Positions 1 through 64,000 of a DNA stretch of 64,000 nt are shown one piece after another. Below the pieces are notes generated by a model. It was not told where the DNA came from and made no database searches. It worked only from the letters and a program-made list of their open reading frames with translations. How positions within the stretch are numbered: position 1 is the stretch's first letter; the number at the start of each line of letters is the position of its first letter. Source of the stretch: Aneurinibacillus terranovensis DSM 18919 (lineage in GTDB: Bacteria > Bacillota > Bacilli > Aneurinibacillales > Aneurinibacillaceae); the NCBI RefSeq assembly GCF_000430625.1, contig NZ_AUMJ01000017.1, positions 1 to 64,000 of the forward strand, in the 5' to 3' direction. Both the position numbers and the translations under genes were made by a program.

Positions 1-2
1 TG

Positions 3-314
3 CCAAGAACAAATAATGATCATGAACTTTTCTTCCGTACCATAAAGCGTAGGCACCGTCGTATAACGGGGTTAAGATCTTGGAATCGTTACATAATGCG
101 GCACGGTGAATATATCGTTTTTGCTGAAGATGCAATTTCAGATCCTTGTATTCTCTCAAGATTAGCTACTGTACCTTTTGATGCCTACATCAATGAAATG
201 AAAAAATGGGAAGAAAGAACAAAAGAGCATATTCAACGATTTCAATTTAAAAGAGATCCAGACCAATACCTTAAATGCGTAGAAGAAAAATGGCTTAATC
301 AACGATTGTGTTAG
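3..314 (+). pseudogene. Transposase, C-terminal part (5' end outside window)
   Basis: An open frame runs in from the window edge and stops at 312-314. The motif TNNDHELFFR followed by KRRHRRITG and SWNRY, then an amphipathic tail, is typical of the C-terminal part of DDE-type transposases that end with an N-N-x-x-E-x-F-F-R catalytic block. No start codon with a ribosome site is visible inside the window; an internal ATG at 96 would begin after the motif. The next 300 bp hold another transposase fragment, so this is probably an insertion-sequence remnant rather than a working copy. The exact IS family is not certain. Confidence 0.55.
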
Positions 315-327
315 TTAAGCCGTCTAA

Positions 328-510
328 GAAAAAAAACGAATCACGCCTCCCGTTCCACCGAAAGTGACGGGCGAGTTGGAAGCCAAAATCATTGCGCTTA
401 GTTGCAGCGAACTTCCGGCAGGAATAAGCAAGTGGTCACTACGTCTATTGGCCGACAAAGTCGTCGAACTTCAGTACATTGATAGCATTTCCTGTGATAC
501 GATTGACCGC
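328..510 (+). pseudogene. IS630-family transposase N-terminal fragment
   Basis: The frame reads EKKRITPPVPPK, then VTGELEAKIIALSCSE, then a P/A-GISKWSLRLLADKVVEL segment and DSISCDTI. This is the helix-turn-helix/linker region of IS630-type transposases (known family pattern ending in DSIS-H-DTV). After DTI the similarity to the family stops and the frame runs into unrelated sequence. Neither the upstream start region nor the catalytic DDE domain is present. It is a short relic and is not expected to make protein. Confidence 0.6.
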
Positions 511-535
511 ATTAACCTTTTGAGTCAGCCCCGTC

Positions 536-579
536 AAATAAAAAGCCCTTCCTATCCTTATCGATAAGAAGAGCTTTTC
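536..579 (-). terminator. Terminator of the 601-1485 gene
   Basis: Read on the minus strand, an AAAAGC/GCTTTT-ended hairpin (arms about 541-552 and 566-579, imperfect middle) is followed by TTTTTATTT. It lies about 20 bp past the stop codon of the oxidoreductase gene. Confidence 0.6.
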
Positions 580-600
580 GAATTGCTTTTCTAACTCCTT

Positions 601-1485
601 TTATTTCTTTTCCACACCCGACTGCTGCAGCAGTTCACTAAATACGGCCGCCATATCCATGTCTTCCATCTGATGGTTCATGGCCGCTGTGTAGCTCTGG
701 TACGCCGCTGACGTAGCCGGCAGGACGCTTCCATTTTCCCTGGCCTGTCCCAGGATAAGTCCGAGATCTTTATGCATATGCTTTAAGGCAAAGGCAGCGG
801 GATACTCTTCCCTAAGCAAAGAATCTTTTTTAAACCCAAGGAACGGAGAAGCTACAGCAGCCTGCTGCATCATTTCAAGTACCAAGCCGCGATCGAGAAA
901 AAATTTCTCCGCCAGGACAAGCGATTCACTGATGCCCTGCATCGTAATACCGAGCATGAGGTTAATCACAAGCTTGGCCTTTGAACCGCTTCCGTTCTCC
1001 CCGAAATACAGGGTAGTTTTTCCCATCGCTCTAAAAACATCACCGATTGATTCAAAAACCTGTTTGTCTCCGCCGCCAAGAATGACAAGCGTACCGTTTT
1101 CTGCTGCATTCGAACTGCCCGATACCGGAGCGTCGATCATCGTTACCCCCATTTCTTTGGCCACTCCGGCAAGAAAGATAGAGGTGTCCGGTGAAACGGT
1201 GCTCATATCCACCAGGATTGTCGGCGCTTCTATGTATTCTATGATTCCATTGTCGCCGGTAACGACTTCTTTCACTGCCTCATCATTGGAAAGCATCGTG
1301 ATGACGACATCTTTTTCTTTTACAACGTCAACCAACGTTTCTGCAACCGTAAGTCCTTTTTCTTTCAAAGGCTGCAGGCGCTCCTTTGAACGGTTATAAA
1401 CGGTTACGTCAAAACCGGCTTTGTGAAGGTTAAGCGCCATGGGGGCCCCCATCATGCCCATGCCGATAAAACCTACTTTCTTCAT
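601..1485 (-). CDS. 3-hydroxyisobutyrate dehydrogenase-family NAD(P)-dependent oxidoreductase
   Basis: The protein is 294 aa, full length for the beta-hydroxyacid dehydrogenase family. An N-terminal Rossmann fold carries GFIGMGMMGAPMA at about residues 5-17, followed by VYNRSKERL. The substrate motif DAPVSGS lies near 120-127, and the catalytic-lysine region GSGSKAKLVINLML lies near 168-181 (the Lys is present). Family members oxidise 3-hydroxyisobutyrate, tartronate semialdehyde or glyoxylate-type hydroxyacids; the substrate cannot be read from sequence. I chose the ATG at 1485 because AGGAGT lies 7 nt before it. An ATG three codons upstream would overlap the ribosome site. The gene stands alone, with a likely -10 (TATAAT) at 1529-1524. 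Confidence 0.85.
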   Translation of the reverse strand: MKKVGFIGMGMMGAPMALNLHKAGFDVTVYNRSKERLQPLKEKGLTVAETLVDVVKEKDVVITMLSNDEAVKEVVTGDNGIIEYIEAPTILVDMSTVSPDTSIFLAGVAKEMGVTMIDAPVSGSSNAAENGTLVILGGGDKQVFESIGDVFRAMGKTTLYFGENGSGSKAKLVINLMLGITMQGISESLVLAEKFFLDRGLVLEMMQQAAVASPFLGFKKDSLLREEYPAAFALKHMHKDLGLILGQARENGSVLPATSAAYQSYTAAMNHQMEDMDMAAVFSELLQQSGVEKK

Positions 1486-1549
1486 GTCATCCACTCCTAA
1501 TCCTGTTTATTCATAACATTTAAATTATACAACACTCGATGAGGAAAGT

Positions 1550-3079
1550 TTATCCGGAAAGGTTATTGATGATATATGTTTTTAAATCCACAAGCCTTGG
1601 GTTTTTAAAAGCGTCAGGTTCCTCATCAGTAATCATAAGTGGGACAATCGAATCGGTCGTGTGCAGAGATCCGTGGCACGCTCCCCCACGATGTACAGCA
1701 TCATGTTTCGTGATAAATTCGCATCCGGGTACCGCCGTAGCCACAATCACCTGCCCTTCACGGGCGTACAAGGCTCCATATAGCCTGGAGCAAATATCGG
1801 GATACTTTCCATATTCCATAAGCGCTGATGGCGATGTTCCTTCTTCCCTGAGTACAGCGTCGATTACAGAAAGATCCCCCTCGAGCACCCACTTCCGTCC
1901 ATACGGGTCGATAGCCTGTTTCAAAGAACCGGACTCGTCGTTCCCATCCCCGCCTCCTTTACTTTGCCCTTTTGCGGCGGGTGAAAAATATAAACTTTTT
2001 TCCCCGTGCTGCACGTGTACCCCATTATGTTTCTTCCACGCCAGTAAATCGATGCGCTCTTCTTTTTTCAATCGATGGACAATCTCCTCCAAAACCCCAT
2101 CCTTTAAAGGATAAAAATAACACGCACGTTCATTATTACAAATAACAAAATCGTCCTTGTCCGGATTCACTGTTTTAGTAAATGCTACGGCCTTATCGAA
2201 AAAAAAGCGTTCTAGATTGATCGTCCCCTCTTTGCGTGCTTTAACTTTTGTCTGGCCGTGATCCCCTGTGATAATAAACCGGCAGCGCTGCAACGCTTGT
2301 TCAAATCCGCCAAAGCTGTTTACCAAACGGCCGATTTGCTTGTCAACCTTTGCCAGAATCGCCGCCCCTTTTTCCGGGTTTCGGTGGTAGGCAAAATCCG
2401 AATCCGAAAGATAAATGGCCGTAAAGTCGGCAAGCCTGTCTTCCTTTATCATCCGGCAGGCAATATCTATCGCAAAGCTGTCATTTAGGCCGTACTTTTT
2501 AAAAATGGACTGGTTGAAGCTCCACGGAAGCGGCCGCCCATAGGAGGGAATAAAATTCCCCATACTGCATACGGAAGGGCCGGTTGCTCCCGAACGTTTT
2601 AATTTCCACAAAACCCATCTCATCAATCCGGGCTTGGTTACCCTATGATTTGCTTCCGCCCTGTGAACCGCCATATTTATCGATGCACATGTCTTACTAT
2701 CCCGGGCCAACTCCTCAAATATCGTTGTCGTATTTGGATTTAAGTGCTGCTCATTTAAACCGATAAGAACATCCTCCGCACACCGGGTAAGCCCCATTCG
2801 CCAAACCGCTTTCCATCCATTGATATAATTCACAATTCGTTTTTCTTCATGGCTGTACCAGACAAGACCCGGCACAGCATGCTCCTCCGGGTAGCACCCA
2901 CACATAAGCGAGGAGTCAATGGAGGCCGATACAGTGGGAAACACGGACACACAATTATCCCAGAAGGCACCCCGCGCGGCAAGCGAAGATAATGTGGGAA
3001 TCATCTTTTTTTGTCTGGCTTCCCGAAAAATATGAGGCATAAATGAATCGATCAGGATAAAGATGATTTTCTTAGTCAT
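1550..3079 (-). CDS. Alkaline phosphatase-superfamily protein (nucleotide pyrophosphatase/phosphodiesterase type)
   Basis: A 509-aa protein. Metal and nucleophile motifs of the superfamily are visible: the N-terminal metal Asp in FILIDSFMP (about residue 11), the presumed Thr nucleophile in FPTVSASIDSSLMCG (about 48), DSDFAYHRN (about 226) and ITGDHGQTK (about 271). No signal peptide is obvious, so it is probably cytoplasmic. The family hydrolyses phosphodiester, pyrophosphate or phosphonoacetate-type bonds; the actual substrate is unknown. The start is supported by GGAAGGTGAG 6 nt upstream. It is divergent from the efflux operon at 3216. Confidence 0.75.
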   Translation of the reverse strand: MTKKIIFILIDSFMPHIFREARQKKMIPTLSSLAARGAFWDNCVSVFPTVSASIDSSLMCGCYPEEHAVPGLVWYSHEEKRIVNYINGWKAVWRMGLTRCAEDVLIGLNEQHLNPNTTTIFEELARDSKTCASINMAVHRAEANHRVTKPGLMRWVLWKLKRSGATGPSVCSMGNFIPSYGRPLPWSFNQSIFKKYGLNDSFAIDIACRMIKEDRLADFTAIYLSDSDFAYHRNPEKGAAILAKVDKQIGRLVNSFGGFEQALQRCRFIITGDHGQTKVKARKEGTINLERFFFDKAVAFTKTVNPDKDDFVICNNERACYFYPLKDGVLEEIVHRLKKEERIDLLAWKKHNGVHVQHGEKSLYFSPAAKGQSKGGGDGNDESGSLKQAIDPYGRKWVLEGDLSVIDAVLREEGTSPSALMEYGKYPDICSRLYGALYAREGQVIVATAVPGCEFITKHDAVHRGGACHGSLHTTDSIVPLMITDEEPDAFKNPRLVDLKTYIINNLSG

Positions 3080-3141
3080 ACGCGCTCACCTTCCCTTTAT
3101 TTAGTCTTCCTTTTATTCATTTACCAATTGAAATATTTTTA

Positions 3142-3170
3142 TTTACAATTACTTCCCGATTCAATACACT
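3142..3170 (+). promoter_or_regulatory. Promoter of the efflux operon
   Basis: -35 TTTACA at 3142-3147, a 17-bp spacer, and -10 TACACT at 3165-3170. The operator palindrome begins 2 bp downstream, so a bound repressor would cover the transcription start. Confidence 0.55.
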
Positions 3171-3171
3171 A

Positions 3172-3193
3172 TAAGTGAGTAATCACTCATTTA
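3172..3193 (+). promoter_or_regulatory. TetR-type operator palindrome
   Basis: A 22-bp imperfect inverted repeat. The arms are TAAgTGAGT and ACTCAtTTA around AATC, with one mismatched pair. Size, symmetry and position (start site of the operon that ends with its own TetR-family gene at 6337) fit autoregulation. Binding by that protein is inferred. Confidence 0.6.
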
Positions 3194-3215
3194 TTTGCTG
3201 AGGGTGGTGTATTGC

Positions 3216-4409
3216 ATGAGAAAACGATATCTTTTGGTGACTTTATTTGCTTTCTTACTTCTAACGGGATGCCAAGAAAAAAAGGGGCCGGCTGTCTACT
3301 CGGGTACGATTGAGGGGACAGAAATTCTAATCCAGAGCGAACTGGCCGGGGCCGTTGCGAACATGCTTGTTGATGAAGGTGCAAATATAAAAGCGGCGCA
3401 GCCGGTCGCAAAACTTGACGACCGTGCGTATCTGCTGCAGGTTCAGCAAGCAAGAGCCGGGGTGGACGCTGCGCGTGCCAAGTTCGAAGAAGCAAAGGCC
3501 GGCAGCCGGTCGCAGGAAATTAGTCAGGCTTTATCCCAGGTAGAGCAGACTCAGGCTGGAGTGGAATCGGCGCAAGCCCAGGCGAAAGCGGCAGCCGACC
3601 ATATTGCCATGCTGCAGGCAAACCGGTCTCAGCTTGTCAGCCAGCTGGATGGTGCCCGGAAAACCTTGGCGTATCAAACAAAACGCCTGCATAACGCAGA
3701 AATTTTATATAAAGAAAGTGCGATCGCGCAGCAGGATATGGACGCGTTGCGGGAAGCCGTCAACCAGGCACAGACGCAAACAGATAATTTGAAGGCGCAA
3801 ATTCAGTCGTTCGACGCCCAGATTACCCAGGCAGAAAATGAACAAAAAGCGAGTGAGGCGGGTCAAATATCAGCCGTTTCCAGCGAGAAAGCGGCGCAGG
3901 CAAAGCTCGACCTGTTAAAAGCAGGCAACACGGATTATACGCTCCGTAACCTCCTGGCCCTTGTCGAACAGGCGGACAGCCAGCTTGCCCAGGCGAAGCT
4001 AAATGAGGCGAAAACGGTCATCCTATCTCCTGATGATGGCATTATGCTACGCAAACATGTGGAAAACGGAGAAATTATTAAACAGGGGGCAACGTTGTAC
4101 ACGCTGCTTAAAAAAGGAGAATTAAAGGTTGTTGTCTATGTGCCGGAAGCACAGCTTAATGAGGTAAAGGTAGGCGAGCCGGCCTCGATTGCCGTTGACG
4201 CTTACCCTGATCAAACATTCAAGGGCAAGGTTACCCGCATTGCCAGCGAAGCAGAGTTTACCCCGAAAAACGTCCAGACACCGGATGAACGGACGAAAAT
4301 GGTATTCGCCGTCACCGTTGAACTTACGGAAGGTTTGAATGTGCTAAAGCCGGGCATGCCGGCCGATGTAACGTTTGCCAACCCCCTAAAAGCGGGTGAG
4401 AAGAAATGA
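3216..4409 (+). CDS. HlyD-family efflux adaptor lipoprotein
   Basis: A 397-aa membrane-fusion-type adaptor. It has a basic N-terminus, a hydrophobic stretch and the lipobox LLTGC near residues 14-18, so it should be a lipoprotein on the outer face of the membrane. A biotinyl-lipoyl-like half (VYSGTIEGTE, VDEGANIKAAQPVAKLD) precedes a long Gln/Ala-rich coiled coil (about 75-240). The second lipoyl half (LSPDDGIMLRKHVENGEIIKQG) and a beta-barrel domain follow. The ATG at 3216 is preceded by GAGGGTGG at 8 nt; an in-frame TTG upstream lies in the operator. Its stop overlaps the ATP-binding gene as ATGA. The layout resembles the YbhGFS exporters of Gram-negatives, which is unusual for a single-membrane cell. 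Substrate unknown. Confidence 0.85.
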   Translation: MRKRYLLVTLFAFLLLTGCQEKKGPAVYSGTIEGTEILIQSELAGAVANMLVDEGANIKAAQPVAKLDDRAYLLQVQQARAGVDAARAKFEEAKAGSRSQEISQALSQVEQTQAGVESAQAQAKAAADHIAMLQANRSQLVSQLDGARKTLAYQTKRLHNAEILYKESAIAQQDMDALREAVNQAQTQTDNLKAQIQSFDAQITQAENEQKASEAGQISAVSSEKAAQAKLDLLKAGNTDYTLRNLLALVEQADSQLAQAKLNEAKTVILSPDDGIMLRKHVENGEIIKQGATLYTLLKKGELKVVVYVPEAQLNEVKVGEPASIAVDAYPDQTFKGKVTRIASEAEFTPKNVQTPDERTKMVFAVTVELTEGLNVLKPGMPADVTFANPLKAGEKK

Positions 4410-5176
4410 ATAATCGCCCCGCTATTTCCTGTGAAAATTTAACGAAGCGGTTCGGCAGCCTTCTGGCAGTAGACAACGTTTCCCTGACCATACCTAAGGG
4501 CAGCATTGCCGGGTTTCTTGGTCCGAACGGATCAGGGAAGTCGACGGTTATCCGGATGCTGAGCGGGATTCTCACCCCTACATCCGGTTCCGGCCAGGTG
4601 CTTGGCTTCAATATTCTAACCGAGTCAGAGACGATTAAGCACCACATCGGCTATATGTCCCAGAAATTCAGTCTGTATGAGGAGTTGACCGTCGCTGAAA
4701 ACCTCGACTTCTATGCCGGAATATACGGCCTGAGCGGATCCGGAGCCAGGCGGAGAAAAGAAGAATTGATTGCGATGGCCGGGCTAACCGGGCGGGAAAA
4801 ACAGGTATCCGGATCTTTGTCCGGCGGGTGGAAACAGCGTCTGGCCCTATCGTGCGCGCTACTGCATGAGCCGGAAATTCTCATTCTTGACGAGCCGACT
4901 GCCGGAGTCGATCCCGTTTCACGGCGAATTTTCTGGGAGGTAATTCACCGACTTGCGGATGAAGGGATTACGATTCTTGTCAGCACCCACTATATGGATG
5001 AAGCGGAAACGTGTGATACGATTAGCTTTATATTTTTTGGCAAGCTGCTCGTCTCGGGAACGCCTGCAGAGTTAAAAAAACAATCAAACACCGCCACACT
5101 CGATGATGTATTCATCAAACTGGTTGAATCGCAGGAAAACCATTCGCTGCAGGAAGGTGGCATGCGACGTGGCTAA
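4406..5176 (+). CDS. ABC transporter ATP-binding protein (efflux)
   Basis: A 256-aa nucleotide-binding subunit. Walker A is GPNGSGKST near residue 39, the Q-loop is GYMSQKFSLY, the signature is SGSLSGGWKQR (a slightly altered LSGGQ), Walker B is ILILDEP, the D-loop region is TAGVDP, and the H-loop is STHYMDE. It belongs to the DrrA/YbhF/CcmA-like exporters that drive ABC-2 permeases. It overlaps the adaptor gene by 4 bp, and the permease start lies inside its last codons, so coupled translation is expected. Confidence 0.9.
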   Translation: MNNRPAISCENLTKRFGSLLAVDNVSLTIPKGSIAGFLGPNGSGKSTVIRMLSGILTPTSGSGQVLGFNILTESETIKHHIGYMSQKFSLYEELTVAENLDFYAGIYGLSGSGARRRKEELIAMAGLTGREKQVSGSLSGGWKQRLALSCALLHEPEILILDEPTAGVDPVSRRIFWEVIHRLADEGITILVSTHYMDEAETCDTISFIFFGKLLVSGTPAELKKQSNTATLDDVFIKLVESQENHSLQEGGMRRG

Positions 5177-6320
5177 CCCAAACACCCGATTCAGTTATTC
5201 CCGATTTAAAGCGATTGTGAAAAAAGAATTTCTGCAAATCCGCAAGGACCGGGCGAGTCTGGCGATTGCAGTAGCGATGCCAATCCTCCTCCTGCTGCTT
5301 TTTGGCTACGCGGTCAATACCGATGTGAATCATCTGCCGACAGGCGTATGGGATCAAGCGAAGACGAAAGACAGCCGCGAACTAACGAAAGAGTTTACCA
5401 ATACGCTGTATTTCGATCATCTGTATAATGTAGAAGGGTATGCTGAACTGCAGAAGTTAATGGATCAAGGAAAAATTAAAGTAGCCATTGTTTTCCCACC
5501 TGATTTTAGTTATAAACTGGATACCGGAGACCAAACTTCCATTCAGGTCATTGTGGACGGGGCTGATCCGAATGTGGCGCGTACGGCTGTGTCGAATGCT
5601 CAGCTCATTGTGCAAAATAAAGCAGTCACCCTTCAGGCAGATATTCTGCGCGCTCAGGGACAGGCAAAATTTTCGATGCCGATTACCACGGATATACGCG
5701 TTCTTTACAACCCTAATATGAAAAGCTTACTGTTTAACGTACCGGCGCTCATTGGCCTGATTATGCAAAATGTGACGACCATTCTCACGGCTTTTGCGCT
5801 TGTCAGAGAAAAAGAGCGAGGAACGATGGAGCAGTTAATCGTTACACCGGTTCGCCCGAGTGAACTGATTCTTGGTAAACTCGTTCCTTATGTAGGTGTT
5901 GGCCTGTTTTCCTTCACCATTGTGCTGGCTACAGGGATTATGTGGTTCGGGGTACCTGTAAAAGGGAGCATTGCCCTTCTCATCGTGCTAAGCCTGCTGT
6001 TTCTCGTGACAACACTGGCGATAGGCATCCTGATTTCCACTGTGGCTAAGACCCAATTGCAGGCAATGCAGATGTCGTTTGCCTTTATTCTGCCCAGTGT
6101 GCTTCTTTCCGGTTTCATGTTCCCGCGGGAGACAATGCCTTTGGTTATTCAATGGATTGGAAGCGTCATTCCCCTGACTTATTTCCTTGAAATTTTGCGC
6201 GGAATTTTCCTCAAAGGAATCGGACTGGAAGAATTGTGGCTGGACACACTTTCGTTACTCACCTTTACCTTCTTATTCTGCTTTGTTGCCATTAAGCGGT
6301 TCCGAAAAAAATTAGAATAG
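5169..6320 (+). CDS. ABC-2-type permease
   Basis: A 383-aa integral membrane protein. A short cytoplasmic N-terminus (FKAIVKKEFLQIRKDR) and TM1 (LAIAVAMPILLLLLFGYAV) precede a large extracytoplasmic domain (about 50-190). Five further TM segments follow; the usual ABC-2 motif ALVREKERGTMEQLIVTPVRPSELILGK sits after TM2. I chose the GTG at 5169 because AGGAAGGTGG lies 8 nt upstream; it overlaps the ATPase stop by 8 bp. With the adaptor and ATPase it should form one exporter. Confidence 0.87.
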   Translation: MANPNTRFSYSRFKAIVKKEFLQIRKDRASLAIAVAMPILLLLLFGYAVNTDVNHLPTGVWDQAKTKDSRELTKEFTNTLYFDHLYNVEGYAELQKLMDQGKIKVAIVFPPDFSYKLDTGDQTSIQVIVDGADPNVARTAVSNAQLIVQNKAVTLQADILRAQGQAKFSMPITTDIRVLYNPNMKSLLFNVPALIGLIMQNVTTILTAFALVREKERGTMEQLIVTPVRPSELILGKLVPYVGVGLFSFTIVLATGIMWFGVPVKGSIALLIVLSLLFLVTTLAIGILISTVAKTQLQAMQMSFAFILPSVLLSGFMFPRETMPLVIQWIGSVIPLTYFLEILRGIFLKGIGLEELWLDTLSLLTFTFLFCFVAIKRFRKKLE

Positions 6321-6336
6321 TCAGGAGGGCTTTGCA

Positions 6337-7008
6337 TTGGATCATCAGGAGATTTTCGACCAGGCCATCCAGGGTATGCTGGACTCATTAAAAAATGAAC
6401 AGGAGATGACCGAAAAGCAGCGGCGCATTCTGGAATCAGCGATTAAGCTTTTCGCGGAAAAAGGGTTTCACGCATCTTCGACAAGCGAAATTGCGAAAGA
6501 TGCCGGCGTTGCGGAAGGAACCATTTTCCGGCATTTTAAAACAAAAAAAGATTTACTGTACGCGTTAGTGGCTCCGATGCTGATTAAATTCGCCTCTCCT
6601 TTAGTGTTAAAGGATGTGAAGCGGATTATGGGCGATGCGGAACAGCCGGCCGATCAAATCCTGGAACAATTGCTGCACAACCGGTTGGAACTCATTAATC
6701 AGAACTGGCCCCGCATGAAAATCATTATGCAGGAGGCGCAGTTTCACCCCGAAATTATGGATGCTATTGTCGAAAACATTGCCCGAGAGGCACGCTTACT
6801 AGGGGAGAACTTTGTTCAAACGCGTATGGATGCAGGGGAATTTAGAGATTTACCCGTTAAAGCCGTGATCCGTGCGATCGTCTCCACCGCACTTGGCTAT
6901 ATCTTTTTTCAACATATGTTTCCTAACGAAGAAAACGACCGCACCGAAGAAATCCGAACCATGGTCGATATTTTATTGAACGGGATAAAAAGGAAAAACC
7001 CGGATTAA
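6337..7008 (+). CDS. TetR/AcrR-family transcriptional repressor
   Basis: A 223-aa protein. The N-terminal helix-turn-helix (RRILESAIKLFAEKGFHASSTSEIAKDAGVAEGTIFRHFKTKKDLL) lies at about residues 26-70, and a TetR-type ligand domain with no cofactor motif follows. The TTG start at 6337 is supported by AGGAGGG 7-8 nt upstream. It is the last gene of the exporter operon, 16 bp after the permease. It probably represses its own operon through the palindrome at 3172-3193. Confidence 0.85.
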   Translation: MDHQEIFDQAIQGMLDSLKNEQEMTEKQRRILESAIKLFAEKGFHASSTSEIAKDAGVAEGTIFRHFKTKKDLLYALVAPMLIKFASPLVLKDVKRIMGDAEQPADQILEQLLHNRLELINQNWPRMKIIMQEAQFHPEIMDAIVENIAREARLLGENFVQTRMDAGEFRDLPVKAVIRAIVSTALGYIFFQHMFPNEENDRTEEIRTMVDILLNGIKRKNPD

Positions 7009-7020
7009 CCGGGTTTTTTT
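6994..7020 (+). terminator. Terminator of the efflux operon
   Basis: AAAACCCGG / CCGGGTTTT hairpin with a 5-base loop and a run of T. It overlaps the tetR stop codon. Confidence 0.9.
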
Positions 7021-7095
7021 AAAAACCAACAATAGATTTAAATTTTGGAAATCAAGCTTTGATAAGAGAAGTAACAACATTAAGATAAAGCATTT

Positions 7096-7266
7096 AACAA
7101 GTTTATATTAAAGGTAGTTATTGCAATGTTTATCTTTACTGTTTTAGTTGGATGTTCTTCATAAAGCAAAGAGCAAGCCTCTAAATCTAATGAAAATGCT
7201 GCATCTCAGCAAGAGAAGAAAAATAATTATCGTTTTAAGGCTAAATACAGAGAGTGTAGGTTTTAG
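7096..7266 (+). pseudogene. Decayed small lipoprotein gene
   Basis: In one frame the sequence reads NKFILKVVIAMFIFTVLVGCSS, a clear lipoprotein signal peptide and lipobox (LVGC). A TAA stop at 7162-7164 follows, and the same frame then continues as SKEQASKSNENAASQQEKK, a normal low-complexity lipoprotein linker, ending at TAG 7264-7266. No convincing start codon with a ribosome site precedes it; an ATG at 7126 lies inside the signal peptide. It looks like a lipoprotein gene that lost its start, gained a nonsense codon and lost its 3' part. Confidence 0.5.
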
Positions 7267-7411
7267 CCGGTAAAGGAAACGTTCGTAGATGCATCGAAAT
7301 CGGTTTCTTTTTGCTTTTTTCCCGCTTCCCAGTGCTTCACTGGAGTTTGGAGGTGCTTTTAGGCCCGATTGTCTCCATCATTGAGCTACCCGGATGTTTC
7401 GGGCCTCGCGT

Positions 7412-8119
7412 TCAACCGCGAAGCAAATCTATTTCCTCTTCCGTTAGCTCCCGGTATTCTCCCGGTTCCAACTCTTCATCCAGACTGAGATTTCCCATGG
7501 TTAGCCGTTTTAAAAAGATAACCTTTTTACCGACCGCCTGGAACATGCGTTTTACCTGATGAAATTTCCCCTCATAGATCGTCAGCTCAATTTCGGAAAT
7601 GGTCCCCTGACTGATAATGTTTAGCTCGGCAGGAAGGGTTGTATACCCGTCATCAAGGGTAACGCCTTTCTTGAATTTTGCCGCGTCTTCTTCGGTCACA
7701 CGGCCTTCAATCCTGGCAAAATACATTTTGGGTACATGCTTTTTCGGTGATAATAATTCGTGGGCCAGCTTGCCGTCGTTTGTCAGCAAAAGCAGGCCTT
7801 CCGTATCCTTATCAAGGCGTCCCACTGGAAACACGTCAAACGAATAATATTCAGGGTCGAGTATATCAACCACGGTTTCATCCACCAAATCCTCCGTGGC
7901 AGATACAACCCCCTGCGGTTTGTTCATCATCAGGTAAACTATTTCCCGGTAATGAACAACCTCCCCCGCGATCACAATTTCCTGTGTTGACGGATCGACA
8001 TGCATGCTCGAATCTTTGGCAACGACTCCGTCTACCCTTACCATTCCGTTTTTGCATATTTTTTTAATTTCTTTACGGGAACCGTAGCCCATATTGGCCA
8101 GTATCTTGTCCAATCTCAT
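7412..8119 (-). CDS. rsuA: RsuA-family 16S rRNA pseudouridine synthase
   Basis: A 235-aa protein. The N-terminal S4 RNA-binding domain (MRLDKILANMGYGSRKEIKKICKNGMVRVDG) precedes the synthase domain with the catalytic motif GRLDKDTEGLLLLTNDG at about 101-117. The catalytic Asp is in RLD. Length and domain order match RsuA/YtzG proteins, which isomerise a uridine in 16S rRNA (U516 in E. coli numbering). RluB/RluE-type 23S enzymes share the fold, so the target base is inferred. The gene is apparently monocistronic. Confidence 0.8.
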   Translation of the reverse strand: MRLDKILANMGYGSRKEIKKICKNGMVRVDGVVAKDSSMHVDPSTQEIVIAGEVVHYREIVYLMMNKPQGVVSATEDLVDETVVDILDPEYYSFDVFPVGRLDKDTEGLLLLTNDGKLAHELLSPKKHVPKMYFARIEGRVTEEDAAKFKKGVTLDDGYTTLPAELNIISQGTISEIELTIYEGKFHQVKRMFQAVGKKVIFLKRLTMGNLSLDEELEPGEYRELTEEEIDLLRG

Positions 8120-8178
8120 CGTTTCACCTCGTGACGAAAAACATGCTCGCCAAAGTTTACTCTCTCTTATAATACAAA

Positions 8179-8206
8179 AAATAAGGGAGCCATCGCTCCC
8201 TTATTT
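8179..8206 (-). terminator. Terminator of the 8227-8568 gene
   Basis: Perfect 12-bp stem AAATAAGGGAGC / GCTCCCTTATTT with loop CATC. On the minus strand it is followed by a T-rich run. Confidence 0.88.
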
Positions 8207-8226
8207 AGTTAGTCATCCGCATTTAG

Positions 8227-8568
8227 TTACTCATCGGCGCCTACTTCTTCTTCCTCAAGTTCACGGTTTTCATTTTCATACCAGTTATCGAGTACTTTGG
8301 CTTCCAGAACTTTGCATTCTATATAATTAACCTGGGCATTGGTGAATAAATGTTTCCATTCAATATCCAGTTCCTTCGCCATGCGTACAATCGTTAACAG
8401 TTCTTGCCATGCAACATACCGTTTATACCAGAAAAATTGAGGATGCTCATTCATATACGGATACAGATCATCAAATTCCGTATGTTTACAATCCAGGGCA
8501 CGTTCAAAATGCTGTTTAGCCCGGGCTAACTGCTGGTCAAAAAACAGGGACATATCTGTGGCGGCCAT
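8227..8568 (-). CDS. Conserved hypothetical acidic protein
   Basis: I do not recognise this 113-aa protein. It is helical and charged, with aromatic segments (DLYPYMNEHPQFFWYKRYVAWQELL) and a strongly acidic C-terminus (NRELEEEEVGADE). There is no signal peptide or membrane helix. Expression signals are good: AGGAGGGG 6 nt before ATG 8568, an extended -10 upstream and a strong terminator downstream. It is a single-gene unit between the pseudouridine synthase and the penicillin-binding protein. Confidence 0.7.
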   Translation of the reverse strand: MAATDMSLFFDQQLARAKQHFERALDCKHTEFDDLYPYMNEHPQFFWYKRYVAWQELLTIVRMAKELDIEWKHLFTNAQVNYIECKVLEAKVLDNWYENENRELEEEEVGADE

Positions 8569-8600
8569 GACAACCCCTCCTATCTTCTCCTCGTTCTTTT

Positions 8601-8609
8601 ATTATAACA
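8601..8609 (-). promoter_or_regulatory. Extended -10 promoter element for the 8227-8568 gene
   Basis: On the minus strand TGTTATAAT (TG-N-TATAAT) lies 33 bp upstream of the start codon. The -35 (TTCAAG, 17-bp spacing) is weak. Confidence 0.5.
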
Positions 8610-8650
8610 CAAATAGTCAGGTACTTGAAAAATCAGTTTAAAGCCAACTG

Positions 8651-11227
8651 TTATTGATTTGTGCCTGTTAAGTCCTGCTGTTGAACGATGCCGCCCGGTT
8701 GCGGAGACTTGTGGTGGTGCTTACCGGAACTGTTTCCGATGCTGGTACCCGGTTGCGTAACGGTGCCGCTGTTCGTTGAGCCTGGATTGCCATTTGTCGT
8801 TCCCGTATTGCTGCCCGTCGTGCCGGTGCCACCGGTTCCTCCGGTATTGCCGCCGGAATTCGTCCCATTCGGACTGTTTCCGCCCGTATTGCTGCCATCC
8901 GTATTCCCGTTTGGATTAGGGGCTCCCCCATTTCCGTTCGGGTTATTTCCGCTATTATTATCATTTGGATTCGTTCCGCCTGTCTGATTCCCACCATTCG
9001 GATTATTCGGATTGTTCGGGTTCACAGTACCGGGGTTTGGCTGATTCGGCACGGTGGTAACCGCCATATTGGACATTGTTCCTTCCTGCCCGGTTGCCTT
9101 GTTATATGGAACAACAACATATGAATACAATTGGTTGGGGTCATAGCTATCCGTATAGCTCGTTGAACCCGTTTCCGCTACAAGTTGTTTATTGGCAGGT
9201 GAGCCCATAAATTTAAACACGCGATACATCATGTCACTACCGCCGCTGCCGGTCCACGAAAGTTTAACCGATGAACCTTCAACAACCGCGGATAAACCGC
9301 TGGCCGCAGGTGTCTGATTCTGCTGTACCGGCGGTGGTGTGTTATCCACCCCGTCCGGCTTCGTAAAGTCGTTAATCGGTGTACCTTGCAGAGCCTGTGA
9401 CATAACTTTTCTGAACATCTTCGCCGGATAAGCCCCCCCTGTCGTGCTCAGATGGTGCTGGTCATCCGTTTTATCGAATCCCATCCAGACCGATGCTACA
9501 TAATCAGGCGTATACCCGACAAACCAGACATCTTTATCCTGATGGGTCCCTGTTTTCCCTGCAACAGGGTGGTCAAAGCGGGCGGATCTTCCAGTCCCTT
9601 CCTGGACAACCCCCTGGAGCATTTGCGTCATATAATACGCCGTTTTTGGCGATACAACCGGAGTTGGATCCTTATCGCCCTGCACGACAAGGTTATCATC
9701 CTGTGTCGTGATTTTTTTAATCGCATGGCCGATAGACATGTTCCCATTATTAGGAAAAGCAGTGTATGCCTGTGCCATTTGAATCGGCGTAGCGCCATAA
9801 TCCATTCCGCCGATGGCAATCGCAAGATTACTTTCTTCATCAGGCCGGACAGGGATACCGAATTTTTTCAGGTAGCTTACCCCTTTATCGATACCAATTT
9901 TGTTCAGCGTCCAGACCGCTGCGGCATTTCTCGAATCGACAATCGCTTTATACATCGTCATCGGGCCGCCGTACCCCTCATTGCCAAAATTTTTAGGCGT
10001 CCAACCATTATAAGATTTTTGGTCATCATCCACTGTACTATCAGGCGTCCAGCCCTCTTCAAGCGCAGGAGCGTAATCGACTAACGGTTTAATTGCCGAA
10101 CCCGGCTGACGGGGAACATCCGCACGGTTCAGCCCTTTTGCGACATAATCACGCCCACCAACAAGCGCGGTGATGCCGCCTGTTTTAGCTTCCATGACAA
10201 CCATTGCCGACTGAACCTTGCGATCATGTGCCGGACCGCCTTCCGGAAAGTTGTTGGCGTCCTGGTATTCTTTATACATAATATCCTGGGTTTTCGGGTC
10301 AAGATACGTATAGATTTTGTATCCGCCCTGGTAGAGCTGATCCCCCGGAATACCGAGTTTCGTTTCCGCTTCTTTGGCCACATAGTCCATATAAGCCTGG
10401 TAAGCGGCCGTATTTTTCGGCTTGCTCTGCACAACGGTGAGCGGCTCAGCCTGAGCCTGCTGCATCTGTTCGCTGGTGATATATCCATTCTTCAGCATTA
10501 AAGAAAGAACAAGATTTCTCCGCTGCAACGCCGCATCGTGATGGTCATCAGGTGAATAATTATTCGGCGCTTTTGGCAGTGCCGCAAGAGTAGCGGCCTG
10601 TGCCAGCGATAATTTGTCAACGGACGTGCCAAAATAATATTGAGAGGCTGCCTGAATTCCGAAAACGCCATGTCCGGCATAAAAACGGTTCAGGTACATT
10701 TCTAGGATTTGCTCCTTGGAAAATTGACGTTCAAGATTGAGCGCAATCATAATTTCCTTCGTTTTACGCATAAACGTCTTGTCGTTTGTCAAAAAGACAT
10801 TCCGGGCCAGCTGTTGGGTAATCGTACTCGCACCCTCCGCCTTGCTTCCCGTCGTAATGTCCTTAAAAATTGCCCGGGCAATCCCTATCGGGTCGACTCC
10901 ATTGTGTTCATAAAAACGGCTATCTTCCGTTGCAATAAACGCGTTCACAATATTTTTCGGGATTTTATCAAACGAAATGTTCTCACGTTTATCTCTTTCC
11001 AGCTTTCCAACAACCGTTTTTCCGTCGTTGGCATACACAGTGGATCCCTGCATTAGGTCAAGCTTCTTCATGTCAATCATCTGGTTTCCTGCCACGTATA
11101 ATGCCGAACAGCCGCCGATGCTTAAAAGAACGGCCAGCGCAGCGAGGATAAAGATAATTTTCCACGGTCCTCTTTTACGCCCGCGCTTCTTCCTGGCGCC
11201 GGACTTTTGTGACGTGTTTACTTCCAT
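8651..11227 (-). CDS. Class A penicillin-binding protein (glycosyltransferase/transpeptidase) with FN3 and Gly/Asn-rich tail
   Basis: An 858-aa bifunctional peptidoglycan synthase. A basic cytoplasmic N-terminus (KKRGRKRGPWK) and a single membrane anchor (about 24-48) are followed by the GT51 glycosyltransferase domain with EDSRFYEHNGVDPIGIARA (Glu catalytic, about 100) and the TITQQLARN motif. The transpeptidase domain has the SxxK serine in PGSAIKP (about 380), SRN as SxN, and KTGT (about 556). A fibronectin-III-like module (about 645-735) leads to an extremely Asn/Gly/Pro/Thr-rich tail (about 745-858). Such tails occur in Bacillales PBP1 and are presumed cell-wall-spanning. The ATG at 11227 has TAGGGGGT about 11 nt upstream. 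Confidence 0.9.
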   Translation of the reverse strand: MEVNTSQKSGARKKRGRKRGPWKIIFILAALAVLLSIGGCSALYVAGNQMIDMKKLDLMQGSTVYANDGKTVVGKLERDKRENISFDKIPKNIVNAFIATEDSRFYEHNGVDPIGIARAIFKDITTGSKAEGASTITQQLARNVFLTNDKTFMRKTKEIMIALNLERQFSKEQILEMYLNRFYAGHGVFGIQAASQYYFGTSVDKLSLAQAATLAALPKAPNNYSPDDHHDAALQRRNLVLSLMLKNGYITSEQMQQAQAEPLTVVQSKPKNTAAYQAYMDYVAKEAETKLGIPGDQLYQGGYKIYTYLDPKTQDIMYKEYQDANNFPEGGPAHDRKVQSAMVVMEAKTGGITALVGGRDYVAKGLNRADVPRQPGSAIKPLVDYAPALEEGWTPDSTVDDDQKSYNGWTPKNFGNEGYGGPMTMYKAIVDSRNAAAVWTLNKIGIDKGVSYLKKFGIPVRPDEESNLAIAIGGMDYGATPIQMAQAYTAFPNNGNMSIGHAIKKITTQDDNLVVQGDKDPTPVVSPKTAYYMTQMLQGVVQEGTGRSARFDHPVAGKTGTHQDKDVWFVGYTPDYVASVWMGFDKTDDQHHLSTTGGAYPAKMFRKVMSQALQGTPINDFTKPDGVDNTPPPVQQNQTPAASGLSAVVEGSSVKLSWTGSGGSDMMYRVFKFMGSPANKQLVAETGSTSYTDSYDPNQLYSYVVVPYNKATGQEGTMSNMAVTTVPNQPNPGTVNPNNPNNPNGGNQTGGTNPNDNNSGNNPNGNGGAPNPNGNTDGSNTGGNSPNGTNSGGNTGGTGGTGTTGSNTGTTNGNPGSTNSGTVTQPGTSIGNSSGKHHHKSPQPGGIVQQQDLTGTNQ

Positions 11228-11340
11228 CTTATTATTTACCCCCTAATTTTTGCAGCAAAGACACCCATACTAATCATATCAGAAAATCAAAAAAAATGGT
11301 TCAAGCAGTTTATACCTAACCGCTTGCATACCGATTCTAC

Positions 11341-11381
11341 CTCTTTTTTCTTAAAGAAAAAAGAGCCGTCCGGCTCTTTTT
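11341..11381 (-). terminator. Terminator of the queuosine/yqgQ unit, with overlapping alternative hairpin
   Basis: On the minus strand the AAAAAGAGCC / GGCTCTTTTT stem (loop about GGAC) is followed by CTTT. The same U-tract is shared with a perfect 12-bp inverted repeat CTCTTTTTTCTT / AAGAAAAAAGAG at 11341-11365, so two mutually exclusive hairpins are possible. Confidence 0.75.
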
Positions 11382-11591
11382 CTATCTACCTTTCTGATAC
11401 GCATATTTTGCCTGCTTGATTACGGTCATCGCATCACGAAATTCTTCCGGCTGAATCAGCTTCTCGGCATAAAGTTCACGCAGTTCTTCTTCCCACATCT
11501 CGTAATCGCTTACGGGATCCCCCATATAAATCACGATGCCAAAGCGGCGAAGAAGGTCTTTCACATGCAGGACGGTTTTAATCTCGTACAT
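11382..11591 (-). CDS. yqgQ: YqgQ-family small protein
   Basis: A 69-aa protein. VKDLLRRFGIVIYMGDPVSDYEMWEEELRELYAEKLI follows the YqgQ (DUF910) pattern: a leading helix, the Y-x-GD turn, then the acidic W-E-x-E-L-x-E-L-Y helix. Function is unknown for the family. I chose the ATG at 11591, 7 nt past the queF stop. A TTG 18 nt upstream would overlap queF and has no better ribosome site. It is the last gene of the queD-E-C-F unit and is followed by the terminator. Confidence 0.75.
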   Translation of the reverse strand: MYEIKTVLHVKDLLRRFGIVIYMGDPVSDYEMWEEELRELYAEKLIQPEEFRDAMTVIKQAKYAYQKGR

Positions 11592-11598
11592 AAGTGAC

Positions 11599-12027
11599 CT
11601 AGCCTTCAAACCCTTCTTTTCGGTACTCCACCGTTACTTCCGTGCCCAGTCCCCCGCGCGCGTTCCACACCGCTTCCACCTTCATATAGAGGGGATCGCA
11701 GACTCTAACCAAATCTTCGAGAATTCTGTTGGTGGCATGCTCCTGATAAATCCCTACATTCCGGTATGAGGTCAGGTAGTACTTCAGCGACTTCATTTCA
11801 ATCAGTGTTTCGTTTGGCACGAATGTGATTTTAATATCGGCAAAATCAGGCAGCCCTGACCACGGGCAGACCGATGTAAACTCGGTCGTCGGAATTATTA
11901 CCTCCGTTTTTTTTCCAATGTATTCGTATGGCAGTGTCTCCAAAATATCTGCCATAACGGCAGATTCGTCCTGGGTGTCAAACCGGATTTTATTATATTT
12001 ATCATGATTATGTTCAACATGGCTCAT
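11599..12027 (-). CDS. queF: NADPH-dependent 7-cyano-7-deazaguanine (preQ0) reductase, unimodular
   Basis: A 142-aa enzyme that reduces preQ0 to preQ1, the last free-base step before tRNA insertion. The catalytic Cys lies in TSVCPWSGLPDFADI (about residue 54), with the proton-donor Asp in DFADI. The QueF motif appears as EMKSLKYYLTSYRN, and the zinc/substrate residues ATNRILEDLV and C-D-P follow. The length matches the YkvM-type single-domain enzyme. It is third in the operon after queC, with a 31-bp gap. Confidence 0.92.
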   Translation of the reverse strand: MSHVEHNHDKYNKIRFDTQDESAVMADILETLPYEYIGKKTEVIIPTTEFTSVCPWSGLPDFADIKITFVPNETLIEMKSLKYYLTSYRNVGIYQEHATNRILEDLVRVCDPLYMKVEAVWNARGGLGTEVTVEYRKEGFEG

Positions 12028-12058
12028 GTATTCCTACGCTCCTCATCTTGTATAAAAT

Positions 12059-12742
12059 TTAGCGGTTCTGGTAACGAATTGGGTCCACCGCCCCGGCCTC
12101 TTCGAATCCTTTTAAACGGAGGCGGCAGCTGTCGCATATGCCGCAGGCCTCTTCTCCGCCCTGGTAGCAGGAAGTGCTGAGTTCGTACGGCACCCCAAGC
12201 TTGAGACCCCATTCAATGGTTTCCTTTTTTGATAACCGCTGCAAAGGCGCTTCGATTCGAAGATCCGTTCCCGTCGTCCCCGCTTTCGTCGCCAGGCGAA
12301 TCGTATCGCTCATGGAACGGATAAATTCAGGCCGGCAATCCGGGTACCCGCTGTAATCAACCGCACTGACCCCGATATAAATCACTTCAGCTCCTACTAC
12401 CTCCGCATACGCGGTAGCAAGAGAGAGAAAAATCAGGTTGCGCGCCGGTACATACGTAGCCGGAATTTCATCAGTTTTCGGAATTTCATCAGTCGGAACC
12501 GCAATCGATTCATCGGTCAGTGCGCTACCGCCAATTTCTTTTAAAAACCCAAGGTTTACAATGCGGTGGTCAGGCACCTGATAGTATGCGGCAATTTTTT
12601 TGGCCTGTTCCACTTCACGGTTGTGGCGCTGCCCGTAATTAAAGGTCAGCGAGTACAGCTCGTATCCCGCTTCCCGGGCTATTCCCATGCATGTGGTACT
12701 GTCAAGGCCTCCGCTGAGAACGACGACTGCTTTTTTACTCAT
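12059..12742 (-). CDS. queC: 7-cyano-7-deazaguanine synthase
   Basis: A 227-aa ATP-dependent enzyme that converts 7-carboxy-7-deazaguanine to preQ0. The PP-loop SGGLDSTT lies at about residues 9-16. VPARNLIFLS and the family motif GVSAVDYSGYPDCRPEF are present. The zinc ligands are in CYQGGEEACGICDSCRLR near the C-terminus (four Cys). It lies 25 bp downstream of queE. Confidence 0.95.
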   Translation of the reverse strand: MSKKAVVVLSGGLDSTTCMGIAREAGYELYSLTFNYGQRHNREVEQAKKIAAYYQVPDHRIVNLGFLKEIGGSALTDESIAVPTDEIPKTDEIPATYVPARNLIFLSLATAYAEVVGAEVIYIGVSAVDYSGYPDCRPEFIRSMSDTIRLATKAGTTGTDLRIEAPLQRLSKKETIEWGLKLGVPYELSTSCYQGGEEACGICDSCRLRLKGFEEAGAVDPIRYQNR

Positions 12743-12767
12743 TATTCGTACACTCTCCTCTTCTTCT

Positions 12768-13490
12768 TTATACGCCCCGCATTTGCGGATCCCAGATGAT
12801 TTTGTGGATCTGCATGTTAAGCCGCGCCCGCCCGTTCTGCGGCCGTGCCGAAAGTATCAATTTCACTAAATCAGCCGGAGGCATCGTTTCCCATACCGGG
12901 CTAAAGAGTGCCGTTGCGCGGGTCGGATATTGTTCAAGGACCCGGAGCGCCTCAGTAAAATCCAGTTCATTGGCGACAACAAACTTCACTTCGTCCTGTT
13001 CCTCCAGAAGTTCGAAGTTCGGCAGATGCATTTTCTCCGTTTCACCGCTCGCGGGCAGTTTGTAGTCCATAACAAAACGGGCTTTACGCCCTACCTGTTC
13101 ATCCTGCCGGCGCAGCGCAATAAACGGTTCGAGGGGGATGGCGCCATTCGTCTCAATATGGATATCCCATACGTAATCCAGCTGTGCCAGATAGTACAAA
13201 AGCGCCGCCGATTTCTCGCCGTGCATCAGCGGTTCTCCACCGGTCAGACAGATGACACCATGCTTAAACACTGCCGCACGCTGAACAATCTCTTCTATAC
13301 TTACCGTAAAAGCCGGCTTCTCAGGTGCGTAACTGTATGTTGTGTCACACCAGGTACACCGCAGATTGCAGTTAAATACGCGGACGAAGGTCGTCGGGTA
13401 ACCCGCCATTCTCCCTTCCCCTTCGACCGTTTCAAATACTTCGACCATCGGAATGCGAAGTTTGAGAGCCTCCCGCATAACTGCCTTCAT
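12768..13490 (-). CDS. queE: 7-carboxy-7-deazaguanine synthase (radical SAM)
   Basis: A 240-aa radical-SAM enzyme acting on 6-carboxytetrahydropterin. The cluster motif is CNLRCTWCDTTYSY (CX3CX2C, about residues 31-40), preceded by VFETVEGEG. The SAM-binding GGE motif is in LTGGEPLMH. I chose ATG 13490, which overlaps the queD stop as ATGA and has GAGTGG 5 nt upstream; an ATG three codons earlier would sit on the ribosome site. Confidence 0.93.
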   Translation of the reverse strand: MKAVMREALKLRIPMVEVFETVEGEGRMAGYPTTFVRVFNCNLRCTWCDTTYSYAPEKPAFTVSIEEIVQRAAVFKHGVICLTGGEPLMHGEKSAALLYYLAQLDYVWDIHIETNGAIPLEPFIALRRQDEQVGRKARFVMDYKLPASGETEKMHLPNFELLEEQDEVKFVVANELDFTEALRVLEQYPTRATALFSPVWETMPPADLVKLILSARPQNGRARLNMQIHKIIWDPQMRGV

Positions 13491-13957
13491 ATCATCCACT
13501 CTCTTTTTAACGTCGCATAGCTCGTCGGTGTTTCATATAAAACAAGTTCTTCGAGGCGGGTACCCTTCTCGATAAACCCCATTTCATTTAAACGGTGATC
13601 CATCTCCTCCCATATCCAAACGATCATATTTTCAGCCGTCGTATTCATAGGCGGCAGCACTTCGTTCAAATACCGGTGATCCAGCTTCGCTTTAATGGTA
13701 TCTTCGTAAATTTTCTTCATCTCGGAAAAATCAATACAAATTCCGATTTCATTGACAAAGCCGCTTACCGTCATGACCAGCTTATACGTATGCCCGTGCA
13801 GGCTTTTACATTTCCCTTCGTAAAGATGCAGATGATGGGCCGCGTCAAATGTGAATTCCTTTGTCAACGCGACACGGCGATGATGATAGCGCAACTCTTC
13901 CGGACGAATATTCGTGTGAAGGCGCTGAATTTTCTCCGGAATCATATAGTCGGACAT
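13487..13957 (-). CDS. queD: 6-carboxy-5,6,7,8-tetrahydropterin synthase
   Basis: A 156-aa PTPS-fold enzyme that starts queuosine synthesis from dihydroneopterin triphosphate. Zinc and catalytic residues are visible in FDAAHHLHLYEGKCKSLHGHTY (two His motifs plus the reactive Cys in GKCKSLHGH), LDHRYLNE and NTTAENM, with the distal Glu in LEELVLYET. ATG 13957 is preceded by GGAGGGG; the ATG six codons upstream is part of the leader. It is the first gene of queD-queE-queC-queF-yqgQ, behind a preQ1-like riboswitch and terminator. Confidence 0.93.
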   Translation of the reverse strand: MSDYMIPEKIQRLHTNIRPEELRYHHRRVALTKEFTFDAAHHLHLYEGKCKSLHGHTYKLVMTVSGFVNEIGICIDFSEMKKIYEDTIKAKLDHRYLNEVLPPMNTTAENMIVWIWEEMDHRLNEMGFIEKGTRLEELVLYETPTSYATLKREWMI

Positions 13958-14010
13958 GTTCTCCCCTCCATTCAAAGCTTATGGAAGATATTGAAATGTG
14001 TACGTAAAAA

Positions 14011-14035
14011 TAAAAAATCCCCTACACCAGGGGAT
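14011..14035 (-). terminator. Riboswitch-controlled terminator upstream of queD
   Basis: Minus-strand hairpin ATCCCC / GGGGAT with loop TGGTGTA, then TTTTTTATTTTT. The loop sequence TGGTGT is complementary to ACACCA in the aptamer tail (14060-14055), which gives an anti-terminator alternative. Confidence 0.85.
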
Positions 14036-14052
14036 GAAAAAACAATGGATCC

Positions 14053-14091
14053 GGTGGTGTTTTTTACGTTGGTTTACCCACATAACAACGT
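14053..14091 (-). promoter_or_regulatory. preQ1-I-like riboswitch aptamer
   Basis: Minus-strand leader 54 nt before the terminator tail of queD. P1 is ACGTTG/CAACGT (14091-14086 with 14071-14066). The 14-nt loop (14085-14072) begins with T, the position of the conserved ligand-contacting U, and ends with C directly before the P1 3' strand, the position of the ligand-pairing C. An A6 run (14065-14060) follows, then CAC, which pairs with GTG in the loop (14081-14079) as an H-type pseudoknot P2. This order matches the known preQ1-I fold, but the loop is longer than the common type and differs from its consensus. preQ1 binding would free the terminator and switch queDECF off. Ligand identity is inferred from structure and context. 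Confidence 0.72.
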
Positions 14092-14102
14092 CTAACTCCG
14101 TA

Positions 14103-14132
14103 ATTATACACGGTCTTCCTTTATAAATTCAA
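14103..14132 (-). promoter_or_regulatory. Promoter of the queuosine operon
   Basis: Minus strand: -35 TTGAAT (14132-14127), 18-bp spacer, -10 TATAAT (14108-14103). It lies in the 3' end of the inositol monophosphatase gene. Transcription would start a few bases before the aptamer. Confidence 0.7.
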
Positions 14133-14910
14133 GCATCTTCTGATGAATGCCGGGATTTGCCGCCAGGATGCTCGTTTTCTCCGTGAACGGAATGCTCGTT
14201 CCATCCATGCGTGTAACGATTCCACCGGCCTCTTCAATAAGCAATTTCCCCGCCGCATAATCCCACGAATTAAGGGACATGCTGACGTAACCATCAAGCC
14301 GTCCTGCAGCCACATACGCCAGTTCCAGCGCGGCTACGCCAAGGACTCGCATTCCCCTTGAACATTGGGCGAGTTCCTGTATTTTTTCGGCCAGGCCGCA
14401 ATCGATGGCTTTTTTGTTCCAAAAAATACTGCTCGCCAGTAAAGACTCTTCCATATGAAGATGGTGCGGGGGTTTAAGGCGCACATCATTAAGATAGGCG
14501 CCCCCGTCTTTCTCCGCATAAAACATTTCATCACGCGTCGGATCATATACAACCGCAGCCTGACAAATTCCCTGATAGAAGAAGGCAATAGATATGCAAT
14601 AATTCAATTTTTGATGAACAAAGTTTGTGGTGCCGTCGATGGGGTCAATCACCCAAACCGCATCATACCCAGTAACGTCTCTGGCAAACAAACCTTCTTC
14701 CCCCAGAATCCCGTGTCCGGGATACACGTTTAGAATGCTGTCCATAATATATTTTTCAACGGCGCGGTCTACGGAAGTAACCAGATCGGCAGCCGACGAC
14801 TTATACATTACCTCAAGTGGTTTTTCCAGCATCCGTTGGATTAAAGCGCCCGCCTCCCGCGCACACCGCTTCGCAAAGCTTCCCCACTCTTTTTTTTCGC
14901 TTATTTGCAC
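14104..14910 (-). CDS. suhB: Inositol monophosphatase-family phosphatase
   Basis: A 268-aa Mg-dependent phosphatase. The metal motifs are GEEG (about 71), WVIDPIDGTTNFVH (about 86-99) and WDYAAGKLLIEEAGG (about 215-229), in the usual order. Family members hydrolyse inositol phosphates and related sugar phosphates, or act as SuhB in rRNA processing; no genomic neighbour decides between them. The gene stands alone. Its last codons contain the promoter of the downstream queuosine operon. Confidence 0.87.
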   Translation of the reverse strand: MQISEKKEWGSFAKRCAREAGALIQRMLEKPLEVMYKSSAADLVTSVDRAVEKYIMDSILNVYPGHGILGEEGLFARDVTGYDAVWVIDPIDGTTNFVHQKLNYCISIAFFYQGICQAAVVYDPTRDEMFYAEKDGGAYLNDVRLKPPHHLHMEESLLASSIFWNKKAIDCGLAEKIQELAQCSRGMRVLGVAALELAYVAAGRLDGYVSMSLNSWDYAAGKLLIEEAGGIVTRMDGTSIPFTEKTSILAANPGIHQKMLEFIKEDRV

Positions 14911-15172
14911 TATTCTCGCCTCGCACTATGGTTTCATTACTTCTATCATAAACAAATTATCTGAAAAAAACTACACCATCCGCATACTGGAACCGCTTCG
15001 CCAAGCCGCACGCAGGCGATAGCCCTCATTTCACATACCAGAAACAAAACCATCTGCCTGTAACCAAACAGATTCACTATGCAGATTTGCTGCACTTGGG
15101 GCTGATTGAGTAGCATGGTACTTGTCATGTTAGACAAAAGCGATATTAAAGTTTATCTTCCCCGTTTTTTTT
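14911..15172. other. Intergenic stretch, nothing recognised
   Basis: Between suhB and the methyltransferase I see no gene, strong hairpin or mobile-element end. The extended -10 of the methyltransferase lies just downstream. Confidence 0.5.
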
Positions 15173-15181
15173 TGCTATAGT
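15173..15181 (+). promoter_or_regulatory. Extended -10 promoter for the 15208 methyltransferase
   Basis: TTTGCTATAGT contains TG-N-TATAGT 27 bp before the start codon. It follows a T9 tract that may help opening. The -35 is poor. Confidence 0.5.
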
Positions 15182-15207
15182 AAAGAAAAAAACCGGGGGA
15201 GATACCA

Positions 15208-15894
15208 ATGGGATTTGATTGGCACAGCGCATGCCGCGACCAGTGGAACAAAATGTCGGAAAACTGGCAGGCAAACAGTACGGAAATGTGGGAGGAAGGG
15301 AGCAGGAAAGATGTTATCCCTGTATTTACACGCTACCTAACACCCGAGGAAGGGCCTATCCTGGACACGGGATGCGGGGACGGTTACGGAAGCGCTCTAC
15401 TTGCCGGACTTGGCTATGAAGTAGTCGGGGTCGATCTGGCCGAACGTATGATTGAAAAAGCAAAAGAACGGGAGAACACGAAGCTGCATCTGTCCTTTTT
15501 ACAGGGTGATATTATGAATCTCCCTTTTGCCGAACATAGCTTTCAGGGCATTATGGCCATTAATGTGGTGGAATGGACGGCTTCCCCGCATAAGACGATC
15601 CTGAAATTGAAAAAATATATAAAACCAGGCGGCATATTAGCTTTAGGAATTCTCGGCCCGACCGCTGCGCCGCGCCAGCACAGCTATAACCGGCTGTACG
15701 ATAAAGAAGTCGTTTGCAACACGATGATGCCGTGGGAATGCGGCCGGCTGCTTACCGAGAACGGTTTTGAAATCATCCACCAGCAGGGTGTGTACAAACG
15801 CGGGGTCACGGATGATATGATTGGCCGACTCTCTCTTGAATTATGCCAATCACTAAGTTTTCTCTGGATGTTCTACGCAAAATCAATGCAGTAA
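15208..15894 (+). CDS. Class I SAM-dependent methyltransferase
   Basis: A 228-aa Methyltransf_11-type enzyme. Motif I is ILDTGCGDGYGSALL (about residues 51-65), the acidic loop is VVGVDLAERMIEKAK, motif II is LSFLQGDIMNLPFAEHSF, and the post-motif II is IKPGGILALGILGP. The substrate (small molecule, most likely) is unknown. ATG 15208 is preceded by GGGGGAG. It is a single-gene unit with its own promoter and a very strong terminator. Confidence 0.85.
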   Translation: MGFDWHSACRDQWNKMSENWQANSTEMWEEGSRKDVIPVFTRYLTPEEGPILDTGCGDGYGSALLAGLGYEVVGVDLAERMIEKAKERENTKLHLSFLQGDIMNLPFAEHSFQGIMAINVVEWTASPHKTILKLKKYIKPGGILALGILGPTAAPRQHSYNRLYDKEVVCNTMMPWECGRLLTENGFEIIHQQGVYKRGVTDDMIGRLSLELCQSLSFLWMFYAKSMQ

Positions 15895-15903
15895 AAAATG
15901 GAG

Positions 15904-15950
15904 GAAAGTATATGTTGCTTTAACACTGTAAAGCAACATATACTTTCTTT
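15904..15950 (+). terminator. Strong terminator after the methyltransferase
   Basis: Perfect 18-bp stem, 15904-15921 with 15930-15947, 8-base loop, followed by TTT. Confidence 0.85.
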
Positions 15951-15957
15951 AACGGAT

Positions 15958-16014
15958 AAAAAAACCAACCCGCAGCCCAAGCAAATCCTTGCCTGGCAAG
16001 CGGGTTGGTTTTTT
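15958..16014 (-). terminator. Terminator of the 16013-16300 gene
   Basis: AAAAAACCAACCCGC / GCGGGTTGGTTTTTT arms (15958-15973, 16000-16014) with a 26-base apical part that can also pair. On the minus strand it ends in a T run and overlaps the stop codon. Confidence 0.88.
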
Positions 16015-16300
16015 ATTCGTGCGACTCCCCCGGATAGAATTTTTCATCGATTTCCCACGATTCTACCATTTGATGGGCGACATGCGGGTCATATCCTTTT
16101 CCATATAAGTAGCTCATAGCTGCAACTTCTCTCAGTGCATGGGCGAGTGAAGTAAACTTGGCTTCGTTTAAACCATAACGAACGTAGGGGGCGATTGCTC
16201 TTAAGGTTTCGCGTTTTAAATGATGGAACTCATAGGGCGGGCCTGCATAGTGGAAGTGATGAGAATGATGATACATCTCGTAATATGGATGACTGTACAT
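16013..16300 (-). CDS. Hypothetical His/Tyr-rich small protein
   Basis: A 95-aa protein of unknown function. The N-terminus is aromatic and histidine-rich (MYSHPYYEMYHHSHHFHYAGPPYEFHHLKRE). A helical part follows (LRAIAPYVRYGLNEAKFTSLAHALREVAAMSYLYGKGYDPHVAHQMVESWE). The ATG at 16300 is preceded by GGGAGTAATCAA; a longer frame upstream lacks a ribosome site. The N-terminus and leader resemble those of the ferritin-like gene at 34116-34556 (GAGTAATCAA followed by a Tyr/His-rich start). Metal binding or a spore-coat role is only a guess from composition. Confidence 0.65.
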   Translation of the reverse strand: MYSHPYYEMYHHSHHFHYAGPPYEFHHLKRETLRAIAPYVRYGLNEAKFTSLAHALREVAAMSYLYGKGYDPHVAHQMVESWEIDEKFYPGESHE

Positions 16301-16415
16301 TTGATTACTCCCTTTCCAGTATTTTTTGTGAGTACTTACAACCACCTACAGACTATGCCCCCTATGCAGGAAAGTGCGCCCAAGTTCATCTGTCTCTTTA
16401 CGCTGTGTTTGCTTT

Positions 16416-17444
16416 TTAATGGTACCCCTTGGCATTGTCCGGTGTGATTTTTTCACGAAAGATTCGATAAAGCCAAAGTTGATATCCGATGACAATCGGC
16501 ACCAAAACGATAGCAACATAAAGCATTACTGTGAGATTTAGCTGACTCCCGGCAGCTTCAAACAAACTAATGCTCGCCATGGGATCCAGCCTGGACGGAA
16601 GCATATTCGGAAAGAGACCGATGAAACCGGTCGCCATCAGCAAGGCGATGGAAAGGGAGACAGAGCCAAACGCTAAGCCCGGACGACTTTTCCGCATAAA
16701 TAGTTTGCTTGTCAGCAGGGTGAGAATACAAAGAGCGGGAACCGCCCAGAGAACAGGCTCATTTACAAAATTCATGAACAACGGTGTTAAATTGTTCGTA
16801 CCGATAAAGAAAAGAGCGGCAATTAAGATGGAGACCAGCCAGAGTCTTCCTGCCAGTGTAAAGGCCCTTCGCTGGATCTCCCCTTCTGTTTTGACACTGA
16901 TCCAGAGGGAAGCAGAGAGCATAAACAGTGAAATAAATGTTAACCCGCCGAGAATTCCGTACGGATGAAGCAAACTGACCAGGGTGCCATGGTAGCCCTG
17001 TGAATCAAATTTTAGCCCGTAAAAAAGATTGGCAAAGGCAACCCCGAATAGAAGAGCAACCGCTAAACTGCCCGCAAAAAACATACGTCGCCAGAACGAA
17101 CGCCACTTTACCCCTTCATGTTTATGCATAAATTCAAGCCCGGTAGCCCGCAGGAATAAACCAAACAAAATAAGCATGAGCGGTGTATACAAGTAACTGA
17201 ACATATTGGCATAGGTAAGCGGAAAAGCGGCAAATGTCGCCCCTCCTGCTGTAATAAGCCATACTTCATTCCCGCCCCAGAACGGGCCAATCGCCTCCTG
17301 CAGCTGCTTTTCTTCTTTCTCCTCTTTAGCCAGAAACGGAAATAGCATTCCGGTTCCAAGTCCATATGCATCCAGCACGAAATATACCGTCCAAATAACC
17401 CCCCACAGCCCGAACCAGATGACTGCTAATGTATCGTGTGACAT
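16416..17444 (-). CDS. cydB: Cytochrome bd ubiquinol oxidase subunit II
   Basis: A 342-aa membrane protein with about eight to nine TM helices. The family N-terminus is recognisable (IWFGLWGVIWTVYFVLDAYGLGTGMLFPFLAK), as are the conserved GPFWGGNEVWLITAGGATFAAFP (about 52-74) and the TGLEFMHK region (about 101). It pairs with CydA to form the high-affinity quinol oxidase that reduces O2 to water without pumping protons. It starts 17 bp after cydA. No cydDC follows within the window. Confidence 0.95.
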   Translation of the reverse strand: MSHDTLAVIWFGLWGVIWTVYFVLDAYGLGTGMLFPFLAKEEKEEKQLQEAIGPFWGGNEVWLITAGGATFAAFPLTYANMFSYLYTPLMLILFGLFLRATGLEFMHKHEGVKWRSFWRRMFFAGSLAVALLFGVAFANLFYGLKFDSQGYHGTLVSLLHPYGILGGLTFISLFMLSASLWISVKTEGEIQRRAFTLAGRLWLVSILIAALFFIGTNNLTPLFMNFVNEPVLWAVPALCILTLLTSKLFMRKSRPGLAFGSVSLSIALLMATGFIGLFPNMLPSRLDPMASISLFEAAGSQLNLTVMLYVAIVLVPIVIGYQLWLYRIFREKITPDNAKGYH

Positions 17445-17461
17445 GCTAATCAGCCCCTTCG

Positions 17462-18808
17462 CTATACCGCATATTTATTATCTTTGATTTCAGCAGGTGT
17501 ATGGATAGTTGGACCCTGCAGCGCATTTTTCCTCAATAGCCATACATCGGCAATGATAAGAATGGTGTAAAACAGGACAAGACCTGCAAGTGAAAAAATA
17601 ATTTGCGAAACGGAAATAGGTGAAACGGCTTGCTCCGTCTTCATCAATCCGTAAACGATCCACGGTTGGCGTCCTGCCTCCGCCACCATCCACCCTAGGT
17701 TAATCGCCAGATATGGCAGAATGATGCTGTATTGAACAACCTTCAAATACCTGGTCGAATTCAGCAGCTTGTTTTTACGCATTTTATAAAAACCGTACCA
17801 GGCCAGGAACAAAAATAACACGCCAAGCGCAACCATCGCACGGAAACTGTAAAACACCAGATTTACATTCGGGCGTTCATTGGCGGGGATATCTTTGAGT
17901 CCCTTTACCGTACCGTTCCAGTTGTTTGTATAAAAGTAACTTCCCAAATGTGGGATAGACAGCGCTTCGATATTGCGCTCATGTTTCACATCCGGAATCT
18001 GAATGATGTTAAACGGCGTGCCTGCTTTTGTTTCCCATACCGCTTCCATAGCTGCCGCTTTAGCCGGCTGAACGCTTGCTGTATATGTTCCGTGTTCATG
18101 CCCAATGAAAGGGGTCAGTGTAGCGGCCACTAACGCCATTCCAAGCCCGATGCGGAACGACTTCTCAAAGAATTCCACATTTCTCTTACGGAGTAAATGG
18201 TAAGCACTAATCCCCATAACGAAGAAAGCCCCGCAAATATAGCTGGCAAATATCGTATGAAAAAACATATGCCATACATAGCTGTTGGAAATAAGCTCAC
18301 CAAAGCTTTTAAGTTCCGCGCGACCGTTTCGGATGATATAGCCGGTTGGATGCTGCATAAATCCGTTAGCGGTCAGAATCCAGAGCGCAGAAATATTGGT
18401 ACCCAACGCCACCATCCAAATCGCAAACGCCCGCATTTTTGCAGAAATTTTATCCCGGCCAAATAACCACAAACCCATAAAGGTAGACTCAAGAAAGAAA
18501 GCAACAAGTGCTTCGATCGCCAGCGGAGACCCAAAGATATCACCCATATATTTTGCATACTCTGACCAATTGGTACCGAATTGAAACTCCATCGTAATCC
18601 CGGTCACAACTCCCATTACAAAATTAATAGAAAAAAGTTTGCCCCAATAATCACTCATTTGACGATAAACCATTTTATTTGTTCTTGCGTATTGCGTTTC
18701 CATAAACGCAACGAGAATAACAAGACCAATCGTAAGCGGCACAAACAAAAAGTGATAAAATACAGTAACCGCGAACTGAATCCGGCTAAGAAACACTACG
18801 GTCGACAT
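17462..18808 (-). CDS. cydA: Cytochrome bd ubiquinol oxidase subunit I
   Basis: A 448-aa haem-bearing subunit. His19 in the first helix (AVTVFYHFLFVPLTIG) is the haem b595/d ligand position. MEFQFGTNWSEYAKYMGDIFGSPLAIEALVAFFLESTFMG carries the conserved quinol/haem Glu residues. The second haem-ligand His lies in YVWHMFFHTIFASY. EAGRQPWIVYG is present. The quinol (Q) loop is the short Bacillales type. It is first in cydAB. Upstream on its strand, CTATACT near 18868 could be a -10; a full Rex box is not seen. Confidence 0.95.
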   Translation of the reverse strand: MSTVVFLSRIQFAVTVFYHFLFVPLTIGLVILVAFMETQYARTNKMVYRQMSDYWGKLFSINFVMGVVTGITMEFQFGTNWSEYAKYMGDIFGSPLAIEALVAFFLESTFMGLWLFGRDKISAKMRAFAIWMVALGTNISALWILTANGFMQHPTGYIIRNGRAELKSFGELISNSYVWHMFFHTIFASYICGAFFVMGISAYHLLRKRNVEFFEKSFRIGLGMALVAATLTPFIGHEHGTYTASVQPAKAAAMEAVWETKAGTPFNIIQIPDVKHERNIEALSIPHLGSYFYTNNWNGTVKGLKDIPANERPNVNLVFYSFRAMVALGVLFLFLAWYGFYKMRKNKLLNSTRYLKVVQYSIILPYLAINLGWMVAEAGRQPWIVYGLMKTEQAVSPISVSQIIFSLAGLVLFYTILIIADVWLLRKNALQGPTIHTPAEIKDNKYAV

Positions 18809-19022
18809 GCCTTAAAACCTTCTTTCCGCACAAATTTTTATCCAAAATCATCCTTTCACCGATAGTATAGTACTCTTAAAAAGACCGACCTATGAGGTGT
18901 TTCCCCTATTTATCTATTTTTTATAGGAGAATTTGAATAATTTATGGCAAAACTTTTTCAGTCATGTGAACAACGTATAAAACACAACAATATTGTTTTG
19001 TGAAATGTTCGGGGAGGTGACA

Positions 19023-19058
19023 ATGAAGAGAAATTATTGGCAGACGTACGTGAAGTAA
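19023..19058 (+). CDS. Micro-ORF, possible leader peptide
   Basis: An 11-codon frame (MKRNYWQTYVK, stop 19056-19058) is preceded by GGGGAGGTGA ending 2 nt before the ATG, among the best ribosome sites in the window. It is followed after 26 nt by a 10-bp hairpin, GAAAAGTGTC (19085-19094) / GACACTTTTC (19107-19116). The lipoprotein gene begins 168 nt downstream on the same strand. It could be a translated leader of that gene, a regulatory micro-peptide, or the 5' stump of a lost gene. Nothing identifies the sequence. Confidence 0.3.
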   Translation: MKRNYWQTYVK

Positions 19059-19084
19059 AAATGGATTCCGCAACTAACCTTTCA

Positions 19085-19116
19085 GAAAAGTGTCCAATTT
19101 TATAGCGACACTTTTC
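19085..19116 (+). other. Hairpin in the leader of the lipoprotein gene
   Basis: Ten-bp perfect stem GAAAAGTGTC / GACACTTTTC with a 12-base loop. There is no T run. It lies between the micro-ORF and the lipoprotein gene. Confidence 0.55.
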
Positions 19117-19225
19117 CTGGCGTATAGTAAAGTATAACTTTCCAATACGCTTTAGAGCCAATAAGGCTATCGCCTGCGCCTTTGGCCTGGCTTAGCCTAA
19201 GTTTTCTTTAGAAAGGAAAATCGGT

Positions 19226-19774
19226 ATGGTATGGCAGCGGCCCCTTGTAGCCATTATTCTGGGAATTAGCCTACTGGCAGGAATGGCAGGTTGTTCATCT
19301 TCTCAGCTTCCCGCGTCAGGTTTGACCATGTCACAGGCCAATCAGGCAGAAATGGCCGCGTGGGTAAAACAACAGACGCAGTTGAAAAACAAATCGATTC
19401 GCACGTGGTCTGAAATAGCTTCCAACTCCAAATTATCCTTAGCTGACCGAAAAGTGGCCGGCTTTGCCGTAAACGCTCTTTCCCAGGATTTAAGCACCTT
19501 GACAGGCAAAGCAGCCGACAGACAATCGATGCTCAACAGCCTTTTGAATAAAGACAGCAGAACATCGAAAAAAACGTTTGGAAGCCGGGATCTCTCTCTC
19601 CCTTCGCTTTCCGCTGTGAAAATAGAAGAAAAAAGCCAGCTGGATGACGGCAAAACGATGTATCGTTTAACAGGCACCGTTTTTACGTCCGTGCCGAATA
19701 AACTGTATTCTGTTACGATTACTTTGCGCACCGGCAGAAGTGGAAAAATTGAACAGGTTCAGATGGAATCGTGA
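19226..19774 (+). CDS. Hypothetical lipoprotein
   Basis: A 182-aa protein with a lipoprotein signal peptide and the lipobox LAGMAGC at about residues 17-23 (VAIILGISLLAGMAGCSSS). The mature part is Ser/Lys-rich and helical up to about 110. A C-terminal beta-like segment (TMYRLTGTVFTSVPNKLYSVTITLRTGRSGKIEQVQMES) resembles no named domain I can identify. AAAGGA lies 8 nt before ATG 19226. Role unknown; it should be anchored on the outer face of the membrane. Confidence 0.7.
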   Translation: MVWQRPLVAIILGISLLAGMAGCSSSQLPASGLTMSQANQAEMAAWVKQQTQLKNKSIRTWSEIASNSKLSLADRKVAGFAVNALSQDLSTLTGKAADRQSMLNSLLNKDSRTSKKTFGSRDLSLPSLSAVKIEEKSQLDDGKTMYRLTGTVFTSVPNKLYSVTITLRTGRSGKIEQVQMES

Positions 19775-19881
19775 ATCGACCGTGTTAGGGCAAAAAGGAC
19801 GACGTGTCCTAAAATTCGGGCGAGACACATCGAATGTTTTCTTTTAACTGCTATCACCGGGTCTTGAAGAGGAGGAGCAAC

Positions 19882-20052
19882 ATAAAAAGCGAAAAAATTT
19901 TTATCAGTTTAATAGCTCAACTTTCGCAGAGCGATAAGCTATGCAGATCCTTATTATATAAGGCTTTACCACAAGGAGAGGTGCTTGTCTCTATCTTTTC
20001 TATGTTGGAAATTTACTGGGAGCGAATTTGCTCATTTATAGATAACAATTAA
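19882..20052 (+). CDS. Possible small protein with ATA or lost start codon
   Basis: An open frame up to the stop at 20050-20052 encodes about 56 residues (IKSEKIFISLIAQLSQSDKLCRSLL then YKALPQGEVLVSIFSMLEIYW). A near-perfect GAGGAGGAG lies 6 nt before an ATA codon at 19882, where a start would be expected. In-frame ATG 19834 and TTG 19864 have no ribosome site. Either ATA is used as a rare start or the start has mutated. No family is recognised. Confidence 0.3.
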   Translation: MKSEKIFISLIAQLSQSDKLCRSLLYKALPQGEVLVSIFSMLEIYWERICSFIDNN

Positions 20053-20053
20053 A

Positions 20054-20096
20054 ATTGGCTAGGTCCGGTAAGTGTTCTTCCGAAAGCCTAGCCAAT
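20054..20096 (+). other. Hairpin downstream of the small ORF
   Basis: Perfect 10-bp arms ATTGGCTAGG (20054-20063) and CCTAGCCAAT (20087-20096). There is no T run, so termination is uncertain. Confidence 0.45.
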
Positions 20097-20239
20097 AGCG
20101 TATGTTCGTGATTCATGTTTTTTACTTGAAACCTCGCTTTTCGATGGAGTTGAAAAATTGAATTAGTTTACGTTCATTCTCCTTCGCTTGCTCTGTTGGC
20201 TGCTTGCGTGCTTACACAGAGGTTAAAAATGATGCAAAC

Positions 20240-20269
20240 AAAAAATCCCCTTGATTTATAAGGGGTTTT
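20240..20269 (-). terminator. Terminator of the rRNA methyltransferase gene
   Basis: Minus strand AACCCCTT / AAGGGGATT stem with loop ATAAATC, followed by TTTTTTG. Confidence 0.85.
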
Positions 20270-20287
20270 CTCGCATGTTTCAACACA

Positions 20288-21676
20288 CTATACCCATCGC
20301 AGCCCTTTCGGATAGTGATTCTTCAACTGCCCATCCACGAGCTTTGCCCAACCGAGGGGATAGCCATCGACCGTGACAAGGGTCCAGCCGCGTTCTGTAC
20401 TCGACACCATAAGGCTCTCTCCGCGCAAATACCGGAATATTTCTTCGCTCTCTGCCGAAAAATCGACGCTTCGTCTCCATTCTCCTGGTTTAAGGGACAC
20501 GGCAAGTGCGTGCGACGGCTCAAAGCGGCCCTTTTTCACTGTTCCAAGGTGCCAGCCCGCGCGTGCAATTTTTAGCTGATGGATTGGTGGTAAAGAAGAT
20601 GGAAGAATATACAATCGATCGCCGAATAGCGTAAAATTGCCTTTCGGGATAAAATGTAAAGTGTCCTTACAAAATGATTCGAACTGTTTCCGTACCTCCG
20701 GCGGAAGCGGCTTCTCTTTTGCAGGAGCAGTCACCTGGACGGCTTCGTTCCCAGTCTCACCGGTTTTGCGGAGACGCGCGATAAAGTGGCCTTCACCTGT
20801 TAGGCGGTGCGGCCATAAACGTGCGGTTTCATTTAAATGTAACGCTGATTCTTCATTCCCTCCCCACGCGGGCACACCCGGGGTAAAGAGGGGGGCAAGC
20901 GGAATCGACTCGAGCTGGAATTCCGGATGCCGGCTGAGAAAGGCAGCGATTTGCTGTTCGTTTTCCGACGGGGCAAACGTACAGGTAGAATAAACGAGAA
21001 CACCGCCCTGTTTCAGCATGGCGGCTGCGTCTTCCAGAATGTCTTTTTGCATCACTGCGCAGTGCGCAACTTTCTCTTCCGACCAGTCATCGATCGCTTC
21101 CGGCAGCTTGCGGAACATTCCTTCCCCCGAGCAGGGGGCATCCACGACGATTTTGTCAAAGTGCTGCGGGAAGCGGGGTGAAAGCTTCTCCGGCGCTTCA
21201 TTTGTAATAAGGATATTCCGCGCACCCCACCTTTCAAGGTTTTCCGACAGGATTTTTGCCCGGGCAGGGTGAATTTCATTAGAGACAAGCAGCCCCGAAT
21301 CTCCGAGGTATCCGGAGATTTGTGTGGATTTTCCACCGGGTGCGGCACATAAATCGAGGATACGGTCACCGGGTTCCGGCCCAAGTACCTCTACCACCGC
21401 CATTGCGCTTGGTTCCTGAATATAGTAAAGACCCGCCGCATGGTATGGGTGCTTGCCAGGCCGATCTTCCGGCTGGTAGTAATACCCGGTTTTGCACCAT
21501 GGGACAGGTATCAGGTGAAAAGGAACCGATTCTGCAAAATTTTTTCCCGCAACTTTTTGTGGATTGAACCGTAAACCTTGTACGGATTTATTTTCATAGC
21601 TGGCCAGGAAAGCCGTAAAATCCTCCGGTTCCAGCATTTCTTTCATTCGATTGATAAATGGATCAGGTAATTGCAT
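20288..21676 (-). CDS. RsmF/NOP2-type rRNA (cytosine-5) methyltransferase
   Basis: A 462-aa RNA m5C methyltransferase. The N-terminal domain carries the hallmark GLYYIQEPSAMAVVEVLGPEPGD. SAM motif I is ILDLCAAPGGKSTQI (about 107-121). The DAPCSGEGMFRK motif IV and the YSTCTF motif VI hold the two family cysteines, the second being the nucleophile. The C-terminus is a PUA-like RNA-binding part (LRGESLMVSSTERGWTLVTVDGYPLGWAK). It is similar in build to YebU/RsmF, which methylates 16S rRNA; the exact base is inferred only. The ATG at 21676 was chosen because AAGGA lies 9 nt upstream; an ATG three codons earlier abuts the ribosome site. Confidence 0.87.
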   Translation of the reverse strand: MQLPDPFINRMKEMLEPEDFTAFLASYENKSVQGLRFNPQKVAGKNFAESVPFHLIPVPWCKTGYYYQPEDRPGKHPYHAAGLYYIQEPSAMAVVEVLGPEPGDRILDLCAAPGGKSTQISGYLGDSGLLVSNEIHPARAKILSENLERWGARNILITNEAPEKLSPRFPQHFDKIVVDAPCSGEGMFRKLPEAIDDWSEEKVAHCAVMQKDILEDAAAMLKQGGVLVYSTCTFAPSENEQQIAAFLSRHPEFQLESIPLAPLFTPGVPAWGGNEESALHLNETARLWPHRLTGEGHFIARLRKTGETGNEAVQVTAPAKEKPLPPEVRKQFESFCKDTLHFIPKGNFTLFGDRLYILPSSLPPIHQLKIARAGWHLGTVKKGRFEPSHALAVSLKPGEWRRSVDFSAESEEIFRYLRGESLMVSSTERGWTLVTVDGYPLGWAKLVDGQLKNHYPKGLRWV

Positions 21677-21814
21677 CTCGTTCATTCCTTTTTCGCAAAT
21701 AAGAAATCCTGAAAATCATCTTACCAAAAAAATAAAAAACAAGCACCTCTTACAGGAAAAAGGGCGAAGAAAGTCGAATAAACAAAAGGGGAAGAAGATG
21801 GAGAAGGTGATGAA

Positions 21815-22618
21815 GTGAATACTCTTTCTCGCGTGGAAAAATACCAGCGGCGCAACCGCAAGCGAAAAGGCGGACGCATTTTTTTTCGCATTGTGCTGGC
21901 TGTTTTTTATATCGCTGTTTTTTATTTTCTCGTCAATTATGTTAGGGTTCCGTCCGAATATGCGATACGAGTGGGACTCGAAGTAGGGTTGTTTTTTTTA
22001 AGCATCATTTTTTTGGATTTATACCTTCAGGCATTTACCGTCATTTCAACCAAGCCTGTGCATAAATTCGAGGGAAAGCATCTACGGGCCAATCCGGTGT
22101 TGATTACCTGCTGGGTTCTTTCGCTATGTTATCACCTGGGGCTGGGGCTTTTAAGTTCCATGTGGATCCAAAAAATATTTTATTACGCGGGGCTGCTCTT
22201 TACACTGGCTGTTTTACTCATTACGCTGGCGCACTTTCTCTCCTATTTTGCTTATGTGAAAATGGAACGCAAGTGGGCGGTTGAGGAGATATATGCGAGC
22301 GACCAGCGCAATGCGTACGAAATGATTCGGGACAGCCAGTCGATGTATTACTGGATCCAGGATGTGATGAAACATAACGAAGAGGTGCGGCAGATGATGC
22401 TGTGGAACAAATTTGACCGTACGATGGAAGAGCATATGTATGATCTGCAGCCGTATTTTCAACGCACCATTTTTACAAATAAGGATTTGGAACGCATTTC
22501 GGCCATTCGTGTATGGCTTGAGAATATGCGGCGGGTTATCGAGGAACATCCGAATTATCAGCCTGCGAAACTGCGGACGAGCGAAGAACTACCGCTGAGA
22601 AAAAGGGGGAAAAGTTGA
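21815..22618 (+). CDS. Hypothetical multi-pass membrane protein
   Basis: A 267-aa protein. A basic N-terminus (RVEKYQRRNRKRKGGR) is followed by four predicted TM helices (about 24-45, 53-72, 95-115, 122-148). A hydrophilic helical C-terminal half follows (VEEIYASDQRNAYEMIRDSQSMYYWIQDVMKHNEEVRQMMLW and onward). No family is recognised. The start is a GTG at 21815 with AAGGTGAT upstream. The stop overlaps the threonine aldolase start by one base, so the two are probably co-translated, but no functional link is evident. Confidence 0.65.
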   Translation: MNTLSRVEKYQRRNRKRKGGRIFFRIVLAVFYIAVFYFLVNYVRVPSEYAIRVGLEVGLFFLSIIFLDLYLQAFTVISTKPVHKFEGKHLRANPVLITCWVLSLCYHLGLGLLSSMWIQKIFYYAGLLFTLAVLLITLAHFLSYFAYVKMERKWAVEEIYASDQRNAYEMIRDSQSMYYWIQDVMKHNEEVRQMMLWNKFDRTMEEHMYDLQPYFQRTIFTNKDLERISAIRVWLENMRRVIEEHPNYQPAKLRTSEELPLRKRGKS

Positions 22619-23673
22619 TGAAAATACTGGATTTTCGTAGTGACACACTAACAAAACCGACTGAGGAAATGAGAAAAGTCATGTATGAGGCGGAAGTAGG
22701 GGACGATGTGTACGGAGAAGATCCGACCGTCCGCCGTCTGGAAGAGCGTGCCGCAGAACTTCTCGGGCATGAAGATGCACTGTTTGCGACAAGTGGAACC
22801 CAGGGAAATCAACTGGCTATTTTGTCTCACTGCCGTCCAGGTGATGAGACTATTGTAGAAGCGGATGCCCATATTTTTCTTTATGAAGGCGGGGCACCGG
22901 CCGCGCTGGGTGGGATTCAGCTTCGGCCTGTAGAAGGAAAAAACGGACGCCTTTCCACGCTATCGGTAAGGAGGGCTGTCCGGGATGCGAGTGATATTCA
23001 CCAACCTCGCACCCGTCTGATCTGTGTGGAGAACACCCACAACAAGGCAGGCGGCCGCGTGATCCCGGTGGAAAGCTTGCGTGAGCTGTATGCTTTCTCC
23101 CGTGAGAACGGGATTCGTGTTCATATGGATGGAGCCCGCTTATTTAACGCAGTGGTCGCTTCAGGAACTTCCGCCAAGGAATTCGGGCAGTGTGTTGACT
23201 CTGCTCAAATATGCCTGTCAAAAGGATTAAGCGCGCCAATTGGATCGGTTCTCACCGGTTCGAAGGAGTTTATCGCGGAAGCAAGAAGATGGCGGAAACG
23301 TTTGGGCGGAGGTATGAGACAGGCCGGCGTGATTGCCGCACCGGGTTTATACGCGCTTGACCATATGGTTGAGAGGTTAGCCGAAGACCATGAGCATGCG
23401 AAGATGCTCGCAGAGTATTTAAATGAAATTCCCGGCCTTCACGTAGACGTTGAGGGCGTAGAAACGAATATCATCCTGTGCGATATCACAGACAGCGGAA
23501 TGACAAATGAACAGTTCCAGCAAAAGCTGGCCGATTATCACATTCAAGCTTCTAATTTTGGCGAAGGCATTATTCGTTTTGTGACGCACCGCCATATTAC
23601 CCGTGAGGATGTGGAAGAGGTGTACGGACGCCTTTTACAGTTGGTGCAGGAAGGTGCCCCGACATTACATTAA
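22618..23673 (+). CDS. ltaE: Low-specificity L-threonine aldolase
   Basis: A 351-aa PLP enzyme that splits threonine (and allo-threonine) to glycine and acetaldehyde. Motifs: DFRSDTLTKPTEEMR at the N-terminus, VGDDVYGEDPTV (about 25-36), ATSGTQGNQLA (about 56-66), HMDGARLFNA (about 166-175) and the PLP lysine in CLSKGLSAPIGS (about 196-207). ATG 22618 overlaps the upstream stop (TGATG) and has GGGGG 8 nt upstream; the preceding TTG codon is an unlikely start. A clear terminator follows. Confidence 0.93.
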   Translation: MKILDFRSDTLTKPTEEMRKVMYEAEVGDDVYGEDPTVRRLEERAAELLGHEDALFATSGTQGNQLAILSHCRPGDETIVEADAHIFLYEGGAPAALGGIQLRPVEGKNGRLSTLSVRRAVRDASDIHQPRTRLICVENTHNKAGGRVIPVESLRELYAFSRENGIRVHMDGARLFNAVVASGTSAKEFGQCVDSAQICLSKGLSAPIGSVLTGSKEFIAEARRWRKRLGGGMRQAGVIAAPGLYALDHMVERLAEDHEHAKMLAEYLNEIPGLHVDVEGVETNIILCDITDSGMTNEQFQQKLADYHIQASNFGEGIIRFVTHRHITREDVEEVYGRLLQLVQEGAPTLH

Positions 23674-23677
23674 AATG

Positions 23678-23722
23678 AAACAACTAGAGCCCTCCTCATT
23701 ACGAGGGATGCTCTAGTTGTTT
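23678..23722 (+). terminator. Terminator of ltaE
   Basis: 13-bp perfect arms AAACAACTAGAGC / GCTCTAGTTGTTT with an inner CCTC/GAGG extension. Confidence 0.88.
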
Positions 23723-23757
23723 AACTCTTCTGTGTTAAAATAACTTGCTTTTTTTTC

Positions 23758-23952
23758 CTATTTAATTAGCTTTCTCCCAAATAACACCACGAAGTTAAAA
23801 TATTTATAGACGCAATCGACATCTGAAAAGCCAAAATTGTTGAGCCCGTTTATTTGTTCCTCTAGGGTCGACATCTTATCCAGTTTCGTCCGTTCATAAG
23901 CCGACACAATTTCATCTCTCGATAAAGCGGCAAAGCGAATTTGCTCATTTAT
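23758..23952 (-). pseudogene. C-terminal fragment of a SAM-dependent methyltransferase
   Basis: On the minus strand the frame reads NEQIRFAALSRDEIVSAYER, then TKLDKMSTLEEQINGLNNFGFSD, then VDCVYKYFNFVVLFGRKLIK and stop at 23760-23758. The G-F-x-D-V-D-C-x-Y-K-Y-F-N-F-V-V ending is typical of class I methyltransferases. No SAM-binding motif or start precedes it; upstream sequence in the same frame is unrelated. It is a truncated relic. Confidence 0.55.
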
Positions 23953-24045
23953 AGTTGTTATAATGAAAATGAGTTTTCCGATCTTCCCAGTAAGAAGAGC
24001 GATTTTAGAAAAAGAGGTTTGGGAAAAGCCATATTATCTAGCAGT

Positions 24046-24075
24046 AGCCGTTCCACGAGAAGGAACGGCTTTGGG
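24046..24075 (+). other. Terminator-like hairpin in gene-poor stretch
   Basis: AGCCGTTCC / GGAACGGCT perfect 9-bp stem with a 7-base loop, followed by TTTGGGCTTT. It is not attached to any intact plus-strand gene; probably left from a lost one. Confidence 0.5.
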
Positions 24076-24119
24076 CTTTCGCGTATATTATTTAGCGATT
24101 TTATAGTTTAACAGAGTGC

Positions 24120-24172
24120 CTATTAGATCTGCCGGACTCGATCCATTTTGCCCAATCTTCACGACCGTTATC
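24120..24172 (-). repeat. Duplicated 3' end of the metallophosphoesterase relic
   Basis: The minus strand encodes AFDNGREDWAKWIESGR, nearly base for base the same as the end of the 26439-26846 pseudogene. About 50 bp match with a few differences, then similarity stops on both sides. Confidence 0.7.
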
Positions 24173-24193
24173 AAAGGCTCCTCCATCTCTTTG

Positions 24194-24898
24194 TTACGGT
24201 AAATCGATCAACATGAAGCGGGCATTTGCACTAGCTGTCAGTTTTAGTTCAGGTGTGTCCGTAATTCGGGCTGAATCACGTTTGTTTAGTACGGAATCCC
24301 CGTTAACAGTAAGCCCGCCTTCAATGACAAACAAGAAGATACGTCGGCCTTCCTCCTGATTGAATACAATCTCTTTACCCTTCTCCAAATCGGATAAATA
24401 GATGGTTAAATCCTGATGGATATGAGCAATATCCGGACCAGAAAATTGTTTGGATACAATCGGCAGGAGTGCATTGTGCATTTTTTCAACCTTGAAGTTT
24501 GTTTGCTCATAGGATGGGGTCAACCCTTGCTGTTCTGGCAGGAACCAAAGCTGTAAGAAGTTCACTTCTTCTTCATTTGAAGGATTCACCTCAGAATGAA
24601 CGACCCCTGTACCGGCTGACATTCTTTGAACACCGCCAAATATGGTTGTCGCCGTGCCTCCTGAACTGTCGGTATGTTTTAAATAGCCTTTTAACACAAT
24701 CGATACGATCTCCATCTCCCGGTGCGGATGCGCGCCAAATCCATTAGCCGGGGCAACAAAATCGTCATTTAATACGCGAAGCGGACCAAAACTCATGTTA
24801 TTCGGATCATAATAATCAGCAAACGAAAAACTATGTGAAGTCTTTAACCATCCATGGTCAGATGTAAATCGTGATGCGGCAGGGTAAATGGTTATCAT
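24194..24898 (-). CDS. Pirin-family bicupin protein
   Basis: A 234-aa YhhW-type pirin. Metal ligands lie in GFGAHPHREMEIVSIV (His, His, Glu pattern at about 55-62) and GVVHSEVNPS (about 98-107). SFADYYDPNNMSFGPLRVLNDD is the conserved N-terminal pattern. Known members bind a divalent metal and some show quercetin dioxygenase activity or act as redox sensors. It lies just downstream of a MarR gene on the same strand with a 27-bp gap, so it is probably co-regulated by it and by the thiol/quinone stress that such MarR proteins sense (inference). Confidence 0.85.
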   Translation of the reverse strand: MITIYPAASRFTSDHGWLKTSHSFSFADYYDPNNMSFGPLRVLNDDFVAPANGFGAHPHREMEIVSIVLKGYLKHTDSSGGTATTIFGGVQRMSAGTGVVHSEVNPSNEEEVNFLQLWFLPEQQGLTPSYEQTNFKVEKMHNALLPIVSKQFSGPDIAHIHQDLTIYLSDLEKGKEIVFNQEEGRRIFLFVIEGGLTVNGDSVLNKRDSARITDTPELKLTASANARFMLIDLP

Positions 24899-24925
24899 TT
24901 TAACTCTCCATTCATTTATTTAAAT

Positions 24926-25384
24926 TTATTCCTTCATGTCTTTTGCATAAAAACCCAGTTTCTTTAGTAAAGTAATCAAGGTTTGCTTTTCTTCTGAATC
25001 CAGTCCTTGAAATATCTCCTGGATTGCTTTTTCGTGCTTGGGAAAAATTCGTGCCATGAGTTCTTTTCCCTTTTCTGTAATTACAGCATATGTGACCCGT
25101 CTGTCTGTTGGACAGGGCTTTCGTTGCAAAAGTTGTTTTGCTTCTAATTTGTCTACAACATACGTAATGCTGCCGCTTGCCAGCAGCACTTTCTTGCCAA
25201 TATGCTGAATCGGCTGGTCCCCTTTGTGATACAGCAATTCAAGCACAGCAAATTCAGTCGGATTTAATCCATGGCTTCTAATGTCTTCTGTTACACGATC
25301 AACTACAGCACGATTTGCCCGTGATAGTACAATAAATAATTTTAAAGAGAGATCAGTCTCATTCATGTCGTTTTCTTCACTCAT
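24926..25384 (-). CDS. MarR-family regulator (MhqR/OhrR-like)
   Basis: A 152-aa winged-helix protein. The DNA-binding part runs LNPTEFAVLELLYHKGDQPIQHIGKKVLLASGSITYVVDKLEAKQLLQRKPCPTDRRVTYAVITEKGKEL (about 40-110); the R-D-R-R wing is the usual D-x-R form. Operator-like ATCTC-N6-GAGAT sequences lie at its own promoter and at the divergent nitroreductase promoter. In B. subtilis similar boxes belong to MhqR, a repressor of quinone-detoxification genes. Sensing mechanism is unknown; one Cys is present (KPCPTDRR). Confidence 0.85.
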   Translation of the reverse strand: MSEENDMNETDLSLKLFIVLSRANRAVVDRVTEDIRSHGLNPTEFAVLELLYHKGDQPIQHIGKKVLLASGSITYVVDKLEAKQLLQRKPCPTDRRVTYAVITEKGKELMARIFPKHEKAIQEIFQGLDSEEKQTLITLLKKLGFYAKDMKE

Positions 25385-25409
25385 CCTGCATCAAATCCTT
25401 TAATTAATA

Positions 25410-25427
25410 TATCTCGAATTGGAGATA
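25410..25427 (-). promoter_or_regulatory. MarR operator 1
   Basis: tATCTCGAATTGGAGATa, an imperfect palindrome directly downstream of the -10 of the marR promoter. It resembles the MhqR box of B. subtilis (ATCTCGAATTCGAGAT). Confidence 0.65.
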
Positions 25428-25457
25428 ATTATAGGACGTAAGAATCCATCCTGTCAA
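25428..25457 (-). promoter_or_regulatory. marR-pirin promoter
   Basis: Minus strand TTGACA (25457-25452), 18-bp spacer, TATAAT (25433-25428): both hexamers match the sigma-A consensus. Confidence 0.85.
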
Positions 25458-25531
25458 CAAAAGTACGGTACTTTGTCGTTCCCATTTTATTGTAGCAAAT
25501 GGAATGTATTTGTATGCAGACTCAAGGCGGG

Positions 25532-25560
25532 TTGACAAAACCAACCATCAGCCATATAAT
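25532..25560 (+). promoter_or_regulatory. Nitroreductase promoter
   Basis: TTGACA (25532-25537), 17-bp spacer, TATAAT (25555-25560): a perfect sigma-A promoter. It should be very strong unless repressed. Confidence 0.9.
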
Positions 25561-25561
25561 T

Positions 25562-25577
25562 ACCTTGAATTCGAGAT
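25562..25577 (+). promoter_or_regulatory. MarR operator 2
   Basis: ACCTTGAATTCGAGAT starts 2 bp after the -10. It matches operator 1 at 13 of 16 positions. Confidence 0.65.
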
Positions 25578-25639
25578 TTTTTAATTAAGGATTAATGTAG
25601 TGAAAATACTTAAAACGAATAATGGGAAGGAAGATTATC

Positions 25640-26239
25640 ATGGCAAAAGATTTTTATACGGCTATAGAAAACAGACGCACGTTTTACGGAATCAGTAAAG
25701 AAGCCGTCATTTCAGATGAAAGAATCCAGGAAGTAGTTAATCATGCTGTAAAGCATACGCCATCCTCATTCAATTCTCAAAGTGCACGGGTTGTTGTTTT
25801 ACTGGGAGAACAGCACGATAAATTATGGGATATTACTAAAGAAACATTACGGAGAATCGTTCCTACAAATGAATTTGCTCCAACTGAGCAAAAAATGGAT
25901 GCCTTCCGAAGTGGATATGGAACTGTTTTATTCTTTGAGGATGAAAATGTCGTCAAATCATTCCAAGAGCAGTTTGCGCTCTACAAAGATAACTTTCCAA
26001 TCTGGTCGCAGCAGTCTTCCGGTATGCTTCAATATGTCGTTTGGACATCACTGGAAATAGAAGGATTCGGTGCGTCCTTGCAGCACTATAATCCGCTGAT
26101 TGATGATGAGGTAAAAAAAGAGTGGAATATTCCAAGTGAGTGGAAGCTAATTGCTCAAATGCCATTTGGCAAGCCGACTGCTCCTGCAAGCGAAAAGGCT
26201 TTTCAACCGTTAGAAGAACGCGTGAAGGTGTTTAAATAA
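25640..26239 (+). CDS. Nitroreductase-family oxidoreductase (Frm2/CinD-like)
   Basis: A 199-aa FMN-dependent oxidoreductase of the short nitroreductase class. Motifs: AIENRRTFYGISKE (FMN phosphate contact Arg residues, about 8-20), HTPSSFNSQSARVVVLLG (about 41-58), GTVLFFED and SLEIEGFGASLQHYNPLI (about 140-158). Homologues reduce quinones and nitroaromatics, and CinD is copper-induced; the likely role here is quinone or electrophile detoxification. ATG 25640 is preceded by GGAAGGAAG; an ATG six codons upstream is inside that region. It is controlled by a consensus promoter with a MarR box. Confidence 0.85.
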   Translation: MAKDFYTAIENRRTFYGISKEAVISDERIQEVVNHAVKHTPSSFNSQSARVVVLLGEQHDKLWDITKETLRRIVPTNEFAPTEQKMDAFRSGYGTVLFFEDENVVKSFQEQFALYKDNFPIWSQQSSGMLQYVVWTSLEIEGFGASLQHYNPLIDDEVKKEWNIPSEWKLIAQMPFGKPTAPASEKAFQPLEERVKVFK

Positions 26240-26246
26240 ATAACAA

Positions 26247-26400
26247 GAGGCTGTTCCAAAAGGGACGTCCGATATTATCAAATCCCCAAAAAAGGACTCT
26301 TATTCACTGTAAAAGTGATAGGAGTCCTTTAATTTTGGGGGCAATTTTAAGGTTAAAAGTGGGGTTGAAAATTTTAGAACATGACTTTTGAGACAGCCCC
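26247..26400. mobile_element. MITE-like inverted-repeat element, about 154 bp
   Basis: The left end GAGGCTGTTCCAAAAG and the reverse complement of the right end, GGGGCTGTCTCAAAAG, match at most positions, and no ORF lies between. The ends resemble those of IS1182-type elements. The interior is itself palindromic: AAAGGACTC and GAGTCCTTT at about 26291-26331 with partly pairing sequence inside, which may also terminate the nitroreductase transcript. No clear target duplication is visible. Confidence 0.55.
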
Positions 26401-26438
26401 TGCCTTTACATACAACACAATAAAGCGTTGATGTCGTA

Positions 26439-26846
26439 CTAGACTCTGCCGGACTCAATCCATTTTGCCCAATCTTCACGGCCGTTATCAAAGGCTCTTT
26501 TGGCAGCAGTACGCCAATCGTATGGAACTGAAATATGTTCGATCATCCATTGCTCTGATTTTTTCGATAACACTGCATAATTAGCATAAAGAGAACCCGA
26601 TTCCATTCCATGAGGATACGGATAATCGTCAGTGTATGCGGGTAAACCTACGCTTCCGGGATTTATTATGATTTGACCGGTTGGCAGATAAACCGTCCTC
26701 GGGATATGGGTATGGGCGCATAAAATAATAGACTCTCTCCTATCAATGTTCGTAATTTCCCTTCTCTCCATATCTTCAAAAACAGCATCTATGCCCACGA
26801 ATTTCCGTGTACATCTGCAATAATTGCCAGGGTATGAATTCTGAAA
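26439..26846 (-). pseudogene. Metallophosphoesterase, deleted and frameshifted
   Basis: From the 5' side the minus strand reads FRIHTLAIIADVHGNSWA (the D-x-H-G-N metal motif). A frameshift near 26795 leads to IDAVFEDMERREITNI, then the sequence jumps to DRRESIILCAHTHIP (the H-T-H metal motif), NPGSVGLP and a normal C-terminus ending WAKWIESGRV. Intact family members are about 240 aa, with the G-D and G-N-H/E blocks between these parts. About 80-100 residues are missing here, and no start codon is present before RIHTL. The gene is dead. A 50-bp copy of its 3' end lies at 24120-24172. Confidence 0.75.
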
Positions 26847-26905
26847 CCCGCTTACGTCGGTTTACCCAAAGATTGAAAGTTATTTTTCGGTTGAATAGAA
26901 ATCTA

Positions 26906-26935
26906 TTGACCTATATACCCATATGGGTATATATT
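26906..26935 (+). promoter_or_regulatory. Promoter with CstR-type palindrome before the SQR operon
   Basis: ATATACCCATATGGGTATAT (26913-26932) is a perfect 20-bp palindrome. It lies between TTGACC (26906-26911) and TATATT (26930-26935), a promoter with 18-bp spacing. ATACCC-N4-GGGTAT is the operator form of CsoR-family persulfide sensors (CstR). No CstR gene is in the window. Confidence 0.75.
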
Positions 26936-26995
26936 GTTAATTAGAAATATTCTGATTTGCTATTTGATTACTAAAGACAAAAAGGGGGAGCAGAT

Positions 26996-27226
26996 ATGTT
27001 TGTAGTTAATGGAAAAGGGAACCTCATCCATTTGCTAGCGGGTATTTTTATTCTGGCTAGTTTAACATTAGCAGTATTTGTATCTTTATACTGGCTGCTA
27101 TTTACGGCTTTTGTTGGTTTTAATTTGATTATTTCATCATTTACCGGATTCTGTTTATTGGAAAAAATCTTAGTCCGTATGGGGGTGAATCATAAATCAA
27201 TTTCGTGTCAGATTTATCGAAAATAG
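26996..27226 (+). CDS. DUF2892/YgaP-type small membrane protein
   Basis: A 76-aa protein with two TM helices (LIHLLAGIFILASLTLAVFVSL and LLFTAFVGFNLIISSFTGFCLLEKIL). The closing F-T-G-F-C-L-L-E-K-I-L pattern is characteristic of DUF2892 proteins, often linked to rhodanese or sulfide-oxidising genes. GGGGGAG lies 6 nt before the ATG. It is the first gene of the operon with the SQR-like flavoprotein. Confidence 0.8.
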   Translation: MFVVNGKGNLIHLLAGIFILASLTLAVFVSLYWLLFTAFVGFNLIISSFTGFCLLEKILVRMGVNHKSISCQIYRK

Positions 27227-27293
27227 AGTTCATTTTGTTCTCTTTACAAGTCAAATAGTTAATCGCTTTTGGAAAGAAAAGGAGGAAAATGCA

Positions 27294-28715
27294 TTGGCGA
27301 AGGTTGTAATTTTAGGTGCGGGTTTTTCCGGTCAAACCGCAGCTCTTTACTTACGTAAAGAGCTGGGGCGGGAACACGATGTAATTGTTGTAAACCCATG
27401 GCCCAGATTCACCTATATTCCCTCATTAGTATGGGTAGGCATCGGCCGCATGGATCCGGATCAGACGATGTTTTATTTGGAACCCATATATAAAAGAAAA
27501 GGAATTCACTTTGTTCAAGCATGGGCGAGAGAAATCCATCCAGATGAACAATATGTTCTTATAGAAAATAAAGATGGGAAAAAAGAGAAAATTGAATATG
27601 ATTATTTGATTAACGCGACAGGCCCCCATTTAAACTTTGCCGGTACGGAAGGTCTGGGACCTGATCATGAAACCACGCAGTCCATATGTAACATTCACCA
27701 TGCCAAGCTGGCACGGGACGCATATTTAGAAACAGTTCATCGCATGGAAAAGGGAGATACGGTTACTATTTTAGTAGGAACGGGCCATGGAACGTCTACG
27801 TGTCAGGGTGCGGCCTTAGAGTACATTAGCAACATTCATGCCGATCTGGTGAGACGTAAACTACGTCACCGGGCTAAAATTATGTGGATTTCAAATGAAC
27901 CAAAATTAGGAGACTTGGGTGTAGGTGGCGTATTCGCAAAAAAATACGGATATGTCATGAGTTCTGAATCCTTTCTTAAATCTCTGTTTTCTGAGCAGGA
28001 AATTTATTATCAAGTGCAAAGTGCCGTCCAAAAGGTAGACAAAAAATGTGTCTACTGGGAAAACTACGAAGGGGAACAAGGCGAGATCCAATATGATTTT
28101 TCTATGTTAATCCCGCAATTTCAAGGTACAAAGATAAACTATATAGATAAAGACAATAATGACATTACAGGCAAAATGACAAATCCAGGCGGATTTATGC
28201 TGGTTGACGGCGGGTACGGAAAGAAATGGGAAGATGTAAGAGCAAGCGACTGGCCAGCCACTTATCAATCACCCTTTTACAAAAACATCTTTGCCGCAGG
28301 GATTGCTTTTGCAACACCAGGTTCAATTTCCAAACCATTTATCAACAAAAACGGTACGAACATTACAGCTACGGCTCCGCGAACCGGCATGGCTTCCGGA
28401 ATTATCGGACGTGTGGTTGCACACAACATCATTGATATGATCCGCGGCAACGAACCTTCCCATAAGGAAGCAATGACGGAAATGCCAGGTGCTTGTATCG
28501 CATCTATCGGAAAATCTGTATGGAATGGATCAGCAGCCTCAATCATATTGTATCCGGTTGCACCGGATTACGAGCGCTACCCCGACTACGGAAGAGATCT
28601 AAAAGCAAATTACCTGGATATCGGTCTTTCTGGTGCCTGGATCAAACGCTTGCTTCATACTGCCTTCATCTACAAAATGCAGGGAAATCCAGGTTGGAGT
28701 ATGATTCCCGAATAG
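27294..28715 (+). CDS. Sulfide:quinone oxidoreductase-like FAD flavoprotein
   Basis: A 473-aa two-dinucleotide-binding-domain flavoprotein. The N-terminal FAD motif is VVILGAGFSGQTAALYL (about 4-20), the central LINATGPHLNF (about 103-113) is present, and the second GxG region is ILVGTGHGTSTC. Cys in TSTCQGAALEY (about 163) and Cys in MPGACIASIG (about 399) are spaced as the two redox cysteines of SQR. C-terminal amphipathic helices (SGAWIKRLLHTAFIYKMQ) suit membrane docking. SQRs oxidise sulfide and pass electrons to quinone. The TTG at 27294 follows GGAGG by 8 nt. The CstR-type operator upstream fits sulfide/persulfide control. Confidence 0.8.
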   Translation: MAKVVILGAGFSGQTAALYLRKELGREHDVIVVNPWPRFTYIPSLVWVGIGRMDPDQTMFYLEPIYKRKGIHFVQAWAREIHPDEQYVLIENKDGKKEKIEYDYLINATGPHLNFAGTEGLGPDHETTQSICNIHHAKLARDAYLETVHRMEKGDTVTILVGTGHGTSTCQGAALEYISNIHADLVRRKLRHRAKIMWISNEPKLGDLGVGGVFAKKYGYVMSSESFLKSLFSEQEIYYQVQSAVQKVDKKCVYWENYEGEQGEIQYDFSMLIPQFQGTKINYIDKDNNDITGKMTNPGGFMLVDGGYGKKWEDVRASDWPATYQSPFYKNIFAAGIAFATPGSISKPFINKNGTNITATAPRTGMASGIIGRVVAHNIIDMIRGNEPSHKEAMTEMPGACIASIGKSVWNGSAASIILYPVAPDYERYPDYGRDLKANYLDIGLSGAWIKRLLHTAFIYKMQGNPGWSMIPE

Positions 28716-28727
28716 GAGGTTAAACCC

Positions 28728-28919
28728 ATGAAGCTGTTGAAAGAAATGAAACCGACAAGAGGAACACTTTTTTGGCGTAAATGCAAAATACTACAAATAA
28801 TCAAGTTCATATATCTTAATATTCGGATTTTAAAAATTGCACTTTTTCCTCCAAAACATACCGAAACTCATAGCAGCCAAAAGGCCGAACATAATCGTTC
28901 GTTATCAAATTCAAATTGA
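28728..28919 (+). CDS. Hypothetical small basic protein
   Basis: A 63-aa protein with an excellent AGGAGGT 8 nt before ATG 28728, just 12 bp after the SQR-like gene, so it is likely the third gene of that operon. It is strongly basic, with an amphipathic hydrophobic stretch (KILQIIKFIYLNIRILKIALF) and a hydrophilic Ser/His/Asn-rich tail. No family recognised; peripheral membrane attachment is plausible. Confidence 0.5.
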   Translation: MKLLKEMKPTRGTLFWRKCKILQIIKFIYLNIRILKIALFPPKHTETHSSQKAEHNRSLSNSN

Positions 28920-29001
28920 CCATTATGGAAGCGATTACTGTTACACCCGTTCAAAGGGAAAATACTGCTTAGTTTGGTAACGTACATAAATAAAACCAGC
29001 A

Positions 29002-29235
29002 TCATAAATGAACAAATAAAAAGGAGATCGCTCTATATGATATGAGCTGACTCCTTTTTAAACTATTACAACCAAAAGTATTATTCATTTCATTGTCTTG
29101 CTGTTTTGAAGCGAGGCTTACTTTTCCAGAATCATTATTGTGCTGATTCACCCCCTCCGCCAAAGCACTTGAAGAAAAGGCTAACATGCTGGCTAAGGCT
29201 ATACACCAAACAAAACACTTTTTTTCATAATTCAT
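29002..29235 (-). CDS. Possible small secreted protein
   Basis: A 77-aa frame with a good Sec signal peptide (CFVWCIALASMLAFSSSALAE, cleavage expected after ALA). A short polar mature part follows (GVNQHNNDSGKVSLASKQQDNEMNN). The last 20 residues are encoded by the hairpin at 29018-29059 that looks like a terminator, so the true 3' end may have been lost by frameshift. AAAGG lies only 4 nt before the ATG. Moderate doubt that it is functional. Confidence 0.4.
   Translation of the reverse strand: MNYEKKCFVWCIALASMLAFSSSALAEGVNQHNNDSGKVSLASKQQDNEMNNTFGCNSLKRSQLISYRAISFLFVHL
29018..29059. terminator. Bidirectional terminator hairpin
   Basis: AAAAAGGAG / CTCCTTTTT outer arms with an inner GCTC/GAGC stem. 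It has T-rich ends on both strands. Confidence 0.6.
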
Positions 29236-29318
29236 CTACCTTTCAAAAAATAACAGCCTTACTGCTATAGTGGCTCTAAATTGTAGTGAAGCCTTGATGA
29301 AAATATGGATAAAAAAAG

Positions 29319-29366
29319 AATAACTCCTAACAAACACGGTGTTGATTATGCTTGTTAGGAGTTATT
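29319..29366 (-). terminator. Terminator of the two-component operon
   Basis: 15-bp perfect arms AATAACTCCTAACAA / TTGTTAGGAGTTATT. On the minus strand it is followed by CTTTTTTTATC. Confidence 0.9.
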
Positions 29367-29387
29367 GGTTTGAGAAATATTGCTTTT

Positions 29388-30794
29388 TTATTTTTTTAAC
29401 GGTAACTGAATGGTAAATTTTGTCCCCACACCTACTTCACTTTCTACATGCAAGCTACCATGATGAGCTTCTACAATTTTTTTACTAATTGCAAGACCTA
29501 ATCCGGCACCACCTGTTTCCTGCGACCTCGATTTTTCCACTCTGTACAGCCGTTCCATAATAAAGGGCAGTTCTTCTGAAGAAATGCCTGGCCCTGTATC
29601 TTCAATTTGTATTTCCGCACTCGTTTTCGTACCATTCAATCTAACATAGACCTTCCCACCAGATGGCGTATATCTTCTTGCGTTCTCCAAAATATTCAAT
29701 AAAACCTGCTCTAGTCGCTGCTTGTCGCCTTCAATACTCATAGGCATTGCTGGTGGTTCGTACTCCAGACTTATTTTTTTTTCATCCATAGATGATTCAA
29801 CTAATGACAACACATCAGTAACCACATCTTCCAGTGACAATGGTACAAAACAAAATGAAAAATTGCCCTGTTCCATTCGGGCAAGGTCGAATAAATCCTG
29901 AACAAGCCGCTGCAGCCGGTTGCTTTGTTCATAAATAATCGTGAGAGATTGCGTCAACTCATCCGGTGTATAATCGTTCCGCAGCAGAACTTCGGAATAG
30001 CCTTTTAAATAAGTAATCGGAGTCCGCAGTTCATGCCCGATATCGGCTAAGAATTCATTTCGCTGGTTTTGGTAGAATTGAATTTCATTAGACATATGAT
30101 TAATGGAATGAGCCAGTTGCGCCACCTCGTCATTTCCCAAAACGGGCACCCTGGTTGAATACCGCCCTTGTGCAATTTCGCTTGTGGCTTGTTTCATTTC
30201 AATTAGGGGCCGTACGACCATGCGGGAAATGATAAACAAAAGACCACTCACCACCAATACTGTTACAATCCCGGTTATCATTAACATCCACTGCAGCAAC
30301 CGAACAGCTTGGCGGATGGGTTCGGTAGGTGAAAACATGACCACTTCCCCCGTCGTTTTACCGTTCTGCATAATAGGAGAATGCGAGACAAGAAAGGGGG
30401 TGGTATCCCAATCCTTCTCTATCGTGTTTTCCTGGCCTTCCTTTTTACCGCTTGCCTCCTTTAAATAGTCACGTTGTAAGGGAGAGATAGATGCAGAACT
30501 GGCTATCACATTTCCTTCTTTATTTAGAATAACAACCATAAACCTTGAACCTTTTTCCATTCGAATCACGTGTTCGATGGTTACCGGGAAGAAATGGTCG
30601 CTCAATACCGACGCATGGCTGTGTCCCCGCTGTACCAATTCTTCCGTAACGTGAGAAAGGTAAAAATTTAGAAATAGAGAATACAGAATATTACCGACAG
30701 AAAAAATAATTAACAAAAAAACGGAAAGCAGCAAAAGTCCAAGCTTTACTGCAACACGCTCACGGAATCGTTGTAAAATGGCGGTTATTTTCAC
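29388..30794 (-). CDS. Sensor histidine kinase
   Basis: A 468-aa membrane kinase. TM1 is at about 16-46 and an extracytoplasmic sensor at about 47-165 includes a PAS-like part (VVILNKEGNVIASSASIS). TM2 is at about 167-192, with HAMP after it (RMVVRPLIEMKQATSEIAQGRY). The phospho-acceptor motif is ADIGHELRTPITYLKGY (about 247-263). ATPase boxes: N (NILENARRYTP), G1 (IEDTGPGIS) and G2 (GGAGLGLAISKKIV). The start is GTG, overlapping the response-regulator stop as GTGA. It is the third gene of the SHOCT-regulator-kinase operon. Signal unknown; copper or envelope redox stress is suggested by neighbours and shared promoter boxes. Confidence 0.9.
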   Translation of the reverse strand: MKITAILQRFRERVAVKLGLLLLSVFLLIIFSVGNILYSLFLNFYLSHVTEELVQRGHSHASVLSDHFFPVTIEHVIRMEKGSRFMVVILNKEGNVIASSASISPLQRDYLKEASGKKEGQENTIEKDWDTTPFLVSHSPIMQNGKTTGEVVMFSPTEPIRQAVRLLQWMLMITGIVTVLVVSGLLFIISRMVVRPLIEMKQATSEIAQGRYSTRVPVLGNDEVAQLAHSINHMSNEIQFYQNQRNEFLADIGHELRTPITYLKGYSEVLLRNDYTPDELTQSLTIIYEQSNRLQRLVQDLFDLARMEQGNFSFCFVPLSLEDVVTDVLSLVESSMDEKKISLEYEPPAMPMSIEGDKQRLEQVLLNILENARRYTPSGGKVYVRLNGTKTSAEIQIEDTGPGISSEELPFIMERLYRVEKSRSQETGGAGLGLAISKKIVEAHHGSLHVESEVGVGTKFTIQLPLKK

Positions 30795-31495
30795 TGTAAT
30801 TTATACCCTACTCCCCATACCGTTTTAATGATGTCGTGGGCGGGAGCGCCTTTCGCCCGTAATTTTTCCCTCAGATTTTTCACATGAGTGTCGACCGTTC
30901 GCTCGTCTTCAATATCTTGTCCTTCCCATATCAAAGCCAATAAATCTTCACGACTAAACACTCGGCCGGGAGACTTCATCAATATATGAAGAATTCCATA
31001 TTCCTTTGGTGTCAAAATTAATAACTGGTTTTCAAAAAATGCTTCGTGTCGATGGCTATCCACTGTTATCCCCTGATGGTTCAACAGGTGATCTGGATTC
31101 ATTGTTTCCTGGTTTTTACTCTCACTTCTCCGCAGAACGGCGTGTACTCTTGCCAGCAGTTCCTCTTGATCAAAAGGCTTCGTCACATAATCATCGGCAC
31201 CCAATGCAAGCCCTTTTACTTTATCACTTGTTTGCTCGCGCGCTGTTAACATAATGATAGGCACATTAGAAAATTGTCGGATTTTCTCGCATGTCTCCCA
31301 TCCGTCCAACGTGGGCATCATAACGTCTAGCAATATTAACTCATACGGTTTACTTTGCAGTGCAGCAATGGCCTCTTCCCCCGAAGATACCTGATCCGCG
31401 CTATATCCGGCTTGGCGTAAGCAGATAGAGAGGAGCTGCCTCATTGGTTTTTCGTCGTCAACAATGAGTACCATTCTTTTATCTTCCATCATCAT
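30791..31495 (-). CDS. OmpR/PhoB-family response regulator
   Basis: A 234-aa regulator. The receiver domain has VDDE (about 12-15), the phospho-acceptor Asp in LILLDVMMP (about 57), the Thr in IIMLTARE and the Lys in VTKPFDQEE. The winged-helix domain has LTPKEYGILHILMKSPGRVFSREDLL and ERTVDTHVKNLREKL. Such proteins bind direct repeats about 11 bp apart. Repeats of that type occur at its own operon promoter and at copA, ccdA and a SHOCT gene in this window. It overlaps the SHOCT gene upstream and the kinase downstream. Confidence 0.92.
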   Translation of the reverse strand: MMMEDKRMVLIVDDEKPMRQLLSICLRQAGYSADQVSSGEEAIAALQSKPYELILLDVMMPTLDGWETCEKIRQFSNVPIIMLTAREQTSDKVKGLALGADDYVTKPFDQEELLARVHAVLRRSESKNQETMNPDHLLNHQGITVDSHRHEAFFENQLLILTPKEYGILHILMKSPGRVFSREDLLALIWEGQDIEDERTVDTHVKNLREKLRAKGAPAHDIIKTVWGVGYKLQ

Positions 31496-31721
31496 TTCCC
31501 CCCTCTGTTAATATTTTAATTATACGTTCGTACTCTTCCACACTAATTTCCCCCCTTGCCAATCGTTCCCGGACGATGGCAATCGCTTGATTATCGTAGG
31601 TATTATTTTTATGGGAAGGGCCCTTAATCCACCTTATAATCAGATACACACCAAGCAGCAAAAAAAACCACTGGCATAGCATCCAAATGAACATTCCGAC
31701 TCCTCCAAACCCCATAAACAT
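31479..31721 (-). CDS. SHOCT-domain small membrane protein 1
   Basis: An 80-aa protein with one TM helix (VGMFIWMLCQWFFLLLGVYLIIRWIKG) and a C-terminal SHOCT motif (AIVRERLARGEISVEEYERIIKIL). AGGAGGCC lies 9 nt before ATG. It is the first gene of the two-component operon; its 3' end overlaps the response-regulator start by 17 bp. It is clearly paralogous to the proteins at 31882 and 40295. SHOCT function is poorly known; an oligomerisation or regulatory role is assumed for the domain. Confidence 0.85.
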   Translation of the reverse strand: MFMGFGGVGMFIWMLCQWFFLLLGVYLIIRWIKGPSHKNNTYDNQAIAIVRERLARGEISVEEYERIIKILTEGGNDDGR

Positions 31722-31785
31722 GATGAGAAGGCCTCCTTTATATAGAAATCCAATATAATACAGTATCCATTATCCATTCTATATT

Positions 31786-31818
31786 GTTATATCGAAAAAA
31801 AGTGAAGGAAATGTGAAG
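31786..31818 (-). promoter_or_regulatory. Response-regulator box and -10 of the SHOCT1/two-component operon
   Basis: Minus strand CTTCACATTTCCTTCAC: TTCAC repeats 11 bp apart (forward GTGAAG at 31802 and 31813). -10 TATAAC is at 31791-31786, its start 15 bp after the start of the second repeat. There is no -35 hexamer, as expected for an activated promoter. Confidence 0.65.
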
Positions 31819-31839
31819 CTGCCTTTCCACCATATTTTC

Positions 31840-31860
31840 TTCACTTTTGTCTTTTATACT
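31840..31860 (+). promoter_or_regulatory. Half response-regulator box and -10 of SHOCT2
   Basis: TTCACT at 31840-31845 with -10 TATACT at 31855-31860, the same 15-bp spacing as the other sites. The upstream repeat (31829) is degenerate. Confidence 0.45.
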
Positions 31861-31881
31861 TTATTTAGGAGGGGATGAATC

Positions 31882-32109
31882 ATGTTAAATTGCTTGCAAA
31901 ATTTTGGAATGGGTGGGTTAGGGATGTTTGCTTGGATGCTCTTGCAATGGGGACTCCTCCTTGGCGTCATTTACTTGAGCATCCGCTGGATACGTGGAAA
32001 TCACTCAAAAAGCAGTGAAGATACAGCTGTAAAAATTGTCCGCGAACGATACGCGAATGGAGAAATGACCGAACAAGAATACAACCGTCTACTGGAAAAA
32101 TTAAAATGA
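31882..32109 (+). CDS. SHOCT-domain small membrane protein 2
   Basis: A 75-aa paralogue of the 31479 and 40295 proteins. The N-terminal Gly/Met-rich MLNCLQNFGMGGLGMFAWMLLQWGLLLGVIYLSIRWIRG is one TM helix, and IVRERYANGEMTEQEYNRLLEKL is the SHOCT motif. AGGAGGGG lies 8 nt before the ATG. It is divergent from the two-component operon and shares with it the 31740-31880 control region. Confidence 0.85.
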   Translation: MLNCLQNFGMGGLGMFAWMLLQWGLLLGVIYLSIRWIRGNHSKSSEDTAVKIVRERYANGEMTEQEYNRLLEKLK

Positions 32110-32280
32110 CAAAACAAACAAAACAGCAATAAGAAATACCTTTCATTTCGGCTGTTAACAAGAGTTAACAGCCTATATTTATGTTAATTCATGTTAGCCC
32201 TACAATGGACATGCCTTTTCCATGCTGTCGGTTAACCTATGAAAAAAATCAAAATTATAGTTACATAAAAGGAGATCATT

Positions 32281-33210
32281 ATGAACACATCGAAAAAGAA
32301 AAAGGCTTTTTTGCAAACGATTGGATTAGTAACCGTCTTACTTCTGCCAGCCTGCGGGAGTCAGGGAAATACCGCCACCGCTACCCCTCCAACTCCAAAC
32401 CAACCAAGCCCTACCACACAAGAAAAACCAACGGATAACGGAAATAAAATTGATCCACAAACAATGAGCCACTGGCATACCGTTTCACAAAGTTTAACAA
32501 CCAATGGTATCATTGTCGGCGCCCATACCGGTCTCTATACATCGAAAAACTCGGTTGATTGGTATAAAGCCGCAACAGGGTTGGAAGGAATGGATGTAAT
32601 GGGAATTGTACAGAGCATAAACCAGCCCGAAAAGCTAATCGCCGGTGGACACGGATTTTTAAAAGTATCTAACGATAAAGGAGCTACATGGTCCGACTTA
32701 ACAACCGGATTACCTTCCGAGCCAGATGTACACGATTTACTTGCCATAGATAAAGATGCGAAAAATTTAATTGCATACGTTGCGATGGACGGTTTCTATT
32801 TAAGTAATGACGGAGGAAAAAATTGGAATAAGAAGACGAACTACCCTGCAAATGTTCAGAATATGTCACTTAATCCTCTATCTAATACCCTTTATATTGT
32901 TGAAGAAAAGGGCTTATTTGCTTCAAAAGTAGATAGTTGGCAGTGGAGTAAAGTAAATAGTAAAGACGGCTCTCAAGTCTTGGGACTTGTTCACGATAAA
33001 AACGGCACCGCTTATCTGGCGACTTCTACCGGCCTTTGGCGAACAGACAATTTTAAAGACTTCACTAACATAAACAATGGAAAAATTCCGAATCAGGTTG
33101 TAATGCTCGGCATTTCTCCAAAAGATTTAACTACCGTTATCGCTATTACTAATCATGCACAATTTTATCTTTCTCCCGATAAAGGACAAACGTGGAAACA
33201 AATCAAATGA
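32281..33210 (+). CDS. Beta-propeller lipoprotein (F510_1955/BNR-like)
   Basis: A 309-aa lipoprotein with lipobox LLPAC near residue 23, then a Pro/Thr/Asn-rich linker (about 28-55). The rest contains several BNR/Asp-box-like repeats: GLYTSKNSVDWYKA, FLKVSNDKGATWSDL, FYLSNDGGKNWNKK, GLWRTDNFKDFTN and FYLSPDKGQTWKQI, spaced about 40-45 residues as blades of a propeller. It is often annotated as a glycosylhydrolase-like family, but no catalytic residues are evident; an assembly or binding role outside the membrane is as likely. AAAGGAG lies 7 nt before ATG. It is followed after 51 bp by the ResA-like gene, probably the same operon. Confidence 0.75.
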   Translation: MNTSKKKKAFLQTIGLVTVLLLPACGSQGNTATATPPTPNQPSPTTQEKPTDNGNKIDPQTMSHWHTVSQSLTTNGIIVGAHTGLYTSKNSVDWYKAATGLEGMDVMGIVQSINQPEKLIAGGHGFLKVSNDKGATWSDLTTGLPSEPDVHDLLAIDKDAKNLIAYVAMDGFYLSNDGGKNWNKKTNYPANVQNMSLNPLSNTLYIVEEKGLFASKVDSWQWSKVNSKDGSQVLGLVHDKNGTAYLATSTGLWRTDNFKDFTNINNGKIPNQVVMLGISPKDLTTVIAITNHAQFYLSPDKGQTWKQIK

Positions 33211-33261
33211 AATATCTTCACCAACCATAGATCATTATAAATTCACATGGCGGAGGTAAGG

Positions 33262-33795
33262 ATGATATCGCGAAAATTTTATCGTACTCTTATACTTCTC
33301 GTGATTTTTTTCGCAGTAGTGTGGGCTCTTTATAGTGAATTTGGGACAAGTAAAGAAGCTGTTAAAACTGGAAAACCCGCACCGAACTTTATTGGACAGA
33401 ACCTGACGGGAGGAACAACTGAACTTCGCAAGCTACGTGGAAAAGGAGTTGTACTTAATTTCTGGGGTACATGGTGTCCTCCATGCCGGGAAGAAATGCC
33501 TGCCTTAAATCAAGCCAGCAAGGAATTTGAACACAAAGGTGTGGAGGTTGTCGCTATCAACGACGGTGAATCAAAGCTGTCCGTTCAGGGATTTGCCAAT
33601 CAATATCATTTGAGTTTTCCCATTGTGCTTGACCCTTCGCAGGACATTACAATGAAATATCAAATCGGCCCGCTGCCTACCACGTTTTTTATCAAACCGG
33701 ATGGTACGGTATACAAAAAAATCGAAGGCGGGCCTATGTCAATTGAGACCATCCGTAATAATATGACTCAAATCGAACCTTCGAAAAATAAATAA
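33262..33795 (+). CDS. ResA/TlpA-like membrane-anchored thiol-disulfide oxidoreductase
   Basis: A 177-aa protein with an N-terminal signal anchor (TLILLVIFFAVVWALYSEF) and an extracytoplasmic thioredoxin fold. The active site is FWGTWCPPCREEMPAL (about 74-89) and the cis-Pro is in GPLPTTFFIKPDG. ResA-type proteins reduce apocytochrome c or copper-site cysteines outside the membrane, using electrons from CcdA (a ccdA gene lies at 38505). ATG 33262 has GGAGGT 5 nt upstream; the ATG at 33247 contains that site. Confidence 0.87.
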   Translation: MISRKFYRTLILLVIFFAVVWALYSEFGTSKEAVKTGKPAPNFIGQNLTGGTTELRKLRGKGVVLNFWGTWCPPCREEMPALNQASKEFEHKGVEVVAINDGESKLSVQGFANQYHLSFPIVLDPSQDITMKYQIGPLPTTFFIKPDGTVYKKIEGGPMSIETIRNNMTQIEPSKNK

Positions 33796-33949
33796 GTATT
33801 TCCCAACCTTTTTCACATGTTCGAAAACGAAACAAACCCGGAATACACTCTAGGCATATGATGAAATCAAAGTAAACTAGGTGGACGTACAAACATATTG
33901 ATTAATTGGTGCGTAGTTTACTGTATCAATACAAAAAGAGTGATTTGTA

Positions 33950-34090
33950 ATGGCTGGGTTTACCGGAGGCTTCTGGGCTAATGAAGTAGGGGTGATACTT
34001 GTACTGTTTATATTAATTGTTGTGATTGCAGTGTTGGATCATTCAGTATGGCCCCTGGTGGAATCTAAAATAAGCAGAATTAGGAAATAA
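33950..34090 (+). CDS. YjcZ-like 46-aa hydrophobic protein
   Basis: MAGFTGGFWANEVGVILVL is followed by FILIVVIAVLDHSVWPL and a basic tail ending ISRIRK. A Gly/Phe-rich start, then one membrane helix, is the pattern of the tiny YjcZ/sporulation-associated proteins of Bacillales. GAGTGAT lies about 7 nt upstream. The stop overlaps a terminator. At 46 codons it is easily missed by annotation pipelines. A 9-bp inverted repeat (AGTAAACTA / TAGTTTACT) lies upstream between 33870 and 33925. Confidence 0.55.
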   Translation: MAGFTGGFWANEVGVILVLFILIVVIAVLDHSVWPLVESKISRIRK

Positions 34091-34120
34091 AACCTTCCTA
34101 AATCCGTGGAAGGTTTTACG
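34089..34120. terminator. Bidirectional terminator between convergent genes
   Basis: AAAACCTTCC / GGAAGGTTTT 10-bp stem with a 9-base loop. It ends both the YjcZ-like gene and the ferritin-like gene. Confidence 0.85.
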
Positions 34121-34556
34121 ATTTGTCACAACAAAGCTTGGTATAATAGTACAAAAACCATACAGCATGGTTTTGTTCGTCAGCCGCCGCCCGACGGAAA
34201 CGGTCTTTAATATTAGTATCTTGTGTTTTATCCGCAATAGTTAAATAAAAATCTACGGTTTGTTGTTCATCTTTTAAGGCAAACTGCAATCCACTTTTAT
34301 AATCATTTGGACATTGCTCCGTAATCTGCGGGTTTGGATGGAATCCGGTTAGAGACATATAAATCTTTGAGAATACTTGATAGTGCCTAATCTCATCCTG
34401 TCGAATTTCAAGAATTCGGTTTTTTTCTTCATCATTATGAGCCATTTTGGCTAACTGTTTATAACAATGTATAGCACTATATTCTCCATTAATGGCTTTA
34501 ACAGTATCACTGAGTAAACCACTGTCTGGTTCGTAATGATAATAATAAGGATACAC
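34116..34556 (-). CDS. Ferritin-like domain protein
   Basis: A 146-aa four-helix-bundle protein. Carboxylate/His motifs sit in paired helices: INGEYSAIHCYKQLAKM, EIRQDEIRHYQVFSKIY, FALKDEQQTVDFYLTIA and AADEQNHAVWFLYYY. Each has the E-x(6)-Y or E-x-x-H spacing typical of the rubrerythrin/DUF2383-like group. It may bind a di-metal site. The N-terminus is Tyr-rich (MYPYYYHYEPDSG), using the GTG at 34556 after GGGGAGAGAGTAATCAA; a GTG seven codons upstream lies before that site. It is next to copA on the same strand but separated by about 200 bp. Confidence 0.7.
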   Translation of the reverse strand: MYPYYYHYEPDSGLLSDTVKAINGEYSAIHCYKQLAKMAHNDEEKNRILEIRQDEIRHYQVFSKIYMSLTGFHPNPQITEQCPNDYKSGLQFALKDEQQTVDFYLTIADKTQDTNIKDRFRRAAADEQNHAVWFLYYYTKLCCDKS

Positions 34557-34644
34557 TTGATTACTCTCTCCCCTCACTTTTACGGTTCGTATATTTTATG
34601 CAGCCAGTATGACTTGGTATCTAGTCCAAAAACAGCCATATTAA

Positions 34645-34671
34645 TAGCCAGACTCTAATGAGATCTGGCTA
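34645..34671 (-). terminator. Hairpin downstream of copA
   Basis: TAGCCAGA / TCTGGCTA arms plus inner CTC/GAG. The minus-strand tail is AT-rich but not a clean T run. Confidence 0.5.
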
Positions 34672-34758
34672 CTACTTTCATTTCTCGTTGTTTGAAATGA
34701 TTAGACTTTCTCCTTGTCTACAAAAAGTCCTCGTATGCGGTTAAACTCGGCTAAACTC

Positions 34759-37188
34759 TTATCGTATTTTAACCTTTTGAAGACGCAGCGCATTGAGAAC
34801 AACGGAAACCGAACTCAAAGCCATCGCGGCTCCGGCTACCCAGGGTGCCAGTAAACCTACGGCGGCGATTGGGATCCCCAAAGAATTATAAGCGAGGGCC
34901 CAGAACAGGTTTTGTTTAATATTTCCCATTGTTTTACGGCTCATATAAATCGCATCCGGGATGCTGTTTAAATCGCCACGCATAAGGGTTACATCTGCTG
35001 CTTCCATCGCAACATCGGTCCCTGTTCCAATTGCCATTCCAATATCAGCGGTAGCCAGAGCAGGCGCATCGTTAATGCCGTCACCGACCATCGCTACTTT
35101 TTTCCCCTGTGCTTGTAGTTTTTTCACTTCTTCCGCTTTTCCCTCGGGCAGAACTTCCGCCAAGACATAATCAATGCCTACTTGTTTGGCAATCGCCCGG
35201 GCGGTTCGCTCGTTATCACCAGTAATCATGATGACTTGAATGCCCATTTGTTTTAACCGGGTTACCGCTTCTTTCGAAGTTTCTTTTATCGTATCGGCAA
35301 CGGCAACGATCCCTGCATATTTACGGTCAATGGCGATTAACATCGCTGTTTTCCCCGCCTGCTCAAGTTGTTCCATTGACTCTATTGCTTCATCCACCGC
35401 TACCTCATATTTCATCATCATCTTTCGAGTCCCAGCAAGTATTTCTTTTCCTTCGACAACGGCCCGTATCCCGTAACCCGGGATGGCTTCAAATTCATCC
35501 GCCGCAGGCCATTCAATTCCTTTAGCTGCAATACCTGTTACAACGGCTTCAGCCAACGGGTGTTCCGAATTCTTTTCAGCAGCGCCTACCCATCGTAAAA
35601 ACGACCGCTCGTCAACTCCGGATGTCATTACGTCCGTCAGCTCGGGTTTCCCTTTGGTGACCGTTCCGGTTTTATCCAGGACAATGGCTTCTATCCGATG
35701 TGTGGATTCCAGATGTTCACCGCCTTTAAACAAAATTCCATATTCAGCCGAACGGCCTGACCCAGCCATGATAGAAGTAGGTGTAGCCAGACCTAGCGCA
35801 CACGGACAGGCAATCACCAGAATCGCGATAGATTTTTCTAAGGCACCGGTAAAATCTCCGGGAGCCGTCCAGAAATACCATACGAAAAAAGCAATGAGCG
35901 CAATTCCGACAACGATGGGGACGAAAATACCGGAAATCACGTCTGCAATTCGTTGAATCGGCGCTTTTGAACCTTGGGCTTCTTCCACGACTTTAATGAT
36001 TTGGGCAAGAGCGGTTTCTTTGCCGATTTTCGTAGCTTTTACTTTGAGCACGCCGTTTTTATTAATGGTAGCCCCTATAACGTTGTCTCCTGCTCTTTTC
36101 TCAACCGGAAGACTCTCGCCCGTCAGCATCGACTCATCCACCGAAGAAATCCCTTCAATGACTTCTCCATCTACAGGCACCTTCTCCCCAGGCTTCACGA
36201 GAATTACATCTCCCACAACTACTTCCTCAACCGGGATGCTCACTTCCTCACCGTTTCGGATGACTAACGCGGTTTTCGCCTGCAGCCCCATGAGTGTCTT
36301 AATCGCTTCCGAAGTGCGCCCTTTAGCCAGAGCTTCAAAGAGTTTACCCATAATAATTAATGTAATTAGAATTGCGCTTGTTTCATAATACATTTCGGGA
36401 ACATGGTGGGCTTGGGTACTTGCCGCCCACTTCATTGTTGAGTAAATACTGTAAAAATAAGCAGCGGAAGTCCCGAGAGCGACAAGCACATCCATATTGG
36501 CGCTTTTATTGCGGAGCGCTTTAAATGCACCCACATAAAACTGACCTCCAATGACAAACTGAACAGGGGTCGCCAACGCCAGCTGGACCCACGGATTCAT
36601 AAACCATGAGGGTACCCAAATAAAGGATGTGAAGGAAAAATGGCCGACCATTGCCCATAGTAAAGGAAAAGAGAGAATCGCAGAGGCTACCAATTTTCGT
36701 TTTTGCCGCTCAATCTCTTGTTGGCGATGTTCTCCCTGATTGGCCTGCTCTTCCTTCGGTACAGCCTTGTAACCGAGTTTCTCTACCTTTTTTACCATAT
36801 CGGAAACCGAAACAGATCCCGGAATGTACTCCACGTGCGCGGTTTCGAGAGCGAAATTCACGCTCGCCTTGGCAACGCCAGGCAATTTATTCAACCCTTT
36901 TTCAATCCGGTTCGCGCAGGCTGCACAGGTCATGCCTATAAGCTGTAAATTCACTTCATCCCTGGCAACGCCATACCCCAGTTTTTGAATACGCTGTTCC
37001 ATTTGAGGCACATCGACTTTCTCAGGGTCATACGTTATTGAAGCTTTTTCCATTGCAAAGTTAACATTTGCTTCTTTCACACCTTCGATTTTATTTAATC
37101 CCTTTTCAATCCGGTTCGCACAAGCAGCACAGGTCATACCGGTAATTTGCAGGGATGTTTGCTTTGTTGCGTTTGGTGTTGGTTCCAT
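34759..37188 (-). CDS. copA: Copper-exporting P1B-type ATPase
   Basis: An 809-aa Cu(I) pump. Two N-terminal HMA domains each carry [17 protein letters not shown] (about 18-34 and 86-102). Eight TM helices follow. The transmembrane metal motif is [14 protein letters not shown], the A-domain motif is MLTGESLPV, the phosphorylation site is [11 protein letters not shown], and the nucleotide/P-domain motifs are ITGDNERTA and [11 protein letters not shown]. The C-terminal helix carries [17 protein letters not shown], also typical of Cu(I)-ATPases. ATG 37188 is preceded by GAGGTGG; the in-frame GTG three codons upstream is within it. Upstream lie a CsoR-type operator in the promoter spacer and a second response-regulator-type promoter. 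Confidence 0.96.
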
Positions 37189-37280
37189 GATTTCCACCTC
37201 TTTTTTCTATAAGATTGACCTATTCTTTAAGATTTAACTATGATTTATCTTTATTTTTTTGTCTCATCCTCTTCATTTAT

Positions 37281-37309
37281 ATACTATACCCCCCTTATGT
37301 ATAAGTCAA
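37281..37309 (-). promoter_or_regulatory. copA promoter with CsoR-type operator
   Basis: Minus strand -35 TTGACT (37309-37304), 17-bp spacer, -10 TAGTAT (37286-37281). The spacer carries TATACATAAGGGGGGTA. A G-tract flanked by TAT halves is the CsoR pattern known from B. subtilis copZA. Confidence 0.7.
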
Positions 37310-37339
37310 GTAAAATCACCCCATTAATCCGTTATTTTT

Positions 37340-37371
37340 AGTATCTCCAATTTATTTGAAGAAAGTGTGAA
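37340..37371 (-). promoter_or_regulatory. Upstream copA promoter with response-regulator box
   Basis: Minus strand TTCACA (37371-37366) and TTCAAA (37360-37355), 11 bp apart, with -10 GATACT at 37345-37340, 15 bp from the start of the second repeat. It lies 30-60 bp upstream of the CsoR-controlled promoter. Confidence 0.55.
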
Positions 37372-37545
37372 GAAATGGGTATATGAAATACTTAAAAGAA
37401 ATTTGAAGAAAGAATGGAGAATTTTTTTAGTCCGGTTTATGTAAGATAGATCATGGTTAATCCGGGACAATCCTACTCTGCTTAAATTTTATACATCAAT
37501 ATAAAATTACAAAAAGATCAAAGAATATTGAAAAGGGTGATACAG

Positions 37546-38427
37546 ATGAAATCCGTATGGTTTTACTGTGTATTGGGCTTATCTTGTTATTTTTTCGGCC
37601 TCTGGCAATTATGTAGCTATAGGAAGTTCCTCTCAAATATGATGGGGATGACCGTTTCTATGTCTTTAGGAATGGCAGCAGGGCTCATCGGGGGTTATAC
37701 ACCCGTTCTTTATTATTCAGGTGATTTATTTACTTCTACTCTTTTGGGAATTATAATAGGTGGCTTTTTTGGATTACTTTCCGGAATTCCAATAGGATTG
37801 ATTTGTGTGTTAGAAGGATTTTTTAGTGGTTTAATGAGCGGTATGATGGGAGCTATGCTGGGGGATATGATTTCGCCGCCTCAAAAAGAGTATTTGTTTT
37901 ACATTTTTTTTGTGTTATTACTATGTACGGTCTCACTTGTTGTATATCTCATTGTCCAGGAGCTTTCAAAACGCAATATACCCACTAAATTAAATGTAGT
38001 TGCACATCCCTTATACCCTTTATTCCTTCTGGTAACTTTTTTTCTTATCTTACCTCACAGTTTTGCATCAGGTGAACCGATTTCTCCCCAACCCATTATT
38101 ATTGAAGCAAAAGAGTTTGCTTATTCTCCTAATGTAATAAGGTTGACAAAAAATCAACCGACAGAAATTACGCTGGTTAACAAAGGAAACCAGGAACATG
38201 ATATAGAAATCCAGGATATTTCAATTTCTCACTTACAAATAAATCAACAATCGAATCATCACGGTCACAATCAGTATGCCACTAATGTTGTACATATCCA
38301 TGCTAAACCCGGACAGAAGTCAAGTGTAAAATTCACTCCAAATACTATTGGCACATATCAATGGTTCTGCACTTTACCCGGTCACAAAGAGTCTGGAATG
38401 TCAGGCACTCTTATAGTAAAAGAATAA
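37546..38427 (+). CDS. Membrane-anchored cupredoxin
   Basis: A 293-aa protein in two parts. The N-terminal half (about 1-170) is a multi-helix Gly/Met/Ser-rich membrane domain (MGMTVSMSLGMAAGLIGGYTP and GFFSGLMSGMMGAMLGDM) ending in a further helix near 160-180. The C-terminal 110 residues form a cupredoxin: EAKEFAYSPNVIRLTKNQPTEITLVNKGNQEHDIEI gives His, and YQWFCTLPGHKESGMSG gives Cys, His and Met, a complete type-1 copper set. A His-rich loop (QQSNHHGHNQYA) lies between. The domain should face outward. ATG 37546 follows AAAGGGTGAT; an in-frame TTG upstream contains that site. It probably handles copper for export or oxidase assembly with ResA/CcdA. Confidence 0.8.
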   Translation: MKSVWFYCVLGLSCYFFGLWQLCSYRKFLSNMMGMTVSMSLGMAAGLIGGYTPVLYYSGDLFTSTLLGIIIGGFFGLLSGIPIGLICVLEGFFSGLMSGMMGAMLGDMISPPQKEYLFYIFFVLLLCTVSLVVYLIVQELSKRNIPTKLNVVAHPLYPLFLLVTFFLILPHSFASGEPISPQPIIIEAKEFAYSPNVIRLTKNQPTEITLVNKGNQEHDIEIQDISISHLQINQQSNHHGHNQYATNVVHIHAKPGQKSSVKFTPNTIGTYQWFCTLPGHKESGMSGTLIVKE

Positions 38428-38437
38428 TTCGTCATTC

Positions 38438-38469
38438 TTCACAATACCTTCAAATATTTACGGTATGAT
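38438..38469 (+). promoter_or_regulatory. ccdA promoter with response-regulator box
   Basis: TTCACA (38438-38443) and TTCAAA (38449-38454), 11 bp apart. -10 TATGAT (38464-38469) starts 15 bp after the start of the second repeat. Confidence 0.6.
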
Positions 38470-38504
38470 AGGAGATATTTGATAAATCATGGAGTTGGTT
38501 TAAA

Positions 38505-39209
38505 TTGACGGATATCAGTATTTGGGTTGCCTTTGGAGCTGGTTTCTTATCCTTTATTTCTCCTTGTTGTTTACCCCTTTATCCTACGTTTCTCTCGTAT
38601 ATCACCGGTGTTTCGGTAAATGACATTAAAAGCACCGGATTGGCAAACCGCAAGGCACTGATTCATACCTTTTTTTTCACGCTGGGGTTCTCCAGTATAT
38701 TCTTTGCTTTGGGTTTCTCAACAACCTTACTTGGGGGCCTTTTCAAATCAAATCAAGACCTTATACGCCAAATAGGAGCTATCCTAATCTTTGTAATGGG
38801 TCTCGTTATGACGGGAATTTATACCCCGAAATTTATGATGAAAGAGTACAAAATGCATTTTGCGGACCGGCCTGTTGGGTATCTTGGTTCAACTTTAATT
38901 GGCATATCGTTTGCGGCAGGCTGGACGCCTTGTGTCGGTCCTATTCTTACAGCTGTTCTCGCTCTAAGCGTTTCAAACCCTTCACAAGGTATATGGTATA
39001 TGATCGCCTATACGATCGGGTTCTCTATTCCTTTTTATTTGATGTCGTTCTTTATCGATAAAATGAAGTGGATAAATCGTTACAGCGGGAAAATCATGAA
39101 GGTTGGAGGCATTATGATGATCTTTCTTTCTATTCTGCTCTATACGAATCAGATGACTGCCATTACAAGAACATTAATTAGGTTTTACGGGGGCTTTACG
39201 GGATTTTAA
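38505..39209 (+). CDS. ccdA: CcdA-type thiol-disulfide transport membrane protein
   Basis: A 234-aa protein with six TM helices and the conserved FISPCCLPLYPTFLSY (about 18-33) and FAAGWTPCVGPIL (about 143-155). The paired Pro-Cys motifs carry electrons from cytosolic thioredoxin across the membrane. Partners are ResA-like proteins such as the one at 33262. A TTG start at 38505 with GGAGTTGG about 6 nt upstream is the best choice. It stands alone between the cupredoxin and copZ and ends at a strong terminator. Confidence 0.9.
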   Translation: MTDISIWVAFGAGFLSFISPCCLPLYPTFLSYITGVSVNDIKSTGLANRKALIHTFFFTLGFSSIFFALGFSTTLLGGLFKSNQDLIRQIGAILIFVMGLVMTGIYTPKFMMKEYKMHFADRPVGYLGSTLIGISFAAGWTPCVGPILTAVLALSVSNPSQGIWYMIAYTIGFSIPFYLMSFFIDKMKWINRYSGKIMKVGGIMMIFLSILLYTNQMTAITRTLIRFYGGFTGF

Positions 39210-39215
39210 ACAAAC

Positions 39216-39277
39216 AAGCAGCGTCTACCGCTTATAAAAGTTGTTAATTAAACTTCTATAAGTTAAGAACGCTGCTT
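39216..39277. terminator. Terminator between ccdA and copZ
   Basis: AAGCAGCGT / ACGCTGCTT outer stem with a long inner CTTATAAAAGTT/AACTTCTATAAG stem. It serves both convergent genes. Confidence 0.8.
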
Positions 39278-39327
39278 AATAAATCTCATCATTTTATAGT
39301 ATTGTATAAAACAAACGTTATTTATTT

Positions 39328-39534
39328 TTATACAACATCGTATCCCTGTTCTTCAATTGCTTCTTTCATTTGATTATTCGACACTTTCCCGCCCTCAAAT
39401 TCAACGTCTACTTTACCCTCTTTGAGATGAACCAAGACTTTACTTACACCATCAAGTTCTTCCAACGCTGTGCGAACAGCCTTTTCACAGTGACCACATG
39501 TCATACCTTTAACGTTTAACGTTACTTTTTCCAC
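39328..39534 (-). CDS. copZ: Copper chaperone CopZ
   Basis: A 68-aa single HMA domain. The Cu(I) motif is GMTCGHCEKAV (about 10-20), with VHLKEGKVDVEFEGGKVSNNQMKEAIEEQGYDV giving the ferredoxin-like fold to the end. It delivers Cu(I) to CopA and exchanges it with CsoR. It lies 152 bp downstream of csoR on the same strand; an AT-rich gap between them could hold a second promoter. Confidence 0.95.
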   Translation of the reverse strand: MEKVTLNVKGMTCGHCEKAVRTALEELDGVSKVLVHLKEGKVDVEFEGGKVSNNQMKEAIEEQGYDVV

Positions 39535-39686
39535 TTTGACTCATCCTTCCTTTTTTGGACCAATGTGTAATATATTACTATATTAAAAACAAGATAAAAA
39601 TTTGTTTTATTTAATGAAAGAGTCACCTCCTTAACGCGCTGCTTAAATTTTTAACAATGGGTTAAACAAGAGTTTGCTTAAAAAAT

Positions 39687-40016
39687 TTATTTCATTAATT
39701 TGTTCATTGTCTTTAACAGTTCATCGATCACTTCCTGATCTCCGTCCTGAATTCTTTCAATCACACAACTTTTCATGTGGCCTTCCAGAAGAAGTTTTCC
39801 CACTGAATTGAGTGCGGACTGGATAGCCGCGATTTGATTCAGAATATCATCACAGTAGACATCCTTCTCAATCATTCCCTTTACGCCCCGAATCTGACCT
39901 TCAATTCGGTTTAATCGACTGACTAAATTCGTTTTCATTTTATTTGAATGATGGCTTTTTCTTTCGTCCGTATGCGTGAAATTATCCTGACTATGATTTC
40001 CCTTTGTATTTTCCAT
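39687..40016 (-). CDS. csoR: CsoR-family copper-sensing repressor
   Basis: A 109-aa DUF156 protein. A His/Asn-rich N-terminal extension (ENTKGNHSQDNFTHTDERKSHHSNK) precedes the core LVSRLNRIEGQIRGVKGMIEKDVYCDDILNQIAAIQSALNSVGKLLLEGHMKSCV. The Cu(I) ligands are all present: Cys in VYCDD, His and Cys in GHMKSC (C-H-C). This separates it from the Cys-Cys persulfide sensor CstR. GGAGAG lies 9 nt before ATG. Its own promoter carries a CsoR-type operator, so autoregulation is expected. Confidence 0.93.
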   Translation of the reverse strand: MENTKGNHSQDNFTHTDERKSHHSNKMKTNLVSRLNRIEGQIRGVKGMIEKDVYCDDILNQIAAIQSALNSVGKLLLEGHMKSCVIERIQDGDQEVIDELLKTMNKLMK

Positions 40017-40128
40017 TTAATTTTCTCTCCAATATTGTTGTCCCATATGCTAAGTTTGTTTTATAAGAAACTTATACGTTGTGATTAGTTTACCCATATT
40101 TGTTCATTGGTTACTAATGATTAATTAA

Positions 40129-40157
40129 ATTATAGCATACCCCTGTACCGTATACAA
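40129..40157 (-). promoter_or_regulatory. csoR-copZ promoter with CsoR-type operator
   Basis: Minus strand -35 TTGTAT (40157-40152), 17-bp spacer, -10 TATAAT (40134-40129). The spacer ACGGTACAGGGGTATGC has the same G-tract/GTAT core and position as in the copA promoter. Confidence 0.75.
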
Positions 40158-40240
40158 GTGTATTTTTATAACTGAACAATATTTTAATTAATTTTTCGTT
40201 TCACATTATAACCGCCCAATTTCATTTTTACTTTTTGTTC

Positions 40241-40272
40241 ATCACGTTTTCTTCACGTTTCTTTTCTATAAT
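40241..40272 (+). promoter_or_regulatory. SHOCT3 promoter with response-regulator box
   Basis: ATCACG (40241-40246) and TTCACG (40252-40257), 11 bp apart. -10 TATAAT (40267-40272) starts 15 bp after the start of the second repeat. Confidence 0.62.
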
Positions 40273-40294
40273 AAAAGCAGGGGAGTGATAAATC

Positions 40295-40522
40295 ATGATG
40301 AACAGCATGCTTGGTTTTGGCAGTGTTGGAATGTTTGTCTGGATGCTTTTGCGCTGGATCATCCTTCTGACTGGAATTTACGTAATGATTAGACTGATTC
40401 GTGGTGAAGGCAAAGTAAAACAAGACGATACAGCTATCAATGTTGTACGTGAAAGATATGCTCGAGGAGAAATAACAGAAAATGAGTATTTTAAAATAAG
40501 CAACAAGTTACAGCATAAATAA
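40295..40522 (+). CDS. SHOCT-domain small membrane protein 3
   Basis: A 75-aa paralogue of the proteins at 31479 and 31882. MMNSMLGFGSVGMFVWMLLRWIILLTGIYVMIRLIRG has the same Gly/Met-rich start and TM helix, and VVRERYARGEITENEYFKISNKL is the SHOCT motif. GGGGAGTGAT lies 5-8 nt before ATG. It is divergent from csoR, with a terminator downstream. Confidence 0.85.
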   Translation: MMNSMLGFGSVGMFVWMLLRWIILLTGIYVMIRLIRGEGKVKQDDTAINVVRERYARGEITENEYFKISNKLQHK

Positions 40523-40535
40523 AATTCAATTTTTT

Positions 40536-40565
40536 GAGAGCTGCTTCAAAAATTTAGCAGCTCTC
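40536..40565 (+). terminator. Terminator-like hairpin after SHOCT3
   Basis: GAGAGCTGCT / AGCAGCTCTC perfect 10-bp stem with a 10-base loop, 14 bp after the stop. The tail is only weakly T-rich. Confidence 0.6.
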
Positions 40566-40574
40566 ATCTTTGCT

Positions 40575-40890
40575 TTTTATCGCTCATTCGCCCGTGAACT
40601 GCTCACGTTTTTTTGTACGCATTGCTTCATTGTTTCTGCGAATATTACCAAGCAAGGCCCCCACTACACCTGAATACATTGATTTCCTTGATGTCAGCGT
40701 AGTGTGTAGGAAGAACAAGCGTATCATTCGACAGATTGACGTTCTTAGTAAAGACCGTTTCGTATAAAGACTGCGACCATTTTAGAACTTACACCTTTAG
40801 CGCACACGATAACAATCTCCGAATCATTCGGAAACTCCGTAGATTTAGCAAATATCCCTCTTTTTTCTCTTTACTTCACGTCTTTTTCAG
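40575..40890 (-). pseudogene. Frameshifted gene remnant of unknown family
   Basis: Three consecutive minus-strand segments in different frames read as one protein: EKRGIFAKSTEFPNDSE then IVIVCAKGVSSKMVAVFIRNGLY, then NLSNDTLVLPTHYADIKEINVF, then SGVVGALLGNIRRNNEAMRTKKREQFTGE and stop near 40575. Composition is protein-like throughout. Two frameshifts and a missing start make it inactive. I cannot name the family. Confidence 0.4.
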
Positions 40891-41039
40891 TCGGCCTAAA
40901 GTGCTACACGATGTCAAGACAGTTTTTTTAGATTTTTAAGGTATGTGAAATAATGTACAATCTATTGATGTATTTTCTATATGAGATGGTAATTCAACTG
41001 TTCAGTTACAAGATATGGGATATGTTTACATACATTGTC

Positions 41040-41147
41040 TACTGGTAGAGGACGTAGCCCCGAAGGGGACGAGGAACCGATAGGTTCCGAGTGTCCACAA
41101 CGGGGAAAGCAAGCGAAGCGCGGTAGCTTAATCTTGTCCCCAATATA
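41040..41147 (+). other. Compact GC-rich RNA-like fold, candidate structured RNA or element end
   Basis: Within AT-rich surroundings, GGAC (41050-41053) pairs with GTCC (41093-41096) and encloses two perfect hairpins: CCCC-GAA-GGGG (41058-41068) and GGAACC-GATA-GGTTCC (41073-41088), a three-way junction. Downstream GGGGA/TCCCC-type complementarity (about 41102-41141) could add another domain. No ORF fits. Such folds occur at the ends of IS200/IS605-type elements and in HEARO-like RNAs; I cannot assign it to a class. Confidence 0.4.
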
Positions 41148-41179
41148 CAGATGCTGGTGTACGATATTGTAATGATCGA

Positions 41180-41600
41180 TGGGGCCGAATATGATTAATA
41201 TAGATTCATGTATCGGCTAATGCCTTGACGTGTTTCTCTTGGACTAGCATACTCATGAATGTAAACTTCTTCATACTTCAGACTACGCCAGAATCACTCT
41301 GTGAAAATATTATCCGCAGCTCGACCTTTACCGTCCATACTAATTCGAATTTCATTTTCTTTCAATATATCAATATATTGTGGACTAGTAAAATGGCTCC
41401 CCTGATCGCTGTTGAGAATTTCAGGTTTATTCACAGCAAGGGTACGCCGCAGCATCTCAATGACAAAACCAATCTCCAGGCTTTGATCGAGTTGCCAATC
41501 CACACATAGCGGGAATACCAGTCCAGTATGGCTACAAGGTACATCCAGCCGCGCTGCATCCTGAGTAGAGTAAGAGATAAGGCGTAGTCGAGCTATTTCC
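41180..41600 (-). pseudogene. IS3-family (IS150-like) transposase OrfB remnant
   Basis: Minus strand: GWMYLVAILDWYSRYV (first catalytic Asp), a frameshift, then WQLDQSLEIGFVIEMLRRTL, NSDQGSHFTSPQYIDILKE (second Asp), ISMDGKGRAADNIFTE (catalytic Glu), a stop codon, then FWRSLKYEEVYIHEYASPRE and a further stop. Clearly an IS3-group DDE transposase, inactivated by one frameshift and at least two nonsense codons. The N-terminal half and OrfA are absent. Confidence 0.8.
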
Positions 41601-41615
41601 TTACCTCTCCTCTCC

Positions 41616-41900
41616 GAACCGGACTTGCCCATCGGTCCAAATGGAACGAAAAAGCAAGTCTATCTGGTAGCTATATTGGATGATGCAACTCGATTTGTTT
41701 TGCATGGTGCTTTCTATCCAACGCTCGATTCTAGGATTGTGGAAGATGCCTTTCGGCAGGCCGTACAAAAATATGGCGTGCCAGAAGCGGTTTATTTTGA
41801 CAACGGTAAGCAGTACCGAACCAAGTGGATGGCGCGTACGTGTTCTAAGCTTGGCACCCGCCTTGTATTCGCAAAACCTTATTCGCCCGAATCAAAAGGT
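41616..41900 (+). pseudogene. DDE transposase of a transposase/AAA-ATPase element, N-terminally truncated, 5' part
   Basis: The frame reads PIGPNGTKKQVYLVAILDDATRF (first catalytic Asp), GVPEAVYFDNGKQYRT (second Asp) and AKPYSPESKG (catalytic Glu), then is broken exactly after SPESKG by the inserted inverted-repeat element. It resumes at 42206 with KVERFNR. The start is missing: the sequence joins the IS3 remnant at about 41600. The element type (DDE transposase plus ExeA/TniB-like ATPase) is common in Bacillales. Confidence 0.72.
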
Positions 41901-42185
41901 TATGGAAAGCTATACATTATGCAAAGTAACGGCTACAACCCATGGGTTTTTAGGGCATTTACAGTTCATTGACTTTACATAATATTTCTTGATCTATAAT
42001 TGACATGGCATATAAAGGACGGAAATAAAGTGCATTTCACGTTGAAAAAGGCTGGTTCAAAATATTTTCATCGTTTGTTTAGTCTCCATGAAAAAATTAT
42101 GTAAAGTAAATTGGGGTATATATCTACTAACGACGCGAGTTTTCGGCTTCAATTTTGCATAACGGCCAGCTTTCCATAACCTTTT
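41894..42185. mobile_element. MITE-like insertion (about 290 bp) with nested inverted repeat
   Basis: The left end GGTTATGGAAAGCT (41898-41911) matches the right end in inverse (AGCTTTCCATAACC, 42168-42181). The repeat continues imperfectly inward to TTATGCAAA, about 25-29 bp in all. It splits the transposase coding sequence. Inside lies a second perfect 12-bp pair, ACTTTACATAAT (41972-41983) / ATTATGTAAAGT (42096-42107), which may mark a smaller element within it. No ORF is present. Confidence 0.6.
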
Positions 42186-42205
42186 TTATGCGAAGCTTCA
42201 CATAA

Positions 42206-43352
42206 AAAAGGTAAGGTGGAACGATTTAACCGAGTGGTAGATTCTTTCTTGGGCGAAGTAGCACTTGAAAAGCCAAATACGCTGGATCGGTTGAATGAAC
42301 TCTTCCAAGTATGGCTCGCCGAATGTTACCAAGGAAAGCCTCATTCCGCACTCGGTGAGAAAACAAGTCCAGAATCCGCATTCCGAAGTGACAGGAAAGC
42401 CCTTCGCTTTATCGATCCGGATACATTGGCAAATGCTTTCCTGCATTGTGAGACACGGAAGGTAGATAAATCAGGATGCATCAGCTTTATGGACCAAAAA
42501 TATGAAGTTGGACTTTCATTTATCGGTCGTCAAGTGGACGTTGTGTACGATCCTTCGGATCTAGAGGAACTTACGATGGAACATCCCCCTTTTTCAAGGG
42601 ATGTCCCTACGGAAAAGCTGTACGATTCCCCTCCGATGCGTGAAATTTTGGGCAGGCTTAAGTATGCGGCGGAACGCCAGCTATTTGCAGTATTGACTGG
42701 TGATTGCGGTACGGGGAAAACCACCACCATTCGAAGGTTTGTGGATCGGCTGGATCGCGGGAAATTTCAAGTGCTCTATTTGTCGGATTCTAAATTAACC
42801 CCTCGTCATTTTTATAAGGGAATGTTGGAACAGTTGGGCTCTGAAGCAAAGTTTTATAGAGGGGATGCCAAACGGCAACTACATCGGGAGATTGAGCTGA
42901 TGAAGGGAATCCATGATATTCAGCCCGTCGTAGTCGTAGATGAGGCTCACCTTTTAGATCGTGAGATGCTTGAGGAAGTTAGGTTCTTACTCAACTTCAA
43001 AATGGATGCCCAAAGTCCAATGGCCCTCATTCTTGTAGGTCAGAGTGAATTATGGGACCGCCTGCGTCTTCAGTCATTTGCGGCGATACGCCAGAGAATC
43101 GATCTTCAATGCAGACTGGGGCATTACGATCGTGCACAGGTTGGTGAGTATGTGGCACGCCATCTTGAATATGCAGGGGTGAGCCAACAAATCTTTTCTG
43201 ACGGCCTTAGATGAAATCCACCGCTTTTCCGGAGAGCCGCAAGGCCCATAAACAAGGTATGTACGCACTGTTTACTTTATGGAGCACAGAACGGACATCG
43301 AATTATTGATGATCACATGGTCAAACGGGTGATTGAGGGAGAATTATCATGA
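42206..43352 (+). pseudogene. Transposase C-terminus fused in frame to ExeA/TniB-like AAA ATPase, frameshifted 3' end
   Basis: The continuing transposase (KVERFNRVVDSFLGEVAL up to VDVVYDPSDLEELTMEH) runs without a stop into an AAA ATPase that begins at PPFSRDVPTEKLYDSP. The ATPase has Walker A LTGDCGTGKTTTIRRF, Walker B PVVVVDEAHLL and VGQSELWDRL. In related elements these are two genes, so the last part of the transposase and the ATPase start appear deleted. At about 43209 and 43245 frameshifts break the ATPase; NKVCTHCLLYGAQNGHRIIDDHMVKRVIEGELS then runs to TGA 43350-43352. Not expected to be active. Confidence 0.7.
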
Positions 43353-43365
43353 TTCTCCCTTTTTT
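43337..43365 (+). terminator. Terminator at the end of the ATPase relic
   Basis: GGGAGAAT / ATTCTCCC stem followed by TTTTTT. Just downstream, TCAATTTGCGGACA (43391-43404) resembles a transposon-end repeat. Confidence 0.75.
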
Positions 43366-43620
43366 CAAATGACACTTGGACAATAGATTCGTCAATTTGC
43401 GGACAACTAACGCCGTCACCTTCGGGACGATATACTACGTCATTAACAGTTGTGATATATTAGAATTTGGCTATCCATCTTTCGAAGCTTACTCTTAAAA
43501 AGAAAGAGATAAAAAGGAATTGATGTTAGCCAAATAATAAATTGAAAAACTTTGAACCCTTTCAACTCTTAAAAGTTACAAGTATAATTAAAGTACGACT
43601 CAAATTATCAGGTGATTAAA

Positions 43621-44187
43621 TTGAATTTAAATGTTGGCAAACGCTTGAAAGAATTACGCAAAGAAAAGAAGATGACCTTAAAACAAGTGGCCGAAAAAAC
43701 AAATCTATCGATCAGTTTTATCTCCCAAGTTGAGCGCTCACAATCGTCAGTGACCCTTACATCACTGAATAAAATCGCAATGGCACTTGGGGTTTCTATA
43801 AATGATTTCTTCCCTGCTAACTATACACCCAAGGCAAGCATCCTAAGGAAAGAAGAACAAAAAGAATTCAAATTTGAAAACTCTAATTTCATATTTACTT
43901 CTTTATCAGGTAATATTGAGAATCCCGTTTTTGAACCGCTCCTTGCAACCCTACTTCCCGGGGAAAAAAAAGCGACTCCTTACTCCCATGAAGGTCAGGA
44001 ATTCGGTTATGTGCTGCAAGGCACTTTAACCATTCTACTAGAGAATGAAAAGTACGATCTTCATGCTGGAGACAGTATCCATATTAATTCCTCAGTCCCC
44101 CATAATTGGATCAATATGACACAAAAACCGGTTCAGGTACTTTGGGTTAATTCTCCACCACTGAATTTGGGTGCTAAACAGCCATAA
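43621..44187 (+). CDS. XRE-cupin transcriptional regulator 1
   Basis: A 188-aa regulator. The helix-turn-helix is VGKRLKELRKEKKMTLKQVAEKTNLSISFISQVERSQSSVTLTSLNKIAMALGV (about 4-57), and a cupin_2 domain follows (GQEFGYVLQGTLTILLENEKYDLHAGDSIHINSSVPHNW, about 125-163). Such proteins sense a small metabolite in the cupin pocket. The best start is TTG 43621 after AGGTGAT at 5 nt; GTG 43612 overlaps that site. -10 TATAAT is at 43583-43588. It is convergent with the hyuA1-hyuB1-DUF3830 operon, which it probably controls. It resembles the regulator at 58209. Confidence 0.83.
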   Translation: MNLNVGKRLKELRKEKKMTLKQVAEKTNLSISFISQVERSQSSVTLTSLNKIAMALGVSINDFFPANYTPKASILRKEEQKEFKFENSNFIFTSLSGNIENPVFEPLLATLLPGEKKATPYSHEGQEFGYVLQGTLTILLENEKYDLHAGDSIHINSSVPHNWINMTQKPVQVLWVNSPPLNLGAKQP

Positions 44188-44195
44188 AATGACTA

Positions 44196-44223
44196 ATCCT
44201 TGCCTCAAGCAAGAGGCAAGGAT
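44196..44223. terminator. Bidirectional terminator between XRE-cupin 1 and the DUF3830 relic
   Basis: ATCCTTGCCTC / GAGGCAAGGAT perfect 11-bp stem with loop AAGCAA, located between convergent genes. Confidence 0.75.
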
Positions 44224-44261
44224 AGGGGAATAGAGAATACTTCTATAATTTTTGCGAATGG

Positions 44262-44713
44262 CTATTCTCCCCATTTTTCAACACGTACTTTTTCGGTTCC
44301 TCGCAGCCAAATCCGTTCACCGACCACCTTTAATTCATTCAATTTGCCATAATCAATCTGCCCAATGACGGTTACCTTTTCTTCCCCTCTAAAACTGCGC
44401 GATGACTCCGGACCATAATAAATTGCCAGTACCTCCGTCGGTTGTTCGTCACTTCCCTTGTAACATCCACGCCAATAGACAATTTCCCCAATACTTGTGT
44501 ATATCGTTTGATTTTCTTCCTTGGGGAGCTGACTGCATTGGATTTGGAAATTACTTCTCTTCCAGACCATCTTGAATGAATGATTTCGTTCTCAATCGGA
44601 AGTATCTCCCAAACTAAACGGCACGTATCGGGGGCTGACTTGAAGTCAAGGGTAGCTTTAAAGCTACCCCCTCTTTCAAAGTGAATCATGATATGCTTCT
44701 TTTCCGGATCCAT
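44262..44713 (-). pseudogene. DUF3830 (cyclophilin-like) gene with a frameshift
   Basis: Two overlapping frames together make one DUF3830 protein of about 150 aa. MDPEKKHIMIHFERGGSFKATLDF and EIIHSRWSGREV come from the 5' part. NFQIQCSQLPKEENQTIYTSIGEIVYWRG, AIYYGPESSRSFRGEEK and LKVVGERIWLRGTEKVRVEKWGE come from the 3' part. One extra base near 44549-44552 breaks the reading. Family members are small beta-barrels often encoded beside hydantoinase/amidase genes, function unknown. The start overlaps the hyuB1 stop (TAATG). A sequencing error is an alternative. Confidence 0.7.
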
Positions 44714-46473
44714 TATTCGTAAGCCACCCTATTCTTCTCTCGATAGTTTCTAGTAAGTTCTTGATCAACATCTAATATATCATCCTTAATAACCACGCCA
44801 TATTGCTGCAAAGCAGCCTTTTTGGAAATATATTGATCAATCACATCTTCAAGAACTTGCCCAGGATCACGATCGAATGGATGGCCGTATCCACCCCCTC
44901 CTCCCGACATGGCTGTGACTCTATCGTTATACTTGAGAGGTTTGGCATTTACTTTTAAAAGTTGCTCTTCCTTACCATCCCCCTCGATTATGACCTCAGG
45001 GGCGGCTGCACTTTTCCCACCAAAGAGTCCCCATGCGGTCGTCTTGGAACGATCAAACCAGAGGGAGACTGCAGCCTGCTTGGCACGTACCTGGTATCCT
45101 TTCGTAATACCGAGGCCACCCCGATTGGCACCAGGTCCGCCCGTATCTTGTCTAAATCCATAATGAAAAACTTTCAACGGATACTTAGATTCAATGACCT
45201 CAATCGGGAGGTTCTTAAAGTCCCCATTCACATTATTAATCAGACCTGATTCTCCATCATTCGCGGCAAAAGCTCCCCATCCGCCAGCAGTTGCTTCCAC
45301 ATTCAAGAATGGCGATTGGGTTTTTGGATCCAATCCTGTAAAGGTAATGACCATCGAATCTCCATAATGGGCGGCTGCACATTGATCTTTCATAACAGGA
45401 GAAAGGGCCTTGATGATCAAATCGATTAAGATGCCTAGAGGAGTAAAATACCATCCGCATGCTGCTGGCTCTTGGGCGTGGAAGATGGTCCTCTTTGGAG
45501 CAATGACATTCATGGTTCTAAAGTTACCGCCGGTTACCGGAGAATGAGGACTGATCAGATTTTTGAAAGCTACACGGCAAGCTGAAATAGTCTGGGAAAA
45601 ACCGCAATTCGTTTGCCCAGGGCGTTGTTGGCTGGAACCCGTAAGATCTATCGTAATAGCATCCCCTTCGATCACAACCTTGACTTTAATTGGAACTGGT
45701 TCTTTCGATACTCCATCGTTATCCAGACACCCTTCCGCTTCGTAAACGCCATCCGGGATGTTGGCGATGACTTGCTTGTCCATCAATTCGGATTGAGTAA
45801 AAATATCTACAATACAACGTTCAACGGTTTCATTTCCAAATCGTTCAATAATTTCCTGATATCGTTGCTCTCCTGTTCGACATGCTGCGATTTGCGCATT
45901 CAAGTCGCCCATAGCCGCTTCTCTTAAACGGCTATTCCCAACGATAAGTTCGATGACATCTTGTCTCGGATTACCTGCATCGTAAATCTTAGTAGGTGGA
46001 ATTCTGACTCCTTCTTGATAGATTTCCGTAGCATCCATTGGATATCCCGGATCTTTAGCCCCAATATCCAACCAGTGTGCTCGGTTCGCAGCAAATCCAA
46101 CTAATTCATTCTTTAAAAAAATGGGTGAGAAGATGGTAATGTCATTGAGATGCGTCCCGGTAATGTATGAATCATTCATAATATAGAGATCGCCGGGTTT
46201 ATACATCTCTTTTCCACCGATCAATTCAGTCGTATATTTTATACAGCCATCCAAATTCCCCATGAAGATCGGAAGTCCGGCTGACTGGCCTAGCAATTCA
46301 GCATCTTTGTTGAATAGACAAACACTGCAGTCTTTCATTTCGTATATAATCGGAGAAAAGGCACTTCTCGCCAATCTGGCATTCATTTCTTCAGCCGCAG
46401 AAATAAAGGCGTTTCGGATAATCTCGGTTGTAATTGGGTTTTCTAAATATTGCGGAGTTGTTTTAGCTTCCAT
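44713..46473 (-). CDS. Hydantoinase B/oxoprolinase-type subunit (HyuB1)
   Basis: A 586-aa HyuB-family protein. Landmarks: NPITTEIIRNAFISAAEEMNARLARSAFSPIIYEMKDCS at the N-terminus, GDLYIMNDSYITGTHLNDI (about 92-110), AANRAHWLDIGAKDPG, TAGGWGAFAANDGESGLI and GGPGANRGGLGITKGY, with the C-terminal MSGGGGGYGHPFDRD. With a HyuA subunit this family forms ATP-dependent enzymes opening hydantoins, 5-oxoproline or lactams, or carboxylating acetone-type substrates. It begins 2 bp after hyuA1. It is clearly more distant from the two other HyuB proteins here than those are from each other. Confidence 0.87.
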   Translation of the reverse strand: MEAKTTPQYLENPITTEIIRNAFISAAEEMNARLARSAFSPIIYEMKDCSVCLFNKDAELLGQSAGLPIFMGNLDGCIKYTTELIGGKEMYKPGDLYIMNDSYITGTHLNDITIFSPIFLKNELVGFAANRAHWLDIGAKDPGYPMDATEIYQEGVRIPPTKIYDAGNPRQDVIELIVGNSRLREAAMGDLNAQIAACRTGEQRYQEIIERFGNETVERCIVDIFTQSELMDKQVIANIPDGVYEAEGCLDNDGVSKEPVPIKVKVVIEGDAITIDLTGSSQQRPGQTNCGFSQTISACRVAFKNLISPHSPVTGGNFRTMNVIAPKRTIFHAQEPAACGWYFTPLGILIDLIIKALSPVMKDQCAAAHYGDSMVITFTGLDPKTQSPFLNVEATAGGWGAFAANDGESGLINNVNGDFKNLPIEVIESKYPLKVFHYGFRQDTGGPGANRGGLGITKGYQVRAKQAAVSLWFDRSKTTAWGLFGGKSAAAPEVIIEGDGKEEQLLKVNAKPLKYNDRVTAMSGGGGGYGHPFDRDPGQVLEDVIDQYISKKAALQQYGVVIKDDILDVDQELTRNYREKNRVAYE

Positions 46474-46475
46474 CT

Positions 46476-48515
46476 TTATCCCTCCCTCTTAATTTGAATA
46501 TTCCGGTAGGCATCCATTTCGACGCGGTACCCTGGTGGAACCACCGTGGTTGAACTTGGATCCTCAATGATCGCCGGTCCCACCTTCATATGGCCAAATT
46601 GCAAATGCTGGGTTGTGTAGACCGGTGTCTCGATCACTTCCCCATTCCAAACGGTTTGCTTTACCATCCGCTCAATAAGTTGTCCTTGAGCCTTTTCTTG
46701 ACTACTACTCATCTGAAGCTTGTCTAGTTCTCCATAACCAGCAACCCTTAGGTTCACGACTTCCACCGTTCCTTTCGGATTGTTATGCCCATAAATCCTC
46801 AGATGCATATCGTGGAATAAACCGGTAAGCTTGATAAGGTTTTCTTCCCAATTCTTGGAGGGATCAAACACAAAAGGCACATTTACGGTATATTCCTGTC
46901 CTACATAACGCATATCTGCACTTCGATAGAATACTCTATCTTTTTCTGCTATATTTTGTTGTGCAAGAATGGTAGAAGCCTCGTCTTCCATTCCTTTATA
47001 TAATTCTTCCGTTGTATCATGAGCCATATCCGAAACAATATGTACAAAGTTCCGAACTGCATCATAACGAATTTCTGTCTGCAGCATTCCCCATGCAGAG
47101 AATGTTCCGGCTTCAGTAGGAATTAGCACTTTTTGGATGCCTAACAATTCTGCAATGAATACAGCATGCATGGGTCCTGCCCCTCCAAATGCAACTATGA
47201 CAAAATCTCTCGGATCTATTCCTTTTTTGACCGTTAAAGTGCGAATAGCATCGGCCATTTTGGCATTGGCAATCGCACATATTCCCTCAGCTGTTTCCAT
47301 CACGCTAAGCCCCAATTGATCGGCTACAGATTTGACAGCCTGATAAGCGGCTTCTTTATCCAGCTGCATTTCTCCACCTAAGAAACCATGTTCGTCGATT
47401 CTCCCTAACACCAAATTCGCATCGGACACGGTAGGTTGTGTCCCACCTCGTCGATAACAGGCTGGCCCAGGATTGGATCCGGCGCTCCGAGGGCCTACCC
47501 GCAAACCTCCGTTTTCTATCCAGGCGATTGATCCTCCGCCCGCTCCAACAGTGTGAATATTGACCATTGGAGTGAGAATAGGAAATCCTTCCATTTGCGT
47601 TTCAGCCGTAACATCCGGTTTTCCGTCAATAATGAGACTGACATCAAAACTCGTCCCACCCATATCCACACAAATGAGGTTACGGTAATCCGTCAGTTCA
47701 CCTATATTTATTCCACCTATGGCTCCACCTACTGGTCCGGACATCAAGGTTTGGATTGGAAGATCTTTTGCGATTTCCGAGGTCATAACACCGCCATTGG
47801 ATTGCATGATGTAAACGTCGTTTTCAAGTCCTCTTTTTTTCGTTTCCTTCTCAAGTTTAGTCAAATAGTTTCTTACAATAGGTGCGACATAAGAATTAAT
47901 GACGGTCGTACTTGTTCTTTCATATTCCCGCCATTCACGGGCAATTTCATGAGAAAGTGAAACAGGAATATCGATTCCCTTCTTTTGGAATGCTTCTTTG
48001 ATGATGAGTTCATGTTTCGGGTTTTTATATGCGTGCAACAGACATACGGCAACCGAATTGTAACCCTTTTCAATAACCTGATTGATGATCGGATCCAAAG
48101 CTTCACCTTCTAGCGCCTTTTCGATAGATCCATCAACCAAGATTCTCTCGGGGATTTCAAAAATATCCCTCCGTTTAACTAACGGTTTAGGCTTTCGATA
48201 GGTAATGCTGTACATTTCTACTCGGTTTGCTCTTGCTATTTCATAAACATCACGAAAACCTTCGGTTACCAGAAGTGCGACATTAGCCCCTTTCCTTTCT
48301 AAAAACGCATTAAGCCCTGCGGTTGTCCCATGAACAAAGTATTCAATATCCTCTAAATTACCTGCTAGTTTTTCAATCCCTTCGATGACTCCCTCCGCCT
48401 GGTTATCCAGTGTGGTGAGAACCTTCCCCGTTTTATAAGTACCTTCTTGTTTATCAAAAAGAACTAAATCCGTAAATGTACCACCGATGTCAATAGCTAG
48501 ACGGTACCGCTTCAT
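46476..48515 (-). CDS. Hydantoinase A/oxoprolinase-type ATPase subunit (HyuA1)
   Basis: A 679-aa ASKHA-fold ATP-binding subunit. The phosphate-1 motif is AIDIGGTFTDLVLFD (about 6-20). FVHGTTAGLNAFLERKGANVALLVTEGFRDVYEIAR, the second phosphate region ICVDMGGTSFDVSLI and FGGAGPMHAVFIAELLGI are all present, with the VGAGGGSIAWIENGGLRVGPRSAGSNPGPACYRRGG block. It works with HyuB1 in ATP-dependent cyclic-amide cleavage. I chose ATG 48515 with GAGGGGG 5 nt upstream; the frame extends 17 codons further without a ribosome site. Confidence 0.9.
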   Translation of the reverse strand: MKRYRLAIDIGGTFTDLVLFDKQEGTYKTGKVLTTLDNQAEGVIEGIEKLAGNLEDIEYFVHGTTAGLNAFLERKGANVALLVTEGFRDVYEIARANRVEMYSITYRKPKPLVKRRDIFEIPERILVDGSIEKALEGEALDPIINQVIEKGYNSVAVCLLHAYKNPKHELIIKEAFQKKGIDIPVSLSHEIAREWREYERTSTTVINSYVAPIVRNYLTKLEKETKKRGLENDVYIMQSNGGVMTSEIAKDLPIQTLMSGPVGGAIGGINIGELTDYRNLICVDMGGTSFDVSLIIDGKPDVTAETQMEGFPILTPMVNIHTVGAGGGSIAWIENGGLRVGPRSAGSNPGPACYRRGGTQPTVSDANLVLGRIDEHGFLGGEMQLDKEAAYQAVKSVADQLGLSVMETAEGICAIANAKMADAIRTLTVKKGIDPRDFVIVAFGGAGPMHAVFIAELLGIQKVLIPTEAGTFSAWGMLQTEIRYDAVRNFVHIVSDMAHDTTEELYKGMEDEASTILAQQNIAEKDRVFYRSADMRYVGQEYTVNVPFVFDPSKNWEENLIKLTGLFHDMHLRIYGHNNPKGTVEVVNLRVAGYGELDKLQMSSSQEKAQGQLIERMVKQTVWNGEVIETPVYTTQHLQFGHMKVGPAIIEDPSSTTVVPPGYRVEMDAYRNIQIKREG

Positions 48516-48554
48516 ATAAACCCCCTCATTATAAAGTATATCTTCAATTTTATT

Positions 48555-48621
48555 AATATAATTCAAGTATCACTTCAATTATATTGTAGAAATATTATAC
48601 TACATGGTTTGAATATTGCAA
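48555..48621 (-). promoter_or_regulatory. hyuA1 promoter and operator-like inverted repeat
   Basis: Minus strand -35 TTGCAA (48621-48616), 16-bp spacer, -10 TATAAT (48599-48594). Just downstream AATATAATT / AATTATATT perfect 9-bp arms (48555-48563, 48577-48585) surround 13 bp with TTCAA repeats, a possible binding site for XRE-cupin 1. Confidence 0.55.
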
Positions 48622-48672
48622 ATATTAAAATCTAGATGCTTGATTTATACCATTCATCCCTAGAGTTATGCT

Positions 48673-48696
48673 CCCTACTAATAAACTTTAGTAGGG
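48673..48696. other. Hairpin in the 48622-48872 intergenic stretch
   Basis: CCCTACTA / TAGTAGGG stem between the pruA relic and hyuA1. There is no T run. The rest of the stretch shows no gene. Confidence 0.45.
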
Positions 48697-48872
48697 ACTC
48701 TATTACGAAGCTGATGCCAACCTCAAAGGTTTTCTTCTCACAATAAGAGAAAAAGCTCCTATCTTTAGGTGATAGAGATTGTTATCCTCGATTCTAAAAA
48801 TAGGAACTTATTATTCAGACATCTGCAAGTTAACAGGACAATGTTTGTGAAATCCACTAAGAACAGAATGTA

Positions 48873-50103
48873 CTACACTTTACGTGATGTTACCTTTGGT
48901 TGAGTAAATAATAATAAGTAGTCATAGCCACCTGCTTTTGAATCCGTTCCAGACATGTTGAAACCGCCGAATGGATGAACACCGACTAAAGCTCCTGTAC
49001 ATTTGCGGTTAACATACAAATTCCGCAATGCATCATCTCAAGCGCTGCAGCGATACGGACTTCGTCATTCGAGAAGAACGATCCGGTTAAGCCGAATTCG
49101 GTATCATTATACATATTGATCGCTTGTTGCCAATCCTTGGCTTTGGCAATGGCCAAAACGGGGACGAAGATTTCCTCTTGCATAATACGAGCTCTTCCAT
49201 CAACATCTGCAAAAACAGTGGGTTGAATGTAATACCCGTTCCCTTCGGCTTTGCCGCCGCCTGTCAGTAAACGTCCCTCTACCTTTCCCAGTTCGATGTA
49301 TTCCAGAATTTTGTCATATGAATTCTTATCTATCACAGGACCTACTGGAGCGTTTTGTTCCGGAAGCCCCACTTTAAGGTCGTGAGTTAACTCCCAGGTA
49401 AACCTATTTTTTTCATTAAATAGATAAAATTGTACGCAATAACAGGAGTAGTGGAAGCCGGTTTTAGTAATACTGTATTTCCTGCTACAATAGCAGCACT
49501 AGTCATTCCTACGCAAATAGCCAGAGGAAAATTCCAAGGAGGAATGATTACCCCGACACCAAGCGGGATGTAACTTAATAGATTATCTTCTTCGTCTATT
49601 TTAACCAGTGGTTGGCGAAGATTCGTTTCACTTAAACGAATGATTTCTCTGGCATAGAACTCCAAAAAATCAATTGCTTCAGCTGTATCGGCATCCGCTT
49701 ATGCTTAATTCTTCCCTGCTTCATACACCATTAGTGCAGAAAATTCATGCTTGCGGGCACGCATCAATGCCGCTGCTTTAAACAGATATTCAGCGCGTTC
49801 GGCAGCCGGAACCTTCTTCCATGCTTCGAATGTATTCAAAGCAACTTGCATGGCACGTTCGGCCAAATCGGTGTTGGCCTTGCTGACACGGCCAATGATT
49901 TCATCCACATTGCCAGGATTAATAGAAACGATTTTGGCGTCTGTCATAACTTGATCCGATCCGATATGAAGCGGGTATTCGCGCCCTAGTCCTGCTTTTA
50001 CTTTCGCCAACGCAGCCTCCATGGCCAACTTATTTACTTCAATGGAAAAATCGATGAAAGGTTCATTTACAAAAGGCTTGATCGTATTTAGTAATGTACT
50101 CAT
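48873..50103 (-). pseudogene. 1-pyrroline-5-carboxylate (glutamate semialdehyde) dehydrogenase, disrupted
   Basis: The 5' part is intact (FVNEPFIDFSIEVNKLAMEAALAKVKAGLGREYPLHIG to MVYEAGKN). An in-frame stop replaces the next Trp near 49704, followed by [15 protein letters not shown] and [23 protein letters not shown] to MKKIGLP. There about 150-170 residues, including the nucleotide loop and the catalytic-Cys block, are deleted. NAPVGPVIDKNSYDKILEYIELGK to GICMLTANV follows, then a frameshift near 49015 and [29 protein letters not shown] to the stop at 48875. Intact enzymes are about 515 aa. It follows proline dehydrogenase by 21 bp, so the operon once encoded full proline-to-glutamate oxidation. 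Confidence 0.9.
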
Positions 50104-50124
50104 TGAACTTCCCTCTTCTCAACA

Positions 50125-51039
50125 TTATTTGAATATATTTTTAAGCACGAACCAAGCATTGGCTGGGCGTTCAGCCAAACGTCTCATGAAATAACCAAAC
50201 CAATCGATGCCGTAGGGGACATACACGCGAACCTTGTATCCCTCATCAACGAGCTGTTTTTGTAAATCCTCACAGATGCCATAAAGCATTTGGAATTCAA
50301 ACTGATCTCTGGATACTTTTCTGTTTTCAACAAAAGTTTTGGTTTGATTGATAATTTCCACATCATGACTCGCAATGGCGGTGTAATTACCGTTTGATAA
50401 ATGCATCTGAATGATTTTAACATAGTTTTCATCTACATCTTTTTTAATCGGAAACGCTACCTCAGAAGACTCCTTGTAGGCTCCTTTCACTAAACGTAGA
50501 TTTGCATGGAGTTCATTCAAATCTTTGATATCTTGTTCCGTTCTGTACAGATAGGCCTGAATAACAATTCCCACATTGTCATACTCTTGGCGAAGTTCAC
50601 GGTAAATATCCAAGGATACTTGACAGTGGTCGTAGTCTTCCATATCAATCCTGACAAAGTTTCCGTACATTCTTGCCCTGTCCAAGATTCTTCTCATATT
50701 TTTCATACAAAGAACCCTGCTGATATCCAATCCAAGCGAGGTCATTTTTAGCGAAAGATTGGAATCGACCCCAGCCTTTGCAATCGCATCCAGTGTTTTG
50801 ATGCACATGGCGGCGGATTCATTAGCCTCTTCCTCGCTAAACACAAACTCTCCCAAATGATCTAATGTAACTACCTTACCTTCTTTATTCAATTGACGAA
50901 CCGATTCAATCGCTTGCTCGATGGTGCTTCCAGCAACAAATCGGGATGCTCCGAATTTCAACCCATATTTTTTAGCTAACCGATTGGCAGACGGACTTTT
51001 GCCTAAAGACTGAAAAAAGTTTCTCATTAATACTTCCAT
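50125..51039 (-). CDS. putB: Proline dehydrogenase
   Basis: A 304-aa FAD-dependent (beta-alpha)8 barrel oxidising L-proline to pyrroline-5-carboxylate. The monofunctional Bacillus type has N-terminal YGLKFGASRFVAGSTIEQAIESVRQLN. FVRIDMEDYDHCQVSLDIY (FAD/substrate strand), LRLVKGAYKE, FEFQMLYGIC and the C-terminal helix MRRLAERPANAWFVLKNIF follow. ATG 51039 has GAGGGG 8 nt upstream. It is co-directional with hyuB2 (56-bp gap) and the ruined P5C dehydrogenase. Without that partner in this locus P5C must be handled elsewhere. Confidence 0.92.
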   Translation of the reverse strand: MEVLMRNFFQSLGKSPSANRLAKKYGLKFGASRFVAGSTIEQAIESVRQLNKEGKVVTLDHLGEFVFSEEEANESAAMCIKTLDAIAKAGVDSNLSLKMTSLGLDISRVLCMKNMRRILDRARMYGNFVRIDMEDYDHCQVSLDIYRELRQEYDNVGIVIQAYLYRTEQDIKDLNELHANLRLVKGAYKESSEVAFPIKKDVDENYVKIIQMHLSNGNYTAIASHDVEIINQTKTFVENRKVSRDQFEFQMLYGICEDLQKQLVDEGYKVRVYVPYGIDWFGYFMRRLAERPANAWFVLKNIFK

Positions 51040-51095
51040 ATAGACAACCCCTCATTAGAACTGTGTGCGTAATCGGTGACAACGGGAGGATTTTA

Positions 51096-52853
51096 TTATT
51101 CACTGTCCTCTTTTTGCCGTGCATGCGTAACCCCTACCATGTTAAATGTATGTGGATCCAAAATGACTCCATAGATTTCTTTCGCCTGTTTCACTGAAAT
51201 ATAGCCATTTTTGGCATCCAAGGATACTTTATCGACTGGGCGATGAAGTGGATTGCCGTATCCTCCGCCTGTTCCGGTAATCAATCGTACTACCTCCCCT
51301 TTACGCAGCGGAAAACGCGCATATTTACCAAATGGCCCAGCGACTTCTCCGTTTGTTTTTACGATTTCAAATTCGTTGCGGGATCCGTCATATCCACCGT
51401 TAATGCCCCATGGAAGGAATTTATGGCGACCGAAAGTAGCTGTTACCGTTTGACCATCAGATAGCGCGCGATAAGAACGGATACATCCCGAACCGCCGCG
51501 ATATTCCCCACCACCGGCGCCGTCCGTGCGAAGACTGTATTCATCAATTAAAATCCCATAACGAGTTTCAGCTACTTCCACTGGTACGTTATATGTTTCA
51601 CCGTCAAACACACAGAATTGTCCTGCTGCCCCGTCCAAGCCATTACCGGCTCCCCAACCGCCAGCAGTAGGCTCCACAGTCAAGAAAGGTTCGTTTGTAT
51701 CTGGATGAATACCGCATAGCACCACTCCGCACACAGACAAAAAATGTCCGGCGTTCAAACGTTGAGGGACTGCAGGTGCCAGAGCTTTCCACACCAGGTC
51801 AGCACCGTAAAGAGTCGTTTCCCAATAGGTCGATACGGCAGCGGGACGCTCGGCAGAGAAAATGGAACGCTCGTCAACAATGACTTTTAATGGGCGGAAC
51901 ACTCCGTCGTTGACGTCTTGAGAAGGATTCGTTACCGCTAAGAAAATAGTGCGTGCCGCTGATACCAAGCCAGTGTAGGAACAATTCACCGGACCTAATA
52001 CTTGCGGGTGGCTGCCGCGGAAGTCACAGATGAACTCATCATCAGTGATTGTCACCTTGACTTGTACGGGGAAAGGTCCATTTCCCACACCGTCGTCATC
52101 GATAAAGTCCTTTGCTTCATATGTCCCTTTCGGTAGTTTGGAAATTTCTTTAATCGCCAATTGTTCACCATGACTTAACAGATGATCAATCGAATCCAAC
52201 ACGACTGTTTTGCTGTATTTTTCACAAAGTTCAAGGAATCGCTTCTCACCGGTTCGAAGAGCCGCTACTTGAGCCCACATATCTCCAAGGGATAAATCGG
52301 GAAAACGCACATTGGATGCCGTTAGATCCACTAAGGCCTGATTGATTTTTCCTTCATTAAATAGCTTCACACAAGGGAATTGTAGACCCTCCTGGTAGAT
52401 TTCCGTGGAATCTGTGGTCCATGAGCCTGGATCTTTACCCCCTACTTCCGTCCAGTGAGCTTTGTTTGCAGAGAAAGCCACTAGTTCTCCTTCATAAAAG
52501 ATCGGCATCAAAAGCCCTACATCCGACAAGTGAGAACCGCCGCCACCGTAAGGATCATTGATGATGATGATATCGCCGGGCTTAAGTTCGCCTTCTTTTC
52601 CGAATTTCTCAAGAGCTTGTTTGACCATAAAGGTTAACATGCCAATAAACCCGGTGACTCCGTTTCCCTGGGTGAGAAGTTGGCCTTTGGCATCGGTTAG
52701 ACCACTCGCAAAGTCAAGTACTTCATAAATAATGGGACTCATGGATGTCCTTGCCAGCGTATGAAACATCTCTTCGCCGATGGCAATCAAGGAATCTTTT
52801 ACGATTTCGAGTGTAAATTGGTCACGTTTACGTAGTACTTCCGTTTCAATCAT
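51096..52853 (-). CDS. Hydantoinase B/oxoprolinase-type subunit (HyuB2)
   Basis: A 585-aa HyuB protein. Landmarks: DQFTLEIVKDSLIAIGEEMFHTLARTSMSPIIYEVLDFASG, LKPGDIIIINDPYGGGGSHLSDVGLL, ANKAHWTEVGGKDPGSWTTDSTEIYQEGLQFPCVKLF, VEPTAGGWGAGNGLDGAAGQF and GTGGGYGNPLHRPVDKVSLDAKNGYISV. It is a near-copy of HyuB3 (54369-56111) along its whole length. The ATG at 52853 sits in GGGGGTGTAAAGAAATGAT, a context almost identical to that of hyuB3. No HyuA gene adjoins it: the upstream neighbour is the M24 peptidase, whose stop is 4 bp away. It presumably uses HyuA2. Confidence 0.87.
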   Translation of the reverse strand: MIETEVLRKRDQFTLEIVKDSLIAIGEEMFHTLARTSMSPIIYEVLDFASGLTDAKGQLLTQGNGVTGFIGMLTFMVKQALEKFGKEGELKPGDIIIINDPYGGGGSHLSDVGLLMPIFYEGELVAFSANKAHWTEVGGKDPGSWTTDSTEIYQEGLQFPCVKLFNEGKINQALVDLTASNVRFPDLSLGDMWAQVAALRTGEKRFLELCEKYSKTVVLDSIDHLLSHGEQLAIKEISKLPKGTYEAKDFIDDDGVGNGPFPVQVKVTITDDEFICDFRGSHPQVLGPVNCSYTGLVSAARTIFLAVTNPSQDVNDGVFRPLKVIVDERSIFSAERPAAVSTYWETTLYGADLVWKALAPAVPQRLNAGHFLSVCGVVLCGIHPDTNEPFLTVEPTAGGWGAGNGLDGAAGQFCVFDGETYNVPVEVAETRYGILIDEYSLRTDGAGGGEYRGGSGCIRSYRALSDGQTVTATFGRHKFLPWGINGGYDGSRNEFEIVKTNGEVAGPFGKYARFPLRKGEVVRLITGTGGGYGNPLHRPVDKVSLDAKNGYISVKQAKEIYGVILDPHTFNMVGVTHARQKEDSE

Positions 52854-52857
52854 TTCT

Positions 52858-53958
52858 TTACACCCCCAACTTTCCAGCACGAACCAGTTCGCGTGGATAA
52901 TGATTCAACCTCTCCGCACCATCCGCAGTAACAACGACAATATCCTCAATTCTTACGCCAAACTTTCCGCTCAAATAGATACCCGGTTCTACGCTGACTA
53001 CCATCCCTTCCTCCAGAAGCTGTTCATTGTTTGAAGTCAGGTAGGGTTCCTCGTGAACTTCAATCCCTAAACCATGGCCGGTGCGATGAGTGAAGAACTC
53101 CCCATAGCCGGCTTCCGAAATGATGTTTCGGGCCACTCGATCAATGTGTTTGAGTGAAACTCCGGGCCGGATCGCTTGGACGGCTTCGTCCTGCGCTCTG
53201 CGTACAACTTCATACACCTTAGCCATTTCTTCCGTTGGTTCCCCCATCACGATCGTGCGCGTCATGTCCGAGCAGTAGTGATCCTTGATTCCACCCATAT
53301 CAATCACAACCATATCCCCGTTTAAAATTACCGTGTCATCAGACTGGTGATGGGGAATCGCTCCGTTGGCTCCAGAACCGATTATGGGATTAAATGACAT
53401 TTGCTCTACGCCCTTTTCATGGAAAAGCCTTTTAATCTCCTTTACCAGATCCATTTCCTTCATCCCTGGTTTGGCGATGGAAATCACTTTCCCAATCACT
53501 TGATCGGCAATGGCTCCCGACTTGCGCAAAAGGTCGATCTCTGTTGCATCTTTTCTTACGCGGAGAGCTCCGATCAATGGGGTACCTTTCACAAACGATA
53601 GTTCTGTACGGATGGACATGAGGTCAATCAGTTTTTCACTTGGCCACTGATTATCAATAGAAATCATACCTTGTTGCGGTAAAAGGCTTGCAAGAATATC
53701 TACTTCTGGGTCACCGTCCTTCCAAAAAACCAATTCCACTCCGTCCAAGGGTGAGATATCTTCCCTCGACATTTCATGAATCACTATGGATGAGGGCCCG
53801 GTTTTTGGAATGACTACGGCCTGAAGCCGTTCATGAGAATCCAGCCATGTACCTGTAAAATAGAAAAAATTCGCCGGAGAAGAAACAATCACCGCTTCCC
53901 ATCCATTCTTGCCTAGTATCTCTTGTGCATTTTTCATTCTTTGTAAATATACGCTCAT
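52858..53958 (-). CDS. M24-family Xaa-Pro peptidase/creatinase-type hydrolase
   Basis: A 366-aa protein with a creatinase-type N-terminal domain (SPANFFYFTGTWLDSHERLQAVVI) and the pita-bread catalytic domain. All five metal ligands are visible: Asp in VVIDMGGIK, Asp in CSDMTRT, His in TGHGLGIEVHE, Glu in VSVEPGIY and Glu in VRIEDIVV. Members cleave Xaa-Pro dipeptides (prolidase), N-terminal Xaa-Pro bonds, or creatine-like amidino compounds. Next to proline dehydrogenase a prolidase-type role is attractive. ATG follows GGGAGGAAC by 8 nt. Confidence 0.87.
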   Translation of the reverse strand: MSVYLQRMKNAQEILGKNGWEAVIVSSPANFFYFTGTWLDSHERLQAVVIPKTGPSSIVIHEMSREDISPLDGVELVFWKDGDPEVDILASLLPQQGMISIDNQWPSEKLIDLMSIRTELSFVKGTPLIGALRVRKDATEIDLLRKSGAIADQVIGKVISIAKPGMKEMDLVKEIKRLFHEKGVEQMSFNPIIGSGANGAIPHHQSDDTVILNGDMVVIDMGGIKDHYCSDMTRTIVMGEPTEEMAKVYEVVRRAQDEAVQAIRPGVSLKHIDRVARNIISEAGYGEFFTHRTGHGLGIEVHEEPYLTSNNEQLLEEGMVVSVEPGIYLSGKFGVRIEDIVVVTADGAERLNHYPRELVRAGKLGV

Positions 53959-54020
53959 CCCGTTTCGTTCCTCCCTTTAAGGAATGAGTGGGGCTGCCTC
54001 GAGACAACCCCACTCATGAT

Positions 54021-54356
54021 TTATCGTTTTACTAGCACCCAAACGATTTCGCAATCCTCTTCCCCGTCATTGTAAGCCCAGTGGGCTTCTCCAGCAGGGA
54101 TAAGGGATGCATCTCCCGACTTCATACGATATTCTTGATCGCCAGTTCCCGATAGGATGGACCCTTTTATGACGATAGAATACTCATCCTCATCATGACT
54201 CCCTGTTCCATTTAATGGAACCCTTCCTTCAGGAGGGATGGTTATCACGCCAAATTTGGCATTGCCTCCAGCAATATGTTCGTCCGTAAACAATGTCTTT
54301 AATGAAACAATGGGACGATCATCTGCTTTTACTGAATCAGTACTCACTATTATCAT
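54021..54356 (-). CDS. Small single-domain cupin
   Basis: A 111-aa cupin_2 barrel. The metal motif has GSHDEDEYSIVIKGSIL (His and Glu, about 52-68) and LIPAGEAHWAYND (His, about 86-98). It lies between hyuB3 (12-bp gap) and the M24 gene (62-bp gap) in the same operon. It may be an isomerase or dioxygenase-like accessory enzyme or a metabolite-binding protein. No closer assignment is possible. Confidence 0.75.
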   Translation of the reverse strand: MIIVSTDSVKADDRPIVSLKTLFTDEHIAGGNAKFGVITIPPEGRVPLNGTGSHDEDEYSIVIKGSILSGTGDQEYRMKSGDASLIPAGEAHWAYNDGEEDCEIVWVLVKR

Positions 54357-54368
54357 GTCTTTCCCCCT

Positions 54369-56111
54369 TTACACCAATTGGCGTTCTGGCGAAACGCCTT
54401 CCACCTCAAATGTATTTGGATTCAAAATCACCCCATAGATATCCTTGGCTTGTTCTACAGAAATATAACCATTTTTAGCATCCAAGGATACCTTGTCAAC
54501 CGGACGCTGAAGGGGATTCCCGTACCCTCCGCCAGTTGCGGTAATCAAACGAACCACATCGCCTTTATTGAGCGGGAAACGGGCATACTTCCCGAATGGG
54601 CCGGCAACTTCCCCATTTGCTTTGACAATTTCAAATTCGTTGCGGGATCCATCAAGTCCGCCGTTAAAGCCCCATGGAAGATATTTATGACGCCCGAATG
54701 TAGCAGTAATTGTTTGCCCGTCCGTCATCGCACGGTAAGATCGGATACTTCCGGAACCTCCGCGATTTTCCCCGCCACCGGCACCGTCCGTACGGAGACT
54801 GTATTCATCGATCATCACGCCGTAGCGTGTTTCCGCTACTTCCACTGGCACGTTATACGTTTCACCGTCGCCAATGCAGAATTGCCCTGCTGCTCCGTCC
54901 AAACCTTCCCCTGCACCCCAACCCCCAACGGATGGCTCAACAATCAGGAACGGTTCGCCTGAATCCTGATGAATACCAGAGAGAACCACGCCACAAACGG
55001 ATAACAGGTGTCCAGCGTTTAAGCGGTGAGGAACAACTGGTGCGAGTGCTTTCCACACTAGGTCAGCTCCGTACAGCATCGTTTCCCAATAAGTCGATAC
55101 CGCAGCCGGACGTTCCGCAGAGAAAATGGAACGCTCATCAGCAATGATCTTCAATGGTCGAAATACTCCATCATTCGCATCTTGTGATGGGTTCGTGACA
55201 GCCATGAAAATGGTGCGAACCGCGGATACCAATGCCGTGTACGAACAGTTCACCGGACCCAATACTTGCGGATGACTTCCACGGAAGTCGCAGATAAATT
55301 CATCATCAGTGATCGTAACCTTAACCTGTACCTTGAAGGGCCCGTTTCCAATGCCGTCATCGTCAATGAAATCCATTGCTTCAAATGTGCCCTTCGGTAG
55401 TTTGGTAATTTCTTTAAGTGCCAATTGTTCACCATGGTTTAACAAATGATCAATGGAATCCATTACGACTTTCTTCGAATACTTATCACACAGTTCACGG
55501 AAGCGCTTTTCACCAGTCTTAAGAGCTGCTACTTGAGCCCACATATCCCCAAGGGATAAGTCCGGGAAGCGCACATTGGCTGCTGTCAGATCTACCAGGG
55601 CCTGATTGATTTTTCCTTCATTAAATAGCTTCACACAAGGGAACTGAAGACCTTCCTGGAAAATTTCCGTGGAATCAGTAGTCCATGAACCAGGATCTTT
55701 TCCTCCAACCTCTGTCCAGTGAGCCTTGTTGGCGGAGAAAGCCACCAATTCACCTTCATGGAAGATGGGCATGACCAGGCCAACATCGGATAAATGCGAT
55801 CCCCCTCCACCATAAGGATCATTGATGATAATAATATCGCCGGGCTTCAAGTCTCCATCATTTCCAAATTTTCGAAGGGTTTCCTTTACCATAAAGGTTA
55901 GCATTCCGATAAAACCGGTAACCCCGTTACCTTGGGTTAGAAGTTGGCCCTTTGAATCGGTTAGTCCACTAGCGAAGTCAAGCACTTCATAGATGATAGG
56001 ACTCATTGAAGTCCGTGCTAATGTATGGAACATTTCTTCCCCAATTGCAACCAGCGAATCTTTTACAATCTCGAGTGTGAATTGGTCATATTTCACCTTT
56101 GTATCGATCAT
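54369..56111 (-). CDS. Hydantoinase B/oxoprolinase-type subunit (HyuB3)
   Basis: A 580-aa HyuB protein with the same landmarks as HyuB2: DQFTLEIVKDSLVAIGEEMFHTLARTSMSPIIYEVLDFASG, IIINDPYGGGGSHLSDVGLV, WTEVGGKDPGSWTTDSTEIFQEGLQFP, VEPSVGGWGAGEGLDGAAGQF and ATGGGYGNPLQRPVDKVSLDAKNGYIS. It lies 4 bp after hyuA2, so HyuA2-HyuB3 is the likely native enzyme. Differences from HyuB2 include GTGGGYG to ATGGGYG, FLTVEPTAGG to FLIVEPSVGG and a divergent C-terminal tail. These may mark functional drift. Confidence 0.88.
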   Translation of the reverse strand: MIDTKVKYDQFTLEIVKDSLVAIGEEMFHTLARTSMSPIIYEVLDFASGLTDSKGQLLTQGNGVTGFIGMLTFMVKETLRKFGNDGDLKPGDIIIINDPYGGGGSHLSDVGLVMPIFHEGELVAFSANKAHWTEVGGKDPGSWTTDSTEIFQEGLQFPCVKLFNEGKINQALVDLTAANVRFPDLSLGDMWAQVAALKTGEKRFRELCDKYSKKVVMDSIDHLLNHGEQLALKEITKLPKGTFEAMDFIDDDGIGNGPFKVQVKVTITDDEFICDFRGSHPQVLGPVNCSYTALVSAVRTIFMAVTNPSQDANDGVFRPLKIIADERSIFSAERPAAVSTYWETMLYGADLVWKALAPVVPHRLNAGHLLSVCGVVLSGIHQDSGEPFLIVEPSVGGWGAGEGLDGAAGQFCIGDGETYNVPVEVAETRYGVMIDEYSLRTDGAGGGENRGGSGSIRSYRAMTDGQTITATFGRHKYLPWGFNGGLDGSRNEFEIVKANGEVAGPFGKYARFPLNKGDVVRLITATGGGYGNPLQRPVDKVSLDAKNGYISVEQAKDIYGVILNPNTFEVEGVSPERQLV

Positions 56112-56115
56112 TTCG

Positions 56116-58158
56116 TTACACCCCCGTATTTATGATTAGGTTGCCGTACTCGTCTACGACTAGACTTTGTCCCGGATAAACAACGGTTGAAGAGGATTGT
56201 TCTTCGACAATGGCCGGTCCTTGGATGGAGCTGCCCGCATTTAGAATCTCTCTGGAATAAACGTTTGTATCCAGCCATCCATTATCTTCGAATAAGACCT
56301 TGCGCACTTCTTTTAACGCTTGTACGGCATTGTCACCTACATTTTGCAGGCGTGCTATTTGCGGCTTTTGTACCACACCGAATGCGGTCAAATGAAGGTT
56401 CACAATTTCCGTAGGGGCCCCTTCCAATTTAAATGTATAGTGCTGTTCATGCAGATCATGAAAACGGCGGACCACTTCATCGATGGTAGCAGAGCCCATA
56501 ACACCATTCGGTACCGGAACTTTAACGGCATGCTCCTGTCCGACATAACGGATATCGGCATAACGTGCAAATAATACTTTGTCTTGGGTGATTCCCTCTT
56601 GAGCAAATTGGCCAATAGCCCCATCCTCTAACCGATTCCATTCGCCGTTCAGTTCATCTAGGCTCAAGTTGTTCATACGGCGAATATACGTTTGAATATA
56701 GTCATGACGGAGATCAGTCATTAACATGCCCCATGCAGAGAACACTGACGCAGCAATCGGAATGATAACCTTCTTCACCCCGAGTTCCTTAGCAAGAGCC
56801 AAAGCATGCATCGGACCTCCTCCACCGAATGCAACTAAGGAGAACTCACGGGGATCATAGCCTTTTCGGACAGAAATCAACTTCAATGCATTAAGCATGT
56901 TAGAATTGGCAATCCTAATGATGCCAAGAGCAGCGTCTTCTACGGAGATGTTAAAATGTTGGGCAACTTTTTCTTGAATCGCTTGTTTTACCGAATCCAT
57001 ATTAACGGTATTTTGGAAATTTTTTGGCGATAATCTGCCCGTTACGAGGTTGGCATCCGTAGTCGTAGGATTTTCCCCGCCACGGCCATAAGCTACAGGA
57101 CCAGGCATCGCACCGGCAGATTGAGGCCCGACTTTTAGTGAGCCGGCTTCATCGATCCATGCAATCGACCCTCCGCCGTTCCCGATTTCAACGATGTCCA
57201 CCACCGGAACTTTAATCGGATATCCGGCATTACGGTCATCTTTTTCAATTTTATATTCGGTCGTAACTTTTACCTCCCCTTTTTCAATCAAGGAGCATTT
57301 CGCTGTCGTTCCGCCAATATCAAATGCGATTATATTTTCTTCTCCGATAATTTTTCCAAGAATGGCTGAACCGAATATACCTGCTACTGGACCGGATTCT
57401 ACCATATTAATGGGGGTTTCTTTGGATTGTTCAAACGTGGTAGTTCCAGAATTAGATTGCATAATGTATTTGTTTCCTGCTACCCCAATTTCTTGAAGAT
57501 GCTTATCCAATTTATCGATATAAGATGATGCGATTGGTTTTACATAAGAATTTAATACCGAGGTGCTAGTACGTTCGTATTCACGCCATTCTTTCGTTAC
57601 TTCATGGGAAGCAGTAACAGCAACTTCCGGCCAAACTTGTTTAATCATCTCCACAGCTTTCTTTTCATGAGAAGGATTGGCATAAGCATGGAGGAAGGAT
57701 ACGGCAATGGCATCCACTCCTTCACTTCGCAATTGTTCAACTGCTGCTTTGACTTCCTCTATTGCTAATTCAGATATTACCTCTCCCTTATAATTTAAGC
57801 GTTCACTCACTTCTTGGCGGAGATAGCGAGGAACAAATGGGGTCGGCTTTTCATAGCGGACATTGAACAAGTCGGGGCGATTCCCGCGCGCAATTTCGAG
57901 CACGTCACGGAAACCCTTAGTAGTGATCAATCCGGTTTTTACTCCTTTACGTTCGGTTAAAGCATTAATAATAACAGTAGTTCCATGTATGAAAGTATTA
58001 ATGGCTTCAGGAGTAATATTGCTTTTCTTTATGACATCTATGACCCCTTGTTCGAAGTTAGGAGGTGTAGTGTCGCTTTTTGCGGTCCCGATGTTTCCAT
58101 TTTCATCCAAATAGACAAGGTCTGTGAATGTTCCTCCAATATCAGTTGCTACGCGCAT
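56116..58158 (-). CDS. Hydantoinase A/oxoprolinase-type ATPase subunit (HyuA2)
   Basis: A 680-aa protein. VATDIGGTFTDLVYLDENG is at the N-terminus (phosphate 1), followed by FIHGTTVIINALTERKGVKTGLITTKGFRDVLEIARGNRPD. IIAFDIGGTTAKCSLI (phosphate 2), IGNGGGSIAWIDEAGSLKVGPQSAGAMPGPVAYGRGG and FGGGGPMHALALAKELGV are present. ATG 58158 was chosen: AAGGAAAGGTGG lies 5 nt upstream, and the in-frame GTG three codons earlier is within it. It follows the XRE-cupin gene by 50 bp and leads the hyuA2-hyuB3-cupin-M24-hyuB2-putB operon. Confidence 0.9.
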   Translation of the reverse strand: MRVATDIGGTFTDLVYLDENGNIGTAKSDTTPPNFEQGVIDVIKKSNITPEAINTFIHGTTVIINALTERKGVKTGLITTKGFRDVLEIARGNRPDLFNVRYEKPTPFVPRYLRQEVSERLNYKGEVISELAIEEVKAAVEQLRSEGVDAIAVSFLHAYANPSHEKKAVEMIKQVWPEVAVTASHEVTKEWREYERTSTSVLNSYVKPIASSYIDKLDKHLQEIGVAGNKYIMQSNSGTTTFEQSKETPINMVESGPVAGIFGSAILGKIIGEENIIAFDIGGTTAKCSLIEKGEVKVTTEYKIEKDDRNAGYPIKVPVVDIVEIGNGGGSIAWIDEAGSLKVGPQSAGAMPGPVAYGRGGENPTTTDANLVTGRLSPKNFQNTVNMDSVKQAIQEKVAQHFNISVEDAALGIIRIANSNMLNALKLISVRKGYDPREFSLVAFGGGGPMHALALAKELGVKKVIIPIAASVFSAWGMLMTDLRHDYIQTYIRRMNNLSLDELNGEWNRLEDGAIGQFAQEGITQDKVLFARYADIRYVGQEHAVKVPVPNGVMGSATIDEVVRRFHDLHEQHYTFKLEGAPTEIVNLHLTAFGVVQKPQIARLQNVGDNAVQALKEVRKVLFEDNGWLDTNVYSREILNAGSSIQGPAIVEEQSSSTVVYPGQSLVVDEYGNLIINTGV

Positions 58159-58208
58159 AAAAACCACCTTTCCTTATGTTTGATAAAAGTTATGTGAACC
58201 CGGTTATT

Positions 58209-58751
58209 TTAAAAGATAACCGGTGTTAACACGCAAAGAATCTTGGAATTTTGATTAAGTGGGTTGGACCAATAATGCGGCAATTGGGAAGGAAAATGGA
58301 GCGAATCCCCGGCTTTCACTAAATACTCTTTTCCATCCACATTAAAAATGACCGCACCTTCCAAAACATAATAGAATTCCTCACCAGGATGACTGAATAC
58401 ATTGTCTTCAACTAACCCCGGTGATACTGAGACGATAATCGGTTCCAGAGCCCTACTGGAAAAATTTCCTGCCAGACGAGTGTATTCTGCGCTCGACCCT
58501 TCAATTTTAAAAGGTTTTTGGCTTTCCTTCTTGACGATAAAATTCTGATTACTTTCATTATCAAAAAATTCGGTAATTGGAACCTTAAAGGCATCTGCGA
58601 TTTTCTTCAGTGAAGTGATGGCTAATGACGTGGACCCACGTTCGACTTGTGACAGAAAACTGACCGATAATCCTGTTTTTTCACTCAGATCTTTCAATGT
58701 CATATCATTTTTTTTACGCAGATCTTTAATTTTTTTGTAAATCTCTTCCAT
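58209..58751 (-). CDS. XRE-cupin transcriptional regulator 2
   Basis: A 180-aa regulator. The helix-turn-helix is IKDLRKKNDMTLKDLSEKTGLSVSFLSQVERGSTSLAITSLKKIADAFKV (about 7-56), and the cupin is GEEFYYVLEGAVIFNVDGKEYLVKAGDSLHFPSQLPHYW (about 122-160). It is the first gene of the hyuA2 operon. A 17-bp inverted repeat and repeated ATCGTAATT sites lie upstream, so autoregulation with induction by the pathway substrate is likely (inference). Confidence 0.85.
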   Translation of the reverse strand: MEEIYKKIKDLRKKNDMTLKDLSEKTGLSVSFLSQVERGSTSLAITSLKKIADAFKVPITEFFDNESNQNFIVKKESQKPFKIEGSSAEYTRLAGNFSSRALEPIIVSVSPGLVEDNVFSHPGEEFYYVLEGAVIFNVDGKEYLVKAGDSLHFPSQLPHYWSNPLNQNSKILCVLTPVIF

Positions 58752-58792
58752 ATTAACTCCTATTTGATTATAAATTATTTTTTTGTATTTTT

Positions 58793-58879
58793 ATTATATA
58801 TCGTAATTATTTAATTATTAATTTATAAATTACGATCATACCAGATTTTTTTAAAAAAATTATGGTATGATCGTAATTT
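58793..58879 (-). promoter_or_regulatory. Control region of the XRE-cupin 2/hyuA2 operon
   Basis: A perfect 17-bp inverted repeat AAATTACGATCATACCA (58827-58843) / TGGTATGATCGTAATTT (58863-58879) is separated by 19 bp of T7A7-like DNA. A third ATCGTAATT copy at 58800-58808 directly precedes the -10 TATAAT (58798-58793, minus strand). Spacing and repetition suggest cooperative repressor binding. A terminator of the MFS gene is the alternative, but a T run is lacking. Confidence 0.6.
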
Positions 58880-58961
58880 TAATCTTCACTAACTAAATCT
58901 TTCATAACCCTTACAACTTGGTCATAAGGGCTATCTTCACACTAAACATATTTTTTGCCAA

Positions 58962-60317
58962 TTAGTGTAAAATCTCGCCTTCCATTTCCCTCAAAAACAA
59001 CACGGCAATGAACGTGATAACCAAGAATACTGAAATGAAGGATACAGTAGACATGAAGCTAGAGTTTGCTGCCAGCAAAGCACCAATGACACTTGGAGCA
59101 ATGGCATTTGCTAAACGCTGTGCGCTAGATCCTATCGAATAACTGACCCCGCGAATTTCTGTAGGATAGAGCTCGCCCATCCAAGTATCCCATACCCCCC
59201 ATGCTCCCAAGCTAAAGAAAGAGAGAATAAAATTCCAGATATACATTTCTGCCATGCTGTTGGATGATGCAAACCCAAAACCACCGATAGCAGCCATAAG
59301 CACGAATGTAAACATCACTTTTTTACGGCCGAACTTTCCGGTCAAGTAAGACGATGCCATGTAACCTGGGAACATAAACACGGCCGAAATAGCCATAAAT
59401 CCCAAACCCTGAGGAGTGCTGAGGCCTTTTTTAGCCAATAGAACCGGCATCCAGGAGGATAAAGCCCAATATCCCCAGGAGAAGCAGAAATTAATGATAA
59501 TTTGCAGAACCGTTGGTCTCAGGAATTTTCCCTTGAATATCTCCATGAAGGAGCCTTCTTTTACATTGTCGACAACAAGCTCAACGTCCTCCATTTCCTC
59601 TTTCATCTTACCTTCTGATAGCCTGTGAAGAACTTCTTTCGCCTGTGATTGTCGACCTTTACCGGCTAGCCAATATGGGGATTCCGGGACCAACATGGCA
59701 ATAACCAAGAACCAGAAACCGGCAAGCGAGCTGATTCCGAGAATCCAACGCCAGCCAAGATCGGAACAAAAATAAGTGACGCCGATTGCGATTAAGGTTC
59801 CGACCGGCCAACCACTAGCAAGATAGACCGTCGCTTTCCCCCGGACTCTAACAGGCAGCAATTCTTCGAAGAAAGGAAATGCTGCCACGATTAGACCAGA
59901 AAGAACGACTCCTGAGAAGAACCTTGACCACCAAAGCATGTCATAATTTACTGAGAACGAGCTGATAAAAGAGATAATTCCGTACAATATTAGGCTGTAA
60001 ATCATTGATTTTTTCCGGCCCAGCTTATCGACCAATTCCCCCCAGACAATACACCCCGGAATAGCGCCAATGAAAATAGAACCGATCAGTGAACCGATTT
60101 GCGCTCCATCCAATTTAAACTCATTTCCTATGGACCCACTTGCTAGGATGATCACCATCATTTCCCAAGCTTCAATTACGAAGGAGAAGAACAATGCCAA
60201 CCCTGCTTTCCAATGCTGGCTTGTAACTGGCATTTTTTCGAACACTTCACCGACTTGAACTGATTTTTGTTTAGAACCAGAATTTTCAGATATCTGTGCT
60301 GAAGGATTTAAGCTCAT
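58962..60317 (-). CDS. MFS transporter (metabolite:H+ symporter type)
   Basis: A 451-aa carrier with 12 TM helices. The MFS signature after TM2 is GELVDKLGRKKSMIYSL (about 85-100), with the related repeat GKFGRKKVMF in the second half. PESPYWLAGKGRQSQAKEVLHRLS after TM6 and ELYPTEIRGVSYSIGSSAQRLA are typical of the sugar/aromatic-acid:H+ symporter branch. The central loop is long and charged. ATG 60317 has AGGGGGA about 6 nt upstream. By location it should import the cyclic amide or amino-acid derivative used by the Hyu enzymes. Confidence 0.88.
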   Translation of the reverse strand: MSLNPSAQISENSGSKQKSVQVGEVFEKMPVTSQHWKAGLALFFSFVIEAWEMMVIILASGSIGNEFKLDGAQIGSLIGSIFIGAIPGCIVWGELVDKLGRKKSMIYSLILYGIISFISSFSVNYDMLWWSRFFSGVVLSGLIVAAFPFFEELLPVRVRGKATVYLASGWPVGTLIAIGVTYFCSDLGWRWILGISSLAGFWFLVIAMLVPESPYWLAGKGRQSQAKEVLHRLSEGKMKEEMEDVELVVDNVKEGSFMEIFKGKFLRPTVLQIIINFCFSWGYWALSSWMPVLLAKKGLSTPQGLGFMAISAVFMFPGYMASSYLTGKFGRKKVMFTFVLMAAIGGFGFASSNSMAEMYIWNFILSFFSLGAWGVWDTWMGELYPTEIRGVSYSIGSSAQRLANAIAPSVIGALLAANSSFMSTVSFISVFLVITFIAVLFLREMEGEILH

Positions 60318-60536
60318 AAAGGTCCCCCTATTTTGATCATAATGTGTTGTATATACGTTGTTCGATAAAACGCTCGCACAAAATTCACTACTATACCATT
60401 TGTTCTCACATTGGATCACAAATCCTCAAGTATTTCGACACAGCACAATTGATTGGAACCACAAGTTTATGAATGGAATTTTGATAAAACCATAAAAACT
60501 GTCTCCATTGCAAAGATCTATTGATCGTCAATATAC

Positions 60537-61289
60537 CTATTTAAATAGTCTCCAAGCATTGACCTCATCATCTGGTGGAGACTGGTACCCATCTAACTTG
60601 CTATGGCCCCATCCGAATTTTTTATTGATCTCTACCAAGAACTCTGCGTATTTAAGCGGAGCGAGACTTGCATCAATAACCGGAACCCCAAGCTCTTCCT
60701 GAATCGTACGGTAGAAACCAAATTCAATCGTGCAACCTAAAACGATAACATTCGCACCATCTTTTTCTACAGCTTCCCTCGCAGCGAGTCTCATTCTTTT
60801 TGTAGTTTCCTCATGGTTTTTCTGGAAATCATGTACACCCATATCAAGCGACTTGAAGGATGCCAGCCTATCCGCAAACCCGTATTTGTGAACATTTTCC
60901 TTCATTTCCGGAATCCACTTACGGCGGCCGACAATTATTGAAATGCTTTCACCAAGGGTTGAAGCTATATGCAAACTGGATTCTGCGGGAGCAGTGACTA
61001 CCATCTTTTTAGACACTTCCCGGGCAGCCCTTAAAATAGGGTCATAAAAACAGCCAATCACAGCAGCGTCATACTCTTCCTCTTCTGCCCTTTTCACTAA
61101 ATTCAGGATTTCAGGCATAATCATAACCTCATAGCTGTTGTATTCCAGATGAAGTGGTCCCGGTGCAGGGGTTAAAGAAACCACATCGACGGTCGTGTCC
61201 GGCTGCTTCACTTTTTCAAACTCACTTTGGAATGTGACATCAAATTGATTTGTGGTGACAGGATTGATCCATAAGATTTTCTTTTCCAA
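60537..61289 (-). CDS. Asp/Glu/hydantoin racemase-family protein 1
   Basis: A 250-aa protein of the cofactor-independent racemase fold. The two catalytic cysteines are in AAVIGCFYDP (about 80) and IVLGCTIEFGFY (about 187). ILWINPVTTNQFD at the N-terminus matches the hydantoin racemase type. It epimerises 5-substituted hydantoins or amino acids to feed stereospecific hydrolases. The start is TTG 61289 with GAGGG about 9 nt upstream. It is a tandem paralogue of the next gene, very similar over the full length. Confidence 0.83.
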   Translation of the reverse strand: MEKKILWINPVTTNQFDVTFQSEFEKVKQPDTTVDVVSLTPAPGPLHLEYNSYEVMIMPEILNLVKRAEEEEYDAAVIGCFYDPILRAAREVSKKMVVTAPAESSLHIASTLGESISIIVGRRKWIPEMKENVHKYGFADRLASFKSLDMGVHDFQKNHEETTKRMRLAAREAVEKDGANVIVLGCTIEFGFYRTIQEELGVPVIDASLAPLKYAEFLVEINKKFGWGHSKLDGYQSPPDDEVNAWRLFK

Positions 61290-61448
61290 TTTTTAACCCT
61301 CTTTTCAAAAGTTCTTTTTATAGTCTATAGTCCAATCTATGACTGCTCCAAGGTGAAACTTAGCTGACATCAAGTCTTCGACGGAGGCAGTAACCATGTT
61401 TCACCTGTGTTGAGAAAAAATTCAACGGAATTTATAAATTCTTATACA

Positions 61449-62198
61449 TTAAAAAAGATTCCACGATATTACTTCATCATCCGGAGGAGATTGGTATCCA
61501 TCCAATTTGCTGTGGCTCCATCCGAATTTATTATTAATCTCCGCCAGGAATTCCGCATATTTGAGAGGGGCAATACTCGCATCAATCACCGGAACTCCAA
61601 TTTCCTCCTGAACCTCATTGTAAAAACCAAACTCAACTGTACAGCCTAATACAATCACATTAGCACCATCTTTTTCCACAGCTTCTCTAGCTGCATATTT
61701 AATTCTTCTCATGGTTTCTGCATGGTCTTTCTGAAAATCATGAACTCCCATGTCGAGGGTCTTAAACGAAGCCAACTTTTCCCCGAAGCCATATTTGTGA
61801 ACGTTTTCCTTCATCTCTGGTATCCATTTTCGTCGGCCGACAACGATTGAAATGTTTTCGCCAAGAGTCGAGGCAATGTGCAAGCATGCCTCTGCCGGAG
61901 CGGTTACCACCATCTTTTTGGACACCTCACGTGCAGCCCTTAAAATAGGATCATAAAAACAACCAATTATGGCAGCATCATATCCTTCTTCTTCAGCTTT
62001 TTTTACCGCACGGAGCAATTCAGGCATGACCATAACCTCATAGCTGCTGTACTCTAGATGGGTCGGTCCGGGTGCTGGAGGTAAAGAAACAACGTCGACG
62101 ATGGTGTCTGCCTGTTTGACTTTCTGCAACTCGTTCCTGAATGTTGCATCAAATATGTCGGTGGGGAAAGGATTAATCCACAATACCTTTTTTTTCAT
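61449..62198 (-). CDS. Asp/Glu/hydantoin racemase-family protein 2
   Basis: A 249-aa tandem paralogue of the 60537 protein. The cysteines lie in AAIIGCFYDP and IVLGCTVEFGFY; VGRRKWIPEMKENVHKYGF and the C-terminal KFGWSHSKLDGYQSPPDDEV are shared almost unchanged. ATG 62198 is preceded by GGAGGATC. Two copies may act on different hydantoins, or one may be drifting. A 159-bp gap separates them. Confidence 0.85.
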   Translation of the reverse strand: MKKKVLWINPFPTDIFDATFRNELQKVKQADTIVDVVSLPPAPGPTHLEYSSYEVMVMPELLRAVKKAEEEGYDAAIIGCFYDPILRAAREVSKKMVVTAPAEACLHIASTLGENISIVVGRRKWIPEMKENVHKYGFGEKLASFKTLDMGVHDFQKDHAETMRRIKYAAREAVEKDGANVIVLGCTVEFGFYNEVQEEIGVPVIDASIAPLKYAEFLAEINNKFGWSHSKLDGYQSPPDDEVISWNLF

Positions 62199-62220
62199 GA
62201 TGATCCTCCATTTTCAAATT

Positions 62221-62237
62221 ATTTGCGAATGGCAAAT
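62221..62237 (-). promoter_or_regulatory. Short palindrome upstream of racemase 2
   Basis: ATTTGC-GAATG-GCAAAT, perfect 6-bp arms 23 bp before the start codon; a possible operator. Confidence 0.35.
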
Positions 62238-62327
62238 CTTAGGCAATAATTTTGATACTATTTTAATAATTACCGTATACATGTAATTATTTCATACATT
62301 CCTAATAATCTGAATATAGGACAAAGA

Positions 62328-62372
62328 TAAAAATAAAGCTCCTTATTTGTCGGTTATAGACAAATAGGAGCT
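62328..62372 (-). terminator. Terminator of the PucR gene
   Basis: AGCTCCT(T)ATTTGTC / GACAAATAGGAGCT stem (one bulge), minus-strand tail TTTATTTTTATC. Confidence 0.85.
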
Positions 62373-62377
62373 CACAT

Positions 62378-64000
62378 TTAGTACAATAGTTTCCGTGCTT
62401 TTAAAGCCAAATGAAGGTTCAACCTTTGTTCAGGATTTTTAAACGGATCGAACCCAAGGACCTCTCGTACCTTTTCAATCCTGTACTTAACCGTATTTGG
62501 ATGGATAAATAGCCGCTTCCCAACATCAGTGAAGCTTTCTTTCTCATCGAGAAAGGCCTCTACGGTTAGGACTAAGTCAGTTTGATTCTTGGAATCGTAT
62601 TCGTATAGCTTGTCTAGTAAACTGGTTGTAAATTCCCCAAGCATTGCTTGGGATAACTCCCCCAATATCCCAAAAACCCCCAAGTCTTGGACGGCGGTAA
62701 TACTGCCTGCACCGAACATTTTGCAGCCGACGCCCACCGCTCTGAGGGCCTCCCTGTAGCTTTCACCAAGATTTAATGGAGACGGATAGAAGTCACCGAT
62801 TCCAATGGATACCTTTAGCGCCTCAAACTCCGACTCTAATGTTTCTTTAACCACCAGTGCGAGTTCACGGGCTTTATATCTTGCATGGTCTCGTTCTGAA
62901 AGCCGATCGAAATGAATAAAGATCAAAACCATATCTCCTTTTAACGCTAAGGAACAATTAGGCCAGTGGGTTTCGAGTTTCGGCCTTAGTACACGGTGAA
63001 TTCGATTTTCCAAATGGCTAATCTCTATTGGATCTTCTGCGGCGCTAACTGTGTGATGATCCTGTTCAAACCGGGCGGCGAGAAGCATGTGTTTCTTCGC
63101 AAGATGCAGACCCACCATGCGGCCTCTGCTGTATAGGTCCTCTTCACGGGTATATTTTCCTTCGAACACCTCCGTTAGGAAATCGCTTCGGAGGCGTTTT
63201 TCCGCTTCGGTTACGGCCCGTTTTTTGGCTATCTCCAATGCAACTGCTGTAGAAGCATGTGCTAAGGCAATAAGGTCCAGCTCTTGCAAAGAACCTGCAA
63301 GCTCCCAAGTTATAATGTATCCAAATGGAGCATTTGCCGCTCCAGCGGGAACTACTACCTGTTTCACCTTTTGGTTTTCGTGTTCGACCCAAGTTGAATA
63401 ATATTCCACTTCTCCGTTGGGATGCTTCACCGGAAATGTCGACTGTCGGGAATGAATAGTTTCAGCTATTTTTTGGATATCCAAGTATTTCGCAAGATAA
63501 GCTTCTTCTCCATCTTTACCTGAACGGACAGCCAATACCTCAAACATATCGGAGGTGATTAGTACGGGTTGTTTAATCAATCCGGAAAGTGTGGAAGCAA
63601 TTGTATTTATATCCCCTCCATGCAAGATGACACGAGTCATTTCCCGATTGATTTCTTCTGATTTCTGCAAAATTTGGGATTGCTGATTCAGTATCGTTCC
63701 CAATACTGTTGAAAAAACAGTGGCGTAAGTCATCGAGGGTGGTAGCAAAATCAGGGGAAGGCCGTAACGATCCGCCGCTTTTAATAATTCCTCATGGACA
63801 ATCTTACCAGTAACCATTGGGTGAAGCCCCAATGCAGCCACACCAGATTGGGCAAATTTTTTTATGGTCTCCACTTGACCTTCAAGGTCGTGGCTCAAAC
63901 TATGGAAAGTGGTAAGAACGAACTCGCCACCTTCAAAAAAACGGTCAAATTCCTTCGGTATTTCAAGCACACTGACCTTCTCAATCTTCCTGTCCAAACC
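62378..64000 (-). CDS. PucR-family transcriptional regulator (5' end outside window)
   Basis: At least 540 aa. The N-terminal PurC-like domain (FFEGGEFVLTTFHSLSHD, AALGLHPMVTGK, ADRYGLPLILLPPSMTYATV) is cut by the window edge. A central GGDEF-like/CdaR part follows (KRLRSDFLTEVFEGKYTREEDLYSRGRMVGL, LKVSIGIGDFYPSPLNLGESYREAL). The C-terminal helix-turn-helix is VEAFLDEKESFTDVGKRLFIHPNTVKYRIEKVREVLGFDPF. PucR proteins activate purine, allantoin or amino-acid catabolic genes. Here it probably controls the racemase, MFS and Hyu genes. A TTG near the edge is not a credible start. Confidence 0.9.
   Translation of the reverse strand, partial: GLDRKIEKVSVLEIPKEFDRFFEGGEFVLTTFHSLSHDLEGQVETIKKFAQSGVAALGLHPMVTGKIVHEELLKAADRYGLPLILLPPSMTYATVFSTVLGTILNQQSQILQKSEEINREMTRVILHGGDINTIASTLSGLIKQPVLITSDMFEVLAVRSGKDGEEAYLAKYLDIQKIAETIHSRQSTFPVKHPNGEVEYYSTWVEHENQKVKQVVVPAGAANAPFGYIITWELAGSLQELDLIALAHASTAVALEIAKKRAVTEAEKRLRSDFLTEVFEGKYTREEDLYSRGRMVGLHLAKKHMLLAARFEQDHHTVSAAEDPIEISHLENRIHRVLRPKLETHWPNCSLALKGDMVLIFIHFDRLSERDHARYKARELALVVKETLESEFEALKVSIGIGDFYPSPLNLGESYREALRAVGVGCKMFGAGSITAVQDLGVFGILGELSQAMLGEFTTSLLDKLYEYDSKNQTDLVLTVEAFLDEKESFTDVGKRLFIHPNTVKYRIEKVREVLGFDPFKNPEQRLNLHLALKARKLLY

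Follow-up and report, generated by a model that had tools for sequence, protein, structure and literature searches.

A predicted CstR regulon in Aneurinibacillus terranovensis that includes an SQR-like operon, a small conserved protein and an RND efflux operon

The 64,000-nucleotide stretch of the Aneurinibacillus terranovensis DSM 18919 genome analysed here (‘the window’; contig NZ_AUMJ01000017.1) raises a regulatory question: the promoter of an SQR-like operon carries a candidate operator of the type used by the persulfide sensor CstR, but the only sensor of that family (DUF156) encoded in the window is the copper-type CsoR. Does a CstR gene lie elsewhere in the genome, or does CsoR cross-read the site and link copper and sulfide? 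Both possibilities had been put forward in a sequence-only reading of the window, and its description of the promoter holds. The core ATACCCATATGGGTAT (ATACCC-N4-GGGTAT; 26915-26930) is a perfect palindrome that reaches 22 bp with its flanks (26912-26933), and it is framed by a -35-like hexamer, TTGACC (26906-26911, + strand), and a -10-like hexamer, TATATT (26930-26935, + strand), which overlaps the operator. As judged by consensus match, TTGACC-18-TATATT is the top promoter-like match of the region (10 of 12 positions), the number of such matches there being not above chance. We take the motif to resemble published CstR sites. The first of the three operon ORFs (26996-27226, 27294-28715 with a TTG start, and 28728-28919, all on the + strand and all as originally listed) begins 65 bases beyond the palindrome core. 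The CsoR (39687-40016, - strand) is indeed the sole DUF156 protein of the window and has the Cys-His-Cys ligand set of copper CsoR (Cys55, His80 and Cys84); among solved structures, CsoR 4m1p matches it with the best E-value.

Searching the whole genome (G000; 4.25 Mb, 98 contigs) with PF02583 located DUF156 sequences in four places: the window CsoR, two intact proteins encoded on contigs C13 and C52 (C13:51215-51454 and C52:8995-9231; 88.2 and 84.2 bits), and a decayed copy on contig C4. Both intact proteins combine the DUF156 fold and two conserved cysteines with loss of the His ligand, carrying Cys-Asn-Cys (C-N-C) at the positions of the CsoR Cys-His-Cys (C-H-C). The search for a His-less DUF156 protein that the sequence-only reading had proposed thus returned two, and two intact genes of the CstR type, which it had envisaged elsewhere, are present. 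The C52 gene comes after two rhodanese genes and the C13 gene after a CoA-disulfide-reductase–rhodanese fusion; overall, the cstR neighbourhoods, that of the decayed copy included, hold rhodanese, CoA-disulfide/persulfide reductase, TauE and persulfide-dioxygenase-like genes. The C13 and C52 surroundings are typical CstR settings, going by excerpts of PMC5480029, PMC9405070 and PMC9918477. The C4 copy (G000:C4:73437-73744; L014:4430-4745) has its frame broken by stops, still possesses a near-perfect operator and adjoins a cluster of TusA-rhodanese, TauE and lactamase_B-rhodanese (persulfide-dioxygenase-like) genes. A tree of 32 DUF156 proteins, drawn from the genomes under study, is split by a branch with 100/100 support: all C-N-C proteins and one C-Y-C protein (L051) lie on one side of it, and all C-H-C proteins lie opposite, along with two other odd rows (one C-H-F and a second C-Y-C); L051 and both of these rows sit on long branches.

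The distribution of the operator connects the sqr operon with these sensors. Perfect ATACCC-N4-GGGTAT sites occur three times in the 4.25-Mb genome, against about 0.22 expected from base composition, and they precede the sqr operon, the C52 cstR and an RND efflux operon on contig C3. The relaxed pattern ATACC-N6-GGTAT yields 10 sites as compared to 3 for the reversed-pattern control. Six of the 10 closely precede sulfur or persulfide genes: rhodanese plus cstR (C52, two sites), CoA-disulfide reductase–rhodanese (C13), the decayed cstR (C4), TusA-rhodanese (C32) and the sqr operon. The other four comprise one at the RND operon, two inside ORFs and one about 350 bp from a gene. The palindrome of the sqr promoter is therefore shared with cstR-linked genes of the same genome, both intact cstR operons carrying the same operator type. 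At up to one mismatch to ATACCC-N4-GGGTAT, the genome holds 11 sites versus 7 for the control, and so weak sites are unspecific and not to be trusted alone. The distant relaxed site (G000:C7:610-625; L066) is followed, after about 350 bp, by ORFs that by eye look CcdA-like and thioredoxin-like; it could be chance.

The flavoprotein is rare: at E <=1e-60, only six of the 398 class genomes encode it. We added five loci from named genomes (Bacillus sp. DNRA2, an uncultured Bacillus MAG, B. marasmi, Fervidibacillus halotolerans and Schinkia azotoformans), giving 12 sqr copies with the window's own included. One named locus (L022) holds two of them, at 2242-3660 and 6365-7783, a few kb apart and each equipped with its own operator and small partner gene. 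Six of the 11 other copies (5 of 10 genomes, all of them named loci) have a site with up to two mismatches no more than 61 bp upstream. The remaining five copies have no such site in the 250 bp upstream; for one of them, L032, a one-mismatch site stands ahead of the gene that precedes sqr. Among the 10 other sqr genomes, eight encode a C-N-C protein, and one (G067) encodes the C-Y-C protein that shares their clade; a MAG (G399) has the operator, but its DUF156 proteins are only C-H-C and C-H-F (a spurious second-domain row from L046 is excluded from this count). In two loci (L021:7320-9051 and L024:6857-8505) sqr is followed by a sensor kinase with the cysteine motif PYCSYCQLRE/Q and a response regulator, NreBC-like as judged by eye.

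On the strength of these sequence data, we consider it highly probable that 26912-26933 is the site of a CstR-type persulfide sensor, supplied from C13 and/or C52, whose release would switch on the operon. Could the palindrome instead be a chance match, the operon being controlled otherwise, for example by a two-component system such as NreBC? Within the window the palindrome has no further match at up to two mismatches, and 80 of 100 shuffled windows contain at least one, which means that the window counts are within chance. The kinase and regulator ORFs that follow sqr in L021 and L024 would suit such control, as would Bacillus licheniformis, where, according to partial text of PMC9918477, NreBC drives the sqr promoter, to which no binding of the CstR-like YrkD was seen. 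We nevertheless find this explanation improbable: the 22-bp palindrome is perfect and sits within the promoter, its identical core recurs elsewhere in the genome, and more than half of the other sqr copies retain an upstream site.

Less probable still, to the point of being very doubtful, is that the copper sensor also binds the operator and joins the copper and sulfide responses: CsoR lies 13 kb from the operator in the same window, the ATACCC half of its own candidate site resembles the operator, and passages of PMC9918477 cite the Streptomyces coelicolor CsoR as a repressor of sulfur-oxidation genes, but two CstR-type proteins with matching operators are present, the candidate CsoR site found by inspection ahead of csoR (ATACCCCTGTACCGTAT, 40137-40153) is 17 bases long, one more than the CstR type, with a different symmetry, Thermus paralogs show little to no cross-binding in an excerpt of PMC10318464, and the S. 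aureus CsoR is reported, in the text extracted from PMC5480029, to be unresponsive to sulfide stress. At up to one mismatch, the 17-mer ATACC-N7-GGTAT matches 104 sites in the genome versus 138 for the control, and is thus uninformative beyond the csoR promoter itself. With CstR-type sensors encoded elsewhere in the genome, the copper link is superfluous and CsoR is not needed to account for the sqr operon. Cross-reading by CsoR gained no positive support, and the interpretation offered by the sequence-only reading, taken as a whole, is partly supported: the copper–sulfide puzzle is removed and a predicted regulon takes its place.

How would control by a CstR-type sensor work at this promoter? 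CstR with both of its cysteines reduced would occupy the DNA between the -35 and -10 elements and keep the operon silent. Once persulfide or polysulfide had linked the cysteines, the repressor would be released, and the three products of the operon (YgaP-type protein, SQR and 63-aa protein) would be made. The SQR would then use its FAD/cysteine site to oxidise sulfide and hand the electrons to the membrane quinone, while other members of the predicted regulon (C4, C32, C52), namely the rhodanese, TusA, DsrE and persulfide-dioxygenase-like proteins, would receive the sulfane sulfur. The scheme has several described parallels, each known to us from part of the source. The S. aureus cst operon (cstA, cstB, sqr; PMC5480029) similarly unites a dithiol CstR repressor with sqr and persulfide-handling genes, whereas the predicted targets here are scattered over at least five contigs and there are two intact cstR genes; furthermore, the S. 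aureus SQR is called type II in a title that this source cites, and the three-cysteine SQR here comes closest to type I enzymes. In B. licheniformis (PMC9918477) the CstR-like repressor YrkD is set over a sulfur cluster with genes for SQR, persulfide dioxygenase, TusA, DsrE and rhodanese, much as predicted here; there YrkD does not bind the sqr promoter region, whereas here a CstR-type site lies inside the sqr-operon promoter. Finally, CstR of Enterococcus faecalis controls rhodaneses and a CoA-persulfide reductase (PMC9405070); its Cst-like operon and coaP resemble our C52 and C13 loci, to which the predicted regulon here adds an SQR and an RND pump.

The flavoprotein itself (27294-28715, + strand; 473 aa from the TTG start) is SQR-like, as had been read from the sequence; the two spaced cysteines attributed to it did not stand, the conserved ones being three. 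Cys132, Cys170 and Cys401 are kept in all 12 copies, and Cys252 is found in the window copy alone. The top solved relatives are the Acidithiobacillus ferrooxidans SQRs (E 2.4e-37), and, in an alignment read by eye, the three conserved cysteines correspond to Cys128, Cys160 and Cys356 of the A. ferrooxidans enzyme, the residues that mark type I SQRs. A fold search with the predicted model likewise ranks the Aquifex aeolicus and A. ferrooxidans SQRs first, the model being modest (mean pLDDT 65, with the C-terminal 80 residues poor). The protein thus fits a three-cysteine, type I-like SQR: its cysteines match those of the A. ferrooxidans and A. aeolicus enzymes in place and these are its top sequence and fold matches, while it differs from them in its identity of only about 26-30% over the fold alignment, its extra inserts and its obligate small downstream gene. 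Its NCBIfam scores are far under the cut-offs, the top model being the type III seleno model (68 bits vs 525). A genome search, which might overlook SQRs of a distant type, found no second SQR-like protein; the one further match to the flavoprotein, at 29% identity, is an NDH-2-like protein as labelled by eye.

The obligate downstream gene encodes a basic, helical 63-aa protein (28728-28919, + strand) that follows every sqr copy examined: a homolog lies directly 3' of sqr in 12 of 12 copies, the one in G067 being divergent. Strong matches to the family profile (E <=2.2e-5) occur in exactly the six of 398 class genomes that have sqr; three of these six had contributed to the seed alignment and match by construction, and G030, G050, G067 and the five named loci stand outside it. 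Seven more matches (E 0.003-0.01) look like chance, and two of these contain stops. Identities at the codon positions of 0.65/0.76/0.44 (11 sequences, 43 codons) are consistent with translation and with selection at the protein level, and the family shares the motif EMKPT--TLF-R-C---Q--RF--LN-KI-K-ALFPP. Judging from this conservation, the 63-aa protein is the product of a real gene of an unnamed family rather than of an accidental ORF. The window protein has no match in Pfam and NCBIfam and no solved-structure match at E <=1; the Pfam family Ezh2_MCSS, matched by 2 of 11 family members with a best E of 0.023, was rejected as weak and irrelevant. The predicted model is a single basic helix (residues 11-39). 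We read the protein best as a dedicated small partner of SQR, which may perhaps aid membrane docking. For a membrane-bound quinone reductase with a small partner, a possible parallel, drawn here by us, is YjlC with the NDH-2 YjlD, the latter being among the fold matches of the flavoprotein (9a63). Literature searches found nothing on point, as judged by titles, for a small SQR partner protein, and nothing on YjlC among the matches listed.

The first gene of the operon encodes a YgaP-type transmembrane protein (26996-27226, + strand; 76 aa, DUF2892, PF11127; 31.9 bits against a Pfam cut-off of 25.3), and its relatives lead to the RND pump. On contig C3 of our genome, a core identical to the sqr operator (G000:C3:94315-94330; L063:316-331) lies inside a 26-base perfect palindrome and precedes genes for a membrane-fusion protein and an RND permease. 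A family-level search for orthologs recovered them in 1 of 11 genomes, its own, and a class-wide search with the membrane-fusion protein in 6 of 398, its own included. All six RND operons have an upstream palindrome within 350 bp, with 0, 1, 2, 2, 2 and 2 mismatches (the other five loci are L086-L090), as compared to 0.006-0.013 palindromes at up to two mismatches expected per 350 bp; at most five of these sites are independent, since the palindromes of G030 and G050 are common by descent. A C-N-C protein is encoded in all six genomes. In G060 a broken cstR copy comes just after the pump; in G100 two DsrE-like ORFs, recognised by eye, precede it. Relatives of the YgaP-type protein come right after the RND permease in G030 and G050 (L105:5124-5342 and L106:5216-5434) and behind a one-mismatch CstR-type site in G100 (L104:14629-14838). 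Given this operator distribution and these cstR, DsrE-like and YgaP-type neighbours, the pump and the YgaP-type protein look like CstR regulon members. A literature search for CstR linked with RND pumps found nothing, as judged by titles.

That a CstR is encoded elsewhere in the genome is ordinary; what deserves specialist attention is the small partner protein and the pump. Both are testable newcomers to sulfide biology, one following every copy of this SQR subtype that was examined, the other lying behind CstR-type sites in six genomes. Tentatively, and with slightly less than even confidence, we suggest that in this Firmicutes group the control exerted by CstR reaches beyond sulfide oxidation to a dedicated RND efflux pump and a YgaP-type protein, and that the SQR is a two-protein enzyme with an undescribed small helical subunit, the whole set serving to oxidise sulfide and to rid the cell of a reactive sulfur product or damaged thiol. 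Should the pump prove to belong here, Gram-positive bacteria would have a direct tie between persulfide stress and RND efflux. On its upstream side, the operon is adjoined by a short phosphodiesterase-like ORF (26439-26798, - strand) from which, as seen by eye, the N-terminal part is apparently missing.
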